Below, in pieces: positions 1-64,000 of a stretch of DNA of 64,000 bases. The notes below the pieces were generated by a model. It saw only the letters and a list, made by a program, of their open reading frames with translations. It did no database searches and was not told where the DNA came from. The stretch covers positions 1,798,001-1,862,000 of the forward strand of contig NZ_JARUBP010000001.1 in assembly GCF_029626225.1 (NCBI RefSeq), in the 5' to 3' direction. How positions within the stretch are numbered: position 1 is the stretch's first letter; each line of letters starts with the position of its first letter. Made by a program: the position numbers and the translations under genes. Source of the stretch: Asanoa sp. WMMD1127 (lineage in GTDB: Bacteria; Actinomycetota; Actinomycetes; Mycobacteriales; Micromonosporaceae).

Positions 1-93
1 CAGGTCGACGTGACGATGGTCGACCTCGACGAGGACGGCAAGCCGGACGAGATCGTCGACGGCGACGGCGGCCACCCGCCGGTGACTGTCTAG
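1..93 (+). CDS. 3' end of an unidentified protein (partial)
   Basis: The window opens inside a forward reading frame that runs from base 1 to a TAG at 91-93, giving the last 30 residues of a protein. The tail is acidic and contains DLDEDGKPDE, which resembles a calcium-binding DxDxDG loop as in EF-hand, dockerin or thrombospondin type 3 repeats. This is the only hint of function. Its stop codon overlaps the stop of the convergent selA gene by two bases. The rest of the gene lies outside the window, so no family can be assigned. Confidence 0.6.
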   Translation, partial: QVDVTMVDLDEDGKPDEIVDGDGGHPPVTV

Positions 94-1388
94 CTTTGTT
101 TTGCCGCTGACAGGACGGCGGCGGCCAGATCGTCGTCGTCCTGCGGCGCCACCGTGCGCAGGTCCAGCAGGCACCGACCCGACGCGACGCGACCGACCAC
201 GGGCGGATCACCCTGGCGGAGCAACGCGGCGTACGCCGTCGGCAGGCTCAACGCGACGCTCGGCAGCACGACCCCCGGCGCGCCGCCCCCGCCCACCGTC
301 GACCCGGAGTCGACCACCTCGGCCTCGACGCCGGCGTCGGTCAGCGCGCCCGCCAGCCGCCGGGCCCGTTCGCGGAGGGCCGTCACCGGCGTACGCAGCG
401 CCACGGTCGTCGGCGGCAGCGGGCCACGCACGGTGGCCTCCAACGCGGCGAGCGTCAGCTTGTCGACCCGCAGCGCGCGGGCCAGCGGATGGCGTGCCAG
501 CTGGCTGACGAGGTCGGCGCGACCGAAGATCAAACCGGCCTGCGGCCCGCCGAGCAGCTTGTCGGCGCTCGCGGTGACGAGGGCGGCCCCACTGGTGAGC
601 GCCGAAGCGGCGTCCGGCTCGTCGGGCAGCAGCGGCTCCGGCGCGAGCAACCCGGAGCCGATGTCATAGACGACGGGCACGTCGAGGCTGGCCAGCTCCG
701 CCAGCGTGGGCGCGGCGGTGAACCCCGTGACCCGGTAGTTGGAGGGATGCAGCCGCATGACGAGCGCGGTCTCGGACCCGATCGCGTCGGCGTAGTCGGC
801 CAGCCGCGTCCGGTTGGTGGTGCCCACCTCGCGGAGCTTCGCACCGGCCGCGACGAGCAACTCCGGGATCCGGAATCCGTCGCCGATCTCGATCAGCTCC
901 CCGCGACTGACCACGACCTCACGGCCGCCCGCCAGCGCGAACACGATCAGCGCGAGCGCGGCGGCGTTGTTGTTGACGACGTGCACCGCCTCGGCGCCGG
1001 GCACGGCGGCCCGCAGCGCGCTGAGGACATCGACCCCACGCTTAGCTCGTACGCCGGCTGCCAGGTCGAACTCGACGTCGGTGTAACCGGCGGCGTCGGT
1101 GACGGCGGCCACCGCGGCGGTCGACAGCGCGGAGCGGCCGAGGTTGGTGTGCACGATGACGCCGGTCGCGTTGATCACGCGGCGCATGGACGCGGCCGAG
1201 GCGGGGAGCGCGGCAACGGCGACATCGGCGGCGGCGTGGGCCGGCAGCCGCCCGGACCGCACCTCGTCGAGCGCGCGGGTCACGGCGGCCCGCACGAGCT
1301 GGGGACCCAACCGCTCGGCGGCCGCGACCAGCCGCGGATCGGCAAGCACGGCATCGACCCGCGGCGTCGCGCGGCGAGGATCGTTCAT
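90..1388 (-). CDS. selA: L-seryl-tRNA(Sec) selenium transferase SelA
   Basis: PLP-dependent enzyme that converts seryl-tRNA(Sec) to selenocysteinyl-tRNA(Sec) with selenophosphate; cytosolic. The 432-residue product has the SelA N-terminal domain (PRLVAAAERLGPQLVRAAVTRALDEVR region), the VINATGVIVHTNLGRS block and the PLP-lysine block SADKLLGGPQAG at about residue 280. I start it at ATG 1386-1388 (MNDPRRATPRVD). The frame stays open further upstream, but that stretch is the selenocysteine tRNA and cannot be coding. It lies just downstream of selC on the same strand, the usual bacterial pairing. SelB, SelD and a selenoprotein are not visible in the window. Confidence 0.95.
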   Translation of the reverse strand: MNDPRRATPRVDAVLADPRLVAAAERLGPQLVRAAVTRALDEVRSGRLPAHAAADVAVAALPASAASMRRVINATGVIVHTNLGRSALSTAAVAAVTDAAGYTDVEFDLAAGVRAKRGVDVLSALRAAVPGAEAVHVVNNNAAALALIVFALAGGREVVVSRGELIEIGDGFRIPELLVAAGAKLREVGTTNRTRLADYADAIGSETALVMRLHPSNYRVTGFTAAPTLAELASLDVPVVYDIGSGLLAPEPLLPDEPDAASALTSGAALVTASADKLLGGPQAGLIFGRADLVSQLARHPLARALRVDKLTLAALEATVRGPLPPTTVALRTPVTALRERARRLAGALTDAGVEAEVVDSGSTVGGGGAPGVVLPSVALSLPTAYAALLRQGDPPVVGRVASGRCLLDLRTVAPQDDDDLAAAVLSAAKQS

Positions 1389-1408
1389 CCCACCCCTGAG
1401 CTGCACGT

Positions 1409-1504
1409 TGGCGGAGGCGTACGGGAATCGAACCCGCCTGACCCGGATGCCGGGCCACGCCGGTTTTGAAGACCGGGAGGGCCACCAGGCGCCCACTCAC
1501 CTCC
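1409..1504 (-). tRNA. selC: tRNA-Sec (anticodon TCA)
   Basis: Read on the minus strand, the molecule begins GGAGGTGA and ends ACGCCTCC-G-CCA, with the CCA encoded. The D arm is GGGC/GCCC, the anticodon stem-loop is CCGGT-CTTCAAA-ACCGG with anticodon TCA (1467-1469), the long variable arm pairs TGGCCCGG with CCGGGTCA, and the T loop is TTCGATT. The roughly 8-bp acceptor stem, long extra arm and UCA anticodon are diagnostic of selenocysteine tRNA. It sits 20 bases upstream of selA. The last acceptor pair appears as A-A, so the exact stem boundary is slightly uncertain. Confidence 0.95.
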
Positions 1505-1627
1505 GGCGCAGAGCTTAGGCGACGAACAGGCCCGCAGCACGGCGAACGGCGCAGGAGGTCGTCGGCGGTACTGTCTTCTCGGGCCGAGACAGCGAACCAG
1601 CGATGTAATTAGGCAAACGACAAACTG

Positions 1628-2419
1628 CTACGTTAGGTCGCGACCTCGACGCTTCAGGTATTTCACCATTCGATTGACCGAGTCAACGCTCAGACCAAAG
1701 AGGTCTTGCGCTTCCTCAATGTCGTAGATCTTCTCTGGGTGTTGCGTAGGGTTTCGAAACCCGACCCGCAAGCCATCAAGGTTATTCAGCAGGATTAGCG
1801 GAGGTGGATCCAATTTATCACGCAGGTGCGCAACCATCGGCCCCCACAACAATGGCGAGACCTGATCTTCAATAAGCGTCCGATAGAACGACTTGAGTAC
1901 GTCCTCAGTCCCGCGCATTAGATGGAACGCCGCTGCCGTGGGGAGCTCGAAAGCAATGCACCGGCCGGCCTCGCCGAAGTCATACTTGGCGACTTTCGGC
2001 ATCGAATCAAAGATCCCTGGCGCCATAAGAGAAGCTACGTTGTAGAGCAAACGATCGACGGAAAAGCGCTTGTCCCTCGTGACGTGGGCGAACACATTTT
2101 GGGCCTCAGCAAGCATTACCGTTTGAAGTTGGTAAGATGCCTCTCTTACCAACGCCGTCTCCTCGGTCGTAAGCTTCCTAGCCTGTGCCGAAGCGCGGCC
2201 TTCATGTCTTGCCCAATCCGCTAGAACCCCTCGAAAAAGCTCGGAGGCGGCGCGTGCAGTTACGTGCAGTCCACACTGAGAAGCAGATGCAATGAGCGAT
2301 TTGATCGTTTCTAACACATGTTTCTCGCCGTACACCGGATGATCAACTGACACGTCGAGCAGATAGCGCAGCTTGTAGCCCATTGTTACGTACAAGCGGA
2401 TCGGCTCTGCATGCATCAC
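1628..2419 (-). CDS. HEPN-like domain protein, putative defence component
   Basis: A 263-residue protein with no family I can name outright. The C-terminal third is predicted helical and contains RNPTQH (R222 to H227) followed by PEKIYDIEEAQDLF. An R-x4-H motif after a helical segment is the signature of HEPN ribonuclease domains used in toxin and abortive-infection systems. The N-terminal half shows no recognisable motif. Base composition and codon use are much less GC-rich than the flanking genes, which points to acquisition. The start is either GTG 2419 or the adjacent ATG 2416; a GGAGC lies just upstream. It follows the methyltransferase gene by about 19 bases on the same strand, so the two are probably co-transcribed. 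The HEPN assignment is inference from one motif. Confidence 0.55.
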   Translation of the reverse strand: MMHAEPIRLYVTMGYKLRYLLDVSVDHPVYGEKHVLETIKSLIASASQCGLHVTARAASELFRGVLADWARHEGRASAQARKLTTEETALVREASYQLQTVMLAEAQNVFAHVTRDKRFSVDRLLYNVASLMAPGIFDSMPKVAKYDFGEAGRCIAFELPTAAAFHLMRGTEDVLKSFYRTLIEDQVSPLLWGPMVAHLRDKLDPPPLILLNNLDGLRVGFRNPTQHPEKIYDIEEAQDLFGLSVDSVNRMVKYLKRRGRDLT

Positions 2420-2438
2420 CGCTCCATCTCGGATCAGT

Positions 2439-3941
2439 TCACGCCGAAGCCAAGTAACGGCTACGACGTTCGCTCTCGATTAGCGCCTCGACCGAGGGCA
2501 AGTCAGACTTCTTGCGCATTTGAAGAACTAGCGCGTCAGTCGGATCGTTGGGTTGTGGCCCAAACTTTCCATGTGGTCGTTGACGCATCATCAACAGCTC
2601 GACAGCTGGCAGCAACGTTATATCCAGTCCATCGCGGGCTGCGCGGCTCGCCTCCTCCCTTGCGCTGCGAGTAAAGCTGAATGCGACGACATACCCTTTA
2701 GAGTGGTTAACCCGTCGTACGGCAGTTTCAAAGCTCGCAACGACATCTCGACCAACATTTTCGGTTTGCCTTATGCGAATTGGATCGTTATTTAAGAACC
2801 AGTATGCGTCGATTCCCGAGTCGGCGTTGTTTCGTGAGCTATGTGTACCGCAGATCGTACTGACAACCCAATTCCTGAACTCGAAAGGCTTTAGTTCTTT
2901 CAGGTCGTCTACAGAGTCGGGCTCGTTGATCACGATGGGGCGGCAACCCAATGCAAACAACCTGCGCCTCATCACATCTATTGCAGTGGTGGAGATGTCG
3001 ATTCCGATCCAATGTCGGCGGAGTCGATGGGCTACCGCAACAGAGGTTCCGCAGCCACAAAAGGGATCCAGCAGGACGTCGCCCTCGTTGCTGCTCAGTC
3101 GAATAATCCGGTCGAGCAACGCTTCTGGCTTTTGGGTGGGCCACCCCCAACGCTCGCGAGCCCTAGAATTTATTGGTCCTATATCGGTCCACACGTCGTC
3201 AAGTGGGCGTCCACGTTGTTCGTCGAGGTATCGCTTCATCCTCGGCACTGCACCAGGTCTCGGTTGAACCACCAGACCGGCCTCGTACGCGGCCTGCATC
3301 CGCTCGCGGGTCCATCGCCATACCCTGGTTACACCTAGGAACTCGTAGGTAAGATTGGGTCGATCCGGACTTGGGTTGATAAGGCTTGTAAGTTGATACC
3401 TGCGCCCGTCTGCGTCGCGCAGGTTGTATTTCGTCGCAGTCTTATCGTCTAGTTCACTCTCGCGGTAGGGCGCAAACATTGCTGGCTCGTTCCAGACTGC
3501 ACTCGGGCCCTTCTGATAGACGAGGAGCAGATCATGATTTGTGGGTAAGCGATTGCTCATCAGTCCTTTTGCCAAAGATCTGCGCCAGACAATTTCATTC
3601 TTGAAGCGCTCATAGCCGAAAATTTCGTCCAGCATGACTCTTAAATAGTGACTGGCATGTGGATCGCAGTGTAGATAGAGGGTTCCAGTTATTTTAAGTA
3701 CGCGATGTAGTTGAATCACACGCTTACGCATCCAGTCGATGTATACCCCGACGCTGCCGCCCCATCTGTCTTCGAAGGACCGGATCTCGGCCTCTTCCCC
3801 CCAGATGACCTCGTAACGTCGATTTGTAAAGAACGGTGGATCTAGATAGACGAGGTCGACGGAGTCGTTCGGAAGATCAGCTAGCCGGCTTAGGCAATCG
3901 TCTCTATACAGCGTCTCGGTCTGTAGAGACTGCGCGCGCAT
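2439..3941 (-). CDS. site-specific DNA methyltransferase with Mrr-like C-terminal domain
   Basis: Predicted N6-adenine or N4-cytosine DNA methyltransferase, 500 residues. Motif IV is DPPF (residues 34-37) and the SAM-binding motif I is DPFCGCGTS (from residue 292), so IV precedes I as in the beta-type order. The tail from about residue 350 (FEFRNWVVSTICGT, then DSGIDAY at 374-380 and IRIRQTENVGRDVV) resembles the Mrr/PD-(D/E)xK domain found fused to some methyltransferases. The position where I expect the catalytic lysine (QxK) reads R-I-R. Start ATG 3941 is chosen because GGAGGG lies 9 bases upstream; the frame continues further without support. It is low in GC and is the first gene of a pair with the HEPN-like gene. 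Confidence 0.8.
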   Translation of the reverse strand: MRAQSLQTETLYRDDCLSRLADLPNDSVDLVYLDPPFFTNRRYEVIWGEEAEIRSFEDRWGGSVGVYIDWMRKRVIQLHRVLKITGTLYLHCDPHASHYLRVMLDEIFGYERFKNEIVWRRSLAKGLMSNRLPTNHDLLLVYQKGPSAVWNEPAMFAPYRESELDDKTATKYNLRDADGRRYQLTSLINPSPDRPNLTYEFLGVTRVWRWTRERMQAAYEAGLVVQPRPGAVPRMKRYLDEQRGRPLDDVWTDIGPINSRARERWGWPTQKPEALLDRIIRLSSNEGDVLLDPFCGCGTSVAVAHRLRRHWIGIDISTTAIDVMRRRLFALGCRPIVINEPDSVDDLKELKPFEFRNWVVSTICGTHSSRNNADSGIDAYWFLNNDPIRIRQTENVGRDVVASFETAVRRVNHSKGYVVAFSFTRSAREEASRAARDGLDITLLPAVELLMMRQRPHGKFGPQPNDPTDALVLQMRKKSDLPSVEALIESERRSRYLASA

Positions 3942-4116
3942 GGGCGACCACCCTCCAGGTTTGCAACCCAAGGTGACTTCATGCTCACAGATTGTTGCTT
4001 GGCAATACAAGAGACGATTGGTCGATGCACTCAATCGAGGAAGGTTGCTTAAATCAGAACCGTGTGGTTTAGATGCGGTCCACACCAACACCATGCCGGC
4101 GAGCGGTGGCTACTGA

Positions 4117-5499
4117 TCACGAGGCGCCGAGGGCGATCAACGACAGGCCGACCGTGAACATGGCGCAGAGGAAGACCGCTACCCCGCCCACCACCCGGCG
4201 GATGTTGCCGTTGCGGCTTAACGGCGCGGTCGCTTCCGCGTGGCCCAGGGCGTGCATGCGGGCGCGTTCGAAGAGGACTCGGTCGCGCCAGCGGACTGCT
4301 TTCGGGCCGCCCAGGATCGGGACGTAGATCGGGGCCGTCGGGACATGGGCCACGCCGACCGCGACCCCAGACCCGCCCACCGGGGCAGAGGCCATCGGGG
4401 CCGGCGGTACGACAGACCGGGCGCCGCCGGTCGAGCGGCTCAGCTCCACCGCCAGTCGGGCCTGGGCCCGCTGCAGGCGAGCCACGGCCCGCCGGCCGCG
4501 TACCCCCGCCCGGCCATGGGCGTAGCGCCGCGCCCCCGCCCGCAGGTGCCCCGATGCCAGCACCCGGAGCTCGTCCTCCGTCGCGATCCGCCGATCCCCC
4601 AGCGCCGCCAACTGCCCCATGTAGTAGTCAGCCTCGCGGTGCCGCACGCCACGAACCAGCAGCAGGATCATCAGCAGCGGCGGGATCCCCTTGACGATCA
4701 GGTCGCCGAAGATGCCGAGGCCGCCGCCCAGGCTCAGGAGCGGGGAGTTCCACACGAAGTGGATGGCCATCGCGCCCAGGACCGACAGGACCGCCACCGA
4801 GACGCGGACGAAGAGGTTGCGGTCCGTGCGGACCGCCAGGTAGCCGATGCCGGCGCCGGCCAGCGCGCCGAACAGGGTGTGGCTCCACAGGCCGGCCAGG
4901 AAGCCGCGCAGCAAAAAGGTGGCGATCACCGGGGCCACCTGGTCGCCGCGGCCCGCCACCGCGACCGCGTTGACCGCGTAGACCACGTCCTCGACCACCT
5001 GGAAGCCCAGGCCGACCAGCGATCCGTAGACGACCCCGTCCAGGACGCTGTTGACCTGCGCCCGGGCCACCAGCACGATCGCGATGATGCCCAGGGCCTT
5101 GGCGATCTCCTCGACCGTCGGGCCGGCCAGCGCCGAGCCCCACTCCGCGGCCAGGCCGGGCGACGCCAGCTTGGCGACCAGGTTGTGCACCGCGGCGTTG
5201 CCCCGGATGGAGATCGACGTCGCGACCAGGCCGCCCCAGGCGAACGCCGTGGCCAGCAGCAGCGGCGGCTCCCGCTCCAGGTAGTCGAGCGCGGCCACGA
5301 AGACACAGAACGGTACGGCGTAGAGGCCGAACAGGATCAGCGCCGTGAGGGTGGCGGCGGGATAGAGGGCGAACGACTCGCGTACGAACATGCCCAGCCG
5401 CACCGCGCCGCCGGCGATCAGCATGAGGACCACCCAGAAGGCGGGCAGGAGGAGCGACTTTCCGGCGCGGGCCCACTCGGGAGTGGGGTGGACGCTCAT
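4117..5499 (-). CDS. PrsW-family intramembrane metalloprotease
   Basis: A polytopic membrane protein of 460 residues, related to PrsW, the site-1 protease that cleaves anti-sigma factors in Bacillus. It has about eight hydrophobic segments between residues 15 and 290. The family motifs are visible: EEIAK (after GPTV), the VVEDV segment, WSHTLFGALAG and AIHFVWN, whose Glu and His residues form the metal site. The C-terminal ~150 residues are hydrophilic, with one more hydrophobic segment at the end. The ATG start at 5497-5499 overlaps the stop of the upstream gene (ATGA), so translation is probably coupled. The substrate is unknown. Confidence 0.85.
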   Translation of the reverse strand: MSVHPTPEWARAGKSLLLPAFWVVLMLIAGGAVRLGMFVRESFALYPAATLTALILFGLYAVPFCVFVAALDYLEREPPLLLATAFAWGGLVATSISIRGNAAVHNLVAKLASPGLAAEWGSALAGPTVEEIAKALGIIAIVLVARAQVNSVLDGVVYGSLVGLGFQVVEDVVYAVNAVAVAGRGDQVAPVIATFLLRGFLAGLWSHTLFGALAGAGIGYLAVRTDRNLFVRVSVAVLSVLGAMAIHFVWNSPLLSLGGGLGIFGDLIVKGIPPLLMILLLVRGVRHREADYYMGQLAALGDRRIATEDELRVLASGHLRAGARRYAHGRAGVRGRRAVARLQRAQARLAVELSRSTGGARSVVPPAPMASAPVGGSGVAVGVAHVPTAPIYVPILGGPKAVRWRDRVLFERARMHALGHAEATAPLSRNGNIRRVVGGVAVFLCAMFTVGLSLIALGAS

Positions 5500-6059
5500 G
5501 CCTTGCCGCCGCGGTACGCGATCGTGCGCGTGCTCGCGTCGATCGCCCCCAACGCCGCGCGCAGGGCCGGCGCACTGCCCGCCACCGTCACCTCGATCGC
5601 CACGTCGCCAACCCGGAACACCAGGTAGCGACCGCCCCGGCCGGGTGCGGCGTAGGTGCCCTGCACGCCCTCGAGGCCACTGGCCGTACGGGTCGGGAAC
5701 TCCTTGCCGGTGATCTCGTGGCCGCGTACACCGGTGATCTTCTGGCGCAGCCGCTCGGTGGCCTCGGCCAGCGAGCCGTCGAAAGGCGTGACCACGATGA
5801 CGTAGCGGACGGTCCCCACCAGGAAGACCGCGGTGCCGCGGGTGTCGCGCGGCCGGGTCAGGGTGACGTCGAGTCGGGCGTCCGGCGGCGGGGTGACGGT
5901 GACGCCACCACCCACGGGGTACGGGCCGTCGCCGACCGGGCGTTGGGCGGGCAGGGCGCGGTCGAGGGCGGGCAGCCCGAACGCCAGCCCGGCCACGGTG
6001 CACAACACCCCGAAGCTGCCGGCGAGGTTCCGCAGCAGCGTGCCGCGTGCCACCCTCAT
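5496..6059 (-). CDS. membrane-anchored hypothetical protein coupled to PrsW protease
   Basis: A 187-residue protein that I do not recognise. It starts with basic residues (MRVARGTLLRN) followed by one hydrophobic segment, so it is probably anchored with a soluble outer domain. A proline- and glycine-rich linker (GGGVTVTPPPDARLD) leads into a beta-rich domain. I start at ATG 6059; an in-frame TTG lies eight codons upstream. Its stop overlaps the start of the PrsW-like gene by four bases. An anchored partner directly coupled to a site-1-type protease could be its substrate or cofactor, but that is inference. Confidence 0.7.
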   Translation of the reverse strand: MRVARGTLLRNLAGSFGVLCTVAGLAFGLPALDRALPAQRPVGDGPYPVGGGVTVTPPPDARLDVTLTRPRDTRGTAVFLVGTVRYVIVVTPFDGSLAEATERLRQKITGVRGHEITGKEFPTRTASGLEGVQGTYAAPGRGGRYLVFRVGDVAIEVTVAGSAPALRAALGAIDASTRTIAYRGGKA

Positions 6060-6110
6060 AGAGGGCACGCTACCGACCGACAAGTCGGAATTCCGAGGTT
6101 TGTTCGCCTT

Positions 6111-6896
6111 TTAGGCGGGGGCGGCCAGCTCCAGCGTCGCCAGGTAGTAAGGGGCGTCCGCGTCGTCGATGTCCGCGATGTGCCACGGGGTGCCCGCGAC
6201 CAGCCCGCGCAGCTCTTCGACCGAGCAGACCAGGTAGTCGAACCACTCCGTGGCCAGCTCCCGGTAACGCACCCGCAGCCGCAGCTGCCCACCGAGCCGG
6301 CCGCGCGACCGGTTGAGGCGGTGGTAGGCCGTGTGCACCGGGTCGGTGGTCCCGTAGGGATCGGTGCCGTGGGCGATCAAGCGGGCGCCGGGCTTGGCCA
6401 GCGCCGCCAGCGCGCCCAGGAAGGCCGGCGCCCGGTCCGCGCCACCGATCAACCCGAGGTTGTTGCCGAGCAGCAGGAACGTGTCGTAGCGCGGGCCGAC
6501 CGCCGCGTGCTCGTCGACCGTGGCGAGCACCAGGTCCCGCACCCCGCGCTTGCGGGACACCTCGATCGCGCCGGCTGAGACGTCGAGCCCGGTGACCGCG
6601 ACACCGCGCTGCTGGAGCTCCAGCGCGATCCGCCCGGCGCCGACGCCGATGTCGAGCACGTGGCCGCGTACGCGGGAGAGGGCTCGATGGTCATGGTCCG
6701 GCCAGGCGGACGGCGGGTCGAGGTAGGGGGCGGCGGGGGCGCCGTTGATCAACCCGTCGTCGCGCTCGATGATCTCGATGACCGGCCGGGGCAGCCGACC
6801 GCCCGCCAGCGGCCGCGGCCCGATCCCGGTGGCGACGGCCAGGGCATCCCGCACCAACTCACCGAACGCGTCGCCGACCAGGGGTTCACTCACCAC
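6111..6896 (-). CDS. class I SAM-dependent methyltransferase
   Basis: A 261-residue soluble protein. The SAM-binding motif VLDIGVGAGRIALELQQRG begins at about residue 80, followed by the acidic VTGLDVSAGAIEV strand and a LLLGNNLGLIGG motif, all typical of small-molecule or protein methyltransferases of the Methyltransf_11/25 type. The substrate cannot be predicted. The start is GTG 6896 or the adjacent GTG 6893, with AAGG just upstream. It is separated from the PrsW operon by about 50 bases on the same strand. Confidence 0.8.
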   Translation of the reverse strand: MVSEPLVGDAFGELVRDALAVATGIGPRPLAGGRLPRPVIEIIERDDGLINGAPAAPYLDPPSAWPDHDHRALSRVRGHVLDIGVGAGRIALELQQRGVAVTGLDVSAGAIEVSRKRGVRDLVLATVDEHAAVGPRYDTFLLLGNNLGLIGGADRAPAFLGALAALAKPGARLIAHGTDPYGTTDPVHTAYHRLNRSRGRLGGQLRLRVRYRELATEWFDYLVCSVEELRGLVAGTPWHIADIDDADAPYYLATLELAAPA

Positions 6897-6976
6897 CGAA
6901 CCTTAGGCCCTGGTCACGGGTTCGGCAGGGGGGCGTGCGCCACAGGGGTCGCCCGTCACTCGGCCCGGACACGCAT

Positions 6977-7017
6977 CAGGGGCGGGACCCACACGGTTCG
7001 TGTGGCTCCCGCCCCTG
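6977..7017 (-). terminator. stem-loop terminator downstream of bldC
   Basis: A near-perfect inverted repeat: CAGGGGCGGGA / CCACACG, loop GTT, CGTGTGG / TCCCGCCCCTG, with one unpaired base on each side. It lies 30 bases past the bldC stop codon. No U-tract follows, as is common in high-GC actinobacteria. Confidence 0.75.
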
Positions 7018-7046
7018 TCCGACGATCGTTCGACCGGGGGGTTTGG

Positions 7047-7256
7047 TCAGTCGCCCTGGCGCTGCTGGGGAATCTGCCCCTGCAGCAGGGCGCGAACCTC
7101 GGATTCGCGGTAGCGGCGGTGGCCGCCCAGCGTGCGAATCGCGCTGAGCTTGCCGGCCTTCGCCCACCGGGTCACCGTCTTCGGGTCGACACGGAACATC
7201 GACGCGACCTCTGCCGGCGTGAGTAGCGGCTCGGGTTCGTGCGTACGCGATGCCAT
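7047..7256 (-). CDS. bldC: BldC, MerR-like developmental regulator
   Basis: A 69-residue DNA-binding protein consisting almost entirely of a MerR-type winged helix: LLTPAEVASMFRVDPKTVTRW, then AKAGKLSAIRTLGGHRRYRESEV. This matches Streptomyces BldC nearly residue for residue. BldC binds DNA as head-to-tail oligomers on direct repeats and delays entry into sporulation. A strong GGAGGAG site lies 7 bases before the ATG at 7254-7256. The divergent vdh gene and the conserved gene at 7504-8343 stand in the same relative order as in Streptomyces, which supports orthology. Confidence 0.95.
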   Translation of the reverse strand: MASRTHEPEPLLTPAEVASMFRVDPKTVTRWAKAGKLSAIRTLGGHRRYRESEVRALLQGQIPQQRQGD

Positions 7257-7503
7257 CGGTCACTCCTCCACAGGTACCTATAGACATCGGCCGGGGTCCC
7301 GCCGGCCGACGCGTCTCTCATGGTCCGGCTAGTCCCCGATGTCCGACATGGGCCGAACGGCCGAACGTCCCTGGATGGACGGATGAGCAATGACCGATTT
7401 ATGGCGATTTTATATGCCAGAAACCGCCTTATTTGGACTCTACGTCACCGTTCGTGTTCAGGAAAACACGAGGTTACCTCATTTAAGGCCACCTATTTGC
7501 ACC
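7257..7503. promoter_or_regulatory. bldC upstream region with an AT-rich segment
   Basis: 247 bases without a gene. Bases 7390-7503 are clearly richer in A and T than their surroundings and include the small dyad CGTGTT-caggaa-AACACG (7453-7470). The region lies upstream of bldC, so it probably holds the bldC promoter and its control sites. No clear -35/-10 pair could be fixed. Confidence 0.4.
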
Positions 7504-8343
7504 CTAATTACACCGTTCGAGGAGCTGGATCGCGCGCCAACGAGTGACCAAGTTCTCATAGACCTCGGTGGCCCCATCCGCATCACCGCGCGACAGAGCG
7601 GCCAGCCCGGCCGCCACCAGACCCGGGGAGTCGTCCTCCTCCAGAGTGGTGTCGGAGAGCAGTTCCACGAGCCCGCCGTAGTCGAGCTCGACCACCGAAC
7701 GCGGGTGGAACTCCTCGAGCCAACGCGCGCCCTCTTCGACCGCCTCGGTGATCGGCGCATCGCCGACGGACTTGCGGAGCACCGACAGTGCGCGGGAGGC
7801 GCGGCGGCGGGCCTTCGAGATCTCGGTGCGGTAGCGCAGCGACCGGCGCTCCGGGCGCAGCACCAGGTCGCGCTCGCCGAGGTCGACGAAGACGAACCAG
7901 CGCAGCGGCACACCCCAGGTCGCGATCTGCTCGTGCACCCGCGGCACGCCGTGCTCGAGCACCCGCGCCCCACTGCGCCAGTCGTCGACCACGGCGCGGG
8001 CCTGGCCGGCCAGCACCGGCGGCACGAACGCGTCGGCGATCACGGAGGGCACCCCGTCGCGGGCGCTGAGCGCCGCCTCGGCCACCCGCAACCGCAGATT
8101 CCACGGGCAGACCAGCAGGGTGTCGTCGGCCTCGAGCACGTAGGCCTCTTCCGGCAGATCGGGCAGCCGGGTCCAGCCGGCGCCCAGGCCCTCGATCACC
8201 GCGGTGCGTTGGCGAACCGGTCCCTCGGCGGGCGCCACGGCCCGGCCTTCCCGCACGTAGCGGCGCCAGAAAACCTGACGTTCGCGATCGAATGCGGTCA
8301 ACGGCTCGTAGACCCGCAGGTAGGAAGCGAACAGCGACGGCAC
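7504..8343 (-). CDS. conserved actinobacterial protein of the bldC locus
   Basis: A 279-residue cytosolic protein with no catalytic motif that I recognise. It starts MPSLFASYLRVYEPL and includes a WGVPLRWFVFVDLGERDL segment and an RTEISKARRRASRAL helix. A gene of this kind sits between bldC and the valine dehydrogenase gene in Streptomyces (SCO4090 position, from memory), and the same neighbours are found here. It is divergent from vdh and upstream of bldC on the same strand, with a 247-base gap. Its function is unknown, although conservation of the position suggests that it matters. Confidence 0.8.
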   Translation of the reverse strand: MPSLFASYLRVYEPLTAFDRERQVFWRRYVREGRAVAPAEGPVRQRTAVIEGLGAGWTRLPDLPEEAYVLEADDTLLVCPWNLRLRVAEAALSARDGVPSVIADAFVPPVLAGQARAVVDDWRSGARVLEHGVPRVHEQIATWGVPLRWFVFVDLGERDLVLRPERRSLRYRTEISKARRRASRALSVLRKSVGDAPITEAVEEGARWLEEFHPRSVVELDYGGLVELLSDTTLEEDDSPGLVAAGLAALSRGDADGATEVYENLVTRWRAIQLLERCN

Positions 8344-8528
8344 GGCGCGATCCTCCCACGAATCGGCCCGCGACCCGTAACGACGGGGTGCTGAGCCAGC
8401 GGGTCGTCGCCGACACGCATCTGCACGGGGTTGCCAACGGGAATATCGTCGTCAGAGCCGGCACCACCCCGCCGGTGTGACCGCATGCGTGCGCCCCACG
8501 AGGACGCACGTCGACCTCAGGAGCAGCG

Positions 8529-9611
8529 ATGGGCGTATTCGCCAGCACGGAAGACCCCGACTCCACCGGCCACGAACAGGTCGTCTTCTGCCAGGACAAG
8601 CAGAGCGGCCTGAAGGCGATCATCGGCATCTACTCGACCGCGCTGGGCCCCGCGCTCGGCGGCACGCGCTTCTACCCCTACGCCAGCGAGGCCGAGGCCC
8701 TGCACGACGTGCTGGAGCTCTCCCGCGGGATGGCGTACAAGAACGCCCTGGCCGGTCTCGACCTCGGCGGCGGCAAGGCGGTCATCTGGGGTGACCCCGA
8801 GAAGGACAAGAGCGAAAGCCTCCTCCGGGCGTACGGCCGGTTCGTCGAGTCCCTCAACGGCCGCTACTACACCGCCTGTGACGTCGGCACCTATGTCGCC
8901 GACATGGACGTGGTGGCCCGGGAGACCCGCTTCGTGACCGGCCGCAGCGTCGAGCACGGCGGCGCGGGCGACTCGTCGGTGCTCACGGCCTGGGGTGTCT
9001 TCCAGGGCATGCGGGCCGCGGCCGAGCACGTCTGGGGCACGCCGAGCCTGGCCGGCCGCCGGGTCGGTGTGGCGGGGCTGGGCAAGGTCGGCAAGCACCT
9101 CACCGCGCACCTGATCGAGGACGGCGCCGCGGTGGTCGCGACCGACGTGAGCGAGCGGGCGATCGACTGGGTTCGGGCGACCTACCCCCAGGTCGACGTG
9201 GTGGCCGACGCGGCCGCCCTGGTCGACTCCGACATCGACGTCTACGCGCCCTGCGCGCTCGGTGGCGCGCTCGACGACGACACGGTCCCGGTGCTGCGCG
9301 CCAAGGTCATCGCCGGCGCCGCCAACAACCAGCTCTCCCACCCCGGCATCGAGAAGCAGCTCGCCGACCGCGGGATCCTCTACGCCCCCGATTATGTGGT
9401 CAACGCGGGTGGTGTGATCCAGGTCGCAGATGAGATTGACGGGTTCAATTTCGAACGGGCGAAGCTGCGGGCGACGCGGATATACGACACCACGCGCGAA
9501 ATCCTCCAGCTCGCCGACGCCGAGGGCGTGCCGCCCGCGGTGGCCGCCGATCGCCTGGCAGAGCGCCGGATGGCCGAGATCGGTCGCCTCCGCACCATCC
9601 ATCTGCGCTGA
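8529..9611 (+). CDS. vdh: valine/leucine dehydrogenase (Glu/Leu/Phe/Val family)
   Basis: NAD-dependent oxidative deamination of branched-chain amino acids to 2-keto acids, which supplies precursors for branched fatty acids and polyketides. The 360-residue product has the catalytic lysine in DLGGGKAVI (K83), the substrate-binding segment [10 protein letters not shown] and a Rossmann motif [12 protein letters not shown] at about residue 180. The length matches Streptomyces Vdh. AGGAG lies upstream of ATG 8529. The location beside the conserved gene and bldC repeats the S. coelicolor SCO4089-4091 order. Leucine rather than valine as the main substrate cannot be excluded. Confidence 0.93.
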
Positions 9612-9845
9612 CCGGAGCACCCCTTACCGCCCCGAAGCCGGGCCGTATCGTCGACCGCCCCTCGGTGGGCGATGCGGCCCCCGGGCGCGGCACTGTCGAA
9701 AACGTGATCGACGCGCCGGCCACACCGGGCAACCCGAGGTGTCGAACCTGGCCATCCCCATGTACCGTAAGAGCCACGAGAGATGCCTGACGTCATCGGG
9801 GCCCGCCTTCGTGCTGCCCCGAATTCTGTGCGAGGGGGTCGAGCC

Positions 9846-10070
9846 ATGGGGCGCGGCCGTGCTAAGGCCAAGCAGACGAAGGTGGCCCGGGAGTTGAAGT
9901 ACCACTCCCCGAACACCGACCTCGCCGCGTTGCAGCGAGAACTCGGCGGCAGCGGCAAGTCTGACCACGACTTCGACGACGACTACAGCAACAGCTATGT
10001 CGACGACGAAGACGAGGACGACAACGCAGAAGACGACGCTTCCAACAACTGGTCGTCTCGTTCCCGCTGA
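9846..10070 (+). CDS. DUF3073 family protein
   Basis: A 74-residue actinobacterial protein of unknown function. The basic N-terminus MGRGRAKAKQTKVARELKYHSP is followed by TDLAALQRELGG and a strongly acidic tail (SYVDDEDEDDNAEDD). This charge-segregated pattern is typical of DUF3073, which is encoded next to purM in many actinobacteria. I start at ATG 9846, preceded by GAGGGGG; an upstream in-frame ATG at 9783 would add residues unlike the family. The gene is followed by a strong terminator. Confidence 0.9.
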   Translation: MGRGRAKAKQTKVARELKYHSPNTDLAALQRELGGSGKSDHDFDDDYSNSYVDDEDEDDNAEDDASNNWSSRSR

Positions 10071-10084
10071 TCCCCTGGATCACT

Positions 10085-10111
10085 GAGCACGCGGTGTGAA
10101 GCCGCGTGCTC
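10085..10111 (+). terminator. stem-loop terminator after DUF3073 gene
   Basis: Perfect 10-bp inverted repeat GAGCACGCGG / CCGCGTGCTC with a 7-base loop. It lies 14 bases past the DUF3073 stop and between two convergent transcription units, so it could serve both strands. Confidence 0.8.
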
Positions 10112-10147
10112 GCCCGTGTCCAAGGGGTCAGCGGGGCTGCTGAAGCT

Positions 10148-10378
10148 TCAGCGGGGGCGGTTGTTCCAGTTGTAGAACGTCGGGATGTTCTCGAAGTGGT
10201 TCCAGGCGCACACCGCACCGCCGGCCGGATCGGCCGCCTCGGCGCGTAAGCGGCGCGCCTGTTCCGCCTCGGACAGCAGCGCGGTGAGCCCTGCCCGCGC
10301 GCCTACGAGCCGCTCCGCGAGGTCGTCCTCGCCGTCGATCTGCTGCTCAGGCAGGCGAAGGCTGGTGGTCTCGGGCAT
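10148..10378 (-). CDS. amcA: AmcA-like multiple-cyclophane RiPP precursor
   Basis: A 76-residue precursor peptide. Residues 1-55 form an acidic and then Ala/Arg/Leu-rich helical leader. The C-terminal core reads CAWNHFENIPTFYNWNN (57-73) plus RPR. It has three clear aromatic-X-Asn triplets, FEN (62-64), FYN (68-70) and WNN (71-73), and a possible fourth, WNH (59-61). Such triplets are substrates for radical SAM enzymes that cross-link the aromatic ring to the beta-carbon of the third residue. I assign it to the AmcA family from memory of that core. ATG 10378 lies inside the 3' end of the maturase gene, with a GGAAGGGG ribosome site within that gene. The bioactivity of the product is unknown. 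Confidence 0.85.
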   Translation of the reverse strand: MPETTSLRLPEQQIDGEDDLAERLVGARAGLTALLSEAEQARRLRAEAADPAGGAVCAWNHFENIPTFYNWNNRPR

Positions 10379-11483
10379 GCTGCAACACCCCTTCCAGTAG
10401 GCGGATCTTGCTGTTGCGGCAGTGGTCGGTCTCGGTCGTGTCGAACCGACCATGTTCGAAGTAGCGGTTGGCCGCGTGTGCACCGCCGCAGAAGCCGAAA
10501 TAGGGGCAGCTCGCCCGGCACGCCTCCACGCCGTCGAGGAACTCGGCGATCCAGGGCGTGCGGCCGGCCGCACCGGCGATGATCTCGGTAAGGGGTGTCG
10601 TGAGCACGTTGCCGCTGCTGAAATCGCCGTGCCGGGCGTCCTGGAACCCGGCCAGCTCCGGCGAGAGCAGCACCACCGAGCCGTCGTAGGCCACGGTGGG
10701 TATCGGGTCGAGCTGCCGGGGCAGCACGCTGTCGGCCGTGCCGGCCAGCACCGCCTCGGTGTAGCGCAGGGACCACTCGATCTCGCGGACGTGGATCCGC
10801 GGGTCCTGCCGCCACGCGGCGACCAACTCGGCCCAGAAGTCGACGACCTGGCCGGCCGGGTGGGCGTTGCCGCGCGTGTTGGTGCCCTCGGTCTCCTCGA
10901 TGTTGATGCCGAGCACGTCGCAGCCCAGGTCGAGGAAGTAGCGGTAGAGCTCCGCCGCCTGGCCCGGCGCCGGATCGGAGACCACGCACAGGGCGGAGAA
11001 GCCGATGCCGTGCGCGCGCAGCGCCTCGATGCCGCGCACGATCCGGTCGTACGCCGGTCGTCCGCCCCGGGTCACCCGGTCGCCGTTGCGCTCACGCGGA
11101 CCGTCGACGCTGACGCTCACCCGGATCTCGTGCTCGGCGAAGAACGCGCACCACGCGTCGTCGATCAGGGTGGCATTGGTCTGCACGTGGTGCTCGACCG
11201 CCGGGTCGAACGGGTCGAGCAGCGCGGCGAAGTGGTCGCGGCCGGCCGCGAGCGGCTCGCCGCCGTGCCAGACCACCGAGAAGCGGCCGTCGCGGACCCA
11301 CCGGTTGACCGGCTCGGCGACCGCGGCGGCTACGTCGACCGCCATCTTCCGGTCAGCGGACCGGAACGGCAGATAACAGTAGGCGCAGTCGAGGTTGCAC
11401 AGCGTGGTGGGCTGCATGACCACGTAGGAAGGCACGGTGGCGATGCCGCGCATGCCGGTGAACTGGCCCCGCCGGACAACCAC
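10347..11483 (-). CDS. amcB: cyclophane-forming radical SAM/SPASM maturase (AmcB-like)
   Basis: Radical SAM enzyme that would install three-residue cyclophanes in the adjacent precursor. The 378-residue product has the 4Fe-4S motif CNLDCAYC (C29, C33, C36 with this start), followed by VVWHGGEPL and QTNATL. A C-terminal SPASM-type cysteine cluster contains CRASCPYFGFCGGAH and DHC. I prefer GTG 11483, which has AGGAGG upstream although only 4 bases away; ATG 11453 is an alternative. The gene comes before the precursor and overlaps it by 32 bases. No transporter or protease gene is adjacent. The pair interrupts the purM-DUF3073 neighbourhood known from Streptomyces. Confidence 0.9.
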   Translation of the reverse strand: MVVRRGQFTGMRGIATVPSYVVMQPTTLCNLDCAYCYLPFRSADRKMAVDVAAAVAEPVNRWVRDGRFSVVWHGGEPLAAGRDHFAALLDPFDPAVEHHVQTNATLIDDAWCAFFAEHEIRVSVSVDGPRERNGDRVTRGGRPAYDRIVRGIEALRAHGIGFSALCVVSDPAPGQAAELYRYFLDLGCDVLGINIEETEGTNTRGNAHPAGQVVDFWAELVAAWRQDPRIHVREIEWSLRYTEAVLAGTADSVLPRQLDPIPTVAYDGSVVLLSPELAGFQDARHGDFSSGNVLTTPLTEIIAGAAGRTPWIAEFLDGVEACRASCPYFGFCGGAHAANRYFEHGRFDTTETDHCRNSKIRLLEGVLQHARDHQPSPA

Positions 11484-11609
11484 CCGCCCTCCTCTCCCCG
11501 TCGAGGTGTCGAGGCAGGACTTTAGGTTAGGCGGCGCTGGCCAATCGGGTAAGACCCAATCAGGTAGGCGAACGATCACTAGGCCCAGCCACAACGGACG
11601 GCCGTAAGG

Positions 11610-12761
11610 TCAGCCGCGCGTGTGCTGGCCGATCATCTGAACGGTCCCCGTGCCCTCGATGATCTCGCCGGCCTGCCACGCCTCGATGCCGCGGCCGGCG
11701 AGGAACGCGAGCGCCCGGTCGGCGTCTTCGGCGGAGACGATGGCGAACATGCCGACGCCCATGTTGAACGTCGACTCCATCTCCGGGTCTTCGATGCGGC
11801 CCTTGGACTGGACCAGGTCGAAGATCGGCTGCGGCTTCCAGGTGGACCGGTTGACCACCGCGTCGACGTGCTCGGGCAGCACCCGCACGAGGTTGCCAGG
11901 GATGCCGCCGCCGGTCACGTGGGCCAGCGCGCGCACCTCGGCCTCGGAGATCAGCTTTAGGCAGTCGCGGGCGTAGATCTTGGTCGGCGTGAGCAGCTCC
12001 TCGCCGAGCGTCCGCTGCTTGCCGAAGTCGTCGACCACCGTGTCGAGCCGCATCCGGCCGGCGCCGAGCAGCACGTGGCGGACCAGCGAGTAGCCGTTGG
12101 AGTGCAGGCCGGACGAGCGCATGGCGATGACCACGTCGCCGACCTCGACCCGGTCGCGGCCGAGGATCTCACTCTCCTCGACGACGCCGACGCCGGTCGC
12201 GGACAGGTCGTATTCGTCGGGGCGCAGGACGCCCGGGTGCTCGGCGGTCTCGCCGCCCAGCAGCGCGCAGCCGGCGTAGCGGCAGCCGTCGGAGATGCCG
12301 GCGCCGATCTCGGCGACCTTGTCGGGCACGACCTCGCCGCAGGCGATGTAGTCGAGCAGGAACAGCGGCTCGGCGCCACAGGCGACCAGGTCGTCGACGA
12401 CCATCGCGACCAGGTCGATGCCGACGGTGTCGTGGATGTCGAGCTGTTGCGCGATCACCAGCTTGGTGCCGACGCCGTCGGTCGACGAGGCCAGGATCGG
12501 GTTCTGGTAGCGCTTGGTGTCGAGCTTGAAGAGGCCGGCGAACCCGCCGAGATCACCGAGCACCTCGGGGCGCTGGGCCTTGGCCACCTTGCTCTTGAGC
12601 AGCTCGACGGCCCGCTCACCGGCGTGGATCGAGACGCCGGCGTCGGCGTACGTCACTGTGCGCTTGCGACTGGCCCGGGCAGAACCGGCCGTCCATGGCT
12701 GGAGGCCGTCCGAACCCGGAGTGTTGGCCGGGCCGCCGCCCCGCTCAGTAACGTGCGTCAC
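11610..12761 (-). CDS. purM: phosphoribosylformylglycinamidine cyclo-ligase PurM
   Basis: Fifth step of de novo IMP synthesis: closes FGAM to AIR with ATP. The 383-residue product carries TYADAGVSIHAGERAVELLK, the phosphate-binding ASSTDGVGTKL, GIDLVAMVVDDL and ALLGGETAEHPG, all characteristic of PurM; these motifs and the purF neighbour separate it from SelD. Start GTG 12761 follows AAAGGGAG with good spacing. The first ~45 residues are a low-complexity extension (THVTERGGGPANTPGSDG) longer than in E. coli PurM. It lies 49 bases downstream of purF on the same strand, forming an operon. Confidence 0.96.
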   Translation of the reverse strand: MTHVTERGGGPANTPGSDGLQPWTAGSARASRKRTVTYADAGVSIHAGERAVELLKSKVAKAQRPEVLGDLGGFAGLFKLDTKRYQNPILASSTDGVGTKLVIAQQLDIHDTVGIDLVAMVVDDLVACGAEPLFLLDYIACGEVVPDKVAEIGAGISDGCRYAGCALLGGETAEHPGVLRPDEYDLSATGVGVVEESEILGRDRVEVGDVVIAMRSSGLHSNGYSLVRHVLLGAGRMRLDTVVDDFGKQRTLGEELLTPTKIYARDCLKLISEAEVRALAHVTGGGIPGNLVRVLPEHVDAVVNRSTWKPQPIFDLVQSKGRIEDPEMESTFNMGVGMFAIVSAEDADRALAFLAGRGIEAWQAGEIIEGTGTVQMIGQHTRG

Positions 12762-12810
12762 GATTTCTCCCTTTAACGCCTGACGCGCGGTGTCTCGCTG
12801 GAGACGCCGG

Positions 12811-14388
12811 CTAGGAACGGTGCGTGCCGCCGCCGTTGGAACTGGCCGCGAGACGCTGGGCGACCAGGTGGTCGCTCGACGCCGGACGGTCGGCTCCGCC
12901 ATCGTTGCGCTGCTCGGCATCGGCGTCGACCCGCCGGGCGACGCCTTCGAGCACGTGCTTGCCGATCTGGTTGGCGGCCGGCAGCGGGATCGGGTATTCC
13001 CCGTCGAAACACGCGCGGCACAAGCGCGATTTCGGCTGCTCGGTCGCGGCCACCAGACCGCCGAGTGATACGTATCCCAACGTGTCGGCACCGATCGAGC
13101 GCCGGATGCCGTCGTTGTCGAGGCCGTTGGCCAGCAGCTCCGCGCGGGTGGCGAAGTCGATGCCGTAGAAGCACGGCCAGTTGACCGGCGGCGACGAGAT
13201 GCGCACGTGCACCTCGAGCGCGCCGGCCTCGCGCAGCATCCGGACGATCGCCCGCTGCGTGTTGCCCCGCACGATGGAGTCGTCGACCACGACGATCCGC
13301 TTGCCGCGCACGTTTTCCCGCAGCGGGTTGAGCTTGAGCCGGATGCCCAGCTGGCGCAGGGTCTGCGACGGCTGGATGAACGTGCGCCCCACGTAGGCGT
13401 TCTTGATCAGGCCCGAACCGTAGGTGATGCCGGACTCGGCGGCGTAGCCGATCGCGGCCGGCGTGCCCGACTCGGGCACGGGGATCACCATGTCGGCCTC
13501 GACCGGGTGCTCCTTGGCCAGCTGGCGGCCGATCTGCACCCGGGCGGCGTGCACGTTGCGCCCGGCGATCGTGGTGTCGGGGCGCGCGATGTAGACGTAT
13601 TCGAAGAGGCAGCCCTTGGGCTCCGGCGCCGCGAACCGCGACGAGCGCAGGCCGTCTTCGTCGATGGCGAGCAGCTCGCCGGGCTCGACCTCGCGGACGA
13701 AGCTGGCACCGACGATGTCGAGCGCCGCGGTCTCGCTGGCCACCACCCAACCGCGCTCGAGCCGGCCGAGCACCAGCGGCCGCACGCCGTAGGCGTCGCG
13801 GGCCGCGTAGAGGGTGTTCTCGTCCATGAACACGAAGCTGAACGCGCCGCGCAGCGTCGGCAGCACCTCGAGCGCGGCGGCCTCGACGGACATGTCGGGC
13901 CGGCCGGCGAGCAGCGCCGTGACCAGCGCGGTGTCGGAGGTGGTGGCCGGGTCGGTGGTCAGCTTGCGCTCGGCGACCTCACGGGCGAGCTCGGCGGTGT
14001 TGACCAGGTTGCCGTTGTGGGCCAGCGCGATGGTGGTGCCGGCGCTGGTCGCGCGAATCGTCGGCTGCGCGTTTTCCCAGGTGGAGCCACCGGTGGTGGA
14101 GTAGCGCGTGTGACCGATGGCGAGGTGGCCGCGCAGGCTCGCCAGTGTCGGCTCGTCGAAGACCTGCGCCACGAGGCCGAGATCCTTGTAGACCACGACG
14201 CCGGAGCCGTCACTGACGGCGATGCCGGCCGCTTCCTGGCCCCGGTGCTGGAGAGCGTAGAGACCGAAGTAGGTCAGCTTGGCGACCTCTTCACCCGGCC
14301 CCCACACGCCGAAGACACCGCAAGCATCCTGCGGGCCCGGCCGTTGGGGGTCGAGGTCCTGGCTCAACCGGCCGTCGCCTCGGGGCAC
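12811..14388 (-). CDS. purF: amidophosphoribosyltransferase PurF
   Basis: Committed step of purine synthesis: PRPP plus glutamine gives phosphoribosylamine. The 525-residue product begins MPRGDGRLSQDLDPQRPGPQ. DACGVFGVWG follows, whose Cys becomes the catalytic N-terminal nucleophile after propeptide removal. Next come GHTRYSTTG and the PRPP-binding loop VVVDDSIVRGNT. Start GTG 14388 has GGAG 8-11 bases upstream and matches Streptomyces PurF starts; the open frame continues further without support. The C-terminal ~50 residues are charged and variable. It is the first gene of the purF-purM operon. Confidence 0.96.
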   Translation of the reverse strand: MPRGDGRLSQDLDPQRPGPQDACGVFGVWGPGEEVAKLTYFGLYALQHRGQEAAGIAVSDGSGVVVYKDLGLVAQVFDEPTLASLRGHLAIGHTRYSTTGGSTWENAQPTIRATSAGTTIALAHNGNLVNTAELAREVAERKLTTDPATTSDTALVTALLAGRPDMSVEAAALEVLPTLRGAFSFVFMDENTLYAARDAYGVRPLVLGRLERGWVVASETAALDIVGASFVREVEPGELLAIDEDGLRSSRFAAPEPKGCLFEYVYIARPDTTIAGRNVHAARVQIGRQLAKEHPVEADMVIPVPESGTPAAIGYAAESGITYGSGLIKNAYVGRTFIQPSQTLRQLGIRLKLNPLRENVRGKRIVVVDDSIVRGNTQRAIVRMLREAGALEVHVRISSPPVNWPCFYGIDFATRAELLANGLDNDGIRRSIGADTLGYVSLGGLVAATEQPKSRLCRACFDGEYPIPLPAANQIGKHVLEGVARRVDADAEQRNDGGADRPASSDHLVAQRLAASSNGGGTHRS

Positions 14389-14522
14389 CTGGCGCTCCTC
14401 GCTGCTCAATTCCTGGCACGTCTTGCTCGGGCCAGTGTACGCGAGTTCGCGCCGGTCACCGTCGGCCACCTTGGGCGTGCGAACCGTCAACCGACCCATT
14501 CGGGCGACCCGAAAAATGACCT

Positions 14523-14873
14523 CTACGGCAGGTATGCGGAGAGATCGGCTCGGATTCCGCTGGCCTTGATCTTGCCTTGGGCGACCGCGTCGGCCCACGG
14601 CAGCCGGCCGCTGGCGACGAGCACCCAGGTCACACCATCGGTCTCGACCACATTGGAAGGCGTGCCACGGGTATGTCGCGGCCCGGGAATGGCTTGTATC
14701 GCGCCGTATGGTGGGATCCGCACCTCGACCGAGCGGCCGGGAGCCCGCTTGGCGAGGTCGGTCAGCAGCGCACGCACGGCATCACGGAGAGTAGCCGTGT
14801 CGGGGCTTTCCCCGGCGTCGACAGCGGCCAGGACGGCTGCCACCGCGGGTGACTTAATGTGCGCAGGGGACAT
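14523..14873 (-). CDS. sterol carrier family protein
   Basis: A 116-residue protein ([21 protein letters not shown]..., then [32 protein letters not shown] and [32 protein letters not shown]), like the small sterol-carrier-fold proteins encoded next to purF in actinobacteria. A hydrophobic ligand is possible but unproven. No ribosome site precedes ATG 14873. TATCGT lies 6 bases before the start, which suggests a leaderless transcript. It is downstream of purF's start region on the opposite side of the surface protein gene and is transcribed on the same strand as purF. Confidence 0.8.
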
Positions 14874-14997
14874 GACGGGACGATACGACCCCTTCACGTT
14901 CCGGTTCCTTCGGCCCCTGGGTCGCGCTGATCCCGTCGGACAAGGCATAGTGACCGACGGTGTACTCGTTCGGGGGTGAGACCGGAAGGCGGTGGAC

Positions 14998-16947
14998 GTG
15001 ACAACACACCGACGAGCCTGGCGTGTACGGGCCGGTGTGGTCGTGGCGCTGATAGCTGGCGCATGGGTCACAGTATTTGCCAGCCCCGCACAAGCGGCAC
15101 CACCGACGGTGTCGATCAGCGTCTCCAACGGCACACTAGCGCCGGGTGATACCGCCAACGTCCAGATCCGGGTCCGGAACAACAACCCCGACCCGAACCC
15201 GCAGGACGACGACGACAGCCAGACGGTCACCGTCAACGTGTCGTCGAGCTTCGGCGAGTTGAGCTGCATTCGCGGCTGCGACGGCGACGACGACATCGAC
15301 TTCAACGGGAACGGCGACTTTACCGCGCAGGTCAGGGCCAACAACGTGCCCGACGGCCAGAGCAAGTCCGGTCAGATCACCGTGGTCGCCACCATCAACG
15401 GCGAGCAGAGCCAGCCCGCGACGCGGGCGATGACCGTCCGCAGCAACCAGCCACAACAGCCGCCGGCCGCGCAGACGATCAAGACGATCAGCGGCAAGGT
15501 CACCAACCAGTCCGACGGCAAGGCGGTCCCCGGCGCCTACGTGGCGCTCAGCGACGGCGCCAACAAGCTGCACGAGGCCTTCGCCAACGACAGCGGCACC
15601 TTCCGCTTCACCGGTTCCGAGCAGGACCCGATCGCGCCCGGCCGCATCACCATCGGCGCCTCCAAGGACGGCAAGCAGAACACCAAGTCGATCACCGTCA
15701 ACGCGGGCCAGAGCCAGTCGGGCGTCGTGATCACGCTGCCGCTGCAGGCCGAGGCCACCGCGAGCGCGACACCCGGTGTCCCCACCGAGGCGCCGCTCGA
15801 CGAGGAGCCGACGGACGAAGCCACCGAGAGCGCGGCCGCGATCGACCCCGCCAGCAACAACGACGAGGGCGGCGGCTTCGGCAACTGGCTCGTCGTGCTC
15901 GGCGGCGGTCTGCTGGTCGCCTTCGGCGTCGGCGGCATCGTCTGGGTCATGTTGCGCCGCAAGGACAACGACGACCCCGACGACGAGACCTCGACCACCG
16001 GCGTACGCCCGGCGGTGCCCATGGGTGGCGGCGCCGCGGCCTACCGGGGTGGCGACGACGCGACCCGGATCGCCGGTCCCGGCGGTGGCGCCCTCGCAGA
16101 CGCGCCGACGATGCTGCACAGCCGCGCGCCCGTCGACGAGTTCCCCGACCCCTACGGCGCTCCGATGCCGGGTCCGAACTACGGCGCGCCGCAGCCCGGC
16201 TGGGGCGGTGCGGGCGGCGGCTACGGCGGCCAGCCCACCCAGGCCGGCGGTTACGACCAGGCCACCCAGATGTACGGCGGCGCGGCGCCGACCCAGTTCG
16301 GCAACGCGCCGGGCTCGGGCGGCGGCTACGGCGCCGGCGGCTACCCCGACGCCCCCGGCTCGGGTGGCGGCGGCTACGGCGGCGCACCGTCCTCGGGCGG
16401 CGGCTACGGCGGCGGCCAGGGTGGCTACGCGCAGGGCGGCGGCTACGGCGGCGAGCGCTTCGACGAGCCGACCGGCCGCTACGAGCCCGCTCGCGACTAC
16501 GGCCAGCCGAGCGGCGGCTACGGCGGCGGCGGTGCCAACGGCTACGGCGACGACCGCGGCTACGAGCCCAACGGCTACGACCAGGGCAACGGCTACGGCG
16601 GCGGCCCGGCCGGTCGCGGCGGCTACGACCAGGGTCGCGGCGGCGGCTACGAGGGTGGCGGCTACGGCGGCGGCCAGGGTGGTGGCGGCTACGACGACAC
16701 CCGCGGCTACCAACCCGGCGGCGGCGGTTACGACCAGGGTCGCGGCGGCTACGACGGTGGCGGCTACGACCGCGTGCCCGAGCAGCGCGGCGGCGGCAAC
16801 TACGGCGGCCCCAACGGCGGCTACGACGACCAGGGTGACTACTACCAGGGCCAGGGCCAGCCGCGCGGCGAGGCCGGCGAAGGCCGGGCCCGGCACGGTG
16901 GTGGCCGCGGCGGCGACCGGCGCGAGCTCGGCTGGCTCGACGACTGA
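14998..16947 (+). CDS. membrane-anchored surface protein with GY-rich cytoplasmic tail
   Basis: A 649-residue protein that I cannot name. It has a Sec signal peptide (basic residues, [15 protein letters not shown], cleavage near AQA-AP) and an extracellular Ig-like region with an acidic [14 protein letters not shown] loop. A carboxypeptidase-regulatory-like fold ([23 protein letters not shown]) comes next, then a T/E/A-rich linker and one transmembrane segment ([26 protein letters not shown], about residue 300). Beyond it lies a ~320-residue tail of [12 protein letters not shown] and GYD repeats, which by topology should be cytoplasmic. I prefer GTG 14998, 8 bases after GGAAGG; GTG 14992 is too close to that site. 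A strong terminator follows. The tail composition resembles eukaryotic low-complexity prion-like domains. Confidence 0.8.
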
Positions 16948-16959
16948 TCGACAAGCAAA

Positions 16960-16993
16960 GAAGAAGGGGGCCGCGGAAGCGGCCCCCTTCTTC
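16960..16993. terminator. bidirectional terminator between surface protein gene and purL
   Basis: Perfect inverted repeat GAAGAAGGGGGCCGC / GCGGCCCCCTTCTTC with a GGAA tetraloop. It lies between the convergent stops at 16947 and 17008 and could end transcription from both sides. Confidence 0.9.
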
Positions 16994-17007
16994 GTGTCCC
17001 GGCTCGG

Positions 17008-19380
17008 TCAGTCCTCGACCGGCAGCGACGCGCCGAAGAGCTTCGGCATGGTCGCGGTGTGCGCCTCGCGCAGCTCGTCGAGCGGCACCGAGAACTGGCC
17101 GCGGATCTCGAGCGCGTCGTTCTGTCCGTCGGTCACGCCGATCGGCGTCCAGGCGACGCCCTTCTCGGCGCAGAGGCCGGTGAACGCCCGCTCGTGGCCG
17201 CGCGGCACGGCCACCACGGCCCGGCCGGCGGACTCACTGAACAGGTAGACGAACGGCATCGAGCCGGCCGAGTAGTCCTCGGGCAGGGCGATGCGGGCGC
17301 CGACGTTGTTGCGCAGGCTTGCCTCGACCAGCGTCTGGGCGAGGCCGCCGTCGGAGACGTCGTGAGCGGAGCTCAGGTGCCCGACGCGGGCCGCCTCGGC
17401 CAGCACCTCGGCCAGCGCCTTCTCCTTGGCCAGGTCGACCTTGGGCGGCACGCCACCGAGGTGTTGGTGGGTGACCCAGGCCCACTCGGAACCGGACAGC
17501 TCGTTGGCCGTCTCACCGAGCAGGAAGATCAGGTCACCGTCGCCGGTCGCCGGCTTGGTGAAGCCGATCGGCACCCGGTCGGCCACGTTGTCGATCACGC
17601 CGAGCACGCCGACCACCGGCGTCGGGTGGATCGCCGCGGCGCCGGTCTGGTTGTAGAAGCTGACGTTGCCACCGGTCACCGGGATGCCCAGCTCGAGGCA
17701 ACCGTCGGCCAGGCCGCGAACCGCCTCGGCGAACTGCCACATGACCGCCGGGTCCTCGGGCGAACCGAAGTTGAGGCAGTTGGTGACCGCGACGGGCTTG
17801 GCGCCGCTGACGGCCACGTTGCGGTAGCTCTCGGCCAGTGCCAGCTTGGCGCCGTTGTAAGGGTCGAGCCGCGCGTAGCGGCCGTTGCCGTCGACTGACA
17901 GCGCCACGCCGAGCCCGCTGCCCTCGTCGACCCGGATGACGCCGGCGTCCTCGGGCTGGGCCAGCACGGTGTTGCCGAGCACGTAGCGGTCGTATTGCTC
18001 GGTGACCCACGACTTGTCGCAGAGGTTGGGCGAGCCGACCATCCGCAGCAGGGTCGCCTTGAGGTCCTCCGGCGTGGCCGGCCGCGGCAGCGTCTCGGCC
18101 CGGTCGGCCTGCAGCAAGATCAGGTCGGCGGGCTCGCGCATCGGCCGGGCGTAGACCGGGCCGTCGTCGGCCAGCGAGGCCGGCGGCACGTCGACCACCA
18201 GGTGGTCGCGCCAGGTGATCCGGAGCCGGCCGGGCAGGCCGCTGACCTCGGACGGGGTGACCTCGCCGATCGCGGTGGCGAGCACGCCCCACTTCTCGGC
18301 GACACCGAGCACCTCGTCGAGCTGCTCGGGCTTGACGATCAGCAGCATCCGCTCCTGGGACTCGCTGGCCAGGATCTCGTGGGGCTCCATCGACGGCTCG
18401 CGCAGCGGCACCCGCTCCAGCCAGACCCGCATGCCGGTGCCCGCGGAGGCCGCGGTCTCGGTGAGCGCGCAGGTCAGGCCCGCGCCGCCGAGGTCCTGGA
18501 TGCCGACGACCAGGTTGGCGTCGTAGAGCTCGAGGCAGGCCTCGATCAGCAGCTTCTCGGTGAACGGGTCGCCGACCTGCACCGACGGGCGGCGCGCGGC
18601 GCTGCCGTCGTCGAAGGTCGCGCTGGCCAGCACCGACACGCCCCCGATGCCGTCGCGGCCGGTCTTGGCGCCCATCAGCACCACGATGTTGCCGGGGCCG
18701 GCGGCGTCCTTCTTCTGCAGGCGGTCGACCGGCAGCACGCCCAGGCAGAGCGCGTTGACCAGTGGGTTGCCCTGATAGGTCGGGTCGAAGACGACCTCGC
18801 CGCCGACGTTGGGCAGGCCGAGGCAGTTGCCGTAGCCGCCGATGCCGGCCACGACACCGGGCAGCACGCGGGCGGTGTCCTCGTGGTCGGCCGCGCCGAA
18901 GCGCAGCGGGTCCATCACGGCCACCGGCCGGGCGCCCATCGCGAGGATGTCGCGGACGATGCCGCCGACTCCGGTCGCGGCGCCCTGGTAGGGCTCGACG
19001 AAGCTCGGGTGGTTGTGCGACTCGACCTTGAACGTGACCGCGAGCTGGTCGGAGATCCGGACGACGCCGGCGTTCTCGCCGATGCCGGCCAGCATCCGGT
19101 CGCTCGGCGGCTGCTTCTCGCCGAACTGGCGCAGGTGCACCTTGCTCGACTTGTAGGAGCAGTGCTCGCTCCACATGATCGAGTACATCGCCAGCTCGGA
19201 CTGCGTCGGCCGGCGGTCGAGGATCCCGCGGATCCGCTCGTACTCGTCGTCCCGCAGGCCCAGCTCGGCGTACGGCTGAAGCTCCTCGGCGGTCTCGTTG
19301 GCCCGCTCGACGGTGTCGGGACCGTCGTGGCCGCCGTAGGACGCCGTCTCGCTCGGCGCCGTGTCGGACTGGGTTGTCAT
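17008..19380 (-). CDS. purL: phosphoribosylformylglycinamidine synthase subunit PurL
   Basis: Synthetase subunit of the three-part FGAM synthase (PurS-PurQ-PurL): converts FGAR to FGAM with ATP and ammonia from PurQ. The 790-residue product has [12 protein letters not shown], the HNHPS metal/ATP segment in [41 protein letters not shown] and [11 protein letters not shown], and the short-type length expected when PurS and PurQ are separate. A ~35-residue acidic N-terminal extension precedes the conserved [15 protein letters not shown] 19380 overlaps the purQ stop by four bases. It is the last gene of purSQL and is followed by a terminator. Confidence 0.97.
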
Positions 19381-20060
19381 GCCGAGGCCCCCGCCAGGTG
19401 CTTGAAGATCGAGGTGAAGAAGCCCAGCCCGTCGAGCGACGGACCGGTCAGTGCCTCGATCGCGTGCTCGGGGTGGGGCATGAGCCCGACGACGTTGCCG
19501 GCCTCGTTGGTGACGCCGGCGATGTCGCGCTCGGAGCCGTTGGGGTTGCCGCGCAGATAGGTCGCCACGATCCGGCCGTTGGCGGCGAGCTCGTCGAGCG
19601 TCGCCTGGTCGGCCACGTAGCGGCCCTCGCCGCTCTTGAGCGGCACCAGGATCTCCTGGTCGGCCTCGAACGAGTTGGTCCAGGCCGTGTTGGCGGCGTG
19701 GACCCGCAGCCACTGGTCACGGTTGCGGAAGTGGAGGTGGCTGTTGCGGGTGAGGGCGCCGGGCAGCAGGTGGGCCTCGCAGAGGATCTGGAAGCCGTTG
19801 CAGATGCCGAGCACCGGAAGGCCGCCCCGGGCGCCGTCGATGATCGACTCCATCACCGGCGCGAACCGGGCGATGGCGCCGGTGCGCAGGTAGTCGCCGT
19901 AGGAGAAGCCGCCGGGCAGCACCACGGCGTCGACCCCGTGCAGGTCGGCGTCGCCGTGCCAGAGCCGCACCGCGTCGCCACCGGCCACCCGGATCGCCCG
20001 GGCGGCGTCACCGTCGTCGAGCGAGCCCGGGAACGTCACGACTCCGACGCGGGCACTCAT
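19377..20060 (-). CDS. purQ: FGAM synthase glutaminase subunit PurQ
   Basis: Class I glutamine amidotransferase that supplies ammonia to PurL. The 227-residue product has the triad nucleophile in [10 protein letters not shown] (C87) and the HPEH motif (H196, E198). [13 protein letters not shown], the oxyanion-hole segment, is also present. Both ends overlap neighbours by four bases (purS stop / purQ start, purQ stop / purL start), so the three subunits are translationally coupled. Confidence 0.97.
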
Positions 20061-20326
20061 GGCTGGTCACCCGCGGGCACGGGGGCCGCGGTGGCGACCT
20101 CTTGGATGGTGAAGTCTTCGATCACCGGGTTGGCGAGCAGCTTGTCGGCGATCTCGCGGACCCGCTCGGGGTCGGCGTCGCCGGCGAACTCGATCTCGAT
20201 GCGGCGGCCGATGCGGACCGAGGACACGTCGGTGACGCCGAGCCGGGGCAGCGCGTTGGCGACCGCTTGGCCCTGAGGGTCGAGGATCTCCGGCTTGAGC
20301 ATGACGTCGACGACGACGCGAGCCAC
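20057..20326 (-). CDS. purS: FGAM synthase subunit PurS
   Basis: Small subunit that bridges PurQ and PurL. The 89-residue product ([38 protein letters not shown]) matches the PurS fold and length. Start GTG 20326 is set by AGGAG six bases upstream; the frame stays open beyond it, but those residues are not PurS-like. It is the first gene of purS-purQ-purL. The C-terminal dozen residues ([13 protein letters not shown]) are a nonconserved tail. Confidence 0.95.
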
Positions 20327-20635
20327 TGGACACTCCTGACTTTCGTACGCGGTAAGCGCGCCAAGACTACCCGGTAGATAGACGTTGACCGGCACCCGCC
20401 CAGCCTCTGGACAGGCGTCGTGGACAGGCATTACGCCTGAGATATCGGATCAACGACAACTCCACCCCCATCCGTAGCCCGCGTCCGCCCCAACCGGGAG
20501 CCGCGGACCCCGGAATGGGATTTCGGCCACTGCTCATCAGCACGTCGTATGACCTGAAACTGATGCTTGTAAATCTGTCGATGTCGCAATAGCGTCTCGG
20601 GCAGTCCGATCCACCCCCCTCGGATAGGAGCCCAG
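20327..20635. promoter_or_regulatory. divergent promoter region of purSQL and a secreted protease
   Basis: 309 bases without a gene between the divergent starts at 20326 and 20636. It must hold the purSQL promoter on the left and the protease promoter on the right. I see no convincing riboswitch fold or strong dyad, and no clean -35/-10 pair. Confidence 0.4.
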
Positions 20636-21328
20636 ATGCGCACACGCCTCACCCTGGCCGCGCTTGCCATCGGTCTGACCGGCGCGTTTCTCGCCCCCAG
20701 CGCCGCCGGCGCCGCACCCGTCGGCCCGACCGACCCGGCGCAGATCATCGGCGGCGGCACGGTCTCGTCGGCGCCGTGGGCGGCCGCCGTGCTCAGCAAC
20801 GGCTCGTTCACGTGCTCGGGCACGATTATCGCGCCGACCTGGGTGCTGACCGCCCGCCACTGCATCAGCGGCTCGATGTCCGTGCGCGTGGGCAGCGTCA
20901 ACCGCACCTCGGGCGGCGTGACCCGGACCGTCAGCGCCACCTACTCCCGCTACGACCTCGCGCTGATGCGGCTGAGCAGCTCGGTCAGCACCAGCTATGT
21001 CACGCTGTCGAGCGCCTACCCGCCGGTCAACTCCACCAACACCATCTACGGCTGGGGCATGACCTGCTACAGCGGCTGCTCGGCGTCGACGGTGCTGAAG
21101 ACCGCGAGCGTCCGGGTGACCAGCACCAACGTGACCGACGCCTACGGCGGCCGGGCGATCCGCAGCACCCGGATCAACGGCAACGCGTGGCGCGGCGACT
21201 CGGGCGGCCCGCAGTTCTACAACGGCGCGCAGGTCGGCGTCGCGTCCACGGCGGACGGCGTCAACATCCAGAACTACGGCAGCGTCGCCTACAACCGGGC
21301 GTGGATCCAGAGTACCGCCGGCGTCTGA
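20636..21328 (+). CDS. secreted S1 family (chymotrypsin-fold) serine protease
   Basis: A 230-residue secreted protease. A signal peptide (MRTRLTLAALAIGLTGAFLAPSAAGA) leads to a short propeptide and IIGGGTVSSAPWAA, the likely mature start. The triad is H75 (TARHC), D107 (YDLAL) and S189 (GDSGGP). The residue six before the serine is Asn, not the Asp of trypsin, so Arg/Lys specificity is not expected. Cysteines at 60/76 and around 144/148 could form disulfides. AGGAG precedes ATG 20636. It has no functional link to the purine genes on either side. Confidence 0.92.
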   Translation: MRTRLTLAALAIGLTGAFLAPSAAGAAPVGPTDPAQIIGGGTVSSAPWAAAVLSNGSFTCSGTIIAPTWVLTARHCISGSMSVRVGSVNRTSGGVTRTVSATYSRYDLALMRLSSSVSTSYVTLSSAYPPVNSTNTIYGWGMTCYSGCSASTVLKTASVRVTSTNVTDAYGGRAIRSTRINGNAWRGDSGGPQFYNGAQVGVASTADGVNIQNYGSVAYNRAWIQSTAGV

Positions 21329-21358
21329 CGCCACCCAAGAGCAACGCTCTCCCACAGC

Positions 21359-21388
21359 GGCGTGGCGCCCACCCCCGGGCGCCACGCC
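21359..21388. terminator. terminator between protease gene and purB
   Basis: Perfect 12-bp inverted repeat GGCGTGGCGCCC / GGGCGCCACGCC around the loop ACCCCC, between the convergent stops at 21328 and 21399. Confidence 0.88.
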
Positions 21389-21398
21389 GTGAAGCGCG

Positions 21399-22823
21399 TC
21401 AGAGGATGGCGCCCGGTGTGTAGCCCGCAGCCGCCGGGTGCTGGCGGACCACCTCGTCGATCTTCTCGGCCACCGCGGCGACCTGCGCGCCCGCCGCGCC
21501 CACGAAGGCCGCCCGGTCGGCCACCAGTGCGTCGATCTCGCCCCGGGTCAGGCCGAGCCGGCCGTCGGCGGCCAGCCGGTCGAAGAGGTCGTTCTCCCCG
21601 GCGCCCTTCTCGCGCATCTCGAGCGCCACGGCGACCGCGTTCTCCTTGATCACCTCATGCGCCGTCTCGCGACCGACGCCCCGGCGTACGGCGGCGACCA
21701 GGATCTTGGTCGTGGCCAGGAACGGCAGGTAGCGGTCGAGCTCTCGGGCGACCACCGCGGGATAGGCGCCGAACTCGTCGAGCACTGTCAGGAACGTCTG
21801 GAAGAGGCCGTCGGTGGCGAAGAAGGCGTCGGGCAGGGCGACCCGGCGGACCACCGAATCCGAGACGTCGCCCTCGTTCCACTGGTCGCCGGCCAGCTCG
21901 CCGATCATCGACACGTAGCCGCGGACCACCACCGCCAGCCCGTTGACGCGCTCGCTGGACCGGGTGTTCATCTTGTGCGGCATCGCGCTCGAGCCGACCT
22001 GACCGGGCCGGAAGCCTTCGGTGACCAGCTCCTGGCCGACCATCAGCCGGATCGTGGTGGCCAGGCTGCTCGGTGCGGCGACGACCTGGGCCAGCGCGGT
22101 CACCACGTCGAGGTCGAGCGAGCGCGGGTAGACCTGGCCGACGCTGCTCAGCACCGACGCGAAGCCCAGGTGCGCGGCGACCCGGCGTTCGAGCTCGGCC
22201 ACCTTGGCCGCGTCGCCGTCGAAGAGGTCGAGCTGGTCGGCGGCGGTGCCGACGGGGCCCTTGATGCCGCGCAGCGGGTAGCGGGCGATGAGGTCGGTGA
22301 GCCGCTGGTACGCGATCAGCAGCTCCTCGCCGGCCGACGCGAACCGCTTGCCGAGCGTGGTCGCCTGCGCGGCGACGTTGTGCGAGCGGCCGGCCATGAC
22401 CAGGTTGTCGTGCTCGACCGCCAGCCGGGCGAGCCGGGCCAGCGCCGCCACCACCCGGTCCCGGACGAGCGCGAGCGACGAGCGGATCTGCAGCTGCTCG
22501 ACGTTCTCGGTTAGGTCCCGCGAGGTCATCCCCTTGTGGATCTGCTCGTGGCCGGCCAGGGCCGCGAACTCCTCGATCCGCGCCTTCACGTCGTGCCGGG
22601 TGACCCGCTCCCGCTCGGCGATCGAGCTCAGATCGACGTCGTCGAGCACCGCCCGGTAGGCCTCGACCACCCCGTCGGGCACGTCGATGCCGAGGTCGCG
22701 CTGCGCCTCCAACACCGCGATCCACAGGCGCCGCTCCAGCTTCACCTTCTCGGTCGGCGACCAGAGGGCGACCAACTCAGGCGAGGCGTATCGGGCGGCG
22801 AGAACGTTGGGTACCTGCGTCAC
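21399..22823 (-). CDS. purB: adenylosuccinate lyase PurB
   Basis: Cleaves fumarate from SAICAR and from adenylosuccinate, so it acts twice in AMP synthesis. The 474-residue product has the fumarase/aspartase superfamily signature GSSAMPHKMNTRSSERV (catalytic serine loop), GMTSRDLTENVEQLQ and GRSHNVAAQATTLGKRFA. Start GTG 22823 is preceded by GGAGGAT. It is transcribed alone or with the MFS gene, which ends 28 bases upstream on the same strand. Confidence 0.96.
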   Translation of the reverse strand: MTQVPNVLAARYASPELVALWSPTEKVKLERRLWIAVLEAQRDLGIDVPDGVVEAYRAVLDDVDLSSIAERERVTRHDVKARIEEFAALAGHEQIHKGMTSRDLTENVEQLQIRSSLALVRDRVVAALARLARLAVEHDNLVMAGRSHNVAAQATTLGKRFASAGEELLIAYQRLTDLIARYPLRGIKGPVGTAADQLDLFDGDAAKVAELERRVAAHLGFASVLSSVGQVYPRSLDLDVVTALAQVVAAPSSLATTIRLMVGQELVTEGFRPGQVGSSAMPHKMNTRSSERVNGLAVVVRGYVSMIGELAGDQWNEGDVSDSVVRRVALPDAFFATDGLFQTFLTVLDEFGAYPAVVARELDRYLPFLATTKILVAAVRRGVGRETAHEVIKENAVAVALEMREKGAGENDLFDRLAADGRLGLTRGEIDALVADRAAFVGAAGAQVAAVAEKIDEVVRQHPAAAGYTPGAIL

Positions 22824-22851
22824 CCGGCCATCCTCCCACCACGCGCGACGG

Positions 22852-24111
22852 CTAGATCGCGTGGTGCAGCCGGCGGACGTCGCGGCTGAGCAGCATGGCC
22901 GCGGTGGCCAGGGCCATCAGGGCCGCGGCACCGACCAGGGTGGGCCGCACCCCGAAGTGCTCGGCGAGCGGCCCGGCCGCGACCTGCCCGATCGGCACGG
23001 CCAGGATCGAGCCGAGCATGTCGTAGGAGTAGACCCGGGCCAGCAGCTCGCTCGGCACGTGCTCCTGCATCGTGGTGTCCCACGCGACGGTGAACTGCTC
23101 CAGCGCGAACCCGACCACGAACCCGGCCACCAGCAGGACCAGCACCGCGGGGGTCAGCCCGAGGGCCAGCACCAGCAGCGCGTCGCCCAGGCACCAGAGC
23201 ACGCCGTAGAAGAGCAGCCGGCTCACCCGGATCCGCATCGCGACCAGCGCGCCGACGATCATGCCCGCGGTCTCCACGGCCAGGATCAGCCCCCAGGTGG
23301 CGCGGCCGAAGCTCTCGTCGGCGACCACCGGACCCAGCACGGTGACCGATCCCGACAGCGCCGCGTTGATCACGCAGAAGCCGGCGACCACCGTCCAGAG
23401 CCAGGTGCGGCTCGCGAACGCCGACCACCCGAGCCGCATCTCGGTGAAGAACCCGAACCGCTCGGCGGCATCGGGCCGTTCTCGTCGCGGCAGCCGCACC
23501 AGCGCGAACAGCAGGCCGGCGAGGAAGAACGTGCCGGCGTCGACCGCCAGGCCCCAGCCCGGCCCGGCGGTGGCGACCAGCAGGCCGCCCAGCGAGGCGC
23601 CGGCGATCATCGCGGAGTTCCAGGCGAGCCGGTTGATGGCGTTGGCCTGCTGCAGCACGCCGGCCGGCACCGTCTGCGGAAGGATCGCGGAGATGGCCGG
23701 GAACGCGACCGCGGCCGCCACGCCGTTGACCGCCGACAGCGCCAGCAGCAGTGGAATCGTCGCGGTGCCGGTGAGCACGGTGACCGCGACCGCCGCCTGG
23801 GTCGCACCGGCCAATGTGGACGCGCCGACCATCACCAGGTGGCGTGGCAGCCGGTCGGCGATGACGCCGCCGAACAGGATGAAGACGACGTTGGCCAGCG
23901 AGCGCGCGCCGACCACGAGGCCCAGGTCGCGGGCCGAGCCGGTGAGGTCGAGCACGGCGAACGACAGCGCGATCGGCGCCACGGCGTTGCCCAGCATCGT
24001 CGTCGTACGGCCGGCGATCAGAAACCGGAACGGCCGGTGTCGCAGCGGTGCCAACAGACCCGGGCGCGGTTGCTCCGCGGCGGCCGGCGGGGCCGGGGTG
24101 ACCGTGCTCAT
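22852..24111 (-). CDS. MFS transporter, drug-efflux type
   Basis: A 419-residue membrane protein with about twelve hydrophobic segments, an MFS loop (FGGVIADRLPRHLVMVG) after the second, and the layout of the MFS_3/enterobactin-exporter-like group common in actinobacteria. The substrate is unknown. ATG 24111 overlaps the stop of the ArsR-type regulator (ATGA), so regulator and pump form one operon and the pump is probably induced by a ligand of that regulator. Confidence 0.88.
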   Translation of the reverse strand: MSTVTPAPPAAAEQPRPGLLAPLRHRPFRFLIAGRTTTMLGNAVAPIALSFAVLDLTGSARDLGLVVGARSLANVVFILFGGVIADRLPRHLVMVGASTLAGATQAAVAVTVLTGTATIPLLLALSAVNGVAAAVAFPAISAILPQTVPAGVLQQANAINRLAWNSAMIAGASLGGLLVATAGPGWGLAVDAGTFFLAGLLFALVRLPRRERPDAAERFGFFTEMRLGWSAFASRTWLWTVVAGFCVINAALSGSVTVLGPVVADESFGRATWGLILAVETAGMIVGALVAMRIRVSRLLFYGVLWCLGDALLVLALGLTPAVLVLLVAGFVVGFALEQFTVAWDTTMQEHVPSELLARVYSYDMLGSILAVPIGQVAAGPLAEHFGVRPTLVGAAALMALATAAMLLSRDVRRLHHAI

Positions 24112-24656
24112 TTCGCGTCAGGCTCCATTCTGAACAGCGCGATCGTGGCGTTGACCCGGATCGCGCCAGGGGTACGGGGGGCGACCGCGGCCCGGTGCAG
24201 GGCTCGGCTGGCCTCGGTGATCTGCTCCTCGACCCGCAACCAGACGGCAGGGTCGACCCAGAGCTCGGCGTCGGTGAAGTGGTTGCCCTGCGCCCGCATG
24301 ACGGCCCGGGAACGGCGCCGGAGCTCGGCCGCCAGCGCCTCGTAGATGAGCAGGTGGTCGGCCGTCCGCTGCGCCCCTTCGGGGATCGCGGCGCGCGGCT
24401 TGTCGAAGCCGGCCTCGGCGGGATGACGATACCTCTTCGCCACCCCGCCGCGAATCTTCTCCTCGCCGGCGACCTCGATCTGGCCGGCCGCGAGCAGGTG
24501 GCGCAGGTGGTAGCTGGCGTTGGCGTGCGTCAGGTCGAGCTCGCGGGCCACCTCGGCGGCGGTCATCGCGGCGCCGGTCAGCAGCGACAGGATCCGTAGG
24601 CGGAGCGGGTGCGCCAACGCGCGGAGCTTGACGGTCGGGTCGTCCCCCAAAGACAT
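24108..24656 (-). CDS. ArsR-type winged-helix regulator of the MFS pump
   Basis: A 182-residue regulator with an N-terminal winged helix (KLRALAHPLRLRILSLLTG, then AAEVARELDLTHANASYHLRHLLAAGQIEV) and a ~100-residue C-terminal domain that may sense a ligand. It is not a metal-binding ArsR of the classic short kind, since no Cys motif is present. I start at ATG 24656: no ribosome site precedes it, but TTGACA-N18-CACACT ends 7 bases before it, consistent with a leaderless transcript. A 15-bp perfect dyad covers this promoter. A GTG 21 bases upstream would fall inside the dyad. Confidence 0.85.
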   Translation of the reverse strand: MSLGDDPTVKLRALAHPLRLRILSLLTGAAMTAAEVARELDLTHANASYHLRHLLAAGQIEVAGEEKIRGGVAKRYRHPAEAGFDKPRAAIPEGAQRTADHLLIYEALAAELRRRSRAVMRAQGNHFTDAELWVDPAVWLRVEEQITEASRALHRAAVAPRTPGAIRVNATIALFRMEPDAK

Positions 24657-24695
24657 GTTTGACAGTGTGCGCGACACGCACGCACACTGTCAAAC
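24657..24695 (-). promoter_or_regulatory. promoter and palindromic operator of the ArsR-MFS operon
   Basis: Perfect 15-bp inverted repeat GTTTGACAGTGTGCG / CGCACACTGTCAAAC with a 9-base spacer. On the minus strand it contains TTGACA (24688-24693), an 18-base spacer and CACACT (24664-24669), followed by 7 bases and the ATG. A regulator bound here would block RNA polymerase. Because it also lies 16 bases past the thiolase stop, a terminator role is possible. Confidence 0.7.
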
Positions 24696-24710
24696 AGTCG
24701 TTTGGGGGTC

Positions 24711-26000
24711 TCAGCGCTCCAGGATCGCCACCACGCCCTGGCCGCCGGCGGCGCAGATGGAGATCAGCCCCCGCCCGCTGCCCTTCTCGGCGAGCAGCTT
24801 GGCCAGCGTCGCGACGATCCGGCCGCCGGTCGCGGCGAACGGGTGGCCCGCCGCCAGCGACGAGCCGTTGACGTTGAGCTTGGCCCGGTCGATCGCACCG
24901 AGCGGGGCGTCCAGCCCGAGCCGCTCCTTGCAGAACTCCGGCGATTCCCAAGCGGCCAGCGTCGCCAGCACCTGCGACGCGAACGCCTCGTGGATCTCGT
25001 AGAAGTCGAAGTCCTGCAGGCTCAGCCCGTGCCGGGCCAGCAGTCGGGGCACCGCATAGGCCGGGGCCATCAGCAGCCCTTCGTCGCCGTGCACGAAGTC
25101 GACCGCCGCCGTCTCCGCGTCGACGAAGTGGGCCAGCACCGGCAACCGCCGCTGCGCCGCCCACTCCTCCGAGGCCAGCAGCACGGTCGACGCGCCGTCG
25201 GTCAGCGGTGAGGAGTTGCCCGCGGTCATCGTCGCCCGCTCGGCGTCGGGGCCGCGCGTGCCGAACACCGGCCGCAGCTTGCCCAGCTTCTCCACCGAGG
25301 TGTCGGCCCGTAGGTTCTGGTCGCGGGTCAGCCCCAGATAGGGCGTGACCAGATCATCGAAGAAGCCCCGGTCGTACGCCGCCGCGAGCCGCTGGTGCGA
25401 CGCCAGCGCGAGCGCGTCCTGGGCCTCCCGGTCGACGTTCCAGCGCAGCGCCGTGATGGCGGCGTGGTCACCCATCGACAGCCCCGTGCGCGGCTCCGCG
25501 TTGCGTGGCCGGTCGGGGATGAACGCCTGGTGCGGCCGCAGCCTGGTGGCCGCCCGCAGCCGCGCGCCGGTCGTGCGGGCCGCGTTCATCTGCAGGAGCG
25601 TGCGGCGCAGGTCCTCGTTGAGCGCGAGCGGCGCGTCGGACGTCGTGTCGACCCCGCCGGCGATCCCGGCGTCGATCTGGCCCAGCGCGATCTTGTTGGC
25701 GACCAGGATCGCCGCCTCCAGCCCGGTGCCACAGGCCTGCTGGATGTCGTAGGCCGGAGTCGTCGGGTCGAGCCGCGAGCCCAGCACGGCCTCGCGGGTC
25801 AGGTTGAAGTCGCGGGAATGCTTGAGCACCGCGCCGGCGACGAGCTCGCCGACCCGGGCGCCGGCCAGCCCGAACCGGGCGACGAGCCCGTCGAGCGCGG
25901 CGGTGAGCATGTCGAGGTTGCTGGCCGCGGCATAGCGGCTGTTGGAGCGGGCGAACGGGATGCGGTTGCCGCCGACGATCGCGACTTTACGGGTCTCCAT
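24711..26000 (-). CDS. acetyl-CoA C-acyltransferase (FadI/FadA2-like thiolase)
   Basis: Last step of beta-oxidation or its reverse: thiolytic cleavage of 3-ketoacyl-CoA. The 429-residue product has the acyl-binding cysteine in IQQACGTGLEAA, the ALxxGQIDAGIAGGVD motif, the catalytic EIHEAFASQ and NVNGSSLAAGHPFAATGGR, and the C-terminal CAAGGQG. ATG 26000 follows GGAGG at 7-8 bases. It is divergent from fabG4 with a TetR-type operator between them, as in the mycobacterial fadA2-fabG4-htdX locus. Direction (degradation or synthesis) is not settled by sequence. Confidence 0.92.
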   Translation of the reverse strand: METRKVAIVGGNRIPFARSNSRYAAASNLDMLTAALDGLVARFGLAGARVGELVAGAVLKHSRDFNLTREAVLGSRLDPTTPAYDIQQACGTGLEAAILVANKIALGQIDAGIAGGVDTTSDAPLALNEDLRRTLLQMNAARTTGARLRAATRLRPHQAFIPDRPRNAEPRTGLSMGDHAAITALRWNVDREAQDALALASHQRLAAAYDRGFFDDLVTPYLGLTRDQNLRADTSVEKLGKLRPVFGTRGPDAERATMTAGNSSPLTDGASTVLLASEEWAAQRRLPVLAHFVDAETAAVDFVHGDEGLLMAPAYAVPRLLARHGLSLQDFDFYEIHEAFASQVLATLAAWESPEFCKERLGLDAPLGAIDRAKLNVNGSSLAAGHPFAATGGRIVATLAKLLAEKGSGRGLISICAAGGQGVVAILER

Positions 26001-26020
26001 CAGTCGCCTCCCTCCAGGGT

Positions 26021-26036
26021 TACTCACGAGTAGGCT
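26021..26036 (+). promoter_or_regulatory. TetR operator overlapping the fabG4 promoter
   Basis: TACTC-AC-GAGTA (26021-26032) is a perfect palindrome within TTACTCACGAGTAGG. The last bases overlap TAGGCT (26031-26036), which lies 6 bases before the fabG4 ATG and is probably its -10 element for a leaderless mRNA. Related sites flank the TetR gene at 32.9 kb. The same site lies between the divergent thiolase and fabG4 genes and could control both. Confidence 0.7.
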
Positions 26037-26042
26037 ACCGCT

Positions 26043-27362
26043 ATGAGCGACCGCTACGCGAGCTTCGCGAACTCCGGTCCCGGCCGTGCGCTGGTCAAAC
26101 GGCTGGGGCTCCCGGCGCCGCCGGTGTTGCGGCGGTTCCGTCCCGGTGATCCGCTGGTCACCGGCCCGGTCCTGCTCGGCGGGGCACCCGGCGGGCGGCT
26201 CGACGGCCCGGTGCGCAAGATGCTCACCATCGCCGGCGTCGCCCTCGACGGCGGGCCGCCCTGGTCGGCGCTGCTCTTCGACGCGACCGGCATCGCCGAC
26301 TCAGCCGCCCTGCACCCGCTCTACGAGTTCTTCCACGCCAACGCCCGCGCGCTCGCCCCCAACGGGCGCGTGATCGTGTTCGGCACACCGCCGGCCGCCT
26401 GCGCCTCGCCGCGGGAGGCCACCGCGCAGCGCGCACTCGAGGGCCTGACCCGCAGCATCGGCAAGGAGTTCGGCCGCGGCACCACGGCGCAGCTGGTCTA
26501 CGTCGCGCCCGGCGCCGAGGAGTTCACCGACTCGACGGTGCGGTTCCTGCTGTCGGGACGCTCGGCGTACGTGTCGGGACAGGTCATCCGGATCGGCCAG
26601 GTGAGCTCCTCGCCGATGACCGACTGGGCGCACCCGCTCGAGGGCAAGGTGGCCCTGGTGACCGGCGCGGCGCAGGGCATCGGCGCGGCCATCGCCCGGG
26701 TGCTGGCCCGCGACGGGGCCCGGGTCGTCGCGCTCGACGTGCCGGCCGCCGGCGAGGCGCTGGCCCGGGTGGCCAACGAGATCGGCGGCACGGCGCTGCA
26801 GCTCGACCTCACCCGCCCCGATGCGCCGTCCACGCTGGCCGCGCAGCTGCTCTCGCGACACGGCCGGGTCGACATCGTGGTGCACAACGCCGGCATCACC
26901 CGCGACAAGACGATCGCCAAGATGTCGGGCGAGCAGTGGGACGCGGTGGTCGACGTCAACCTGTCGAGCCAGGAGCGGATCAACGACGCGCTGATCCCGC
27001 TGCTGCCCGAGGGCGGCCGGATCGTCTCGGTCTCGTCGACCAGCGGCATCGCCGGCAACCGGGGCCAGACCAACTACGCCACGTCCAAGGCCGGCGTGAT
27101 CGGGCTGGTGCAGTCGATGGCGCCGATCCTCGCCGCCCAGGGCGTGACCATCAACGCGGTGGCGCCCGGCTTCATCGAGACCCGGATGACCGCCCGCATG
27201 CCGCTCGGGGCCCGCGAGGTGGGGCGCCGGATGAACAGCATGTCGCAGGGCGGCCTGCCGGTCGACGTCGCCGAGACCATCGCCTGGCTGGCCGCACCCG
27301 GCTCGTCCGGCGTGACCGGCAACGTGGTGCGGGTCTGCGGCCAGATGTGGTTGGGTGCCTAG
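26043..27362 (+). CDS. fabG4: 3-oxoacyl-ACP/CoA reductase, FabG4-type two-domain SDR
   Basis: A 439-residue high-molecular-weight FabG. Residues 1-195 form a degenerate Rossmann-like domain without a cofactor motif. The C-terminal SDR domain has VTGAAQGIGAA (NADH loop), the NAG motif in VHNAGITRD, and the SSTSG ... NYATSKAG catalytic Ser, Tyr and Lys. Mycobacterial FabG4 (Rv0242c) has this architecture and the same neighbours: a thiolase on one side and a MaoC-like dehydratase on the other. It is NADH-dependent on long acyl-CoAs in that case. ATG 26043 appears leaderless. The stop abuts the next start. Confidence 0.9.
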   Translation: MSDRYASFANSGPGRALVKRLGLPAPPVLRRFRPGDPLVTGPVLLGGAPGGRLDGPVRKMLTIAGVALDGGPPWSALLFDATGIADSAALHPLYEFFHANARALAPNGRVIVFGTPPAACASPREATAQRALEGLTRSIGKEFGRGTTAQLVYVAPGAEEFTDSTVRFLLSGRSAYVSGQVIRIGQVSSSPMTDWAHPLEGKVALVTGAAQGIGAAIARVLARDGARVVALDVPAAGEALARVANEIGGTALQLDLTRPDAPSTLAAQLLSRHGRVDIVVHNAGITRDKTIAKMSGEQWDAVVDVNLSSQERINDALIPLLPEGGRIVSVSSTSGIAGNRGQTNYATSKAGVIGLVQSMAPILAAQGVTINAVAPGFIETRMTARMPLGAREVGRRMNSMSQGGLPVDVAETIAWLAAPGSSGVTGNVVRVCGQMWLGA

Positions 27363-28223
27363 ATGTCCATCGTCGAGCTCGACGGCCCGCCGGAGCTGGG
27401 ACCGCTCTACCGGCGGGCGGCGATCCGGGCGCTGCCCCGCATCGGCCTGGTGCCGGGCAGCGACCGGCGGCCGCCGATCGAGGTGTTGCCCGACGTCGAG
27501 CTCGTGTTGCGCGGGGTCGAGGTGAGCCGCAGCTGGCTCGCCGACTACGACCGGGTGTGCGGGTTCCGGTTGACCGACCGGTTGCCGGTGACCTTCCCGC
27601 ACGTGCTGGCCACCCCGCTGGCGATGCGGCTGATGACCGGGCCCGACTTCCCGTACCCGGTGGTGGGGTTGGTGCACGTCGGCAACCGGATCACGGCGAC
27701 CCGGCCGATCGACGCCGCGGAGCGGCTCGACCTGTCGGTGCGCGCGGTCGACCTGCGGCCGCACGAGCGCGGGCGCCAGTTCGACATCGTCGCCGTGGCC
27801 ACGGTCGACGGCGTCGAGGTGTGGCGCGACGTCTCGACCTACCTGCGCCGGGGCCGCGGCGACGGTTCGGGCGGGTCCGGACCGCGCGACGTGCCGCCAC
27901 CGGCCTCGGCGACCTGGCGGGTGCCGGCCCGGGTCGGCGTCGACTACGCCCGCGTCTCCGGCGACCGCAACCCGATCCACACCTCGCGGCTGGGCGCCCG
28001 GCTGTTCGGCTTTCCGCGCCCGATCGCGCACGGCATGTGGAGCAAGGCCCGCTGCCTGGCCGCGCTGGACGGGCGGCTGCCCGACGCGTACACGGTCGAG
28101 GTGGCCTTCAAGCGGCCGATTTTGTTGCCCGGCACGGTGGCGTTCTCGGCCACCCCGGGTGAGACCTTCGCTCTGCACGATCCGAAAACCGGCGCGCCGC
28201 ACCTGATCGGCACCATGAGCTAA
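27363..28223 (+). CDS. MaoC-type double hot-dog hydratase (HtdX-like)
   Basis: (R)-specific enoyl-CoA hydratase / 3-hydroxyacyl dehydratase, 286 residues. The N-terminal hot-dog half is degenerate. The C-terminal half holds the hydratase motif YARVSGDRNPIHTS...GFPRPIAHGMW with the catalytic Asp/His. With FabG4 and the thiolase it makes a core of three beta-oxidation or elongation steps, as in the mycobacterial htdX-fabG4-fadA2 locus. Its ATG directly follows the fabG4 stop, so the two are co-translated. Confidence 0.9.
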   Translation: MSIVELDGPPELGPLYRRAAIRALPRIGLVPGSDRRPPIEVLPDVELVLRGVEVSRSWLADYDRVCGFRLTDRLPVTFPHVLATPLAMRLMTGPDFPYPVVGLVHVGNRITATRPIDAAERLDLSVRAVDLRPHERGRQFDIVAVATVDGVEVWRDVSTYLRRGRGDGSGGSGPRDVPPPASATWRVPARVGVDYARVSGDRNPIHTSRLGARLFGFPRPIAHGMWSKARCLAALDGRLPDAYTVEVAFKRPILLPGTVAFSATPGETFALHDPKTGAPHLIGTMS

Positions 28224-28268
28224 ACCACGCCGCGCACGGCACCTTGTCGCTTCCTGTGCCCACGGTTA

Positions 28269-28315
28269 TTCTCATCTTGAGTTGTTCTTAGATCGAGAAG
28301 TTCTAAGTGTGAGAA
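28269..28315 (+). promoter_or_regulatory. nested inverted repeats upstream of the Nudix-led operon
   Basis: Between TTCTCA (28269-28274) and TGAGAA (28310-28315) lies a second pair, CTTAGA (28287-28292) and TCTAAG (28302-28307). The two pairs are not exactly concentric. The region is AT-rich compared with its surroundings and ends 9 bases before the first start codon. It is a candidate operator for the NrtR-like first gene product. Confidence 0.5.
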
Positions 28316-28324
28316 GGATGGGCC

Positions 28325-29080
28325 GTGGTCAACGAGCAGGAGTTCCTGGCGGGGTACGACCCGCGGGCCTATCCCGCGGTGGCGGTCACGGTCGACGTGG
28401 TCGCGCTCACCATTCGCGACGGCGAGCTCCAGGTGCTGTTGATCCAGCGGGCCGCCCCACCGTTCGCCGGCTTCTGGGCCCTGCCGGGCGGTTTCGTCCG
28501 ACCCGAGGAAGACCTGCCCGTCGCCGCCCGGCGCGAGTTCGCCGAGGAGACCGGGCTGGGCGGCGAGCCGCTGCGCCGGGTGCACTTCGAGCAGCTCGCC
28601 TCCTACGGCGCCCCCGAGCGCGATCCGCGCATGCGGATCTTCTCGATCGCCTACCTCGCCTTCGCGCCCGACCTGCCCGAGCCGTCGGCCGGCTCCGACG
28701 CCAGCGCCGCCCAGTGGCTGCCGGTCACCGCGCTGCCGAGCCGGGAGCTGGCCTTCGACCACCGGCGGATCGTCGACGACGGCCTCGAGCGGGCCCGCTC
28801 CAAGCTCGAATACACACCGCTGGCGACGCGCTTCGTCGGCGAGGAGTTCACCATCGCCGACCTGCGGGCCGTCTACGAGACGGTCTGGGGACACCCGCTG
28901 CACGCCGGCAACTTCCACCGCAAGGTGCTCTCCGTGCCAGGGCTGGTCGAGGGCACCGGCGCCACCACCGAGCACGGCGGCCCGCGCGGCGGACCCCGCG
29001 CCCGCCTCTACCGGGCCGGCGACGCCAACCTGCTGCATCCCGCCCTGCTCCGGCCGGCCCGAGAGGAGACCGTCCGATGA
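28325..29080 (+). CDS. Nudix domain plus winged-helix protein (NrtR-like)
   Basis: A 251-residue protein. Residues 18-150 form a Nudix domain with a complete box GX5EX7REUXEEXGU (GFVRPEEDLPVAARREFAEETGL), so hydrolysis may be retained. Residues ~165-225 (FTIADLRAVYETVWG..., NFHRKVLSVPGLVEGTG) match the winged helix of NrtR, a regulator that senses ADP-ribose and controls NAD metabolism genes; many NrtRs have a broken Nudix box. Start GTG 28325 follows AGAAGGA. The stop overlaps the next start (ATGA). It is the first gene of a four-gene operon and a likely local regulator. Confidence 0.85.
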   Translation: MVNEQEFLAGYDPRAYPAVAVTVDVVALTIRDGELQVLLIQRAAPPFAGFWALPGGFVRPEEDLPVAARREFAEETGLGGEPLRRVHFEQLASYGAPERDPRMRIFSIAYLAFAPDLPEPSAGSDASAAQWLPVTALPSRELAFDHRRIVDDGLERARSKLEYTPLATRFVGEEFTIADLRAVYETVWGHPLHAGNFHRKVLSVPGLVEGTGATTEHGGPRGGPRARLYRAGDANLLHPALLRPAREETVR

Positions 29081-30042
29081 CCACGCTCGACGACGCGATC
29101 CGCCGCGTCCACGAGGCCACCAGCGACGAGGAGCTGTTCGGCCCCGACGACCCGCACCGCGGCTACCTGCGGCTGGCCGCCGTGCTGCACCCCGACCGCG
29201 TCGCGCCCGGCGCCCGGGCCGCCGCGACCGACGCGTTCGTGACGCTCACCAACCGCTGGCGGGCCCGCGGGACGGTGGTCTTCGGCCGCTACCGGGTCGG
29301 CGCGGTGGCGCACACCGGCGACCTGGCCAACCTGCACGACCTCGGCCGCGGGCTGTTGCTCAAGCAGCCGCGCCGGCCGGTCAACAACGACCTGATGGAG
29401 CGCGAGGCGACGGCGCTGCGCCGGATCGCCGACGCCGGCGACCCGCGCTACCTGCCCTACGTGCCACGGATGGTCGACACGTTCCGGCACCGCGACCCGG
29501 GCACCGGCCAGGAGCGCCGGGTCAACGTGCTCGGTTCGGTGCCCCACCTGACCAGCCTGGCCGACGTCATGCGGCTGCGGCCCGAGGGCCTCGACCCGCG
29601 CGACGCCGCCTGGATCTGGCGCCGGTTGCTGGTGGCGCTCGGCCTGGCCCACCGGGCCGGCGTGGTGCACGGCGCCGTGCTGCCCGAGCACATCCTGATC
29701 GAGACCACCGACCACGGCGTCGTGCTGGTCGACTGGTGCTACTCGGTGGTCGACGGGCTCGACCACGTGCCGGCGGTGGTGGAGCGCTACGCCGACTGGT
29801 ACCCGCCCGAGGTCCACAATCGACTGCCGCCCGAGCCGGGCACCGACATCGCGATGGCCGCCCGGTCGATGACCGCGCTGATGGGTGGCCACGCGCCGGC
29901 GGCGCTGCTGTCGTTCGCCGACGGCTGCACGCTCCCGTCGCCACGGTCGCGCCCCGACGACGCCTGGGCGCTCCTCGCCGAGCTCGACGACCTGCTCGAA
30001 CGACTCTACGGCGTGCGGAAGTTCCGCCCGCTCAACCTCTAG
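29077..30042 (+). CDS. J-domain-like / protein kinase-like fusion (probable pseudokinase)
   Basis: A 321-residue protein that I cannot match to a characterised family. The N-terminus resembles a J-domain: YLRLAAVLHPDRV with the HPD motif at 38-40 and a following helix. From residue ~68 it resembles a Ser/Thr kinase: VGAVAHTGDLANLHDLGRG, a candidate beta-3 lysine (LLLKQPRR, K96), and VVHGAVLPEHILI where HRDLKPxN is expected. The catalytic Asp is Ala (A200), but DWC (219-221) keeps the metal-binding Asp of DFG. It is probably an inactive or atypical kinase that binds nucleotide or partners. ATG overlaps the Nudix stop; a VWA gene follows after 13 bases. Confidence 0.75.
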   Translation: MTTLDDAIRRVHEATSDEELFGPDDPHRGYLRLAAVLHPDRVAPGARAAATDAFVTLTNRWRARGTVVFGRYRVGAVAHTGDLANLHDLGRGLLLKQPRRPVNNDLMEREATALRRIADAGDPRYLPYVPRMVDTFRHRDPGTGQERRVNVLGSVPHLTSLADVMRLRPEGLDPRDAAWIWRRLLVALGLAHRAGVVHGAVLPEHILIETTDHGVVLVDWCYSVVDGLDHVPAVVERYADWYPPEVHNRLPPEPGTDIAMAARSMTALMGGHAPAALLSFADGCTLPSPRSRPDDAWALLAELDDLLERLYGVRKFRPLNL

Positions 30043-30055
30043 AAGGAGGCCCGCG

Positions 30056-31018
30056 ATGGGCAGCGGAGTCTGGTCAACCGATGTCTACGATGCCGCCGAC
30101 CGCTACCGGCGCACCACCGGCCGCAGCGCCTTCGCCTACAGCGACAGCGGCGCCCGCACCGTCCACCCGAAGCTCGACCCGCACGGCACCGTCCGGGAGA
30201 GCCGTGACTCGCGGGAGCACCCGGAGTCCCTCGCGATCGCGGTGGTCTTCGACGTCACCGGCTCGATGGGTGACATCCCCCGCGTGCTGCAGACCAAGCT
30301 GCCCAAGCTGCTCGGCCTGCTGCTCCGCAAGAACTACGCCCGCGACCCGCAGATCCTCTTCGCCGCGGTCGGCGACGCCACCTGTGACCGGGTGCCGCTG
30401 CAGATCGGCCAGTTCGAGTCCGACAACCGGATGGACGACGACCTCGGCCGGATCGTGCTCGAGGGCGGCGGTGGCGGCCAGATGCGCGAGTCCTACGAGC
30501 TGGCCTTCTACTACCTGGCTCGGCACACCGAGCTCGACTGCTTCACCAAGCGGGGCCGGCGCGGCTACCTGTTCGTGATCGGCGACGAGCTGGCCTACGA
30601 GCGGGTCAAGGCGCGCGAGGTGCGCAACGTCTGCGGCGACGACCTGGCCGAGGACATCCCGCTGCGGCGGATCGTCTCCGAGGTGCGCCGCAAGTACGAG
30701 ACGTTCTACCTGCTGCCGCGCGGCGCGAACTACTCCGGCAACGCCACGGTCCTCGACTTCTGGCGCGGCCTGCTCGGGCAGAACGCGATCGAGCTCGACG
30801 ACCCGGAGGCGGTGTGCGAGACGATCGCGCTGGCGGTCGGGCTCGGCGAGGCGGCGATCGACCTCGACGCCGGCCTGGCCGACCTGGCCGAGACGGGCAG
30901 CACGGTGTCCACGACGGTGTCCAGCGCGCTGGCCACGGTGGACCGTGGCGGTCGGGTCCTGTCGACCTGGGGCCTGCCGACCACGCTGCAGGGCGACGAC
31001 CGGATCAGCCGGCTATGA
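30056..31018 (+). CDS. von Willebrand factor A domain protein
   Basis: A 320-residue cytosolic protein with a VWA fold. AIAVVFDVTGSMGDIP contains a DxTxS form of the metal-ion-dependent adhesion site (D66, T68, S70). FAAVGDATCDRVPLQIGQFE and YLFVIGDELAYERV provide later strands; GGGGGQMRESYELAFYYLARHT is conserved-looking. There is no signal peptide or membrane segment. Such cytosolic VWA proteins usually act in assemblies with ATPases, kinases or proteases. AAGGAGG lies 7 bases before ATG 30056. The stop overlaps the start of the PurA-like gene by four bases. Confidence 0.85.
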   Translation: MGSGVWSTDVYDAADRYRRTTGRSAFAYSDSGARTVHPKLDPHGTVRESRDSREHPESLAIAVVFDVTGSMGDIPRVLQTKLPKLLGLLLRKNYARDPQILFAAVGDATCDRVPLQIGQFESDNRMDDDLGRIVLEGGGGGQMRESYELAFYYLARHTELDCFTKRGRRGYLFVIGDELAYERVKAREVRNVCGDDLAEDIPLRRIVSEVRRKYETFYLLPRGANYSGNATVLDFWRGLLGQNAIELDDPEAVCETIALAVGLGEAAIDLDAGLADLAETGSTVSTTVSSALATVDRGGRVLSTWGLPTTLQGDDRISRL

Positions 31019-32304
31019 ACCACGTGCTGGTGGCCGACCTGGGATACGGCGACGCGGGCAAGGGCACCGTCGTCGACTGGTTGTGCGCGAAGGGAATCGA
31101 CGGCCGCCCGGTTGCCGCAGTGGTGCGGTACAACGGGGGCGGGCAGGCCGGCCACAGTGTCGTTCTGCCCGACGGGCGGCGTCATGTCTTCGCCCAGTTC
31201 GGCGCCGGCACGTTGCGTGGCGTGCACACGCACCTGTCGCGGTTCATGGTGGTCGACCCCTTGGCGCTCGTCGTCGAGGCCGACCACCTGGCCGACATCG
31301 GCGTGCCGGACGCGTTCGAGCGCCTGACCGTCGAAGGTGACGCGCTGCTCGCCACGCCTTACCACCGGGCGGCCAACCGCGCCCGGGAGATCGCCCGCGG
31401 TGCCCACCGGCATGGGTCCTGCGGGAAGGGGGTGGGCGAGGCTATGGGGTACGCCCTCGCCCACCCCGCCGACGCGCCCCGGGTGGCCGACGCGCAGGCG
31501 CCCGGGGTGCTCGGCGCGAAGCTGGCGGTGCTCCGCGACCGGCTCGTCGACGAGCTGGGTCCGCTGGACGTGCCGCCGATCGACGCGACGGTGCGCGCCT
31601 TCGGCGCGTTCGCCGCGCGGGTCCCGATCGTCAGCCGGGCGTTCCTCGGCGACCTGCTGGCGGTCGGCCCGGTGGTTTTCGAGGGTGCGCAGGGTGTGCT
31701 GCTCGACGAGTGGCACGGCTTCCACCCGTACACCACCTGGAGCACGACGACGTTCGACAACGCGGAGACGTTGCTGGGCGAGGGGGGTCAGGCCGGCAAC
31801 GCGACGCGGCTCGGCGTGCTCCGGGTGGTGACCACGCGGCACGGCCCGGGTCCCTTGGTCACCGAGGACCCGGGTCTGCCGCTGACCGACCCCAACAACC
31901 CGACCAACCGCTGGCAGGGCCGGTTCCGGTTCGGGCACTTCGACGCGGTGGCGCACCGGTACGCGGTGGAGGTGTGCGATGGGGTCGACGGGATCGCGCT
32001 GACCCACCTCGACGTGGCTTCGCCGGCCCTCAAGTTCTGCTCGTCCTATGACTGGACGGACCGGCTGGTGCCCGGACCCGTCGGCGACCTCCACCGGCAG
32101 GAGGCGTTGACCCGGCGGCTGTTCAGCACGCGACCGCGCTACTCCCCGGCGCCGGTCGACTGGCCGGGCACGGTCTCGGCCGAGCTGGACACCCCGGTGG
32201 TGATCACCTCGCACGGCCCGACGGCGGAGGCCAAGCAGGTGCTCAGGCCGAACTGGGCTGCCAGAGCTCACCCCGTAGGAGCTGGCGGGCACCCAGCCAG
32301 GTGA
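31015..32304 (+). CDS. divergent adenylosuccinate synthetase paralogue (PurA-like)
   Basis: A 429-residue GTP-dependent ligase of the PurA fold. The P-loop is GYGDAGKGT, keeping the catalytic Asp (D13) but with Ala where PurA has Glu. GQAGHSVV keeps the catalytic His (H47). CGKGVGEAM replaces TGRGIGPAY. FEGAQGVLLDEWHGFHPYTTWSTTT, HGPGPLVTED and FGHFDAVAHRYAV align with PurA segments. The last ~25 residues are an extra tail. These changes, and its place in an operon with Nudix, pseudokinase and VWA genes rather than with pur genes, suggest a special substrate. ATG 31015 overlaps the VWA stop. The 3' end runs 62 bases into the convergent TetR gene. Confidence 0.85.
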   Translation: MNHVLVADLGYGDAGKGTVVDWLCAKGIDGRPVAAVVRYNGGGQAGHSVVLPDGRRHVFAQFGAGTLRGVHTHLSRFMVVDPLALVVEADHLADIGVPDAFERLTVEGDALLATPYHRAANRAREIARGAHRHGSCGKGVGEAMGYALAHPADAPRVADAQAPGVLGAKLAVLRDRLVDELGPLDVPPIDATVRAFGAFAARVPIVSRAFLGDLLAVGPVVFEGAQGVLLDEWHGFHPYTTWSTTTFDNAETLLGEGGQAGNATRLGVLRVVTTRHGPGPLVTEDPGLPLTDPNNPTNRWQGRFRFGHFDAVAHRYAVEVCDGVDGIALTHLDVASPALKFCSSYDWTDRLVPGPVGDLHRQEALTRRLFSTRPRYSPAPVDWPGTVSAELDTPVVITSHGPTAEAKQVLRPNWAARAHPVGAGGHPAR

Positions 32305-32875
32305 AGTTCATCAGGCGCGCGGCCGAGTGGTCAGGGTCGGCCTCGGGATGGTCGGCCAGCCAGTCGGCGACCGACTCGGCCGCGCCGACCAGGGCGTACG
32401 CGCTCGCGGTCAGGTCCTGGTCGCGGGCCTCGGTGCCCTGGGTGCGCACCGCGCGGGCCAGCATGCCGGCGATCACCTCGACGATGCGGGCCCGCAGCGC
32501 GGCGAGGTCGTCGGCGAACGGCTGGCGGCTCTTGGCCTGGCGGTAGAGCACGGCCCAGCCCGCGCGGTGCTCGCCGACGAAGCCGAAGAAGCCGCGCAGC
32601 CCGCGCCAGAGCTGCTCGTCGGCCGGCAGGTCGTCCTGGACCATGGCGACGATCGACTCCAGCAGGCGCGTGCCCTCCCGGTTGACGCAGGCCCGGAACA
32701 GGTCGTCCTTGCTGCCGAGGTACGCGTACACCATGGGCTTGGAGATGCCGGCCTCTTCGGCGATCTCGTCCATGCTGGCCTCGTGGAAGCCGCGGCGCGA
32801 GAAGACCAGCACAGCGGCGTCGAGCATCTGCTGCTCGCGTACCGCTCGTGGAAGGCGCCTCACGGTTGCCAGCAT
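32243..32875 (-). CDS. TetR-family regulator of the lipid genes
   Basis: A 210-residue repressor. The N-terminal helix-turn-helix reads MLDAAVLVFSRRGFHEASMDEIAEEAGISKPMVYAYLGSKDDLF. The C-terminal domain is all-helical and probably binds acyl-CoA, judging from its neighbours. It is divergent from the SCP2/acyl-CoA dehydrogenase/ligase operon, with tandem operator sites in the 61-base gap, one of which touches its own ATG. The same operator motif occurs upstream of thiolase and fabG4, so one regulator may control both lipid modules and itself. ATG 32875 is assumed; no ribosome site is visible. Confidence 0.88.
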   Translation of the reverse strand: MLATVRRLPRAVREQQMLDAAVLVFSRRGFHEASMDEIAEEAGISKPMVYAYLGSKDDLFRACVNREGTRLLESIVAMVQDDLPADEQLWRGLRGFFGFVGEHRAGWAVLYRQAKSRQPFADDLAALRARIVEVIAGMLARAVRTQGTEARDQDLTASAYALVGAAESVADWLADHPEADPDHSAARLMNFTWLGARQLLRGELWQPSSA

Positions 32876-32876
32876 A

Positions 32877-32909
32877 TCTACTCGTGCGTAAGGTTACTGC
32901 GGAGTAGGT
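32877..32909. promoter_or_regulatory. tandem TetR operators between the TetR gene and the SCP2 operon
   Basis: CTACTC-GTGC-GTAA, GG, TTAC-TGCG-GAGTAG: two adjacent sites, TACTC-GT-GCGTA and TACTG-CG-GAGTA, each one mismatch from the perfect palindrome TACTC-N2-GAGTA found at 26021-26032. The two sites are also arranged as an inverted repeat around GG. Confidence 0.75.
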
Positions 32910-32936
32910 ATTTCACTTTGAAGGGGAAGCGCCGCG

Positions 32937-33389
32937 ATGTCTGACTTCGACCCGACCCAGTTCGCCTCGGTCGGCCCCAAGGAGTTCGCGCAGCTCGTCA
33001 AGTCCACCCCGGACACCAAGATCGCCGAGGTCATGCAGAGCGACGCCCGGGGCAAGATTCTTGACCAGGTCTTCGACCGCATGCCGACGCTGTTCCGTGC
33101 CGACCGTGCCGGTTCGACCAACGCGGTGATCCACTGGACCGTTACGGGCCGTCCCGACGGTGGCAGCGACACCTACGAGGTGGTCATCGAAGACGGTGCC
33201 TGCACGGTCAACAACACCGCCGAGCGCGACCCGCGCCTGTCGCTGACCATGGGCCCGGTCGACTTCCTCAAGATCGTGTCGGGCAGCGGCAACCCGGTGA
33301 TGATGTTCATGACCGGCAAGCTGAAGGCCAAGGGCGACCTCGGCCTGGCCGCCAACATCGCCAACCTGTTCGACATCCCCAAGGCCTGA
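32937..33389 (+). CDS. SCP2 sterol-binding domain protein
   Basis: A 150-residue stand-alone SCP2-like lipid-binding protein (FDRMPTLFRADRAGSTNAVIHWTVTG, then TYEVVIEDGACTVN, DPRLSLTMGPVDFLKIVSG and MFMTGKLKAKGDLGLAANIANLF). The family binds acyl-CoA or sterols in a hydrophobic tunnel. ATG 32937 follows AAGGGGAAG. It is the first gene of an operon with acyl-CoA dehydrogenase and acyl-CoA synthetase and is under the tandem operators. Confidence 0.9.
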   Translation: MSDFDPTQFASVGPKEFAQLVKSTPDTKIAEVMQSDARGKILDQVFDRMPTLFRADRAGSTNAVIHWTVTGRPDGGSDTYEVVIEDGACTVNNTAERDPRLSLTMGPVDFLKIVSGSGNPVMMFMTGKLKAKGDLGLAANIANLFDIPKA

Positions 33390-33397
33390 GGTTTTTC

Positions 33398-34612
33398 GTG
33401 CCTGAGTTCTCGCTCGACCTGAACGAGGAGCAGCGCGATCTGCGCGACTGGGTGCACGGCTTCGCCGCCGAGGTCGTGCGCCCCGCCGCCGCCGAATGGG
33501 ACGACCGCGAAGAGGCGCCCTGGCCGGTGATCCAGGAGGCGGCCAAGGTCGGCCTCTACGGTTTCGAGTTCCTGGCCAACACCTGGGCCGACCCGACCGG
33601 GCTGTCGCTGCCGATCGCGAGCGAGGAGCTCTTCTGGGGCGACGCCGGGATCGGGCTGGCCATCATGGGCACGTCACTGGCCGTCGCGGCGATCTACGGT
33701 TCGGGCACGCCCGACCAGCTCGTCGAGTGGGTGCCGCAATGCTTCGGGTCGGTCGACTCGCCGGCCGTGGCGGCTTTCTGCTCGACGGAGCCGGAGGCGG
33801 GGTCCGATGTGGGCGCGATGCGCACCCGGGCCGTCTACGATTCGGCGGCCGACGAGTGGGTGCTGTCCGGGCAGAAGGCCTATGCCACCAACGGCGGGAT
33901 CGCTGCCGTGCACGTGGTGACGGCCAGTGTCGACCCTTCTTTGGGTGCGCGGGGGCAGGCGGCGTTCGTCGTGCCGCCGGGGACGGCCGGGCTGGCGTCG
34001 TCGCGCAAGTTGCGCAAGCTGGGCCTGCGGGCCTCGCACACCGCCGACGTGTTCCTCGACGACGTGCGGGTGCCGGGGTCGTGCCTGCTGGGCGGGCGCT
34101 CCGCTCTGGAGGAGCGGCTCGCGCGGGCCCGTTCCGGGCAGCGGTCACAGTCGTCGTCGGCGATGCGGACGTTCGAGATCACCCGACCCACCGTGGGCGC
34201 GCAGGCGATCGGGGTGGCCCGGGCGGCGTACGAATATGCGCTCTCCTATGCCAAGGACCGCGTGCAGTTCGGCCGGCCGATCATCGAGAACCAGGCGGTG
34301 GCGTTCGCGCTGGCCGACATGCGCACCGACATCGACGCGGCGCGGCTGCTGGTCTGGCGGGCGGCCTGGATGGGCCGCAACAACCGGCCCTTCGAGGCGG
34401 GCGAGGGCTCGATGTCGAAGCTGCGGGCCGGCGAGGTCGCGGTCTCAGTCACCGAACGCGCCCTCCAGATCCTCGGCGGCGCCGGCTTCGTGCGCGACCA
34501 TCCGGTCGAGCGCTGGTACCGCGACGCCAAGATCTACACGATCTTCGAGGGCACCTCGGAGATACAGCGGCTGGTGGTGTCCCGGGCTATCTCGGGCCAC
34601 CAGATCCGGTGA
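33398..34612 (+). CDS. acyl-CoA dehydrogenase
   Basis: FAD-dependent alpha,beta-dehydrogenation of acyl-CoA. The 404-residue product shows the three ACAD domains: an N-terminal helical part, the FCSTEPEAGSDVGAMRTRA flavin/substrate segment at about residue 125, and a C-terminal helical domain ending RDAKIYTIFEGTSEIQRLVVSR, which holds the catalytic base region. The insertion GLASSRKLRKLGLRASHTADVFLDDVRVP is typical. Start GTG 33398 lies 8 bases after the SCP2 stop. The stop overlaps the next start (GTGA). The chain length of the substrate is unknown. Confidence 0.92.
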   Translation: MPEFSLDLNEEQRDLRDWVHGFAAEVVRPAAAEWDDREEAPWPVIQEAAKVGLYGFEFLANTWADPTGLSLPIASEELFWGDAGIGLAIMGTSLAVAAIYGSGTPDQLVEWVPQCFGSVDSPAVAAFCSTEPEAGSDVGAMRTRAVYDSAADEWVLSGQKAYATNGGIAAVHVVTASVDPSLGARGQAAFVVPPGTAGLASSRKLRKLGLRASHTADVFLDDVRVPGSCLLGGRSALEERLARARSGQRSQSSSAMRTFEITRPTVGAQAIGVARAAYEYALSYAKDRVQFGRPIIENQAVAFALADMRTDIDAARLLVWRAAWMGRNNRPFEAGEGSMSKLRAGEVAVSVTERALQILGGAGFVRDHPVERWYRDAKIYTIFEGTSEIQRLVVSRAISGHQIR

Positions 34613-36381
34613 GTGCGGCCCACACACTGTTCACCCTCGGGCGCCGGGGGTTGTTGACCCCCGGCTCGCCGCGGCGTCTCGCTTTGCAGTTGAGGGCGCT
34701 GCGGCGGTGGGGGTTCGGGGTTGGTGGGTCGCTTTTGTCGGCGGCTGCGCGGTCGCCGTCGCGGGTGGCGCTGATCGACGATGCGGGTGCGCTGACCTAT
34801 GGTTCGCTGCGCGACCAGGTGGTCGGTGTGGCCTCGCGGCTGCCTGTCTCCGCCGGTGATCGGGTGGGGGTGTTGTGCCGCAACCATCGTGGGTTCGTGT
34901 TGTCGGTGGCGGCGCTGTCGCTGCGCGGGGCCGACGCTGTTTTGATCAACACGGGCTTCTCGGCGGCGCAGATCGAGGCCGTTGTGCGGGACCACGGGTT
35001 GAAGCTCGTAGTGCACGACCCGTCGTTCGAGGTCAGTGGGCCGGCGCTGGTGTCGACGTTGCTGTCCGGCTCGGTCTCTGGATCCTCCTCGGCGGCCGGT
35101 CCGCTCGACGCTTCTATGGGTGCGGCGGCTTTGCCGGAGGCGGGCTCGTCCTCAGCCTCCGGTCCGCTGCCGGACCCTTCGTCGCCAGCTGTGGACACGG
35201 CGGCTTCGCCGGAGGCGGGCTCGTCCTCAGCCTCCGGGCCGCTCCCGGACCCTTCGTCGCCAGCTGTGGGCACGGCGGCTTCGCCGGAGGCGGGCTCGTC
35301 CTCAGCCTCTGGTCCGCTCGCATCGCTATCTGATCGTCTCGGCACCGGATCGTTGGCGCCGCCGGAGCGGCCTGGGCGGACCGTCGTGCTCACGTCGGGG
35401 ACGACTGGGACGCCCAAGGGTGCCCGGCGGCCGAATCCCGGTGGGCTGGGGCCGTTGGTCTCGATCCTCGATCGCATTCCGGTGCGGGCCGGCGCCCGGA
35501 TCCTGATCCCCGCGCCGTTGTTCCACACCTGGGGTTACGCGGCTTTGCAGCTGGCGCTGGGGCTGCGCGCCTCGGTGGTGCTGATGCCGCGGTTCTCTCC
35601 GGAGTCCCTTGTGGACCTCGCCACCCGGCACGCGTGCTCAGCCGTCTTCGCCGTGCCGGTGATGCTCGAGCGGCTGCTGGAGACGAAACGGGTGCTGCCG
35701 CCGTGCGTACGCGTGGTGGCGGTGAGTGGTTCGGCCCTGCCCGGGGATCTGGCCACGCGCTTCATGGACACGAACGGCGACGTCCTCTACAACCTCTACG
35801 GGTCGACCGAGGTGTCCTGGGCCTCCGTCGCGACACCGGCCGAGTTGCGCCGGACGCCGGGCACCGCGGGCCGGCCGCCGCGCGGCACCCGGGTGGCCAT
35901 CCTGTCCGCCGCCGGAACGCCGGTCGCGCCGGGCACCGTCGGCCGGATCTTCGTGGGCAACGACATGCTTTTCGAGGGGTACGCCGGACACGCCTCCGTC
36001 GAGTCCCACGACGGGATGCTGTCGACCGGCGATCTCGGGTTCGTGGACTCCGCGGGGCTGCTCACGGTGTCCGGCCGCGCGGACGACATGGTCATCTCCG
36101 GCGGCGAGAACGTGTTCCCGTCGGCGGTCGAGGACCTGTTGTCGACGTTGCCCGGGGTGCGGGAGGCGGCGGTGGTGGGCGTGCCGGACGCCGAGTTCGG
36201 GCAACGGTTGGCGGCGTTCGTGGTGACGCATGACGGGGTGACGTTGACGGCGGACGAGGTGCGCGATTACGTGCGTCGGGTGGGCGCCCGGTTCGCGGTG
36301 CCGCGAGACGTCCGTTTCGTGACTGAGCTGCCGCGTACGACGACTGGCAAGGTCATGAAGCGCGCTCTGCTGAACGACTGA
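34609..36381 (+). CDS. AMP-forming acyl-CoA synthetase (FadD-like) with a repeat insertion
   Basis: Activates a fatty acid or steroid side chain to its CoA ester. The 590-residue product has the P-loop VVLTSGTTGTPKGA, the YGSTE motif, STGDLGFVD and the C-terminal TGKVMKRAL with its catalytic Lys. Before the P-loop, a low-complexity insertion built of a 25-residue repeat (PEAGSSSASGPLPDPSSPAV...) lengthens a surface loop. GTG 34609 overlaps the dehydrogenase stop by four bases, so SCP2, dehydrogenase and ligase form one coupled operon for acyl-CoA degradation. Confidence 0.9.
   Translation: MSAAHTLFTLGRRGLLTPGSPRRLALQLRALRRWGFGVGGSLLSAAARSPSRVALIDDAGALTYGSLRDQVVGVASRLPVSAGDRVGVLCRNHRGFVLSVAALSLRGADAVLINTGFSAAQIEAVVRDHGLKLVVHDPSFEVSGPALVSTLLSGSVSGSSSAAGPLDASMGAAALPEAGSSSASGPLPDPSSPAVDTAASPEAGSSSASGPLPDPSSPAVGTAASPEAGSSSASGPLASLSDRLGTGSLAPPERPGRTVVLTSGTTGTPKGARRPNPGGLGPLVSILDRIPVRAGARILIPAPLFHTWGYAALQLALGLRASVVLMPRFSPESLVDLATRHACSAVFAVPVMLERLLETKRVLPPCVRVVAVSGSALPGDLATRFMDTNGDVLYNLYGSTEVSWASVATPAELRRTPGTAGRPPRGTRVAILSAAGTPVAPGTVGRIFVGNDMLFEGYAGHASVESHDGMLSTGDLGFVDSAGLLTVSGRADDMVISGGENVFPSAVEDLLSTLPGVREAAVVGVPDAEFGQRLAAFVVTHDGVTLTADEVRDYVRRVGARFAVPRDVRFVTELPRTTTGKVMKRALLND
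35125..35322 (+). repeat. in-frame 75-bp tandem repeat within the acyl-CoA synthetase gene
   Basis: Copies start at 35125, 35200 and 35275 (the last partial, about 48 bases). Each begins GCGGCTT and encodes 25 residues (AASPEAGSSSASGPLPDPSSPAVDT). Copies 1 and 2 are nearly identical, so amplification is recent. The period is a multiple of three and the frame is kept. Confidence 0.9.
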
Positions 36382-36494
36382 TCGCGCCGGTATCGTCACT
36401 CTCTGTTGCTGCTGGCGGCTTCCCGGCGCGACAAATGCCACACACCACGCATAGCCGGTGGACGCTCGTAGCCGAGAGTAGTCACACTCGGTGC

Positions 36495-37604
36495 ATGCTC
36501 GACGGCCGAATCCCCAGCGGCGGTGCCGGCGAACACACCGGTCCCCTGGGTCGCATCCTCCACTTCGACGACATGGACGTGCCGTCCGACGTCGTCGACG
36601 CTCTGGCGCTGTCCAGTTTCGTCTCCGGCGACCAGCCGTGGGCGCGGACGAAGCGCCTCGACCGCGTACGTGCTGACGCCAGCCTGCTCCCAGCCGGCGC
36701 CAAGCTCGCCCGGGTCGCGGTCGACGAGGGCCGCGACGCCCGCCTCGCGATCGGCGAGGGTTGGACGGTCCGCGCGGTCCGCTGGCGCACCGGTGGCGCC
36801 TCCGTCACCGTCACCGCGACGACCGAGGACCTGGCCGAGTCAGTACTGGCCGAGTGTGTCGCCGGCGCGGCCGAGCCGCCCAAGGTCGACACCAGCGAGG
36901 TGGAGATCGGCTTCTGGCACCAGTCGCAGATGGGCCCGACGCGCACGGCCCGCAACGTGGCCTGCGACGAATGGACGGCGATCCGCGACAACTACGAGAA
37001 GACCGCCGGCGAGGCGATCGACCGCTTGACGGACCTCACCCCCGCCACCGTCAACGGCCGGCTGCTGATCATGCACGGCAGCCCCGGCACGGGTAAGACC
37101 ACCGCGCTGCGGGCGCTGGCCCGCGCCTGGCGGGACTGGTGCCAGGTCGACTTCGTGATCGACCCGCAGCAGCTGTTCACGGACCCGGGCTACCTGGCAA
37201 AGGTCGCGGCCGGCGGGCCGACGGACAGCCGCCGCTGGCGACTGCTCCTCCTCGAGGACAGCGACGACCTGATCCGCGCCGACGGCATGACCGCCACCAC
37301 CCAGCAGCTGTCGCGCCTGCTCAACCTGACCGACGGCCTGCTCGGCCAAGGCGGCAACGTGATCGTCGCGGTGACCACCAACGAGAAGATCGGCCGCCTG
37401 CACCCCGCGGTGCTGCGTCCGGGCCGCTGCATGGCCCAGATCGAGGTCGGACCGCTGCCCTACGAGCAGGCCACGCAGTGGCTGGGCTCCGCAACAGGCG
37501 TCGGCGCGTACGGCGCGACGCTCGCGGAACTGCTGGCGCTGCGCGACGGCAAGCCCGCGGTGGCGACCCCGTCCGCGCCGCCCTCCAGCGGCTTCTACCT
37601 CTGA
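36495..37604 (+). CDS. DUF5925 / AAA-family ATPase
   Basis: A 369-residue actinobacterial protein. Residues 1-110 match DUF5925 (HFDDMDVPSDVVDALALSSFVSGDQPW, DASLLPAGAKLARVA). The AAA domain has Walker A GSPGTGKTT at about residue 198, Walker B RLLLLEDSDDL, a sensor TTNEKIGRLHPAVLRPGRC with the arginine finger, and the small lid domain. It resembles the Bcs1/proteasomal ATPase-like group. No partner gene is evident. I prefer ATG 36495, where the product aligns with relatives; ATG 36435 adds 20 unlikely residues. There is no ribosome site, so it may be leaderless. Confidence 0.85.
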   Translation: MLDGRIPSGGAGEHTGPLGRILHFDDMDVPSDVVDALALSSFVSGDQPWARTKRLDRVRADASLLPAGAKLARVAVDEGRDARLAIGEGWTVRAVRWRTGGASVTVTATTEDLAESVLAECVAGAAEPPKVDTSEVEIGFWHQSQMGPTRTARNVACDEWTAIRDNYEKTAGEAIDRLTDLTPATVNGRLLIMHGSPGTGKTTALRALARAWRDWCQVDFVIDPQQLFTDPGYLAKVAAGGPTDSRRWRLLLLEDSDDLIRADGMTATTQQLSRLLNLTDGLLGQGGNVIVAVTTNEKIGRLHPAVLRPGRCMAQIEVGPLPYEQATQWLGSATGVGAYGATLAELLALRDGKPAVATPSAPPSSGFYL

Positions 37605-37644
37605 CCGAACTGCCTCAGGAGCCAGCGCCACCCCAGCTTTCCGC

Positions 37645-37896
37645 GGAGCCGCCCGACGCCGACACGAAACCGATGTCGGGCGGCTCCACCCCCCGAAGAC
37701 TTGGCACGGAGCCGCCCGACGCCGACACGAAACCCGACGTCGGGCGGCTCCACCCCCCGAAAACTTGGCACGGAGCCGCCCGGCGCCGACGCGAAACCCG
37801 ACGTCGGGCGGCTCCACCCCCGAAAGCTTTTCTCCGGGGCCGCCCGGCATGGCTCACGCATCATGTCGGGCGGCCCCACCCCCCGAAGCTTTCGCC
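37645..37896. repeat. array of four ~64-bp tandem hairpin repeats
   Basis: Copies begin at 37645, 37708, 37772 and 37836 (periods 63, 64, 64). Each is an inverted repeat of the type GGAGCCGCCCGACG - 16-base loop - CGTCGGGCGGCTCC, followed by a linker ACCCCCCGAARRCTT. In copy 4 both arms change together (GGGGCC with GGCCCC), which preserves pairing. The period is not a multiple of three, so it is not a protein repeat. It lies in the 546-base gene-free stretch 37605-38150. Confidence 0.9.
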
Positions 37897-37970
37897 ACGG
37901 TCAGGGTGTAGGCCGCCCGTCGGGGCGGCACCGCACCTGACCGTGGGTCGCTTCTCCGCACCCTCACAGT

Positions 37971-38090
37971 CCGCAGCTCGCGTCGCCCGTGCCGCGCGGC
38001 CCGCAGCTCGCGTCGCCCGTGCCGCGCGGCCCGCAGCTCGCGTCCCTATGCCGTGCGGCCACAGCTTGTGTGGCCAACGCCGCTCGGCCG
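37971..38090. repeat. 30-bp tandem repeats, degenerating
   Basis: The unit CCGCAGCTCGCGTCGCCCGT-GCCGCGCGGC occurs at 37971 and 38001 without change, at 38031 with several changes (CGTCCCTATG-CCGTGCGGCC), and as a weak fourth copy from 38061. It is gene-free, and the copies lose identity to the right. Confidence 0.85.
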
Positions 38091-38150
38091 GCGGGTTGCC
38101 GGGCAGGCCGCAGGTGCCGACGGGGGTGGCACCGACGCAGTCGGTGGCTG

Positions 38151-38695
38151 CTAGCTGTGCCGCAGTTTCCGCAGAAAGCGGCCGAAGTGAGGGTCGAAGC
38201 GGGCCGGGTCGGCGCTGTCGTACTCGTCCCTCGACCACCAGCGCGCGCCGGCGAACTCGTGGTCGTCGAGGACGAGCGGCTGGTCCTTGGCGACCGCGAT
38301 CGGGTACCACAGGCTCACGTCGGTGTGCCCGCGATCCATGCCGACCGTGACCGTGACGGTGACGAAGATCGGCTCGGTGACGGTGACGTCGAGCCCCAGT
38401 TCCTCGTGCGCCTCGCGGCGGGCCGTTTCCGCCGGGTCTTCGCCGGGTTCGACGTGCCCGCCCGGCGGCAGCCACAGCCCGGCGTTCACGTGATCCACCA
38501 GCAGCACGCTGTGATCGCGTTCGTCGACCGCACGACGTACGACACCAGATGCCGCGGCGGAGTGTCCGGCTTCACGCGCCGGTAGATATCGTCGGTGCTG
38601 GCCAGCCACCTGAGCGTGTCGTCCCGATGCGCGGACTCCACCGGATCGCCCGCGACCAGCCCTCGTACGAGATCTATTACCCCCGCGACCGTCAC
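38151..38695 (-). pseudogene. Nudix hydrolase gene with a single-base frameshift
   Basis: The upstream frame (GTG 38695; VTVAGVIDLVRGLVAGD, TLRWLASTDDIYRRVKPDTPPRHLVSYVV) is the usual N-terminal part of a Nudix family. The downstream frame carries the continuation VDERDHSVLLVDHVNAGLWLPPGGHVEPGEDPAETARREAHEELGL with an intact Nudix box. The join falls at about 38528-38530, where CGGTCGAC would need one extra G to stay in frame. Either the gene is broken or this is a sequencing error. If the downstream part alone is translated, it could begin near 38609, but it would lack the N-terminal helix region. Confidence 0.75.
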
Positions 38696-39218
38696 CGCGT
38701 CAGTATGTTGGACCGATCATGAAGGCGCTCGCCCTACTTCTTCGCTTCCTGCTTGAGCTTCCAGACAGGCGAAGAATCGTCCGGAGCCGCCACTGACCGC
38801 CTGGCCCCTTGGCCATTGCACGCCGACACCGGCGGCGCGTCCCTGCCAACACGAGCACGCTGACCACGGTCCGCGCTCTTGCGCCGGCGGGGTCGTTGAA
38901 AGCGCCCCCGCCTTGGCCGGCCGCCCTTCGATCGACGATCATGTCGACCCGCGACAGATCGCGGAGGCCGAGCGGGTTGTCGAAAGGTCACCGTCACCCG
39001 TCCCATGCACGCCAAGGCATCGGCCGTCAACGGCTGGGCTGACGACGTGGCACACGCCGGCGGGCCTGAACTCGACCGAGGCCGGCGCGGTTGCCTCGGC
39101 GGCGGTGGCGGCGCAGCAGCGTTGTTCGTAGCACAGGGGATTCCAGGGCAGACGCAGCGACCGGCCGGCGCAGGACGGAGTCGCGGTCTGAAGGCTGGGA
39201 GACCGCAGCTGCGACGGC
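38696..39218. other. 523-base stretch without a convincing gene
   Basis: No frame here shows a recognisable protein. A 25-codon forward frame (ATG 38719 to TGA 38796) and the tail of a reverse frame ending SSPVWKLKQEAKK at about 38736 are the only items noted, and neither has support from a ribosome site or known homology. Composition is somewhat less biased than in the neighbours, so this could be decayed coding DNA. Confidence 0.4.
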
Positions 39219-39761
39219 CTATGCGTTGTCCTCGGTCGGGATGTCGAGCTTCGTGGCGTAGGCGTCGCGTAGGGGTTCCCAGCCGTAGGCGCGGGCCGCG
39301 TTGCCGCGGATCGGGCCGATGGGGTCGTCGGCCAGGAGGTGGTCGGCGACGTCCAGGCAGATGTGCCAGCCGGCGGCGACCTGGCTGATCCAGGACGGGT
39401 CGTTGACCGTGTGGTGGAGGGTCAGGCGGGTGCCGATCGCGGTGGGCGTCAGCTGCCAGCGCAGCAGGTCGGTGTCCCAGGTGTAGACCAGCGCTCGCTC
39501 GGGGTCGACGTCGGTGACCTCCACGGGGATGTCGACCCGCTCTTCGCCGTCGATCATCGTCAGCTTGGCCGGGCCCAGCGTGGAAAGGTTGCGGTCGGCC
39601 GTGTACGGCGCCCACTCGGTCAGCTCCGCCGGCTCCGTCAGCGCGCGCCACACGCGTGTCGGTGGGTGCGGGAAATCCCGGACGAACACGAGGGTCCAGC
39701 GGCCGTCGATCGCCTGCTCGGCGCGTACGTCCGCCAGTGGGCTGGGTTCGTAGCTCTTCAT
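39219..39761 (-). CDS. SRPBCC / AHSA1-like domain protein
   Basis: A 180-residue protein with the AHSA1 (activator of Hsp90 ATPase-like) fold: LVFVRDFPHPPTRVWRALTEPAELTEWAPYTADRNL, then EVTDVDPERALVYTWDTDLLRWQLTPTAIGTRLTLHHTV and GWHICLDVADHLL. The family binds hydrophobic ligands, and many members are encoded with a small ArsR regulator exactly as here. ATG 39761 shares one base with the ArsR stop (TGATG), so the two genes are coupled. The ligand is unknown. Confidence 0.9.
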   Translation of the reverse strand: MKSYEPSPLADVRAEQAIDGRWTLVFVRDFPHPPTRVWRALTEPAELTEWAPYTADRNLSTLGPAKLTMIDGEERVDIPVEVTDVDPERALVYTWDTDLLRWQLTPTAIGTRLTLHHTVNDPSWISQVAAGWHICLDVADHLLADDPIGPIRGNAARAYGWEPLRDAYATKLDIPTEDNA

Positions 39762-40072
39762 CACTGCTCCATCGCGTCGAGATGGCGCGCCAGCTTGTCG
39801 AGATGTGTCGTCCACAGTCGACGGTAGGGCACGAGCCATTCGTCGAGGGCCACGAACTGGGCCGGCTCGACGTGGTAGATGCGCTGCTGCGCAGCGGTGC
39901 GGGACGAGACGAATCCTGCGTCGCGCAGCACCCTGAGGTGTTTGGAGACCGTCGGCTGGCTGATCGTCAGCGCGACGACCAGCTCGCCCACGCTCCGGTC
40001 GGCGACCCGCAGCTCGTCGAGGATCCGGCGGCGGGCAGGCTCGGCCAACACGGCGAAGGCGTCAACAGGCAC
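39761..40072 (-). CDS. ArsR-family regulator paired with SRPBCC protein
   Basis: A 103-residue winged-helix repressor (DAFAVLAEPARRRILDELRVADRSVGELVVALTISQPTVSKHLRVLRDAGFVSSRTA, then QRIYHVEP and LWTTHLDKLARHLD), of the metal-independent kind common beside AHSA1 genes. I choose GTG 40072 (VPVDAFAVLAEP): TTGACA-N18-CATATT ends 6 bases before it, which suggests a leaderless transcript. Upstream ATGs at 40090 and 40108 fall inside the promoter and operator. A large concentric dyad covers the promoter. Confidence 0.88.
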   Translation of the reverse strand: MPVDAFAVLAEPARRRILDELRVADRSVGELVVALTISQPTVSKHLRVLRDAGFVSSRTAAQQRIYHVEPAQFVALDEWLVPYRRLWTTHLDKLARHLDAMEQ

Positions 40073-40118
40073 CCCACCAATATGGCGCATCAGGCATATG
40101 CCTGTCAAGGCATATTGG
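40073..40118 (-). promoter_or_regulatory. concentric palindromic operator and promoter of the ArsR-SRPBCC operon
   Basis: Outer arms CCAATATG (40077-40084) and CATATTGG (40111-40118) are perfect, and the inner CAGGCATATGCCTG (40091-40104) is a perfect 14-bp palindrome with exactly the same centre. On the minus strand it contains TTGACA (40103-40108) and CATATT (40079-40084) with an 18-base spacer, 6 bases before GTG 40072. Confidence 0.8.
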
Positions 40119-40122
40119 CTTC

Positions 40123-40428
40123 TCAGACCATATCGCGCTGACGCTTCACCGCCTCACGCACCAGCGACTCCACGGCTGCGGGCGCCGCCCGAGCCGCCGC
40201 GGCGGAGACCTCGCGGACATAGGCGCCGGAGCCGGTGAGTAGCCCATCCGGGTCGGCCAACAGCGCGCCCTTGTGAAACACGATCTTCTGCGGCGTCACG
40301 GCGCAGACCCAGTGGTGCCAGTCGCCGTCGACCGTGAACGTGCGCCGGCCCCACTTCACGGCCTCGTCGAAGTCAGGCTGGACCCGCCGCACCATGGCGA
40401 TCAACTCGTCGCGCTCGTCGTCAGTCAT
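40123..40428 (-). CDS. DUF1801 domain protein
   Basis: A 101-residue protein with the DUF1801/YdhG-like fold: LIAMVRRVQPDFDEAVKWGRRTFTVDGDWHHWVCAVTPQKIVFHKGALLADPDGLLTGSGAYVREV. Members include a frataxin-like iron chaperone in Bacillus, but most are uncharacterised. No ribosome site precedes ATG 40428; GACGAT lies 6 bases before it, so the gene may be leaderless. It is transcribed towards the ArsR operator region. Confidence 0.8.
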   Translation of the reverse strand: MTDDERDELIAMVRRVQPDFDEAVKWGRRTFTVDGDWHHWVCAVTPQKIVFHKGALLADPDGLLTGSGAYVREVSAAAARAAPAAVESLVREAVKRQRDMV

Positions 40429-40486
40429 GCGGGAATCGTCGCGCGGCGGTGTGACAGAAATTCGGGATCATGATTGCCGTCAGTAG

Positions 40487-40495
40487 TTATCCACA
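40487..40495 (+). promoter_or_regulatory. perfect DnaA box
   Basis: TTATCCACA matches the DnaA-box consensus exactly. It lies in the gap between divergent DUF1801 and SDR genes. Two further perfect copies occur at 52289 and 52307. Confidence 0.5.
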
Positions 40496-40547
40496 GGCCA
40501 TCGAACGATCACGACACGCGCCCGCTCGCGTGGCTAGGCTCGTCGCC

Positions 40548-41291
40548 ATGTCACGGATGGTGGTAGTCAGCGGCGGCGGCACCGGCATCGGCCGGGCGCT
40601 GGCCGCATCATGCGCGAAGGACGGCGACGCGGTGGTGATCGTCGGCCGCCGGGCCGACGTGCTGACCGCGGCGGCAGCGGAGATCGGGGCGCACGCGATC
40701 GTCGCCGATGTCGGCGAGGTGAGCGAAGCCGAGCGAGTGGCGGCGGAGGTGGGCGAACGCTTCGGCCGGGTCGACGTGCTGGTCAACAACGCCGGCGGCA
40801 ACGCCGCGCTGACCCTGCCGGAGTCCGGCGAGGCCGGCGCGGTGGCGCGGGCATCGGCCGCGTGGGCGGCCAACCTACGGTCCAATGTGCTGACCGCGGT
40901 CCACCTGACCGAGGCCCTACGTGACCTGCTCGCCGACAACGCCCGCGTGGTGCTCCTGAGCTCCATCGCGGCCTTCCGCGGCTCGGGTTCGGGTTCCTAC
41001 GGCGGCAGCAAGGCCGCCCTGCACCCCTACGCGATCGACCTGGCCGCGGCGCTCGGGCCCCGCGGGATCACCGTCAACGTGGTCGCGCCCGGCTACACGG
41101 CTGACACCGAGTTCTTCGCGGGCACCATGACGAGCCAACGGCACGAGATGCTGGTCGGCCAGGCGCTCAACAAGCGCGCCGGCCACACCGACGACGTGGC
41201 GGCGACGATCCGCTGGTTGACCTCCCCCGACGCCGGCCACGTGACCGCACAGATCATCCAGGTGAACGGAGGTGCGCTACCAGGCCGTTGA
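40548..41291 (+). CDS. short-chain dehydrogenase/reductase
   Basis: A 247-residue classical SDR. The cofactor loop is VSGGGTGIGRAL, NAG is VLVNNAGGNA, and the catalytic Ser-Tyr-Lys is SSIAAF...SYGGSKAAL. The C-terminus QIIQVNGGALPGR is typical. Arg/basic residues after the second strand (VGRRADV) suggest NADP preference. I start at ATG 40548; TAGGCT lies 7 bases upstream, consistent with a leaderless transcript, and the upstream frame to 40470 has no support. The substrate is unknown. It is convergent with another SDR. Confidence 0.88.
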   Translation: MSRMVVVSGGGTGIGRALAASCAKDGDAVVIVGRRADVLTAAAAEIGAHAIVADVGEVSEAERVAAEVGERFGRVDVLVNNAGGNAALTLPESGEAGAVARASAAWAANLRSNVLTAVHLTEALRDLLADNARVVLLSSIAAFRGSGSGSYGGSKAALHPYAIDLAAALGPRGITVNVVAPGYTADTEFFAGTMTSQRHEMLVGQALNKRAGHTDDVAATIRWLTSPDAGHVTAQIIQVNGGALPGR

Positions 41292-41305
41292 CCCGCGACG
41301 GGCGG

Positions 41306-42088
41306 TCAGTCGACCACGGCGCCGCCGGTGGCGTTCAGCACCGTGCCGGTCAGGGCGGTGGACCGGTCCGACGCCACGAACGCGGCCAGTTCGGCCACCC
41401 GCGCCACCGTCAGCGGGCGACCGAGCGGGCTCCCAGCGCCAGCGGCCTCGACGATCTCCTCGAACGACAGGCCCAGGCGGAGCGCGGCGTCGCGCCACAT
41501 GCGTTCGGTCAGCGAGCCGAGCCGCGTCGCCGTTTCCGGGATCCCGGTCAGCCGAAGACAGACCACCCGTGTGCCACGGGGCCCGAGTTCGGCCGCCAGT
41601 TGCCGGGCCATCGTCTCCACCGCCGCGGAGGCGCTGCCGAAGGGACCTGTCGTGGCGACCGGCACCCGGGCCATCGGCGCCGACAGCATGATGATCACGC
41701 CGTCGGTCATGTGGGCGGCCGCGGATTTCGCGATGGTGAAGGCGGCTCGGGCGGCGTCCGCGATCGGCTGGACAACCGCGTCCGCGCTCATTTCGATCAA
41801 CGGGAGGCCCTGGGCGCCGCCGTCGAGGCCGACCGCGTTGACACAGATGTCCACCGGACCGACCTGAGCCGCGAACGCGTTCACCGCAGCCTCGTCGAGC
41901 ACATCCAGCACGGCGGCCTCGGCCGGCCGGCGACCGAATGTGGCGATGTCGGCGGCCACCGCGGCCAAGGCCGCGCCGGTCCGTCCCGCCAGGTGGACAC
42001 GAGCGCCTTGAGCTGCGAAAACGCGAGCTATCTCGCCGCCGATCGCACCGCCACCGCCGTACACGATGGCTGTTTTCTGCTCGAGCAT
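41306..42088 (-). CDS. SDR-family protein lacking the catalytic Tyr-Lys pair
   Basis: A 260-residue Rossmann protein. The cofactor loop YGGGGAIGGEIARVFAAQGARVHLAGR is intact and NAG is replaced by VNAVGLDG. Where classical SDRs have YxxxK this one reads FGSAS (TTGPFGSASAAVETMARQLAAEL), so both Tyr and Lys are missing. The Ser position is in LSAPMAR. The end LTGTVLNATGGAVVD is SDR-like. It is therefore probably a non-catalytic or altered SDR. AGGAA precedes ATG 42088. It is divergent from galE with a 112-base gap. Confidence 0.85.
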   Translation of the reverse strand: MLEQKTAIVYGGGGAIGGEIARVFAAQGARVHLAGRTGAALAAVAADIATFGRRPAEAAVLDVLDEAAVNAFAAQVGPVDICVNAVGLDGGAQGLPLIEMSADAVVQPIADAARAAFTIAKSAAAHMTDGVIIMLSAPMARVPVATTGPFGSASAAVETMARQLAAELGPRGTRVVCLRLTGIPETATRLGSLTERMWRDAALRLGLSFEEIVEAAGAGSPLGRPLTVARVAELAAFVASDRSTALTGTVLNATGGAVVD

Positions 42089-42200
42089 GAGTGTTCCTCC
42101 GAGGACAACTTCTTCATCGTCTCGTCATTGAGACGACATTTCCGCCGATTGCCCATCAGCGGATGCCGCACCGGGTACTCGTGGCCCTATCGTCAGACCT

Positions 42201-43190
42201 ATGAAGTTGCTCGTGACCGGCGGTGCCGGCTACATCGGGTCCGTCGTCGTGCATCAACTGCTCGACGCCGGCCACACGGTCGAGGTCATCGACGACCTGT
42301 CGACCGGGCACGTCGGCTCCCTGCCGGGCGAGGTGATGCTGCACAAACGCGATCTGCACGAGGTCGGCGAGATCCTCACCGGGGACGCCGGCTTCGACGG
42401 CGTGCTGCACTTCGCCGCCAAGATCGCGGCCGGTGAGTCGGTGGAGCGGCCGGAGATCTACTGGAACACCAACGTCGGCGGCTCGCTGGCGCTGCTCGAC
42501 GCGATGCGCCGGGCCGGCGTCCAACGGCTGGTGTTCAGCTCCACCGCCGCCGTCTATGGCAACCCGAGCACGCTTCCGATCACCGAGCAGGCACCGGTCG
42601 CGCCGACCAACCCGTACGGCTGGACCAAGCTCGCCGTCGACATGGCCATCGCGCACGCGGTCAAGGCGCATCAGCTCGGCGCAACCAGCCTGCGCTACTT
42701 CAACGTCGCCGGAGCCGCGCTCGACGGGCCGATCCCGCTCGGCGAATGCCACGAGCCGGAGACCCACCTGATCCCGGCCGCGCTGGAGGTCGCCGCCGGC
42801 CTGCGCCCGAGCCTGCGGATCTTTGGCGGCGACTACCCGACCCGCGACGGCACCTGCGTGCGCGACTACATCCACGTCGAGGATCTCGCCGCCGCCCACC
42901 TGCTGGCCCTGGAGGCCATCGACCCGGGCCGACACAAGATCTACAACTTGGGCAACGGCAAGGGGTTCTCCAACCTGCAGATCGTCGAGATGGTGCGCCA
43001 GGTGACCGGCGAGGAGGTGAAGGTCTCACCCGCTCCGCGCCGCGCCGGCGACCCCGCTACGCTCATCGCGTCGTCGGTCCGGGCACGCGCTGAGCTGGGC
43101 TGGGTCGCCGCGAAGCCCGACCTGGCATCGATCGTGGGGGACGCATGGACCTACTTCCAGCAGCGCCGCATCGCCGGCTCAACCGGCTGA
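42201..43190 (+). CDS. galE: UDP-glucose 4-epimerase GalE
   Basis: Interconverts UDP-glucose and UDP-galactose with bound NAD. The 329-residue product has the N-terminal [10 protein letters not shown] loop, [15 protein letters not shown], the FSSTAAVYG Ser/Thr motif, the catalytic NPYGWTK (Tyr, Lys) and [20 protein letters not shown] 42201 is preceded by TATCGT 7 bases upstream with no ribosome site, so a leaderless start is likely. It overlaps galT by 46 bases, forming a Leloir-pathway operon. Confidence 0.94.
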
Positions 43191-44158
43191 CCGGCGAATG
43201 GGTCCTGGTTTCCCCGCACCGCACCGCTCGGCCATGGCAGGGCCAGGTCGAGGAGACGACGAGCGAAAAGCGCCCTGAGTACGACCCGTCGTGCTACCTC
43301 TGCCCCGGCAACACCCGCGCCGGCGGTGTCAAGACGCCGGTGTACGACTCGACGTACGTATTCGACAACGACTTCGCCGCCCTGCTGCCCGACGCGTCGG
43401 GCGGCGGAGTCGACAACGGCTTGCTGGTCGCCCGTCCGGAGCGGGGCATCTGCCGCGTCGTCTGCTTCTCCCCGCGGCACGACTTGACGCTCGGCGACAT
43501 GTCGCAGCCCGCGCTGCGGACCGTGGTCGACACCTGGGCCGACCAGACCACCGCGCTGGGTGAGATCGACTGGGTCGACCACGTGCAGATCTTCGAGAAC
43601 CGCGGCGCGATGATGGGCGCCAGCAACCCCCACCCGCACGGCCAGATCTGGGCGACCGAGAGCCTGCCCAACGAGCCGGCCAAGGAGCTCGCGCAACAGT
43701 CTTCCTACGAGGGCGACTGCCTGCTCTGCGACTACCTGGCCGCGGAGCTCAGCGACGGCACCCGGATCGTCGACAGCAACGAGCAGTTCGTTTCGCTCGT
43801 CCCGTTCTGGGCGGTCTGGCCGTTCGAGACGCTGGTGCTGCCGCGCGACCACCACGGCTCACTGACCGACCTCGACGGCGCGACGCGCGACGGGCTGGCC
43901 GACATCCTGGGCAAGGTCACCCGGCGGTACGACCGGCTGTTCGGCATCACGTTCCCCTACTCGATGGGCTTCCACCAGCGGCCCACTGACGGCGGCGAGC
44001 ACCCGAAGGCGCACCTGCACGCCCACTTCTACCCGCCACTGCTGCGGTCGGCCACGGTCCGCAAGTTCATGGTCGGTTTCGAGCTGCTGGCCCAGCCACA
44101 GCGCGACATCACGCCCGAGAGTGCCGCCCAGCGGCTGCGTGACCTCGACACAGATTGA
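43145..44158 (+). CDS. galT: galactose-1-phosphate uridylyltransferase GalT
   Basis: Transfers UMP from UDP-glucose to galactose-1-phosphate. The 337-residue product has the active-site [10 protein letters not shown] (uridylylated His), [20 protein letters not shown], a zinc-type motif CYLCPGN ... CLLCDY and the C-terminal FHQRPTDG ... [15 protein letters not shown] 43145 lies inside galE, with GGGGGAC upstream. No galK is in the window. Confidence 0.95.
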
Positions 44159-44210
44159 TCTCCACCGCCAGCGGGTAGCTCCCTCGTGGACGGACACGGG
44201 GAGGTTTGGG

Positions 44211-44813
44211 ATGGGTCTGACCACGGAAGAGCGGGGACGGCTGCGGGCGGCGGCCGAACGGCGCAACAAGTCCAGCGGCGTCTATGTTCTGGTCGGCGGG
44301 GTGCTCGGCGCGGTCGTGCTGCTCACCGCGATCGCGGCCATCGCGACCGACGAAGGGCTGTCCGCGAGCACCATCGTCGGGTTCGCGACCGCTGTGCTCC
44401 TCGGCGGCGTGTTGGTGCCGATCCTCGTCCGGCTCCGGCGGAGAAGGACCTGGCCGTTGATCGACGGGGCGGACCAGCAGACCCGCAGGGCCGTAATGAG
44501 GGCGATCCGGGCGGGAGAGTCGCCGGATCCCCGGATCGACGACCTGGTCGTCGATCTGCGCGAGCACGCATGGGGGCGGTCACTGCGGTCGGTCGCCGTC
44601 ATCCAACTGGTCGTGGCCGGCATCATGTTCGTGGCCGCGGTGCTGGTCGATTCGCTGGTTGGCCGCATCTGCATCGGCGTGGGTGCTGCGGCGAACCTCG
44701 TGGCAGCGATATTCGCGCTGCAGCGTTTCCGTCAGCTCCGGAACTACCGCAGCGCGGGCCGTCAGGACGCGGACCGGGCCGCCGGACCGCCGGCCGCTGC
44801 GAAGGGCGATTGA
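44211..44813 (+). CDS. hypothetical membrane protein
   Basis: A 200-residue protein of unknown family with four predicted membrane segments arranged as two hairpins (VYVLVGGVLGAVVLLTAIAAIA and IVGFATAVLLGGVLVPILV; then VAVIQLVVAGIMFVAAVLV and ICIGVGAAANLVAAIFALQ), separated by a basic and acidic loop (RRRRTWPLIDGADQQTRRAVMRAIRAGESPDP). ATG 44211 follows GGGGAGG. It lies downstream of galT on the same strand and is convergent with the glycosidase-like gene. Confidence 0.75.
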   Translation: MGLTTEERGRLRAAAERRNKSSGVYVLVGGVLGAVVLLTAIAAIATDEGLSASTIVGFATAVLLGGVLVPILVRLRRRRTWPLIDGADQQTRRAVMRAIRAGESPDPRIDDLVVDLREHAWGRSLRSVAVIQLVVAGIMFVAAVLVDSLVGRICIGVGAAANLVAAIFALQRFRQLRNYRSAGRQDADRAAGPPAAAKGD

Positions 44814-44837
44814 CAGCGGCCGGCGGGGTTCCGGTCG

Positions 44838-47231
44838 TCAGGTCGCGTACACCTCGAGCTCCGACAGCTGGCCCGCGGGCCAGCCGGTGTTGCCCGTGAC
44901 GTTGATCCGCACGTAGCGGGTCGAGGTCGCGGTGAAGGTCACCGTCACCGCGTTGCCATTCGCCGGGTTGAAGACCCGGCCCGCGGAGCCGGCGAGCGTG
45001 CTCCACGAGGAGCCGTTGGTGCTGCCCTGAATTGACAGGGTCTGGGTCCGTGTCTGCCAGGCGGCCTGCGGTGGCAGCTTGAGCACGACCCGCGACACTG
45101 AGGTCGCGGCGCCCAGGTCGACCTGGACCCACTGCGGGAACGCGTTGTTGGGGCTCTCCCAGTAGGTGTTGGCGTTGCCGTCGACCACGTTGCCCGAGCC
45201 GTAGCTCTGCGTGTGTCCACTCTCGGCGGTCGGCCGGCCCAGCGCGAGGTTGGTGTTGGCCGGCGGCGGGTTGGTGGTCGTCGTGACCACGTTGGACGAA
45301 GCGGAGACGTTGCCCGCGTTGTCGCGTGCGACGACCGAGAAGCTGTAGCTGGTGTTGGGGGTCAGGCCGCTGACGGAGTAGGAGGTGCCGGTCGGGGACC
45401 CGACCACCGTCGTGCCCTGGCGCACGTCGTAGCCGGTGACCGCCGTGTCGTCGGTCGACGCCGTCCACGACAGCGAGACGCTCGTGGTGGTCTTGCCCGT
45501 CACGGTGAGGTTGCCTGGGGCGGTGGGCGGGCCGCCGGGCTGGGCGGTCCCTCCGTAGACCTCGAACTGGGCGACCTGGGCGGCGGGCCAGCCCGTGTTC
45601 CCGCTGATCGTCACGCGCACGTAGCGGGCCTGCGCGGCCGTGAGCACCAGTGTGGCGGTGTTGCCGGAAGCTGGGTTGAACGTCGCCCCCTGGCTCGCCG
45701 CGAGAGTGCTCCACTGTGTGCCGTTGGTGCTCCCCTGGACCTGCACGGTCTGCGTGCGGGTCTCCCAGCCGGTGGGCAGCTTGAGCACCACGCGGTTGAC
45801 CAACACCGACGTGCCGAGGTCGACCTGTAGCCACTGTGGGAACGCGCTGTTGGCGCTCTCCCAGTAGCTTCCGGTGTTGCTGTCGACCGCGTTGGCCGCG
45901 ACGAAGCCGCCGTTCTGCGAGCTGGCCGAGGCCGGCTTGTTAAGGGCGAGGTTGCCGGTCGGGGGCTCCGGCTGACCGCCGGTCGTGGGCTGAGTCGGGC
46001 GGTTCGGCGTCAGGGCGAGCTGGCCCTTGAGCATCCGGCCGCCGTCGGCGGTGATCCGCAGGTAGTAGTCCGAGGAGCAGAACGTGCCGTCCTCGTCGAG
46101 AGCGCGGATGTTGGCGCCGGCCGGCGTGGTCGCCTGCGTCTCCGAGGTCTTCGCGATCTGGTTGCCCTCGTTGTATTCGTCGAACATCGACACATAGAGC
46201 CCGGCGGCCCCGACGCGGATCATGTTGTAGAGGTGGCGCCAGTAGAAGTCGCCGTGCCTGCGGTGCCCGGACGACAGGTCACCCGGCATCACGCACGGCT
46301 GGTAGTCGATCCCGTTGGCATTGCAGTCGGCCTGGTCGGGCACGTTGACGTTGGAGTAGAACCAGTCGAGGCCGGCCAGGTCACCGGTGCGGCCGACCAT
46401 CCACGGCGAGATCATGTTGAACGCGTGGTAGACCTCGGAGAAGCCCGGGCGGGAGTCGTTGATGCCCTGCCGCCAGTAGGTCGGCACGCCGCCGATGACG
46501 TAACAGCCCTGTGCCTTGAACCAGTTGACGACGTCGAGGCACTGGGCCGGCGCGAAGGGACGGCCGTCGTCGTTGAAGCCGAAGCCCCAGATGCAGACGA
46601 CCGGCTTACCGTTCTGCCGGGCGTACGCCGGGGAGGCGGTGTGCGCGGACATCTTGCTGGTCCAGTCGGTCTTGATCTGCGACTGCATGCTGGTCCAGCT
46701 GGTGACGTCGTACATGATGTAGAACTTGCGGCCGTACTTCTCGGCCGCGGCCCGCACCTTCTGCGCCATCGCGTCGCGGGTCGGCCCTTCGTCGCCGAAC
46801 GGGTTGAAGCGCTGCAGCGCCGCGGTGTCGCAGTTGTACTGCTGCATCCACTTGAAGTGCGTGTCGACGGTCTGGTCGTCATAGGACGAGAACAGCTGCG
46901 CCGGCTGCCCGTTGCCGAGATTCGGGTACGCGGTCGTGTAGCCGCGGCTGTATTCGCGCATGTCGGGCCAGGACACGATGGTCGTGTTGGCCGGCGACGG
47001 CGGCTGGAACCGGTCCCTCGACCAGTGCCACCAGCCACCGATCGGCGCGCCGTCACCGGGGCAGGCGAACCAGCCCTGGTAACCGACGGAGATCTTGCCG
47101 ACGACGTCGCCGGGTGGGCTGGCCGCGCTCGCGGGACTGGCCAGGACGGCGGCCAGCTCGGTGGTGGAGACAGCGGCCAGGGCGGACCCGGCCGCCACTG
47201 AGGTCACGAATCTTCGGCGCGAGACCGCCAT
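44838..47231 (-). CDS. Tat-exported glycoside hydrolase-like protein (GH71/99-like) with two discoidin domains
   Basis: A 797-residue secreted protein. It opens with a twin-arginine signal (SRRRFVTSVAAGSALAAVS). The catalytic region (residues ~40-400; ISVGYQGWFACPGDGAPIGGWWHW, FFSSYDD-like LFSSYDDQTVDTHFKWMQQY, YIMYDVTSW, VCIWGFGFND, SMFDEYNEGNQI) resembles the GH71/GH99 endo-mannanase-like barrel. Two F5/8C (discoidin/CBM32) domains follow, separated by a fibronectin type III domain. It probably attacks an extracellular polysaccharide, perhaps mannan. AAGGAG precedes ATG 47231. The exact GH family is not certain. Confidence 0.85.
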   Translation of the reverse strand: MAVSRRRFVTSVAAGSALAAVSTTELAAVLASPASAASPPGDVVGKISVGYQGWFACPGDGAPIGGWWHWSRDRFQPPSPANTTIVSWPDMREYSRGYTTAYPNLGNGQPAQLFSSYDDQTVDTHFKWMQQYNCDTAALQRFNPFGDEGPTRDAMAQKVRAAAEKYGRKFYIMYDVTSWTSMQSQIKTDWTSKMSAHTASPAYARQNGKPVVCIWGFGFNDDGRPFAPAQCLDVVNWFKAQGCYVIGGVPTYWRQGINDSRPGFSEVYHAFNMISPWMVGRTGDLAGLDWFYSNVNVPDQADCNANGIDYQPCVMPGDLSSGHRRHGDFYWRHLYNMIRVGAAGLYVSMFDEYNEGNQIAKTSETQATTPAGANIRALDEDGTFCSSDYYLRITADGGRMLKGQLALTPNRPTQPTTGGQPEPPTGNLALNKPASASSQNGGFVAANAVDSNTGSYWESANSAFPQWLQVDLGTSVLVNRVVLKLPTGWETRTQTVQVQGSTNGTQWSTLAASQGATFNPASGNTATLVLTAAQARYVRVTISGNTGWPAAQVAQFEVYGGTAQPGGPPTAPGNLTVTGKTTTSVSLSWTASTDDTAVTGYDVRQGTTVVGSPTGTSYSVSGLTPNTSYSFSVVARDNAGNVSASSNVVTTTTNPPPANTNLALGRPTAESGHTQSYGSGNVVDGNANTYWESPNNAFPQWVQVDLGAATSVSRVVLKLPPQAAWQTRTQTLSIQGSTNGSSWSTLAGSAGRVFNPANGNAVTVTFTATSTRYVRINVTGNTGWPAGQLSELEVYAT

Positions 47232-47349
47232 GTCTACCGCTCCTTGGGGGGTCGGGACGGATCGACGGTCATCGTGCCAGGACACGACACGATCACGCAA
47301 TAGTCGTACTCATCGCTGTAATCTCTCGACAATCTCCTCGCAAGAACGC

Positions 47350-47682
47350 TCAGCTGCGCGGGGCGTACATGATCACCGCAACGCCGACCAGGCAGATGGC
47401 GGCGCCGATCAGGTCGAAACGGTCCGGGCGGAAGCGGTCGACGACCACGCCCCAGATCAGCGAGCCGGCCACGAACACACCGCCGTACGCCGCGAGGATC
47501 CGCCCGAAGTGGGCGTCGGGCTGGAAGGTGGCCACGAAGCCGTAGGCGCCGAGAGCGATCACGCCGGCCGCGATCCACCAGAGGCCGCGGTTCTCGCGCC
47601 AGCCCTGCCAGATCAGCCAAGCGCCGCCGATCTCGGCCAGCGCGGCGAGCACGAACAGCGCGATTGAGCGAGCGACGGTCAC
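47350..47682 (-). CDS. YnfA/UPF0060 family membrane protein
   Basis: A 110-residue four-helix membrane protein: [62 protein letters not shown] and [20 protein letters not shown]. These are the characteristic UPF0060 segments, related to small multidrug resistance transporters. Start GTG 47682. Its transport substrate is unknown. It is divergent from the ABC exporter genes. Confidence 0.92.
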
Positions 47683-47737
47683 CGCCTGACCGTACCGGTC
47701 TGGCGTGCTCCTGAATTTTCGTTAGCTTGTTAAGTTC

Positions 47738-47766
47738 TTGCTGAAGGCTGCTCAGTTTTCTACGAT
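47738..47766 (+). promoter_or_regulatory. predicted leaderless promoter of the ABC exporter operon
   Basis: TTGCTG (47738-47743), a 17-base spacer and TACGAT (47761-47766) lie in an AT-rich patch. The ATG at 47774 is 7 bases past the -10 element, and no ribosome site precedes it, so transcription probably starts at or next to the start codon. Confidence 0.65.
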
Positions 47767-47773
47767 CTTCACC

Positions 47774-48727
47774 ATGCCCGATGTCCTCGTGGAGGCGGCC
47801 GGCCTCGTCAAGCGTTATCCGCCCCGCAACCGACACGGGAAACCGTTCACGGCGGTTGACGGCATCGACTTCACACTGCGGCGTGGCGAGTCGTTCGGCT
47901 TCCTCGGCCCCAACGGCGCCGGCAAGTCGTCGACGATGCGGATGATCGCGTGCGTATCGCCACCGACCCACGGCACGCTGCGGGTGCTCGGCATGGACCC
48001 GCTCACCCAGGGCCGCCGGATCCGTGCCCGGCTCGGCGTCGTGCCGCAGGACGACGCGCTCGATCGCGAGCTCACGGTGTTGGAGAACCTGCTGATCTAC
48101 GGTCGCTACTTCGGGCTGGCGAAGCAGGCCATCGCCGAGCGGAGTGGTCAGCTGCTCGAGTTCGCGCAGCTCGAGGAGCGCGGCGGTGAACGCGTCGACG
48201 CGCTCTCCGGCGGCATGCGCCGGCGACTCACGATCGCCCGCTCGCTGATCAACGACCCCGAGATGCTGCTTCTCGACGAACCCACGACAGGGCTCGACCC
48301 GCAGGCCCGGCACGTGTTGTGGGACCGGCTGTTCCGGCTGAAGCAGCAGGGGGTCAGCCTGATCCTGACCACGCACTACATGGACGAGGCCGAGCAGCTC
48401 TGCGATCGGCTGATCGTGATGGACAAGGGCCGCATCGTCGCGCAGGGATCGCCGGCTGAGCTCATCGCCGCCCACTCGACTCGCGAGGTGCTGGAGCTGC
48501 GCTTCGAGATCGGCGAGCAGGACAAGGCGGTGGCGAAGCTGCGGGACGCCGCGATCCGCGACCGGCTGGAGGAGCTGCCCGACCGGGTCCTCTGGTACAC
48601 CGCCGAGGGTGAGACGGCGCTCGCGGTCGTCCATCAGCTCGGCCTGCGCCCGGCGACCGCCATGGTGCGGAGGGCCAGCCTGGAAGACGTGTTCCTGGCG
48701 CTCACCGGCCGGACGCTGGTCGACTGA
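47774..48727 (+). CDS. ABC transporter ATP-binding protein (DrrA-like)
   Basis: A 317-residue nucleotide-binding subunit of an ABC-2 exporter. Walker A is GPNGAGKSST, the Q-loop is VVPQDDAL, the signature is LSGGMRRRL, Walker B is MLLLDEPTTGLD, and the switch His is in LTTHYMDEAE. The C-terminal ~90 residues (REVLELRFEIGEQ...) form the DrrA-type regulatory extension. With the two following permeases it would export a lipid, drug or polysaccharide. The stop and next start overlap (TGATG). Confidence 0.93.
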   Translation: MPDVLVEAAGLVKRYPPRNRHGKPFTAVDGIDFTLRRGESFGFLGPNGAGKSSTMRMIACVSPPTHGTLRVLGMDPLTQGRRIRARLGVVPQDDALDRELTVLENLLIYGRYFGLAKQAIAERSGQLLEFAQLEERGGERVDALSGGMRRRLTIARSLINDPEMLLLDEPTTGLDPQARHVLWDRLFRLKQQGVSLILTTHYMDEAEQLCDRLIVMDKGRIVAQGSPAELIAAHSTREVLELRFEIGEQDKAVAKLRDAAIRDRLEELPDRVLWYTAEGETALAVVHQLGLRPATAMVRRASLEDVFLALTGRTLVD

Positions 48728-49506
48728 TGGCGACCGCCGACGCGATGGCGCTGCGCGCCTACCAATACTGGATCCTGCGCTACCGCCACACCTGGCGCGG
48801 CACCGTCGTCATCAGCATCGCGAACCCTCTGCTGTTTCTGGTCGCGATCGGCCTGGGCCTCGGCCGGCTGATCTCTCCCGACACGGCGGTCCTGGGCGGC
48901 GTCGACTACCTGGCGTTTTTCGCTCCCGGGATTCTGGCTGCCGCGGCGATGCAGAACGGCATCATCGAGGCCGCGTTCCCGGTGGCGGTCAACCGCGGGC
49001 CGGGCGGCGCCTATCCGGTCGCCGCCGGAACCCCGCTCGAACCGGAAGACATCCTGCACGGTCATCTCCTCTTCATGGCGGCACGGGTGACCTTGAGCGC
49101 CACGGTGTTCGTGGCGGTGATGGTGGCGTTCGGGGCGGCGCACTCCCCGCTGGTCGTGCTCGCCCTGCCGGCCGCCGCGCTGACCGCGATGGCCTTCGCG
49201 GTGCCGTCGGCGGCCTGGGCGGTCACGCTGGCGGACGTCCGCCCGGTGAACGGCATCTTCAAGTGGGTGGTGATGCCGCTCTACCTCTTCTCCGGCACGT
49301 TCTTCGCCGTCTCGCAACTGCCCGAGGTCCTGCGGCCGCTGGTCTATGCAACTCCGCTCTGGCACGGCGTCGACCTGTGCCGGTCGTTGAGTCTCGGCAC
49401 GGTGTCGTGGCCGTTGGCGGCGGTCCACATCGGATACCTGGCGACCCTGTGCGCCGTCGGCTACCTGGCGGCACGTCGCACGTACCGGCGCCATCTCCAC
49501 GCCTGA
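48727..49506 (+). CDS. ABC-2 type permease
   Basis: A 259-residue membrane subunit with six predicted segments and the ABC-2 pattern (GTVVISIANPLLFLVAIGLGLGRLI, ending SLGTVSWPLAAVHIGYLATLCAVGYLAARRTYRR). The conserved LYLFSGTFFAVSQLPEVLRPLVYATPLWHGVDLCR is the family signature. It is translationally coupled to the ATPase. It probably forms a heterodimer with the next gene product. Confidence 0.9.
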   Translation: MATADAMALRAYQYWILRYRHTWRGTVVISIANPLLFLVAIGLGLGRLISPDTAVLGGVDYLAFFAPGILAAAAMQNGIIEAAFPVAVNRGPGGAYPVAAGTPLEPEDILHGHLLFMAARVTLSATVFVAVMVAFGAAHSPLVVLALPAAALTAMAFAVPSAAWAVTLADVRPVNGIFKWVVMPLYLFSGTFFAVSQLPEVLRPLVYATPLWHGVDLCRSLSLGTVSWPLAAVHIGYLATLCAVGYLAARRTYRRHLHA

Positions 49507-49520
49507 AGGGAAGCGCAACC

Positions 49521-50276
49521 GTGTCCTCCGCCCATCTCATCGTCGTGCGCCATCTCTGGGTGCTGCGCCATGGCCGGCCGTGGAACCTGGTCGTGAACGG
49601 CATCTTCGAGCCCTTCCTCTATCTGCTGTCGATCGGCGTGGGCATCGGACAACTGGTCGGCGGCGAGTCTGGGGTCGCGACCTACGCGGCGTTCGTCGCG
49701 CCCGCACTGCTGGCCACGTCGGCGATGAACAGCGCGGTCAACGAGACGACCAGCAACGTCTGGTGGCGCGTCCGCTTCGACAAGGTGTACGACGCGATCG
49801 TCACGACGCCGATGCGGATCGGGGACATCGCCGTGGGCGAGATCGCGGCGTCCGTTCTGCGCAGCACCCTGTCGTCGAGCTGCTTCTTCGTGGTCATCGC
49901 ACTGCTCGGCATGGTGCACTCCGCGTGGGCGGTGCTCGCGGTGCCGGCCGCCGTGCTCATCGCCTTCGCCTTCTCCGCCGCGGGCCTGGCGGCCGCTACC
50001 TACATCCGCGAACCGCACCACAACCAGTACCTGCAGCTCGTCATGCTCCCGATGTTCCTGTTCGCGACCACCTTCTATCCGTTGTCGGTCTATCCGTCCC
50101 TTCTTCAGGGCCTGGTCGCGGCGCTGCCGCTCTACCAGAGCATCGAGCTCATGCGCGGCCTGACCACGGGCGAGCTGGGGTGGGGAATGCTCGTCGCCGT
50201 CGCGTACCTCCTTCTCATGGGTATCGGCGCGACCTTGCTCGCGCGCCGGCGGCTCTCCGCGCTCCTCCTGACCTGA
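49521..50276 (+). CDS. ABC-2 type permease
   Basis: A 251-residue second permease, homologous to the preceding one (MLPMFLFATTFYPLSVYPSLLQGLVAALPLYQSIELMRGLTTG is its copy of the ABC-2 signature). Six membrane segments are predicted. Start GTG 49521 follows GAAGGGAAG. Two different permeases and one ATPase indicate an A-B-B' exporter like DrrAB-type systems. The substrate is not predictable. Confidence 0.9.
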   Translation: MSSAHLIVVRHLWVLRHGRPWNLVVNGIFEPFLYLLSIGVGIGQLVGGESGVATYAAFVAPALLATSAMNSAVNETTSNVWWRVRFDKVYDAIVTTPMRIGDIAVGEIAASVLRSTLSSSCFFVVIALLGMVHSAWAVLAVPAAVLIAFAFSAAGLAAATYIREPHHNQYLQLVMLPMFLFATTFYPLSVYPSLLQGLVAALPLYQSIELMRGLTTGELGWGMLVAVAYLLLMGIGATLLARRRLSALLLT

Positions 50277-50379
50277 CCCTTATGTCCAGCCGCCGCTGGA
50301 TCCGGCCGCGGCCGGCCCTGTTGCCGATCGTGGACGGTGGCGGTAGGACATAAAGACGCATGCTGATCCAGGAGGGGCA

Positions 50380-52188
50380 ATGAAGCTCGGAAAGATCGCA
50401 GTCGTAGCTGTCGTGGCCGCGGCAGGACTGGTGGCGCCGGGCTCTGCCCCGGCGCTCGCGCACGGCGGCGGCGAGCCGCCCAGAGACCCCACGGCTGTCG
50501 GACGTGGCGGTGCTGTCTCGACCGTCGACCCGACCGCGACCGCGGTCGGCCTTGAAGTGCTCCGGCGCGGCGGCAATGCCGTCGACGCCGCCGTCGCGGC
50601 CGCCGCGACGCTCGGTGTGACCGAGCCGTTCTCCGCCGGCATCGGCGGCGGCGGATTCTTCGTCTACTACGACGCCAAGACCCGACGGGTTCACACCATC
50701 GACGGGCGGGAAGCGGCGCCGCGGGCGATGGAGGAGGACGCGTTCCTTCGGGCCGACGGCACCCCGATGGCGTTCCAGGAGGCTCGGGTCAGCGGCATCT
50801 CGGCCGGCGTGCCCGGATCGCTGCTCACCTGGAAGGAAGCCCTGCGCAAGTGGGGCAGCCGGTCGCTGCCGGCGGCGCTCGCGCCGGCGGCCGAAGTGGC
50901 TCAGCGCGGCTTCACCGTCGACGCCACGTTCCGTCAGCAGATCGCCGACAACCAGGCCCAGTTCGCGCAGTTCAGCTCCACCCGCGACCTCTACCTGCCC
51001 GGCGGCCAGCCGCCCACGGTGGGCACACGCTTCCGCAACCCGGATCTGGCCGACACCTATCGCGAGATCGCCCGGCACGGCACCGACGTCTTCTACGAGG
51101 GCCGGATTGCCCGCGACATCGTGTCGACGGTGCAGAACCCACCCGTCGCCGCCGATCCGGCGGTGCCGTGGGAGTTCCCGATCCGGCCGGGCGAGATGAC
51201 CCTCGCGGACCTCGACCGCTACGACGTGCGGTTCCCGGCGCCGACCCGGTCCGACTACCGCGGCTACACCATCTATGGCATGTCGACGCCGTCGAGCGGT
51301 GGCATCGCGGTAAGCGAAGCCCTCAACATCCTCGAGCAGTTCGACCTGTCCGACATGACCGTCGTCGAGGCGCTGCACCACTACCTCGAGGCCAGCGCCC
51401 TCTCGTTCGCGGACCGCAACCGTTATGTCGGCGACTACACCTCGCGCCGGCTGATCCAGCAGTTGCTCAGCGACCGGTTCGCCGCCGAGCGGGCCTGCCT
51501 GATCGACCCCGCGAACGCGCTGGCCAAGCCGGTCGCGCCGGGCAACCCGGACGGTCGCTATGGCGACTGCGCCACCGCCGCGGCGGTCGCGGACGGCAAC
51601 CCGGGCCAGAGCACGACCAACCTCACCGTCGCGGACAAGTGGGGCAACGTCGTCGAGTACACCCTCACGATCGAGCAGACCGGTGGCAACGCCATGGTTG
51701 TCCCGGGTCGGGGTTTCCTGCTCAACAACGAGATGACGGACTTCAACTTCATCCAGACCCCCGGCGCGCCGCCGGACCCGAACCTGCCCGCTCCGGGCAA
51801 GCGACCGCGCTCCTCGATGTCGCCGACGATCGTGTTCGACGACGGGAAGCCGTTCCTCGCGCTGGGCACCCCGGGCGGCGCGACGATCATCACCACTGTG
51901 CTGCAGATGCTGGTCAACCGCATCGACCTCGGCATGACGCTGCCAGAGGCGATGGCCGCACCGCGAGCTTCGCAGCGCAACAGTGCGGCGCCCCAGGCCG
52001 AACCGGCTTTCATCACCGCGTACGGCGCCGATCTGACCGCCCTTGGTCAACCGACGTTCGTGAGCACTCCGGAGCTCGGCGCCGCCACGGCGATCGAGTT
52101 CACCCGGCACGGAATGATCGCCTCGGCCGAACCCGCGCGCCGTGGCGGCGGTGCGGCAGGCGTCGTACGACCTGACAAGTCTCACTAG
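50380..52188 (+). CDS. ggt: gamma-glutamyltransferase
   Basis: Secreted Ntn-hydrolase that cleaves gamma-glutamyl bonds, for example of glutathione. The 602-residue precursor has a signal peptide (MKLGKIAVVAVVAAAGLVAPGSAPALA), the large-subunit motif GGNAVDAAVAAAATLGVTEPFSAGIGGGGFF and the self-cleavage site STTNLTVADKWGNVV (T412/T413). The usual TTHxS reads TTNLT, so a residue beside the nucleophile differs. LNNEMTDF and SSMSPTIV are present. An AGGAGGGG site lies close upstream of ATG 50380. Actinobacteria without glutathione may use it on other gamma-glutamyl compounds. Confidence 0.93.
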   Translation: MKLGKIAVVAVVAAAGLVAPGSAPALAHGGGEPPRDPTAVGRGGAVSTVDPTATAVGLEVLRRGGNAVDAAVAAAATLGVTEPFSAGIGGGGFFVYYDAKTRRVHTIDGREAAPRAMEEDAFLRADGTPMAFQEARVSGISAGVPGSLLTWKEALRKWGSRSLPAALAPAAEVAQRGFTVDATFRQQIADNQAQFAQFSSTRDLYLPGGQPPTVGTRFRNPDLADTYREIARHGTDVFYEGRIARDIVSTVQNPPVAADPAVPWEFPIRPGEMTLADLDRYDVRFPAPTRSDYRGYTIYGMSTPSSGGIAVSEALNILEQFDLSDMTVVEALHHYLEASALSFADRNRYVGDYTSRRLIQQLLSDRFAAERACLIDPANALAKPVAPGNPDGRYGDCATAAAVADGNPGQSTTNLTVADKWGNVVEYTLTIEQTGGNAMVVPGRGFLLNNEMTDFNFIQTPGAPPDPNLPAPGKRPRSSMSPTIVFDDGKPFLALGTPGGATIITTVLQMLVNRIDLGMTLPEAMAAPRASQRNSAAPQAEPAFITAYGADLTALGQPTFVSTPELGAATAIEFTRHGMIASAEPARRGGGAAGVVRPDKSH

Positions 52189-52288
52189 AACCTCCCGCAC
52201 GATCCCGCGGACGCGGTGGCGAGCCTCGCCACCGCGTCCGTTGTGGTTGGCCCGCCCAGTGTCGAGGAGCGACAAGTCGGGTGGCCGG

Positions 52289-52315
52289 TTATCCACAGAT
52301 CGAAAGTTATCCACA
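52289..52315 (+). promoter_or_regulatory. two perfect DnaA boxes
   Basis: TTATCCACA at 52289-52297 and again at 52307-52315, on the same strand and 18 bases apart, each followed by G. They lie in the 242-base gap between ggt and the first mycosin gene. Confidence 0.6.
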
Positions 52316-52430
52316 GCCCACTTGCGGGGTCGTTCCGCGTCTGGCACCGGCCTCTACACTTGGCGCACGGACAGTCACGACCACCTATGTGCGGTCGACT
52401 GCCGTTCCAGACAGCGACTCGGGCGGTGAG

Positions 52431-53921
52431 ATGAAGCAGTCCAAGGACCGACGTTCGCGCGCACGCTGGTTCGCCGCGGTGCCGGCCATGGTGATGGTCG
52501 CGACGATCCCGCTGCTAGCAGGGCCGGCGCACGCCGACACCGTGCGGTCCCTGTCCTGGCACCTCGACGCGTTGAAGATCCCCCGCGCGCAACAGATCAC
52601 CAAGGGCGCCGGTGTGACGGTTGCCGTGATCGACAGTGGAGTCCAGGCGAACCATCAGGATCTCGTGGGTCAGGTCGTGCCGGGCAAGGGCTTCGGCTCT
52701 GACTCGTCCGCTGACGGGCGCACCGACCCGGACAAGAGCCTCAGCCACGGCACAGCCATCGCGAGCCTCATCGTCGGCCGGGGTGGCGGCCAGCAGCGCA
52801 TGCTCGGCATCGCTCCGCAGGCCAAGGTCATGCCGGCCTCGGTCGGCACCGATGCGACGACGATGCCCGAGGCGATCAGGTGGGCGGCGGACCAGCGGCC
52901 GGGGGTCATCAACATCTCGATGGGTGTGGTGACCCCAGGGTTCGGGCCCGAGTTCAGGGACGCGATCGCGTACGCACAGCAACGTGACATCGTCGTCGTG
53001 GCCAGCGCGGGCAACGAAGGCAAGGAACTCGGCGAGATCGCCGGCCAGCCAGGCGTTGTCGCGGTCGCCGCGAGCAACCGAAACGGCAAGCTTTGGGAAG
53101 ACTCCGGGTGGGGGCCCGGCCTGGCCGTCACCGCACCGGGTGTCGACGTGATCATGTCGGTCAACGCGTCGACGTCCCCCAACGGCTACGGCGTCGCCAC
53201 CGGGACCAGTGGGGCCGCGGCGATCACCGCTGGCGTGGTAGCGCTGATCAGATCACGTTTCCCCGAGCTCGACGCCGCCAACGTCATCAACCGGCTGGTC
53301 AAGACCGCCACCGACAAGGGTGAGAAGGGCCAGGACGGGCACTACGGCTTCGGCATCATCGACCCGGTGAAGGCGTTGACCGCCGACGTCCCGCCGGTCA
53401 ATGCCAACCCGCTGGGCGCCGTCGATCCGCTACCGAGTGACACCGCCAGCGCTCCGGCCGCCGATGACGACAGTGTGGACAGCGGCTCGGGGCTCGGCAT
53501 CAAGGTGCACGCCGATCCGGGTGGTTTGCTCCTCTACGGCCTCGGCTGCCTGGCGGTGGTCGCCGCGATCGTGGTCCTCATCGTCTGGTCCAGCCGTCGG
53601 CGTCGGCGGCGGCCCGCTTACCCGGGCCCGAGCGTCCCAGGTGGTCCGCCTCCGATGCCGCCGGGAAACTGGGGTGGGTCGCATCCGCCCGGTCACCGGG
53701 CGCACTATCCACCACCGCATCCGGGCTACGGCCCCCCACCGCCTCCTCCGGGCTACCAGCAAGCTCCGAGTCAGCCAGGCCAAACGCCGCCGTGGCCGTC
53801 AGGTCCCGTACCCGCGCGCCCACGGCCGGGCGGCGGCGCGATGCCGCCTGGTCCATATCCGCCCGCGTCCGGTCGTCCAACCAGCGAACAGCGGCAACCA
53901 CCACCGCCGGGTGACCGGTAG
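52431..53921 (+). CDS. mycosin-type subtilisin protease (type VII secretion)
   Basis: Membrane-anchored S8 protease of the MycP family, which stabilises and processes ESX secretion. The 496-residue product has a signal peptide, catalytic D68 (AVIDSGV), H106 (LSHGTAIA), oxyanion N195 (ASAGNEG) and S260 (GTSGAAA). A transmembrane segment (LLLYGLGCLAVVAAIVVLIVW, about residue 365) follows, then a ~110-residue proline- and glycine-rich cytoplasmic tail that is longer than in mycobacterial MycP. ATG 52431 follows GGTGAG. It leads the forward group of type VII genes. Confidence 0.92.
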   Translation: MKQSKDRRSRARWFAAVPAMVMVATIPLLAGPAHADTVRSLSWHLDALKIPRAQQITKGAGVTVAVIDSGVQANHQDLVGQVVPGKGFGSDSSADGRTDPDKSLSHGTAIASLIVGRGGGQQRMLGIAPQAKVMPASVGTDATTMPEAIRWAADQRPGVINISMGVVTPGFGPEFRDAIAYAQQRDIVVVASAGNEGKELGEIAGQPGVVAVAASNRNGKLWEDSGWGPGLAVTAPGVDVIMSVNASTSPNGYGVATGTSGAAAITAGVVALIRSRFPELDAANVINRLVKTATDKGEKGQDGHYGFGIIDPVKALTADVPPVNANPLGAVDPLPSDTASAPAADDDSVDSGSGLGIKVHADPGGLLLYGLGCLAVVAAIVVLIVWSSRRRRRRPAYPGPSVPGGPPPMPPGNWGGSHPPGHRAHYPPPHPGYGPPPPPPGYQQAPSQPGQTPPWPSGPVPARPRPGGGAMPPGPYPPASGRPTSEQRQPPPPGDR

Positions 53922-53975
53922 GGTACGCATTGACGTCCGGCACCACGATTGGCCGCCGAGACCTGGGGAGTAGCA

Positions 53976-54593
53976 ATGGGGGACGAGTTCAAGACCGGCA
54001 ACGAGGAGCTGGACGCAAAGGTCGAGAGCTACCGGCGGATCGACCAGAACACTGTGGAGATCCACCTCAAAGACGGCTCGGTCATGACGGTCGACAACAA
54101 CGGTGACCGGATCGTCGGCACGGTCGATCGGCCGTTCGACCTGGACATGCGGATCGACCAGGCCAACGTGGGCTTGTCGCGGCCCGATGCCGCTCCGGTC
54201 GGGTTGACGGAGGACGCGCCGGGCGCCAAGACGGCGGTCGACCTCGAGTCGCTCGAGAACACGCAGAAGTGGCTGCGTGAACGAGCCGATTATCTCGGCC
54301 GTCTCTACTACGCCATGCCGGAGCTCCTGGCGAAGATCGACGGACCGGCGAGCAAGGGCGCGCCGACTCTGGGCGGCCACAAAGGCGCGATGGCCATCCA
54401 CACCAAGCACACGGCGCTCTACACGTCGTTCCGCGAAGGGCTCAAGCAGACCATCGAGCAGCTCTATGACACCGCCGACGCCTTGGGCAAGATCAAGGAA
54501 AACTACGCTGCCGCTGAAGAGCGCAACGCATTGACGGCGCAGCAATGGCAGTCCATCTTCACCGAGGCAGCGAAGAAGCAGCACCAGATCTAG
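53976..54593 (+). CDS. putative type VII secretion substrate with YxxxE motif
   Basis: A 205-residue hydrophilic protein of no named family. The first ~60 residues form a beta-rich head (TVEIHLKDGSVMTVDNNGDRIVGTVDRP). The rest is predicted helical and ends KENYAAAEERNALTAQQ, where YAAAE fits the C-terminal YxxxD/E signal of ESX substrates. There is no Sec signal. ATG 53976 follows GGGGAG. Its place between a mycosin and a WxG protein on the same strand supports a role as substrate or chaperone of the secretion system. Confidence 0.7.
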   Translation: MGDEFKTGNEELDAKVESYRRIDQNTVEIHLKDGSVMTVDNNGDRIVGTVDRPFDLDMRIDQANVGLSRPDAAPVGLTEDAPGAKTAVDLESLENTQKWLRERADYLGRLYYAMPELLAKIDGPASKGAPTLGGHKGAMAIHTKHTALYTSFREGLKQTIEQLYDTADALGKIKENYAAAEERNALTAQQWQSIFTEAAKKQHQI

Positions 54594-54620
54594 CGATCCG
54601 CGAAGGAAGGGAACGAACAG

Positions 54621-56003
54621 ATGGCGCTCGACTGGACGACCATGGTCAACCACGTCGTCATCGACGGCCGTCCCGCCGACGTGGAGGACGCTGCTCTGGG
54701 TTGGCAGGAGCTGATCGGCAACGTCCGCGACGTCTGCACCACGCTCGAGCGTGACATCAAGGGCCTCGACGGTTTCTGGACCGGCAAGGCGGCGGACGCC
54801 TTCACCGAAAAGGTCAAGGGCATGAGCCAGCAGCTCAAGACCGTGACCGACAGTGCCGCGCCCGAGGGCGGCACAGGCATCGTCGAGACGCTGCGCGGCG
54901 CCGCGCGAGACCTGTCCGCCGCGCAAGCGGCGATGCCGGTCCCGGCGAGCATGCTCGGCGAGCTGATGGCCGCCCGCGACGCGCGAATCTATATCGGACC
55001 ACGTGCGCTCGAGATCGAGCTAGAGGCTGGTTTCTTCAACAACGCGCCGATGAGCGCGCTCGGCTGGGTCGGCGACCAGTTCCGCAAACTGCTCACCGAC
55101 GTCGAAGGCGACGCACGCGAGGCCTACGACAAGGTCAGCGCCGAGCACGAGGCGGCAGCCGACCGCGCGCCCGCCGCCACCACCAGGGTGGGCGACGGGG
55201 AGTTCCCTCAGGTCAGCACTCCCAACCTCGGTGGCGGCGGCGGTGGCGCAGGCGTGGGCGGCGTTCCCGAGATCGGTGGAGGCGGCGGCGCGGGCGTGGG
55301 CGGTCTCGACGTGCCCAAGGGCGGCGGCAGCGGTGTCGGCAACATGCCCGGCCTACTCGACGGCTCGCCCATCGACCAGCCCAGCACGGGCGGCCTAGGT
55401 GACTACGAGCCAGGCTCCGGGCTGGCCGGCGCCGGCGGCGGTGGTCTGACCACCGGTACGCCCGGCCTGGGCGGCGGTGGCCTCGGCACGGGCGGCCTCG
55501 GCGGCGGCGGGCTGGGCACGGGTGGCCTCGGCGGCGGCGCCGGCCTTGGTGGTGCCGGTCTGGGCGGCGCGGGCATGGGGCGCATTCCCGGCGGCGGCTC
55601 GCTGGGCAAGCCCGTCACGCCCACCGTGGCTCCCATGGGCGGCGGCCTCGCCGGCCGCGGCGGCGGCGGGGCTGGTCGAGGCGGCGCGGGCCGGCTGGGC
55701 GCCGGTGGCGCTGGCATCGGCGGAGCCGGCGCCGGCGGCGCGGGCGCTGGCCGCGGCACCGGCGCAGCCCGAGGCGGCGGCATGGCCGGCATCGGCGGCA
55801 TGGGCGCCGGAGCGGGCGCGGGCGCCGGCAAGGGCGGCGCCGCCGGGAAGGGCGGCGCTGGCCGCGGAGCCGGTTTCATGGGCGGTCCAGGTGCGGGCAG
55901 CGGTCACGGCGAAGAGGACGAGTACGACAGCTGGCTTTATGAAGACGACAACGTCTGGAGCGACGGCAACGACGCGCCACCGCCGCCGGTGCTCGGCAAC
56001 TAA
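54621..56003 (+). CDS. large WXG100/PPE-like protein with glycine-rich C-terminus
   Basis: A 460-residue putative secreted protein. Residues 1-170 are helical and hold a WxG hairpin (LDGFWTGKAADAFTEKVKGM; W53, G55), as in WXG100 and PPE-type substrates. Residues ~195-430 are extremely Gly-rich (GGGGLGTGGLGGG, GAGAGGAGAGRG). The end is acidic (GEEDEYDSWLYEDDNVWSDGND). The layout is similar to PE/PPE and other ESX effectors with a conserved helical head and variable repeat body. A GAAGGAAGG site precedes ATG 54621. It forms a pair with the preceding gene, 27 bases away. Confidence 0.8.
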   Translation: MALDWTTMVNHVVIDGRPADVEDAALGWQELIGNVRDVCTTLERDIKGLDGFWTGKAADAFTEKVKGMSQQLKTVTDSAAPEGGTGIVETLRGAARDLSAAQAAMPVPASMLGELMAARDARIYIGPRALEIELEAGFFNNAPMSALGWVGDQFRKLLTDVEGDAREAYDKVSAEHEAAADRAPAATTRVGDGEFPQVSTPNLGGGGGGAGVGGVPEIGGGGGAGVGGLDVPKGGGSGVGNMPGLLDGSPIDQPSTGGLGDYEPGSGLAGAGGGGLTTGTPGLGGGGLGTGGLGGGGLGTGGLGGGAGLGGAGLGGAGMGRIPGGGSLGKPVTPTVAPMGGGLAGRGGGGAGRGGAGRLGAGGAGIGGAGAGGAGAGRGTGAARGGGMAGIGGMGAGAGAGAGKGGAAGKGGAGRGAGFMGGPGAGSGHGEEDEYDSWLYEDDNVWSDGNDAPPPPVLGN

Positions 56004-56094
56004 CCCAACGACCACTTCGATGCACGCACAACCCGCGACACCGGTCGACCACGCCGCGCCAACGACGAGCGTGGCCGATCAGCTAACCGATCGC

Positions 56095-56283
56095 ACCGCG
56101 ACATCGGCCCACGGAGCCGCGCCACCGACCAGCCCGGCCGATCAACGAACCGAGCGCACCGCGACATCGGCCCACGGAGCCGCGCCACCGACCAGCCCGG
56201 CCGATCAACGAACCGAGCGCACCGCGACATCGGCCCACGGAGCCGCGCCACCGACCAGCCCGGCCGATGAACACGCTAACGAC
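56095..56283. repeat. 63-bp tandem repeat, three copies
   Basis: Units begin at 56095, 56158 and 56221 and are almost identical (ACCGCGACATCGGCCCACGG...). A diverged copy precedes them from about 56040. In the forward frame each encodes 21 residues (TATSAHGAAPPTSPADQRTER). That frame is continuous with the downstream mycosin. Confidence 0.9.
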
Positions 56284-56658
56284 ACCGCCACATCAGTCGA
56301 CCGCGCAGGATCATGCCGACCAGGCTGCGAAGCTCAGCCCGGCCAGCGAGGTGGGGCGCGGTCGCCACGGCGTCGGCGAGCCGCTGAGGCGTGCGCTAGC
56401 TCTCGTAGCAGCGACGGCCGATGTGTCACGTCCGCGGGCCTAGCCGACCAAGGCGCCGACGGCTCGGCTATCTCCGATGCTCGGCCTCGCGACGGCGGTT
56501 GGTCCGGTCAAGGCGATGTCATCGGCCCAGCGTCGTCAGCGCTTCCAAGCGGCACACTCGTCCGGCGGCGAATCACCCAGCCCGGAGACGGTGCTGGTCG
56601 GGGCAGGTCTGCGGGCTGGCGCAGTGTGCATTCTGTAGGTGTCGCTGGCGTCGGCTTG

Positions 56659-58119
56659 GTGAGGCGGGCCGCGGCGCTGATTGGCGCTGCGACGGTTTTG
56701 ACGTCTGTTTCCGCGCTTGGTGTGGGGGCGCCGGCCGCGGCCGCGGTGCGGGCGCCGTCGTGCGGGCCCAACGCGGGCGAACCGATGACGTCGTTGCCGT
56801 GGCCGTTGCAGCAGCTGCGGCCCGACCTGGCGTGGCCGATCAGCGAAGGCGCCGGCATGACGGTGGCAGTGATCGACTCGGGCGTTTCAGCGACGCACCC
56901 CGCCTTGGCGGGGAAGGTGCGGGAGGGTCGCGACTTCGTCCAGCCGTCGGCCAAGGGCCAATGCGACGAGGTCGCACACGGGACGCTCGTCGCGGGTGTG
57001 ATCGCCGGGCGTACACCTGAGAATTCGGTGTTCAGTGGCATTGCGCCGAAGGCCTCGATCCTGCCGATCCGCGTGCTGCGGGATCTCAGCAGAGACTTCA
57101 ACCCGAACACGTCCTCCGACATCGCGACGGCCATCAGGTGGGCCGCTGACCAGGACGTCGACGTCATCAACCTGTCGCTGACCACCGATCCGACGTCGAC
57201 GCTCGAATCGGCGATCGACTACGCGATCGATCGCGATGTCGTCGTGGTGGCCGCCGCCGGCAACGACGGCGGCAGCAAGGGCAACGAGCAGACGGCGTAC
57301 CCGGCCGCGTACGAGGACGTGATCGCGGTCGCGGGCATTGACAAGGAAGGTCATCACGTCGACACCTCGACGTCCGGAGACTATGTGGACGTCGCGGCGC
57401 CGGGCGCCGAGGTCGACGGGCCGATGCCACGCGGGGACGGGTACGCACGGTTCAAGGACGGCGGCACCAGCTTCGCGGCGGCGTACGTGTCGGGGCTCGC
57501 GGCGCTGCTCAAGTCCGCGGATCCCGAGCTGACGCCCGCCCAGATCGCGCAACGCATCGCCGCGACCGCCGACCATCCGCCGGAGGGGCGTAACAACCAG
57601 GTCGGCTTCGGCATGATCAATCCCTATCGGGCCCTGACCGCCATCGCCGGCAACCCCAAGGCCTCGCCGGCGCCCGCCGCACTCACCCCCGTGACGCTGC
57701 CCCAGGACCCGATGGGCAACACCCGTGCGATCGCGACCTGGACCGCCGGCGGCCTCGCCGCGCTGGCCCTGCTGATCGCGCTCGTAGCCGGCGTGGTCCG
57801 CGGCACCAGGCGGCGCCGCGGTCTCACCGAGCCAGCCGGAGCCGCACCGGTCCGGAGCGCCGATCCCCGGCGCGGCGCTGCCGCGCCCGCTCGCCGCACG
57901 GCGGCGAACAGCGGGTCGGCAGACGGACAGATCACCGCACCGAAGGTCCGATCCCGCAACGCCACGGCGCGGTCGGCAAACCCTGCCGCGGGAGCGGCCA
58001 CGGCGACGCTGGGCGGGCGTCAGCAGCCCTTGAGCTGGCAACCGGGCGCCCAGCGGTCACCCGGCCAACCGCCGGCCGGTGCGCCCCCCAGCGGCCGCGC
58101 CCAGGTCCCGCGACGCTAG
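56659..58119 (+). CDS. second mycosin-type subtilisin protease
   Basis: A 486-residue S8 protease with the mycosin layout: signal peptide (RRAAALIGAATVLTSVSALGVGAPAAAA), D73 (AVIDSGV), H107 (VAHGTLVA), S271 (GGTSFAAA), then a transmembrane segment (AIATWTAGGLAALALLIALVAGVV, about residue 375) and a ~100-residue Arg/Ala/Pro-rich cytoplasmic tail. GTG 56659 is chosen because the signal peptide starts there; no good ribosome site is seen. The frame is open back to ATG 56020 through the 63-bp repeats, so a 699-residue form is possible. A second copy of mycosin within 3 kb is unusual. Confidence 0.85.
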   Translation: MRRAAALIGAATVLTSVSALGVGAPAAAAVRAPSCGPNAGEPMTSLPWPLQQLRPDLAWPISEGAGMTVAVIDSGVSATHPALAGKVREGRDFVQPSAKGQCDEVAHGTLVAGVIAGRTPENSVFSGIAPKASILPIRVLRDLSRDFNPNTSSDIATAIRWAADQDVDVINLSLTTDPTSTLESAIDYAIDRDVVVVAAAGNDGGSKGNEQTAYPAAYEDVIAVAGIDKEGHHVDTSTSGDYVDVAAPGAEVDGPMPRGDGYARFKDGGTSFAAAYVSGLAALLKSADPELTPAQIAQRIAATADHPPEGRNNQVGFGMINPYRALTAIAGNPKASPAPAALTPVTLPQDPMGNTRAIATWTAGGLAALALLIALVAGVVRGTRRRRGLTEPAGAAPVRSADPRRGAAAPARRTAANSGSADGQITAPKVRSRNATARSANPAAGAATATLGGRQQPLSWQPGAQRSPGQPPAGAPPSGRAQVPRR

Positions 58120-58165
58120 GCCTCGGACAGCGCCAACAGGCGTCCGCGAGGAGCCGCGGCCGACC

Positions 58166-58320
58166 GGGGACCGGCAGCCAACCGGGGACCGGCAGCCAAC
58201 CGGGGACCGGCAGCCAACCGGGGACCGGCAGCCAACCGGGGACCGGCAGCCAACCGGAGACCGGCAGCCAACCGGAGACCGGCAGCCAACCGGAGACCGG
58301 CAGCCAACCGGAGAGCGGCA
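58166..58320. repeat. 18-bp minisatellite, eight full copies plus a partial
   Basis: Unit GGGGACCGGCAGCCAACC at 58166, 58184, 58202, 58220 and 58238; then GGAGACCGGCAGCCAACC at 58256, 58274 and 58292, and a degenerate copy from 58310. Copies are head to tail without spacers. The switch from GGGG to GGAG marks two amplified blocks. Confidence 0.95.
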
Positions 58321-58715
58321 GATACTGGGCGAGGCATGCCCGCGCATGCGCAGCCTCTCGGCGACGGCCTCAGGCGACGCGCACGACCGGTGGGCTGCAC
58401 TCCTGCCGTGGGCTCGCGGCAAAGCCTTCGGACAAAGCGTGCAGCTGGCGGCGTCGTTCTGCACGCGTGCCACTTGTGGAGATCGGTCGCCGTTGTCACA
58501 GGCGTTTAGGCATGCGCGCCCGAAGGCGCGAATCCGAATCGGACCGTCGCCGCCACGCAATCAGTTGCGGTGGTCGGTGCGCGGCGATCAACGGCACCCG
58601 AGCTCAAGAGTCCCGACGACGCGCAGCGGGGCCTGAGATCCAGACCAGGCCGCCACCGCAGACCACATTGTGCCGGGTCGGTCCATCAAGTCGCAGTGAC
58701 GGCGCCGGCAGCCGC

Positions 58716-58897
58716 CACGCGCGGCGCCAGACCCGCCAGTGCGCGGCCCATGTGGGGGGTCGGGCATCATCGACTTAACGGCATTCCGGTCCGAGATGTC
58801 TTCACGCACGCGCGGCGCCAGACCCGCCAGCGCGCGGTCAACCTCGGGGGTCGGCATCATCGACTCGAAGCATTCGCGTCGGAGACGTCTGCACGCA
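58716..58897. repeat. ~91-bp direct duplication
   Basis: CACGCGCGGCGCCAGACCCGCCAG begins at 58716 and at 58807, each followed by GCGCGG, a GGGGGTCGG-CATCATCGACT segment and a diverged end. The start of a third copy (CACGCATGCGCGGCGCC) is at about 58892. Confidence 0.8.
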
Positions 58898-59002
58898 TGC
58901 GCGGCGCCGCCCAGCGTCCAACCCGACTGCGGCTGCTGGCGGCTCATCACGTGTCCCGGTGGCGCTGAACGGCCAGCAGGGTTCGGGCTCCCACCAACGC
59001 CG

Positions 59003-59034
59003 AGCGCGGCCCGGGATTTGTCCCGGGCCGCGCT
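59003..59034 (-). terminator. terminator downstream of the WXG100 gene pair
   Basis: Perfect 14-bp inverted repeat AGCGCGGCCCGGGA / TCCCGGGCCGCGCT with a TTTG loop, 27 bases past the stop of the WXG100 gene at 59061. Confidence 0.9.
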
Positions 59035-59060
59035 GAGGCGTTTCGCGCCAGTTGGGGCTG

Positions 59061-59345
59061 TCAGCCCCAGACCTTGGCGTTGTTGGCTTCCGTGCTGACG
59101 TAGTTCTGGTTGGCTACGCCGACCGCGGCGCCGATTTCGTTGAGGATGGCGTTGATGTCGGCGACGGCCGCGTCCCATTGGGCCTGGTAGGCCTGGTAGG
59201 CCTCGCGGTCGGAACCGTTCCACTGCATCTGCTGCAGTTGCGAGCGGAGGGTGTCGAGGCGGCCGTCGATCGTCTTGGAGATCGACTGCATCTGCGACTG
59301 CGCGTTTTCGAGCGCGGCGTAACTGACTTGGATCGGCTGCGACAT
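59061..59345 (-). CDS. WXG100 family protein (ESAT-6-like)
   Basis: A 94-residue secreted helical-hairpin protein. The turn motif is WNG (W42-G44) between two helices (YAALENAQSQMQSISKTIDGRLDTLRSQLQQM and REAYQAYQAQWDAAVADINAILNEIGAAVG). It probably dimerises with the upstream WXG100 protein and is exported by EccC. ATG 59345 follows GAAGGA. It is 23 bases downstream of its partner. Confidence 0.93.
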   Translation of the reverse strand: MSQPIQVSYAALENAQSQMQSISKTIDGRLDTLRSQLQQMQWNGSDREAYQAYQAQWDAAVADINAILNEIGAAVGVANQNYVSTEANNAKVWG

Positions 59346-59368
59346 GATCTCGAAATCCTTCGCTCAGG

Positions 59369-59683
59369 TCACGGGTTCAGGGCCGAGTTGAACTTGTTGA
59401 GCATTTCGCTCTGCTGCTCGTCGTTGACCTGGTGCGTGGTGCCACCCTGGTCGAGCAGGTCCGCGATGTTGTCCAACGCGGTCAGCAGCTTGGTCACATC
59501 GCCCTGCCACCGACCCATCAGACTCTGGAAGCCCGCGGAAGCCTGGCCTTGCCATGCGACAGCCAGATCATCCAACACGCCCCAAAGCCGCTTGAGATCA
59601 CCGTCGACATCAGTCCTCGTCGACCGCACATCCCCCGCAGCCTTGTGGAGCGTCGCGGCATCAACCAAGAACGGCTGACCCAT
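59369..59683 (-). CDS. WXG100 family protein (CFP-10-like)
   Basis: A 104-residue WXG100 protein. The turn motif is WQG (W44-G46) after LKRLWGVLDDLAVA, with a second helix (SAGFQSLMGRWQGDVTKLLTALDNIADLL). Its longer C-terminal tail (TTHQVNDEQQSEMLNKFNSALNP) would carry the secretion signal, although no clear YxxxD/E is visible. ATG 59683 is chosen for its GAGGGG site; GTG 59692 is possible. With the next gene it forms the EsxA/EsxB-like pair downstream of eccC. Confidence 0.92.
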   Translation of the reverse strand: MGQPFLVDAATLHKAAGDVRSTRTDVDGDLKRLWGVLDDLAVAWQGQASAGFQSLMGRWQGDVTKLLTALDNIADLLDQGGTTHQVNDEQQSEMLNKFNSALNP

Positions 59684-59765
59684 AACACTCACCCCTCGCT
59701 TGATTCGTGCGACACGTCCGGACTCACCGTAACGGACGGGGGCACCATGGCGCAGCCCCGGATCG

Positions 59766-62700
59766 TCATGGCTCTATCCAGGCGGTCTGGATAAGTTGCT
59801 GCCCGTCCTGCCTGCGGATCAACGTGCCGCGGCCCGCCGGCTGTGGACTCGGCTTGAGACTGCCCACCAGCGCGCCCTCTTCCGGCTTGCCGGACATGAG
59901 GAACACCGGGGTGTCGAGCTCCCGCATTCGTTGCACCAGCGGCTCGTAGAGGGCGCGCGCGGCACCGCCCATGCGTCGCGTCAGGATCATGTGGAGGCCG
60001 ATGTCGTTGGCCTGCGGCAGCAGCTCGATGAGTGGCGACAGTGGATTGTTGCCGGCCGTGGCGACCAGGTCGTAGTCGTCGACCAGCAGGAACAGCTCCG
60101 GGCCGTGCCACCAGCTGCGGTTGCGCAGCTGCTCGGGCGTGATGTTGGGCCCCGGCAACCGCTGTTTCATCGAGTCGCGCAGGAAGCCCACCATCTCGCC
60201 CAACGCGGTGGCGGACGGCGCATAGCCCAGCTGGTGTTCGCCCTCGATCGCACCGAGCAGGCCGCGCCGGTAGTCGACGATGACGAGCCGGGCCTCCTGC
60301 GGCGTGTAGCGCTCCACGATGGACCGCGCGACCAGCCGCAGCAGGTTGGTCTTGCCCGACTCGACGTCACCGAAGACCAGCAGATGCGGGTCGACCGAGA
60401 AGTCGAGGCGCACCGGCGCCAGGTGGGACTCGTTGAGCGCGATCGGGATGCCGGGCCCGTCGGTGCCGGCCAGCTTGGTGAGCTCGTCGACCTGCAGGCG
60501 GCGCGGCAGCAGCCGCACCTTGGGCGCCGGCGGGTGGACCCACGACTCGGCGATCGCCGCGACCATGCCGGCGGTGCCGTCGACGAGGGTCTCCGGGTCG
60601 CCCATGCCGTCGGCCCGCGGCAATGCGCTCAGATAGTGCAACTTCTCGCGGGTGAGGCCGCGACCCGGTACGCCGGCCGGCACGTTGACCGCCGCCCGAC
60701 GGTCGATCTCGGACTCGGTGGGATCACCGAGCCGCAGCTCGAGCCGCGTGCCCAGCAGGTCGCGGACGTTCATCCGCAGCTCGGCCCACCGGTTGACGGT
60801 GATCATCACGTGGATGCCGTAGCCCAGACCCCGCGCCGCGAGCCGGGTGATCCGGGTCTCCAGCTCCTCGAAGTCTTCCCGCAGCGTGCCCCACCCGTCG
60901 ACCACCAGGAACAGGTCGCCGAACGGATCCTCGGGGAACCGCCCGGTCGCCCGCATCCGCCGGTAGGCCGCGATCGACTCGATGCCCCGCTCGGCGAACC
61001 GCTGCTCACGCTCGTCGAGCAGCGCCGTCGCCTCGCCGACCGACCGCCGCACCCCCTCGATGTCGCGCCGACCGGCCACACCGGACATGTGCGGCAGGCC
61101 GGCGAGGCTCCGCAGCGTGCCACCGCCGAAGTCGAGGCACATGAACGCCACCTCGCGCGGCGTGTGGGTCAACGCCAGCGACGAGATCAGCGTGCGCAGC
61201 AGCGTGCTCTTGCCGGACCGCGGACCACCCGCGATCACCGTGTTGCCGGCCGCGCCCGACAGGTCGACCACCAGCGGGTCGCGGCGCTGGTCGAAGGGCC
61301 GGTCGACGACACCGACGGGCACCGTCAGCTGGCCATTGCCGGGCCAACCCACGGCCTGCAGCCCACGGTCGGGATCGCGCTGGAGCTGGGGCAGCAGCGC
61401 GTCGAGCGGCGCGGGCTGGTCGAGCGGCGGCAGCCAGACCTGGTGCGCCGGCGGGCCCTGGCCGCGCAGTCGGCCGGTCACCACGTCGAGCATGGTCACC
61501 TGGCGGGCCGACTCGGGACCGCTGGACGTGACCTCGGCCGGCTCGGGCTCCGCCGCGACCGGCACCTTGGGCAGCGCGACCGGGGCCATCGTGTAGGGCA
61601 CCACCTGCCCCTGCACGCGGGCTTTGGCAGCCTGCGTGGTGGCGGTCGCCTGACGGTAGGGACCCGACACGTACGCCCCGCGGAAGCGCAGCATGGTCTG
61701 GGTGTCGATTTTGAGATAGCCGTGGCCGGGTGCGTTGGGCAGCTCGTAGGCGTCGGGCACGCCGAGCACGATGCGACTTTCCACCGCCGAGAAGGTGCGC
61801 AGGCCGATCCGGTAGGAGAGGTGCGTGTCGAGACCGCGCAGTCGGCCTTCCTCCAGCCGCTGCGAGGCCAGCAGCAGGTGGATGCCGAGCGACCGGCCCA
61901 GCCGGCCGATCTGTACGAACAGGTCGATGAAGTCCGGCTTGGCCGCCAGCAGCTCGCTGAACTCGTCGCAGATGATCACCAGCGACGGCAGCGGCTGCAG
62001 GTCTTCGCCGCCGGCGCGGGCCCGCTCGTACTCGTGGCGAGAGACGTAGTTGCCCGACGACCGCAACAGCTCCTGCCGGCGCTGCAGCTCACCGGCGATC
62101 GCGTCGTGCATGCGGTCGACCAGGGGCAGCTCGTCGGCCAGGTTGGTGATCACGGCGCTGGTGTGCGGCAAGGCGTCGAGCGACGCGAACGTCGCGCCAC
62201 CCTTGAAGTCGACCAGCACGAAGTTGAGCTCTTCGGACGAGTGGGTGATCGCCAGCGCCGCCACGATCGTGCGCAGCAGCTCCGACTTGCCGGAGCCGGT
62301 GGCGCCGATGATCAGGCCGTGCGGGCCCATGCCCTCGAGCGCCGACTCCTTGAGGTCGAGCTCGACGACCGCGCCGTCGGGGCCGAGGCCCAGCGGGATG
62401 CGCAGCGTCTCGCGCACGGGTCGCGGTCGCCAGTTGCGGCGCGGGTCGACCGACGCCGCGTCGCCGACACCGACCAGTTCGGGCAGCTCAGGGCTGCGAG
62501 ACAGCGGCTCTTCGCTGGTGGTCTGATGTGACAGCCGGTACGGCGCGAGCTGGCGGGCCACCGCCTCGGCCGCAGGCAGAGCGAGGGTGTCGGCCCGGCC
62601 GAGCGAGGTGCTCCGGTTGCCCTGGTTGACCTCGATGCGGTCGCCGTTGACGGTCAGCGCCAGCAGCCACCGGCCCGCCTCCCGCGGCACCGCGCCGGAC

Positions 62701-63734
62701 AGGTCGAAGACCGTGGTGCCGAGCAGGCCCGGGCCGGTCAGCTGGGCCGCGGCCGGCGCCTCACCGCCGTCGAGGATCACCACCAGGTGCGCCTGGGTGG
62801 TCAACGCCTTGGCCGACGGGTTGAACCGCGGCCGGCTGCTCAGCTCCTCGTCGAGCGCGTCCTCCAGCTCGATCATCGACTCGAACACCATGCGGATCGG
62901 CCCGGCGCCGTCGACCTTGCGATCGATCTGCACATGCGGCAGCCACTTGAGCCAGTCCCAGTCGGCGACCCGCTCGGGCGGAGCGACCAAGGCGATGCGT
63001 ACGTCCTCCGGCGAATGGAACGTGACCAGCTGCGCGATGGCGGCGCGGGTCACCTCGAGCACCCGGGCCCGCTCGCCGCGCAGCGAGACCCGGCCGAAGG
63101 CCCGCAACGACAGCGCGATCGGCAGGTCGGGCACGGCCTTGAAGGTGTTCATGAACCGGCGCAGCGCGATCGCCGACATCGGTTCGAGGTCTTCCACGGG
63201 CTTGGTCTCGGGCGGAGTCACGTCGACGGCGAGCTGCTGCGGACCGACCGCGATGCGGATCTGGCCGAAGTCCTCGTCGGTCGATCGCCGTTCCCACATG
63301 CGTCGCGAAGCGGCCAGCGACCACAGCGCGTCGGGCGCCGGGTGGACCCACATCGCGGCGGCCCGCTGCTGCTCGGCCGCACGGCGTACGCGTTTGCGGA
63401 TCTGGGCCAGATAGCGCATGTAGTCGCGGCGCTCGGCGTCGAGCTCGGCCTTCTTGTTGCCGCCGCCGCCCATGGTGCCGATCGCCATGCCGAGCATCGA
63501 GACGCCGAACAGGCCGCCGGCGATCCAGGTGACGGCACCGCCGCCACGGCCGGCGTAGAGGAACGCCATCGCGCCCACGCCACAGACCATGGGCAGCACC
63601 ATCAGCAGCTGGCCGAACCCCTTGGGCAGCACCTCGGGCAGCTCGGGCGGCGACTCGACGAGCAACTCGCCGCGTGGCATGGCGGGGCCCGGCCGGCGCG
63701 GCGGCCGACGGAACAGGACGGTACTCAACGCCAT
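59766..63734 (-). CDS. eccC: type VII secretion ATPase EccC (FtsK/SpoIIIE family)
   Basis: Motor and substrate receptor of the ESX secretion machine, 1322 residues in one chain (EccCa and EccCb fused). Two N-terminal membrane segments (about residues 40-85) are followed by three ATPase domains with Walker A motifs GATGSGKSE (~477), GGPRSGKST (~835) and GDVESGKTN (~1121). Domain 1 has Walker B LVIICDEF. The last domain should bind the WXG100 C-terminus. ATG 63734 follows GGGGAGG directly. It is upstream of the WXG100 pair on the same strand and divergent from eccD. Confidence 0.97.
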
Positions 63735-63857
63735 TCCTCCCCAGGGCGGCGCTCACGGACCGGGTGGACACCGGACCGTGGCCATCGTATGTACTCTGCC
63801 GGAAGCGGTGGCGCCCGCGATACGCCCGGGCGCGACCTGTGGACAAGGAGGGCGATC

Positions 63858-64000
63858 GTGGCGGGCACGATGACGGCCGGATCGAGTCGCGTGACGATAG
63901 TCGCGCCCAAGACCCGGGTCGACCTTGCCCTACCGTCCGATGTGCCCCTCGCGGACGTGTTGCCGACGCTGCTGCGGTTCGCCGGCGATCGGCTCGCCGA
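63858..64000 (+). CDS. eccD: type VII secretion membrane protein EccD (5' part)
   Basis: The first 47 residues only; the window ends inside the gene. VTIVAPKTRVDLALPSDVPLADVLPTLLRF is the YukD-like ubiquitin fold that opens EccD, before its eleven membrane segments. Start GTG 63858 follows AAGGAGG. It is divergent from eccC. The identity is supported by the neighbouring genes. Confidence 0.85.
   Translation, partial: MAGTMTAGSSRVTIVAPKTRVDLALPSDVPLADVLPTLLRFAGDRLA

Follow-up and report, generated by a model that had tools for sequence, protein, structure and literature searches.

Organization of the operon

The window, a stretch of 64,000 nucleotides, contains four tightly coupled genes on the forward strand at positions 28325–32304, and all four open reading frames of the original prediction were found at their coordinates. 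The first gene, NUD (28325–29080, 251 aa), encodes an NrtR-type regulator with a NUDIX domain (residues ~24–151) and a winged helix (residues 171–230). It shares the four bases ATGA (29077–29080) with KIN (29077–30042, 321 aa), in which a J-domain (residues ~4–63) is followed by a pseudokinase (residues ~67–321). A gap of 13 bases (30043–30055), which starts with the ribosome-binding site AAGGAGG (30043–30049), separates KIN from VWA (30056–31018, 320 aa). This is a MIDAS protein with a Met-Gly start and the motifs DVTGS (residues 66–70) and GDE (residues 176–178). A second ATGA overlap (31015–31018) connects VWA to PUR (31015–32304, 429 aa), a divergent PurA-like ligase according to PF00709, phrog_1211, an active-site survey and a tree. 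The tight coupling claimed earlier was thus recovered (two 4-base overlaps and one 13-base gap), but the count of junctions has to be corrected from four to three. The domain assignments of all four proteins were upheld by Pfam, by structure models with Foldseek and by conservation.

The regulator NUD and its predicted operators

NUD matches the Pfam families NUDIX (PF00293, E = 1.3e-22, 80.6 bits vs. a cut-off of 21.1) and NrtR_WHD (PF21906, 41.4 bits vs. a cut-off of 27). Its best match in the PDB is SoNrtR (3gz5). The score against the NrtR equivalog model NF050029 is below the cut-off (135.2 vs. 400), so NUD is a relative of NrtR and no equivalog. The residues Tyr10, Arg41 and Arg98, which contact ADP-ribose in SoNrtR, correspond to Tyr11, Arg42 and Arg102 of NUD. 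They are kept in all 78 bacterial loci that yielded a NUD match and less well in eight phage or plasmid sequences. The Nudix catalytic residues (R, E, E, E) are likewise retained in 78 of 78 bacterial NUD sequences. In this respect NUD differs from MsNrtR, whose Nudix motif is reported as altered and inactive (PMC6800001). Some NrtR relatives have arabinose as their ligand (PMC4666351). For NUD, an arabinose-type regulator (AraR_C match of 17.8 bits vs. a cut-off of 23.8) is disfavored because the equivalent of Arg98, a glycine in BtAraR, is kept.

Two palindromic elements are located just upstream of NUD's own operon. Operator 1 (TTATTCTCATCTTGAGTTGTT, 28266–28286), a palindrome and predicted NUD site, was obtained from a Gibbs search and also contains a pattern match (28269–28286); operator 2 (TTCTTAGATCGAGAAGTT, 28285–28302) was identified by pattern match. 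The Gibbs search with a palindrome model, over 40 of 71 dereplicated upstream regions, reached 22.2 bits vs. 7.2 bits in one shuffled set. The operator pattern matches twice in the 64-kb window (0.01 matches expected), and these two sites are the only matches in the 8-Mb genome. A strict operator core was present in 53 of 79 upstream regions, vs. 1 of 1580 shuffled regions and 1 of 1517 random stretches. The contact residues and the upstream operators back the earlier assignment of an ADP-ribose-type sensor. With its Nudix and winged-helix domains, ADP-ribose contacts and a palindromic operator at its own gene, NUD resembles SoNrtR and MsNrtR (PMC6800001). It differs from NrtR in adjoining KIN-VWA-PUR, not nad genes, in the actinobacterial loci.

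The J-domain pseudokinase and the VWA protein

KIN matches phrog_3043 (E = 1.2e-55), and its matches to the Pfam kinase families are weak. The structure model (pLDDT 95.1) has PknB as its top Foldseek match (4.1e-10). A relative from a huge phage (L028) carries DnaJ (PF00226, 1e-14) and Pkinase (7.2e-29) in a single protein. The HPD motif of the J-domain (residues 38–40) lies between the model helices 26–37 and 44–63. It is present in 71 of 73 bacterial KIN sequences (two gaps) and, checked at the aspartate, in 59 of 69 sequences from phages and plasmids. Where kinases have HRD, KIN has HGA, i.e. the catalytic aspartate is replaced by alanine. This aspartate is missing in 72 of the 73 bacterial sequences (one gap) and in 65 of the 69 from phages and plasmids. 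Of the four sequences that possess it, only L028 also retains DFG. A kinase fold that lacks its catalytic Asp and is fused to a J-domain, as originally proposed, is therefore what KIN contains.

VWA gave no Pfam match. It matches phrog_2971 (1.4e-74), and its model (pLDDT 91.2) leads in Foldseek to integrin I/VWA domains (E = 2.7e-7). The MIDAS motif is of the DxTxS form and nearly invariant (Asp66 in 166, Thr68 in 165 and Ser70 in 166 of 167 sequences). The N-terminus is also strongly conserved, with Met1 in 78 and Gly2 in 80 of 80 bacterial sequences. Each of the two residues occurs in 84 of 87 phage or plasmid sequences, for which genes were called by a simple method without start-site modeling, so that some starts may be too long.

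PUR is a remodeled relative of PurA

The relation of the fourth protein to adenylosuccinate synthetase was confirmed by a match to PF00709 (4.2e-54), and in the tree PUR forms a clade apart from PurA. All 18 PUR-family sequences searched match PurA models at E 0.001. The PUR of the window (P0004) has matches to five PurA models, and in each case its score falls far short of the cut-off (e.g. TIGR00184, 111.7 vs. 395.55; NF002223, 148.4 vs. 402).

In the active site, the equivalents of Asp13, Lys16, His41 and Gln224 are kept in every one of 170 PUR sequences that has a residue at the respective position, and those of Thr239 and the guanine-binding Asp333 in nearly all. The surroundings of the substrate are different. 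The ribose contact Val273 is replaced by histidine in 169 of 169 sequences with a residue there, and the equivalent of Lys331 is His or Cys. The aspartate loop, TTGR(x)R in PurA, mostly reads [W/F]QG.x.R, with TT changed to [W/F]Q in most sequences; relative to the canonical sequences used for comparison it lacks one residue, in a register placed by hand. Arg305 has an equivalent in PUR, but Arg303 does not, and the cross-subunit Arg143 is an arginine in only 7 of 170 sequences. Compared with PurA (PF00709; E. coli entries 1ade and 1kjx), PUR thus shares the fold family, the P-loop residues and the determinant of GTP specificity (Asp333), and differs in the contacts described above and, unlike PurA, in being found mostly together with VWA.

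PUR could still be an extra, differently regulated adenylosuccinate synthetase, using IMP, aspartate and GTP to raise the adenylate supply, with VWA and KIN as assembly factors and the purB of the genome completing the path. The retained catalytic residues and the Arg305 equivalent fit this explanation. So does purB: the genome has one such gene that scores above the cut-off of TIGR00928, and it lies 5.5 kb upstream of the operon. The missed PurA cut-offs, the remodeled aspartate loop, the loss of Arg303 and Arg143 and the exchange of Val273 argue against it, and the genome already holds a second, canonical PurA. We consider it unlikely. Judged by active site, partners and regulator, PUR looks like something other than adenylosuccinate synthetase.

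The PUR gene is present in some two hundred phage records and many actinobacterial loci and is often labeled adenylosuccinate synthetase. The matching phage family phrog_1211 (2.8e-72) is named '2-aminooxy adenylosuccinate synthetase', a label also found in phage records. Like PUR, the succino-amino-deoxyadenylate synthetases PurZ and PurZ0 of Z-DNA phages are phage-borne PurA paralogues. In PurZ, however, serine replaces Asp13 in all 147 phage sequences of PMC12884076, whereas the position is Asp in 168 of 168 PUR sequences with a residue there. We rejected a PurZ or Z-DNA function on account of the retained Asp13 and of the score of the window's PUR, which is below the PurZ cut-off (NF038379, 30.8 vs. 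300).

Distribution in bacteria

Among the 80 closest bacterial loci, kept from at least 568 relatives, tblastn showed the order NUD-KIN-VWA-PUR on one strand in 72. The co-occurrence of the four families, on which the original prediction had staked itself in advance, is thus conserved among these loci. KIN was undetected in some bacterial and phage or plasmid loci, and VWA plus PUR is the usual core. The module is patchy: of 150 genomes sampled from the host's family, 74 carry it. The prevalence across the phylum, 2 of 396, may be too low because the scoring was limited to five candidates in each genome.

Probes for NAMPT, NADAR, NadM-like, NadA and NadK proteins derived from phages gave no match in the 80 actinobacterial loci at E 1e-10 and half coverage, a setting which divergent genes could escape. 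In bacteria the link to NAD therefore comes from the regulator alone. The gene purB was found in 8 of 80 loci, most of which extend no further than 8 kb upstream of VWA and so leave it partly out of reach. Flanking thiolase/SDR/MaoC and TetR/SCP2/ACAD genes were found in 19–22 of 80 loci, those shown being from Asanoa and Micromonospora. The linkage to purB accordingly looks like a shared chromosomal neighborhood.

The pairing of VWA and PUR allows for a different role of VWA, namely that of substrate and carrier instead of partner: PUR would attach a purine nucleotide to an amine of a protein, such as the N-terminal Met-Gly of VWA. The conserved start of VWA and the remodeled amine-donor loop of PUR are compatible with this. 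The start may, however, be conserved for structural reasons, and one locus (L111) carries VWA while PUR was undetected. No PurA relative is known to modify proteins, and we regard this explanation as very improbable.

Phages, plasmids and NAD genes

KIN-VWA-PUR or VWA-PUR is present in large phages, including 189 mycobacteriophage records. VWA and PUR occur together in 83 of 96 phage or plasmid locus groups, which is not an unbiased rate since the loci were fetched by VWA or PUR. In part of the phages the module lies near genes of NAD metabolism more often than expected by chance; individual cases were seen in L022, L126, L189, L196 and L241. We analyzed 50 long phage records, chosen after NAD-type neighbors had been seen, at five distances, with P values that assume independent records and uniform placement. 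NAMPT-type genes, a class that takes in NAMPT and Namat alike, were present in 10 of these records, in 6 of them within 8 kb of the module (0.67 expected, P = 1.2e-5) and in 4 at a distance of at least 85 kb; at 30 kb the proximity is weaker (P = 0.006). All four NrtR_WHD genes (4 of 50 records) are located within 5 kb (0.18 expected, P = 2.9e-6). NADAR was present in 20 records, within 5 kb in 6 (1.07 expected, P = 4.3e-4) and within 30 kb in 16 (4.71 expected, P = 5.4e-8).

For two phage proteins the Pfam matches were limited to a cytidylyltransferase-like and a NUDIX domain. By eye, the N-terminal half resembles CinA/PncC in one of them (L022:9467-10603) and NMNAT in the other (L126:7036-7962).

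PADLOC matched no defense system, with weak kinase-fold and NUDIX matches only, which speaks against a known anti-phage system. The module might still belong to a bacterial defense or phage counter-defense that answers NAD-depleting immunity, similarly to the NAD reconstitution pathways of phages. Its presence in large phages and plasmids, its patchy occurrence and the NADAR, NAMPT-type and NrtR neighbors in phages agree with this, and phages are reported to rebuild NAD from ADP-ribose (PMC12774641, PMC13232231). The flanking genes, on the other hand, suggest a resident function in those loci more than a defense island, and the operon of the window contains no effector domain. Together with the PADLOC result, this makes a conflict system rather unlikely.

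Comparison with known systems

Among the literature matches listed, no pathway with these four parts is described, in agreement with what had been claimed from the sequence. NARP1 (PMC12774641, PMC13232231) and, reportedly, NARP2 are phage NAD reconstitution pathways. They resemble the module in their NAD context and in the phage genes around a NAMPT-type enzyme, but the core of NARP1 is Adps plus Namat. The words 'vwa' and 'adenylosuccinate' are absent from the preprint PMC13232231. The ARG-centered ADP-ribose conflict systems combine a Nudix or WYL repressor with a vWA 'chaperone' in an ADP-ribose context (PMC9503650); the operon of the window lacks their ADP-ribosylglycohydrolase and phosphatase. 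Section 3.8 of that article mentions neither a PurA-like protein nor a J-pseudokinase, and the word 'adenylosuccinate' is absent from the article's text. Ter and MoxR-VWA systems likewise join VWA proteins to a signaling or chaperone theme (PMC7824862, PMC7159879). The four-gene operon is devoid of TerB/C/D and of a MoxR AAA+ protein, and neither article contains 'adenylosuccinate'.

Proposed mechanism

The conserved four-gene set looks like an undescribed NAD-related enzyme module around a remodeled PurA relative. Based on sequence and models, we tentatively propose that the operon encodes an ADP-ribose-responsive, NAD-linked purine-nucleotide ligase, which VWA and the J-pseudokinase would assist as a partner or a chaperone, a proposal which we find plausible, if somewhat short of probable. 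NUD would repress its own operon from the two palindromic operators in front of it, and the conserved ligand contacts suggest that it is released by ADP-ribose or a closely related product of NAD breakdown. PUR would then use GTP to activate a hypoxanthine-type nucleotide at its 6-oxo group and add an amine there, as PurA does. Because the catalytic residues are kept and the substrate residues are remodeled, the amine donor may be different, or the nucleotide may be larger or have another sugar, or both. VWA, via its metal-dependent MIDAS face, is presumably the usual partner of PUR. The J-domain pseudokinase may recruit an Hsp70-type chaperone or be an adaptor that senses nucleotides and serves the assembly or regulation of VWA-PUR. 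These two roles are suggested by the pairing of VWA with PUR and by KIN being optional. When NAD is lost, the product might serve to restore adenylate and NAD or support some other step that depends on NAD. This would account for some large phages carrying the module beside NAD synthesis genes.

A more specific version, which we deem improbable in its entirety, is that VWA, the J-pseudokinase and PUR assemble into an enzyme complex of a new kind, which ADP-ribose switches on. The complex would aminate, at C6, some hypoxanthine nucleotide that is not IMP; NAD or ADP-ribose with hypoxanthine as the base are examples, as are deoxy or 2'-substituted nucleotides. It could thereby re-aminate a damaged NAD/adenylate pool or make a new purine metabolite that is resistant to host NADases, and phages would use it to sustain NAD chemistry in the cells they infect. 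If true, the biochemistry would be arranged in a new way: a PurA-type ligase would need a VWA protein that binds metal and a pseudokinase linked to chaperones, and a breakdown product of NAD would be its switch. This would also identify a part still missing from phage NAD metabolism, where phages and their hosts are engaged in an active arms race, in a system small enough to be tested in E. coli.

Operon layout and distribution

The module is a tightly coupled operon on the plus strand. Open reading frames re-derived from the window coincide exactly with those of the original prediction and encode an NrtR-type Nudix/winged-helix regulator (NUD, 28325-29080), a J-domain pseudokinase (KIN, 29077-30042), a MIDAS-bearing protein (VWA, 30056-31018) and a divergent PurA-like ligase (PUR, 31015-32304). 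The coupling claimed there was also recovered, at three junctions instead of the four counted. NUD and KIN share an ATGA at 29077-29080, VWA and PUR share another at 31015-31018, and KIN is separated from VWA by a 13-base gap with AAGGAGG at 30043-30049.

A VWA profile scan of genome contigs yielded at least 568 relatives among 589 stretches, of which the best 80 were used. All 80 are actinobacterial by record title, and the closest named relatives among them are from Asanoa (88-91% identity). The order NUD-KIN-VWA-PUR on one strand recurs in 72 of these best 80, and NUD-VWA-PUR with KIN undetected in six; locus L056 begins within KIN at a contig end, and L111 holds NUD-VWA only. Asanoa belongs to the Micromonosporaceae. 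VWA is present in 74 of 150 sampled genomes of the family and in 2 of 396 phylum-wide, possibly an undercount.

Plasmids contributed 21 records. NUD lies downstream in those of Tsukamurella (L013) and Rhodococcus (L014) and is upstream and divergent in Agrobacterium (L016); in Acetobacter (L017) an upstream, partial NUD-like ORF is annotated as hypothetical. Phage VWA matches number 207 records, including some RefSeq/GenBank duplicates (188 Mycobacterium, 10 Rhizobium, 6 Vibrio, 3 other), and both mycobacteriophages examined belong to Bixzunavirus. IMG/VR provided 321 VWA relatives and at least 517 PUR relatives, the latter mixed with other PurA kinds; 80 of each were used. Grouping of the 172 loci from phages and plasmids gave 96 groups, with KIN-VWA-PUR alone in 53 and VWA-PUR alone in 20. 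VWA and PUR are both held by 83 of the 96, a rate biased by the gathering of loci via VWA or PUR. One group (L155 and 10 related IMG/VR loci) carries an ATP-dependent DNA ligase downstream of the module in 11 of 11 cases; the two are separated by an R2K ATP-grasp protein in L155.

Regulator NUD and its operators

NUD contains a NUDIX domain (PF00293) and an NrtR winged helix (PF21906), each over the Pfam cut-off. Its best PDB match is 3gz5, Shewanella NrtR. Domains, ligand contacts and operator place NUD in the NrtR family, with a score below the equivalog cut-off.

A palindrome search run on 40 of 71 dereplicated upstream regions found TTCTTCTCAGACTGAGAAGAA-like sites (22.2 bits, compared with 7.2 for one shuffled set). 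The strict core TCTCA-N3-[T/C]GAG occurs in 53 of 79 upstream regions and is absent from 26; it was found in 1 of 1580 shuffled and 1 of 1517 random stretches. Two sites, 28269-28286 and 28285-28302, match the pattern just upstream of NUD (0.01 expected per 64 kb). They are the sole matches in the 7.97 Mb source genome to a pattern that was derived from them and that weaker sites would escape. NUD therefore probably acts locally, as an autoregulator dedicated to its own operon. This motif is unlike the mycobacterial NrtR box GTTTTCGA-N7-TCGAAAAC given in PMC6800001; NrtR boxes differ between lineages, according to PMC4666351.

The latter paper describes SoNrtR as ADP-ribose-dependent, with Tyr10, Arg41 and Arg98 touching the ligand, and the arabinose sensor BtAraR as having Gly at the Arg98 position. 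The three SoNrtR residues correspond to Y11, R42 and R102 of NUD (by an inferred chain offset of three) and are retained in 78 of 78 bacterial NUD rows. Because the Nudix residues R, E, E and E are likewise kept in 78 of 78, unlike in MsNrtR, NUD might hydrolyse its own ligand as well; the full spaced Nudix box matches in 52 of the 78. Contacts and Nudix residues are both less conserved in eight phage and plasmid rows.

The source genome encodes a second NrtR-type regulator (G000:C1:6308406-6309086; L002:1438-2193) with 50% identity to NUD and an intact Nudix motif. No NAD gene was recognized by eye among the ORFs of its 3.7-kb locus.

KIN and VWA

KIN gave weak matches only against Pfam and matched phrog_3043 in PHROG (1.2e-55). 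In its model (pLDDT 95.1) helices 26-37 and 44-63 enclose an HPD motif, and the kinase fold that comes after them has PknB as its top Foldseek match (4.1e-10). A relative from a 485-kb phage (L028) passes the DnaJ and the Pkinase models within a single chain, and retains HGD and DFG. The KIN family is therefore a J-domain/kinase fusion, in most members of which the catalytic Asp is absent.

VWA had no match in Pfam and matched phrog_2971 in PHROG (1.4e-74). The closest PDB folds to its model (pLDDT 91.2) are integrin I/VWA domains (E 2.7e-7), and its MIDAS motif reads DVTGS. The VWA gene of Mycobacterium phage Alice (gp247, L029:5001-6785) is interrupted in frame, directly before the conserved FIGDE motif, by a large insert. 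The insert appears intein-like by eye, beginning with Cys and ending with Ser-Asn ahead of a Cys, and matched no Pfam family at E 0.001. Two-piece matches of a similar kind occur in other mycobacteriophage records.

Active site of PUR

PUR matches PF00709 at 4.2e-54 and by the defining membership tests falls outside both PurA and PurZ. We surveyed 170 family rows (79 bacterial, 91 phage or plasmid) with the genome's own PurA as reference; in one loop, where the automatic alignment to PurA was one column off, the register was placed by hand from motifs. The functional roles given to these positions are those of E. coli PurA, in which Arg143 comes from the other subunit. The equivalents of Asp13, Lys16, His41 and Gln224 are retained in every row having a residue, Thr239 in 164 of 169, Asp333 in 167 of 169 and Arg305 in 168 of 169. 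Val273 is replaced by His (169 of 169), Thr301 by Gln (164 of 169), Lys331 by His or Cys (162 of 169) and Thr300 by Trp (136 of 169) or, in most others, Phe. Arg is found at position 303 in 27 and at position 143 in 7 of the 170 rows.

A FastTree phylogeny was built from 117 sequences, sampling one bacterial row in four, phage/plasmid rows of at least 300 residues and canonical PurA, but no PurZ. In it, five canonical PurA sequences separate from the PUR clade with a support of 0.95, or 1.0 together with a third kind from Agrobacterium. The residue survey and the tree together suggest that PUR most likely still activates a 6-oxopurine using GTP, and that its amine and sugar sites are most likely unlike those of PurA. 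The dimer contact is perhaps also changed.

The third kind, from Agrobacterium fabrum plasmid pAt1D132a (L274:4443-6044), is an AAA_18 domain fused to PF00709 with Asp13 replaced by Ser, and branches outside the PUR clade. Its annotated neighbors are a metallophosphoesterase, a UvrD-type helicase and an integrase.

NAD-related genes near the module

A Pfam scan covered 244 of 254 operon-neighbor proteins, one locus per group. Among the matches listed, the commonest NAD family was NAMPT-type (5), beside NADAR (4), Metallophos (4, from one half of the scan) and singles including NadA. The arrangements comprise NrtR-NAMPT-VWA-PUR-KIN with a cytidylyltransferase-like protein (L022/L023), VWA-Nudix protein-NAMPT-PUR-KIN (L126), NUD-NAMPT-VWA...PUR-KIN (L189), NUD-NAMPT-(radical-SAM-like, by reading)-VWA-PUR-KIN (L196) and KIN-VWA-...-PUR-NADAR-...-NadA-NadK (L241, NadA by reading and the single NadA Pfam match).

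These genes cluster with the phage module. In a chance test on 50 whole records longer than 100 kb (picked from 67 after the locus layouts were known; five distances tried; P values assuming uniform placement and independent records), NAMPT-type genes were present in 10 records and lay within 8 kb of the module in 6 of these (expected 0.67, P 1.2e-5), and again in 6 of 10 at 30 kb (P 0.006). On the same assumptions, NADAR (20 records) lay within 5 kb in 6 (expected 1.07, P 4.3e-4) and within 30 kb in 16 (expected 4.71, P 5.4e-8), and NrtR_WHD within 5 kb in 4 of 4 records (expected 0.18, P 2.9e-6). Counting against an NAD reading, 4 of the 10 NAMPT-type genes are at least 85 kb away, 40 of the 50 records have none, and five NAD gene probes gave zero matches across the 80 bacterial loci.

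A Nuc_deoxyri_tr2 protein or relative lies close to the phage module in L024 (470-1681), L022, L023 and L192. In Vibrio phage phiKT1024 (L026), where KIN was not called, VWA and PUR have NADAR on one side and a protein annotated as TROVE (Ro60-like) on the other (6201-6845 and 12566-14074).

Proposed mechanism and known systems

The operon, its operator sites, the conserved residues and the clustering in phages are observed. On this basis we propose a mechanism in which ADP-ribose would release NUD, PUR would perform the chemistry predicted from its residues, VWA would act as a partner and KIN may serve as a J-chaperone adaptor. The role of the module would be the restoration of NAD or adenylate.

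In phage records and in PMC9476963, KIN is annotated as a kinase, and PUR goes by 'PurA-like adenylosuccinate synthetase' or by '2-aminooxy adenylosuccinate synthetase'. PMC12884076 reports 481 PF00709 proteins from phages and assigns 147 to the PurZ group; in the passages covered, the remainder carries no description. With the systems in section 3.8 of PMC9503650 the operon has in common only the Nudix regulator and a vWA theme. Among the papers listed from the open-access literature on the combination of parts, the phage gene, NAD reconstitution and NrtR, we found no description of the combined system.

Other features of the window

A purB gene on the minus strand (21399-22823), 5.5 kb upstream of the operon, is the sole one in the genome over the TIGR00928 cut-off; purB is also present in 8 of 80 relative loci. 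On the plus strand, 4 kb downstream, 36435-37604 encodes a DUF5925 domain fused to an AAA ATPase, with a match in 11 of 80 relative loci. A selenocysteine tRNA gene is located at 1409-1504 on the minus strand.
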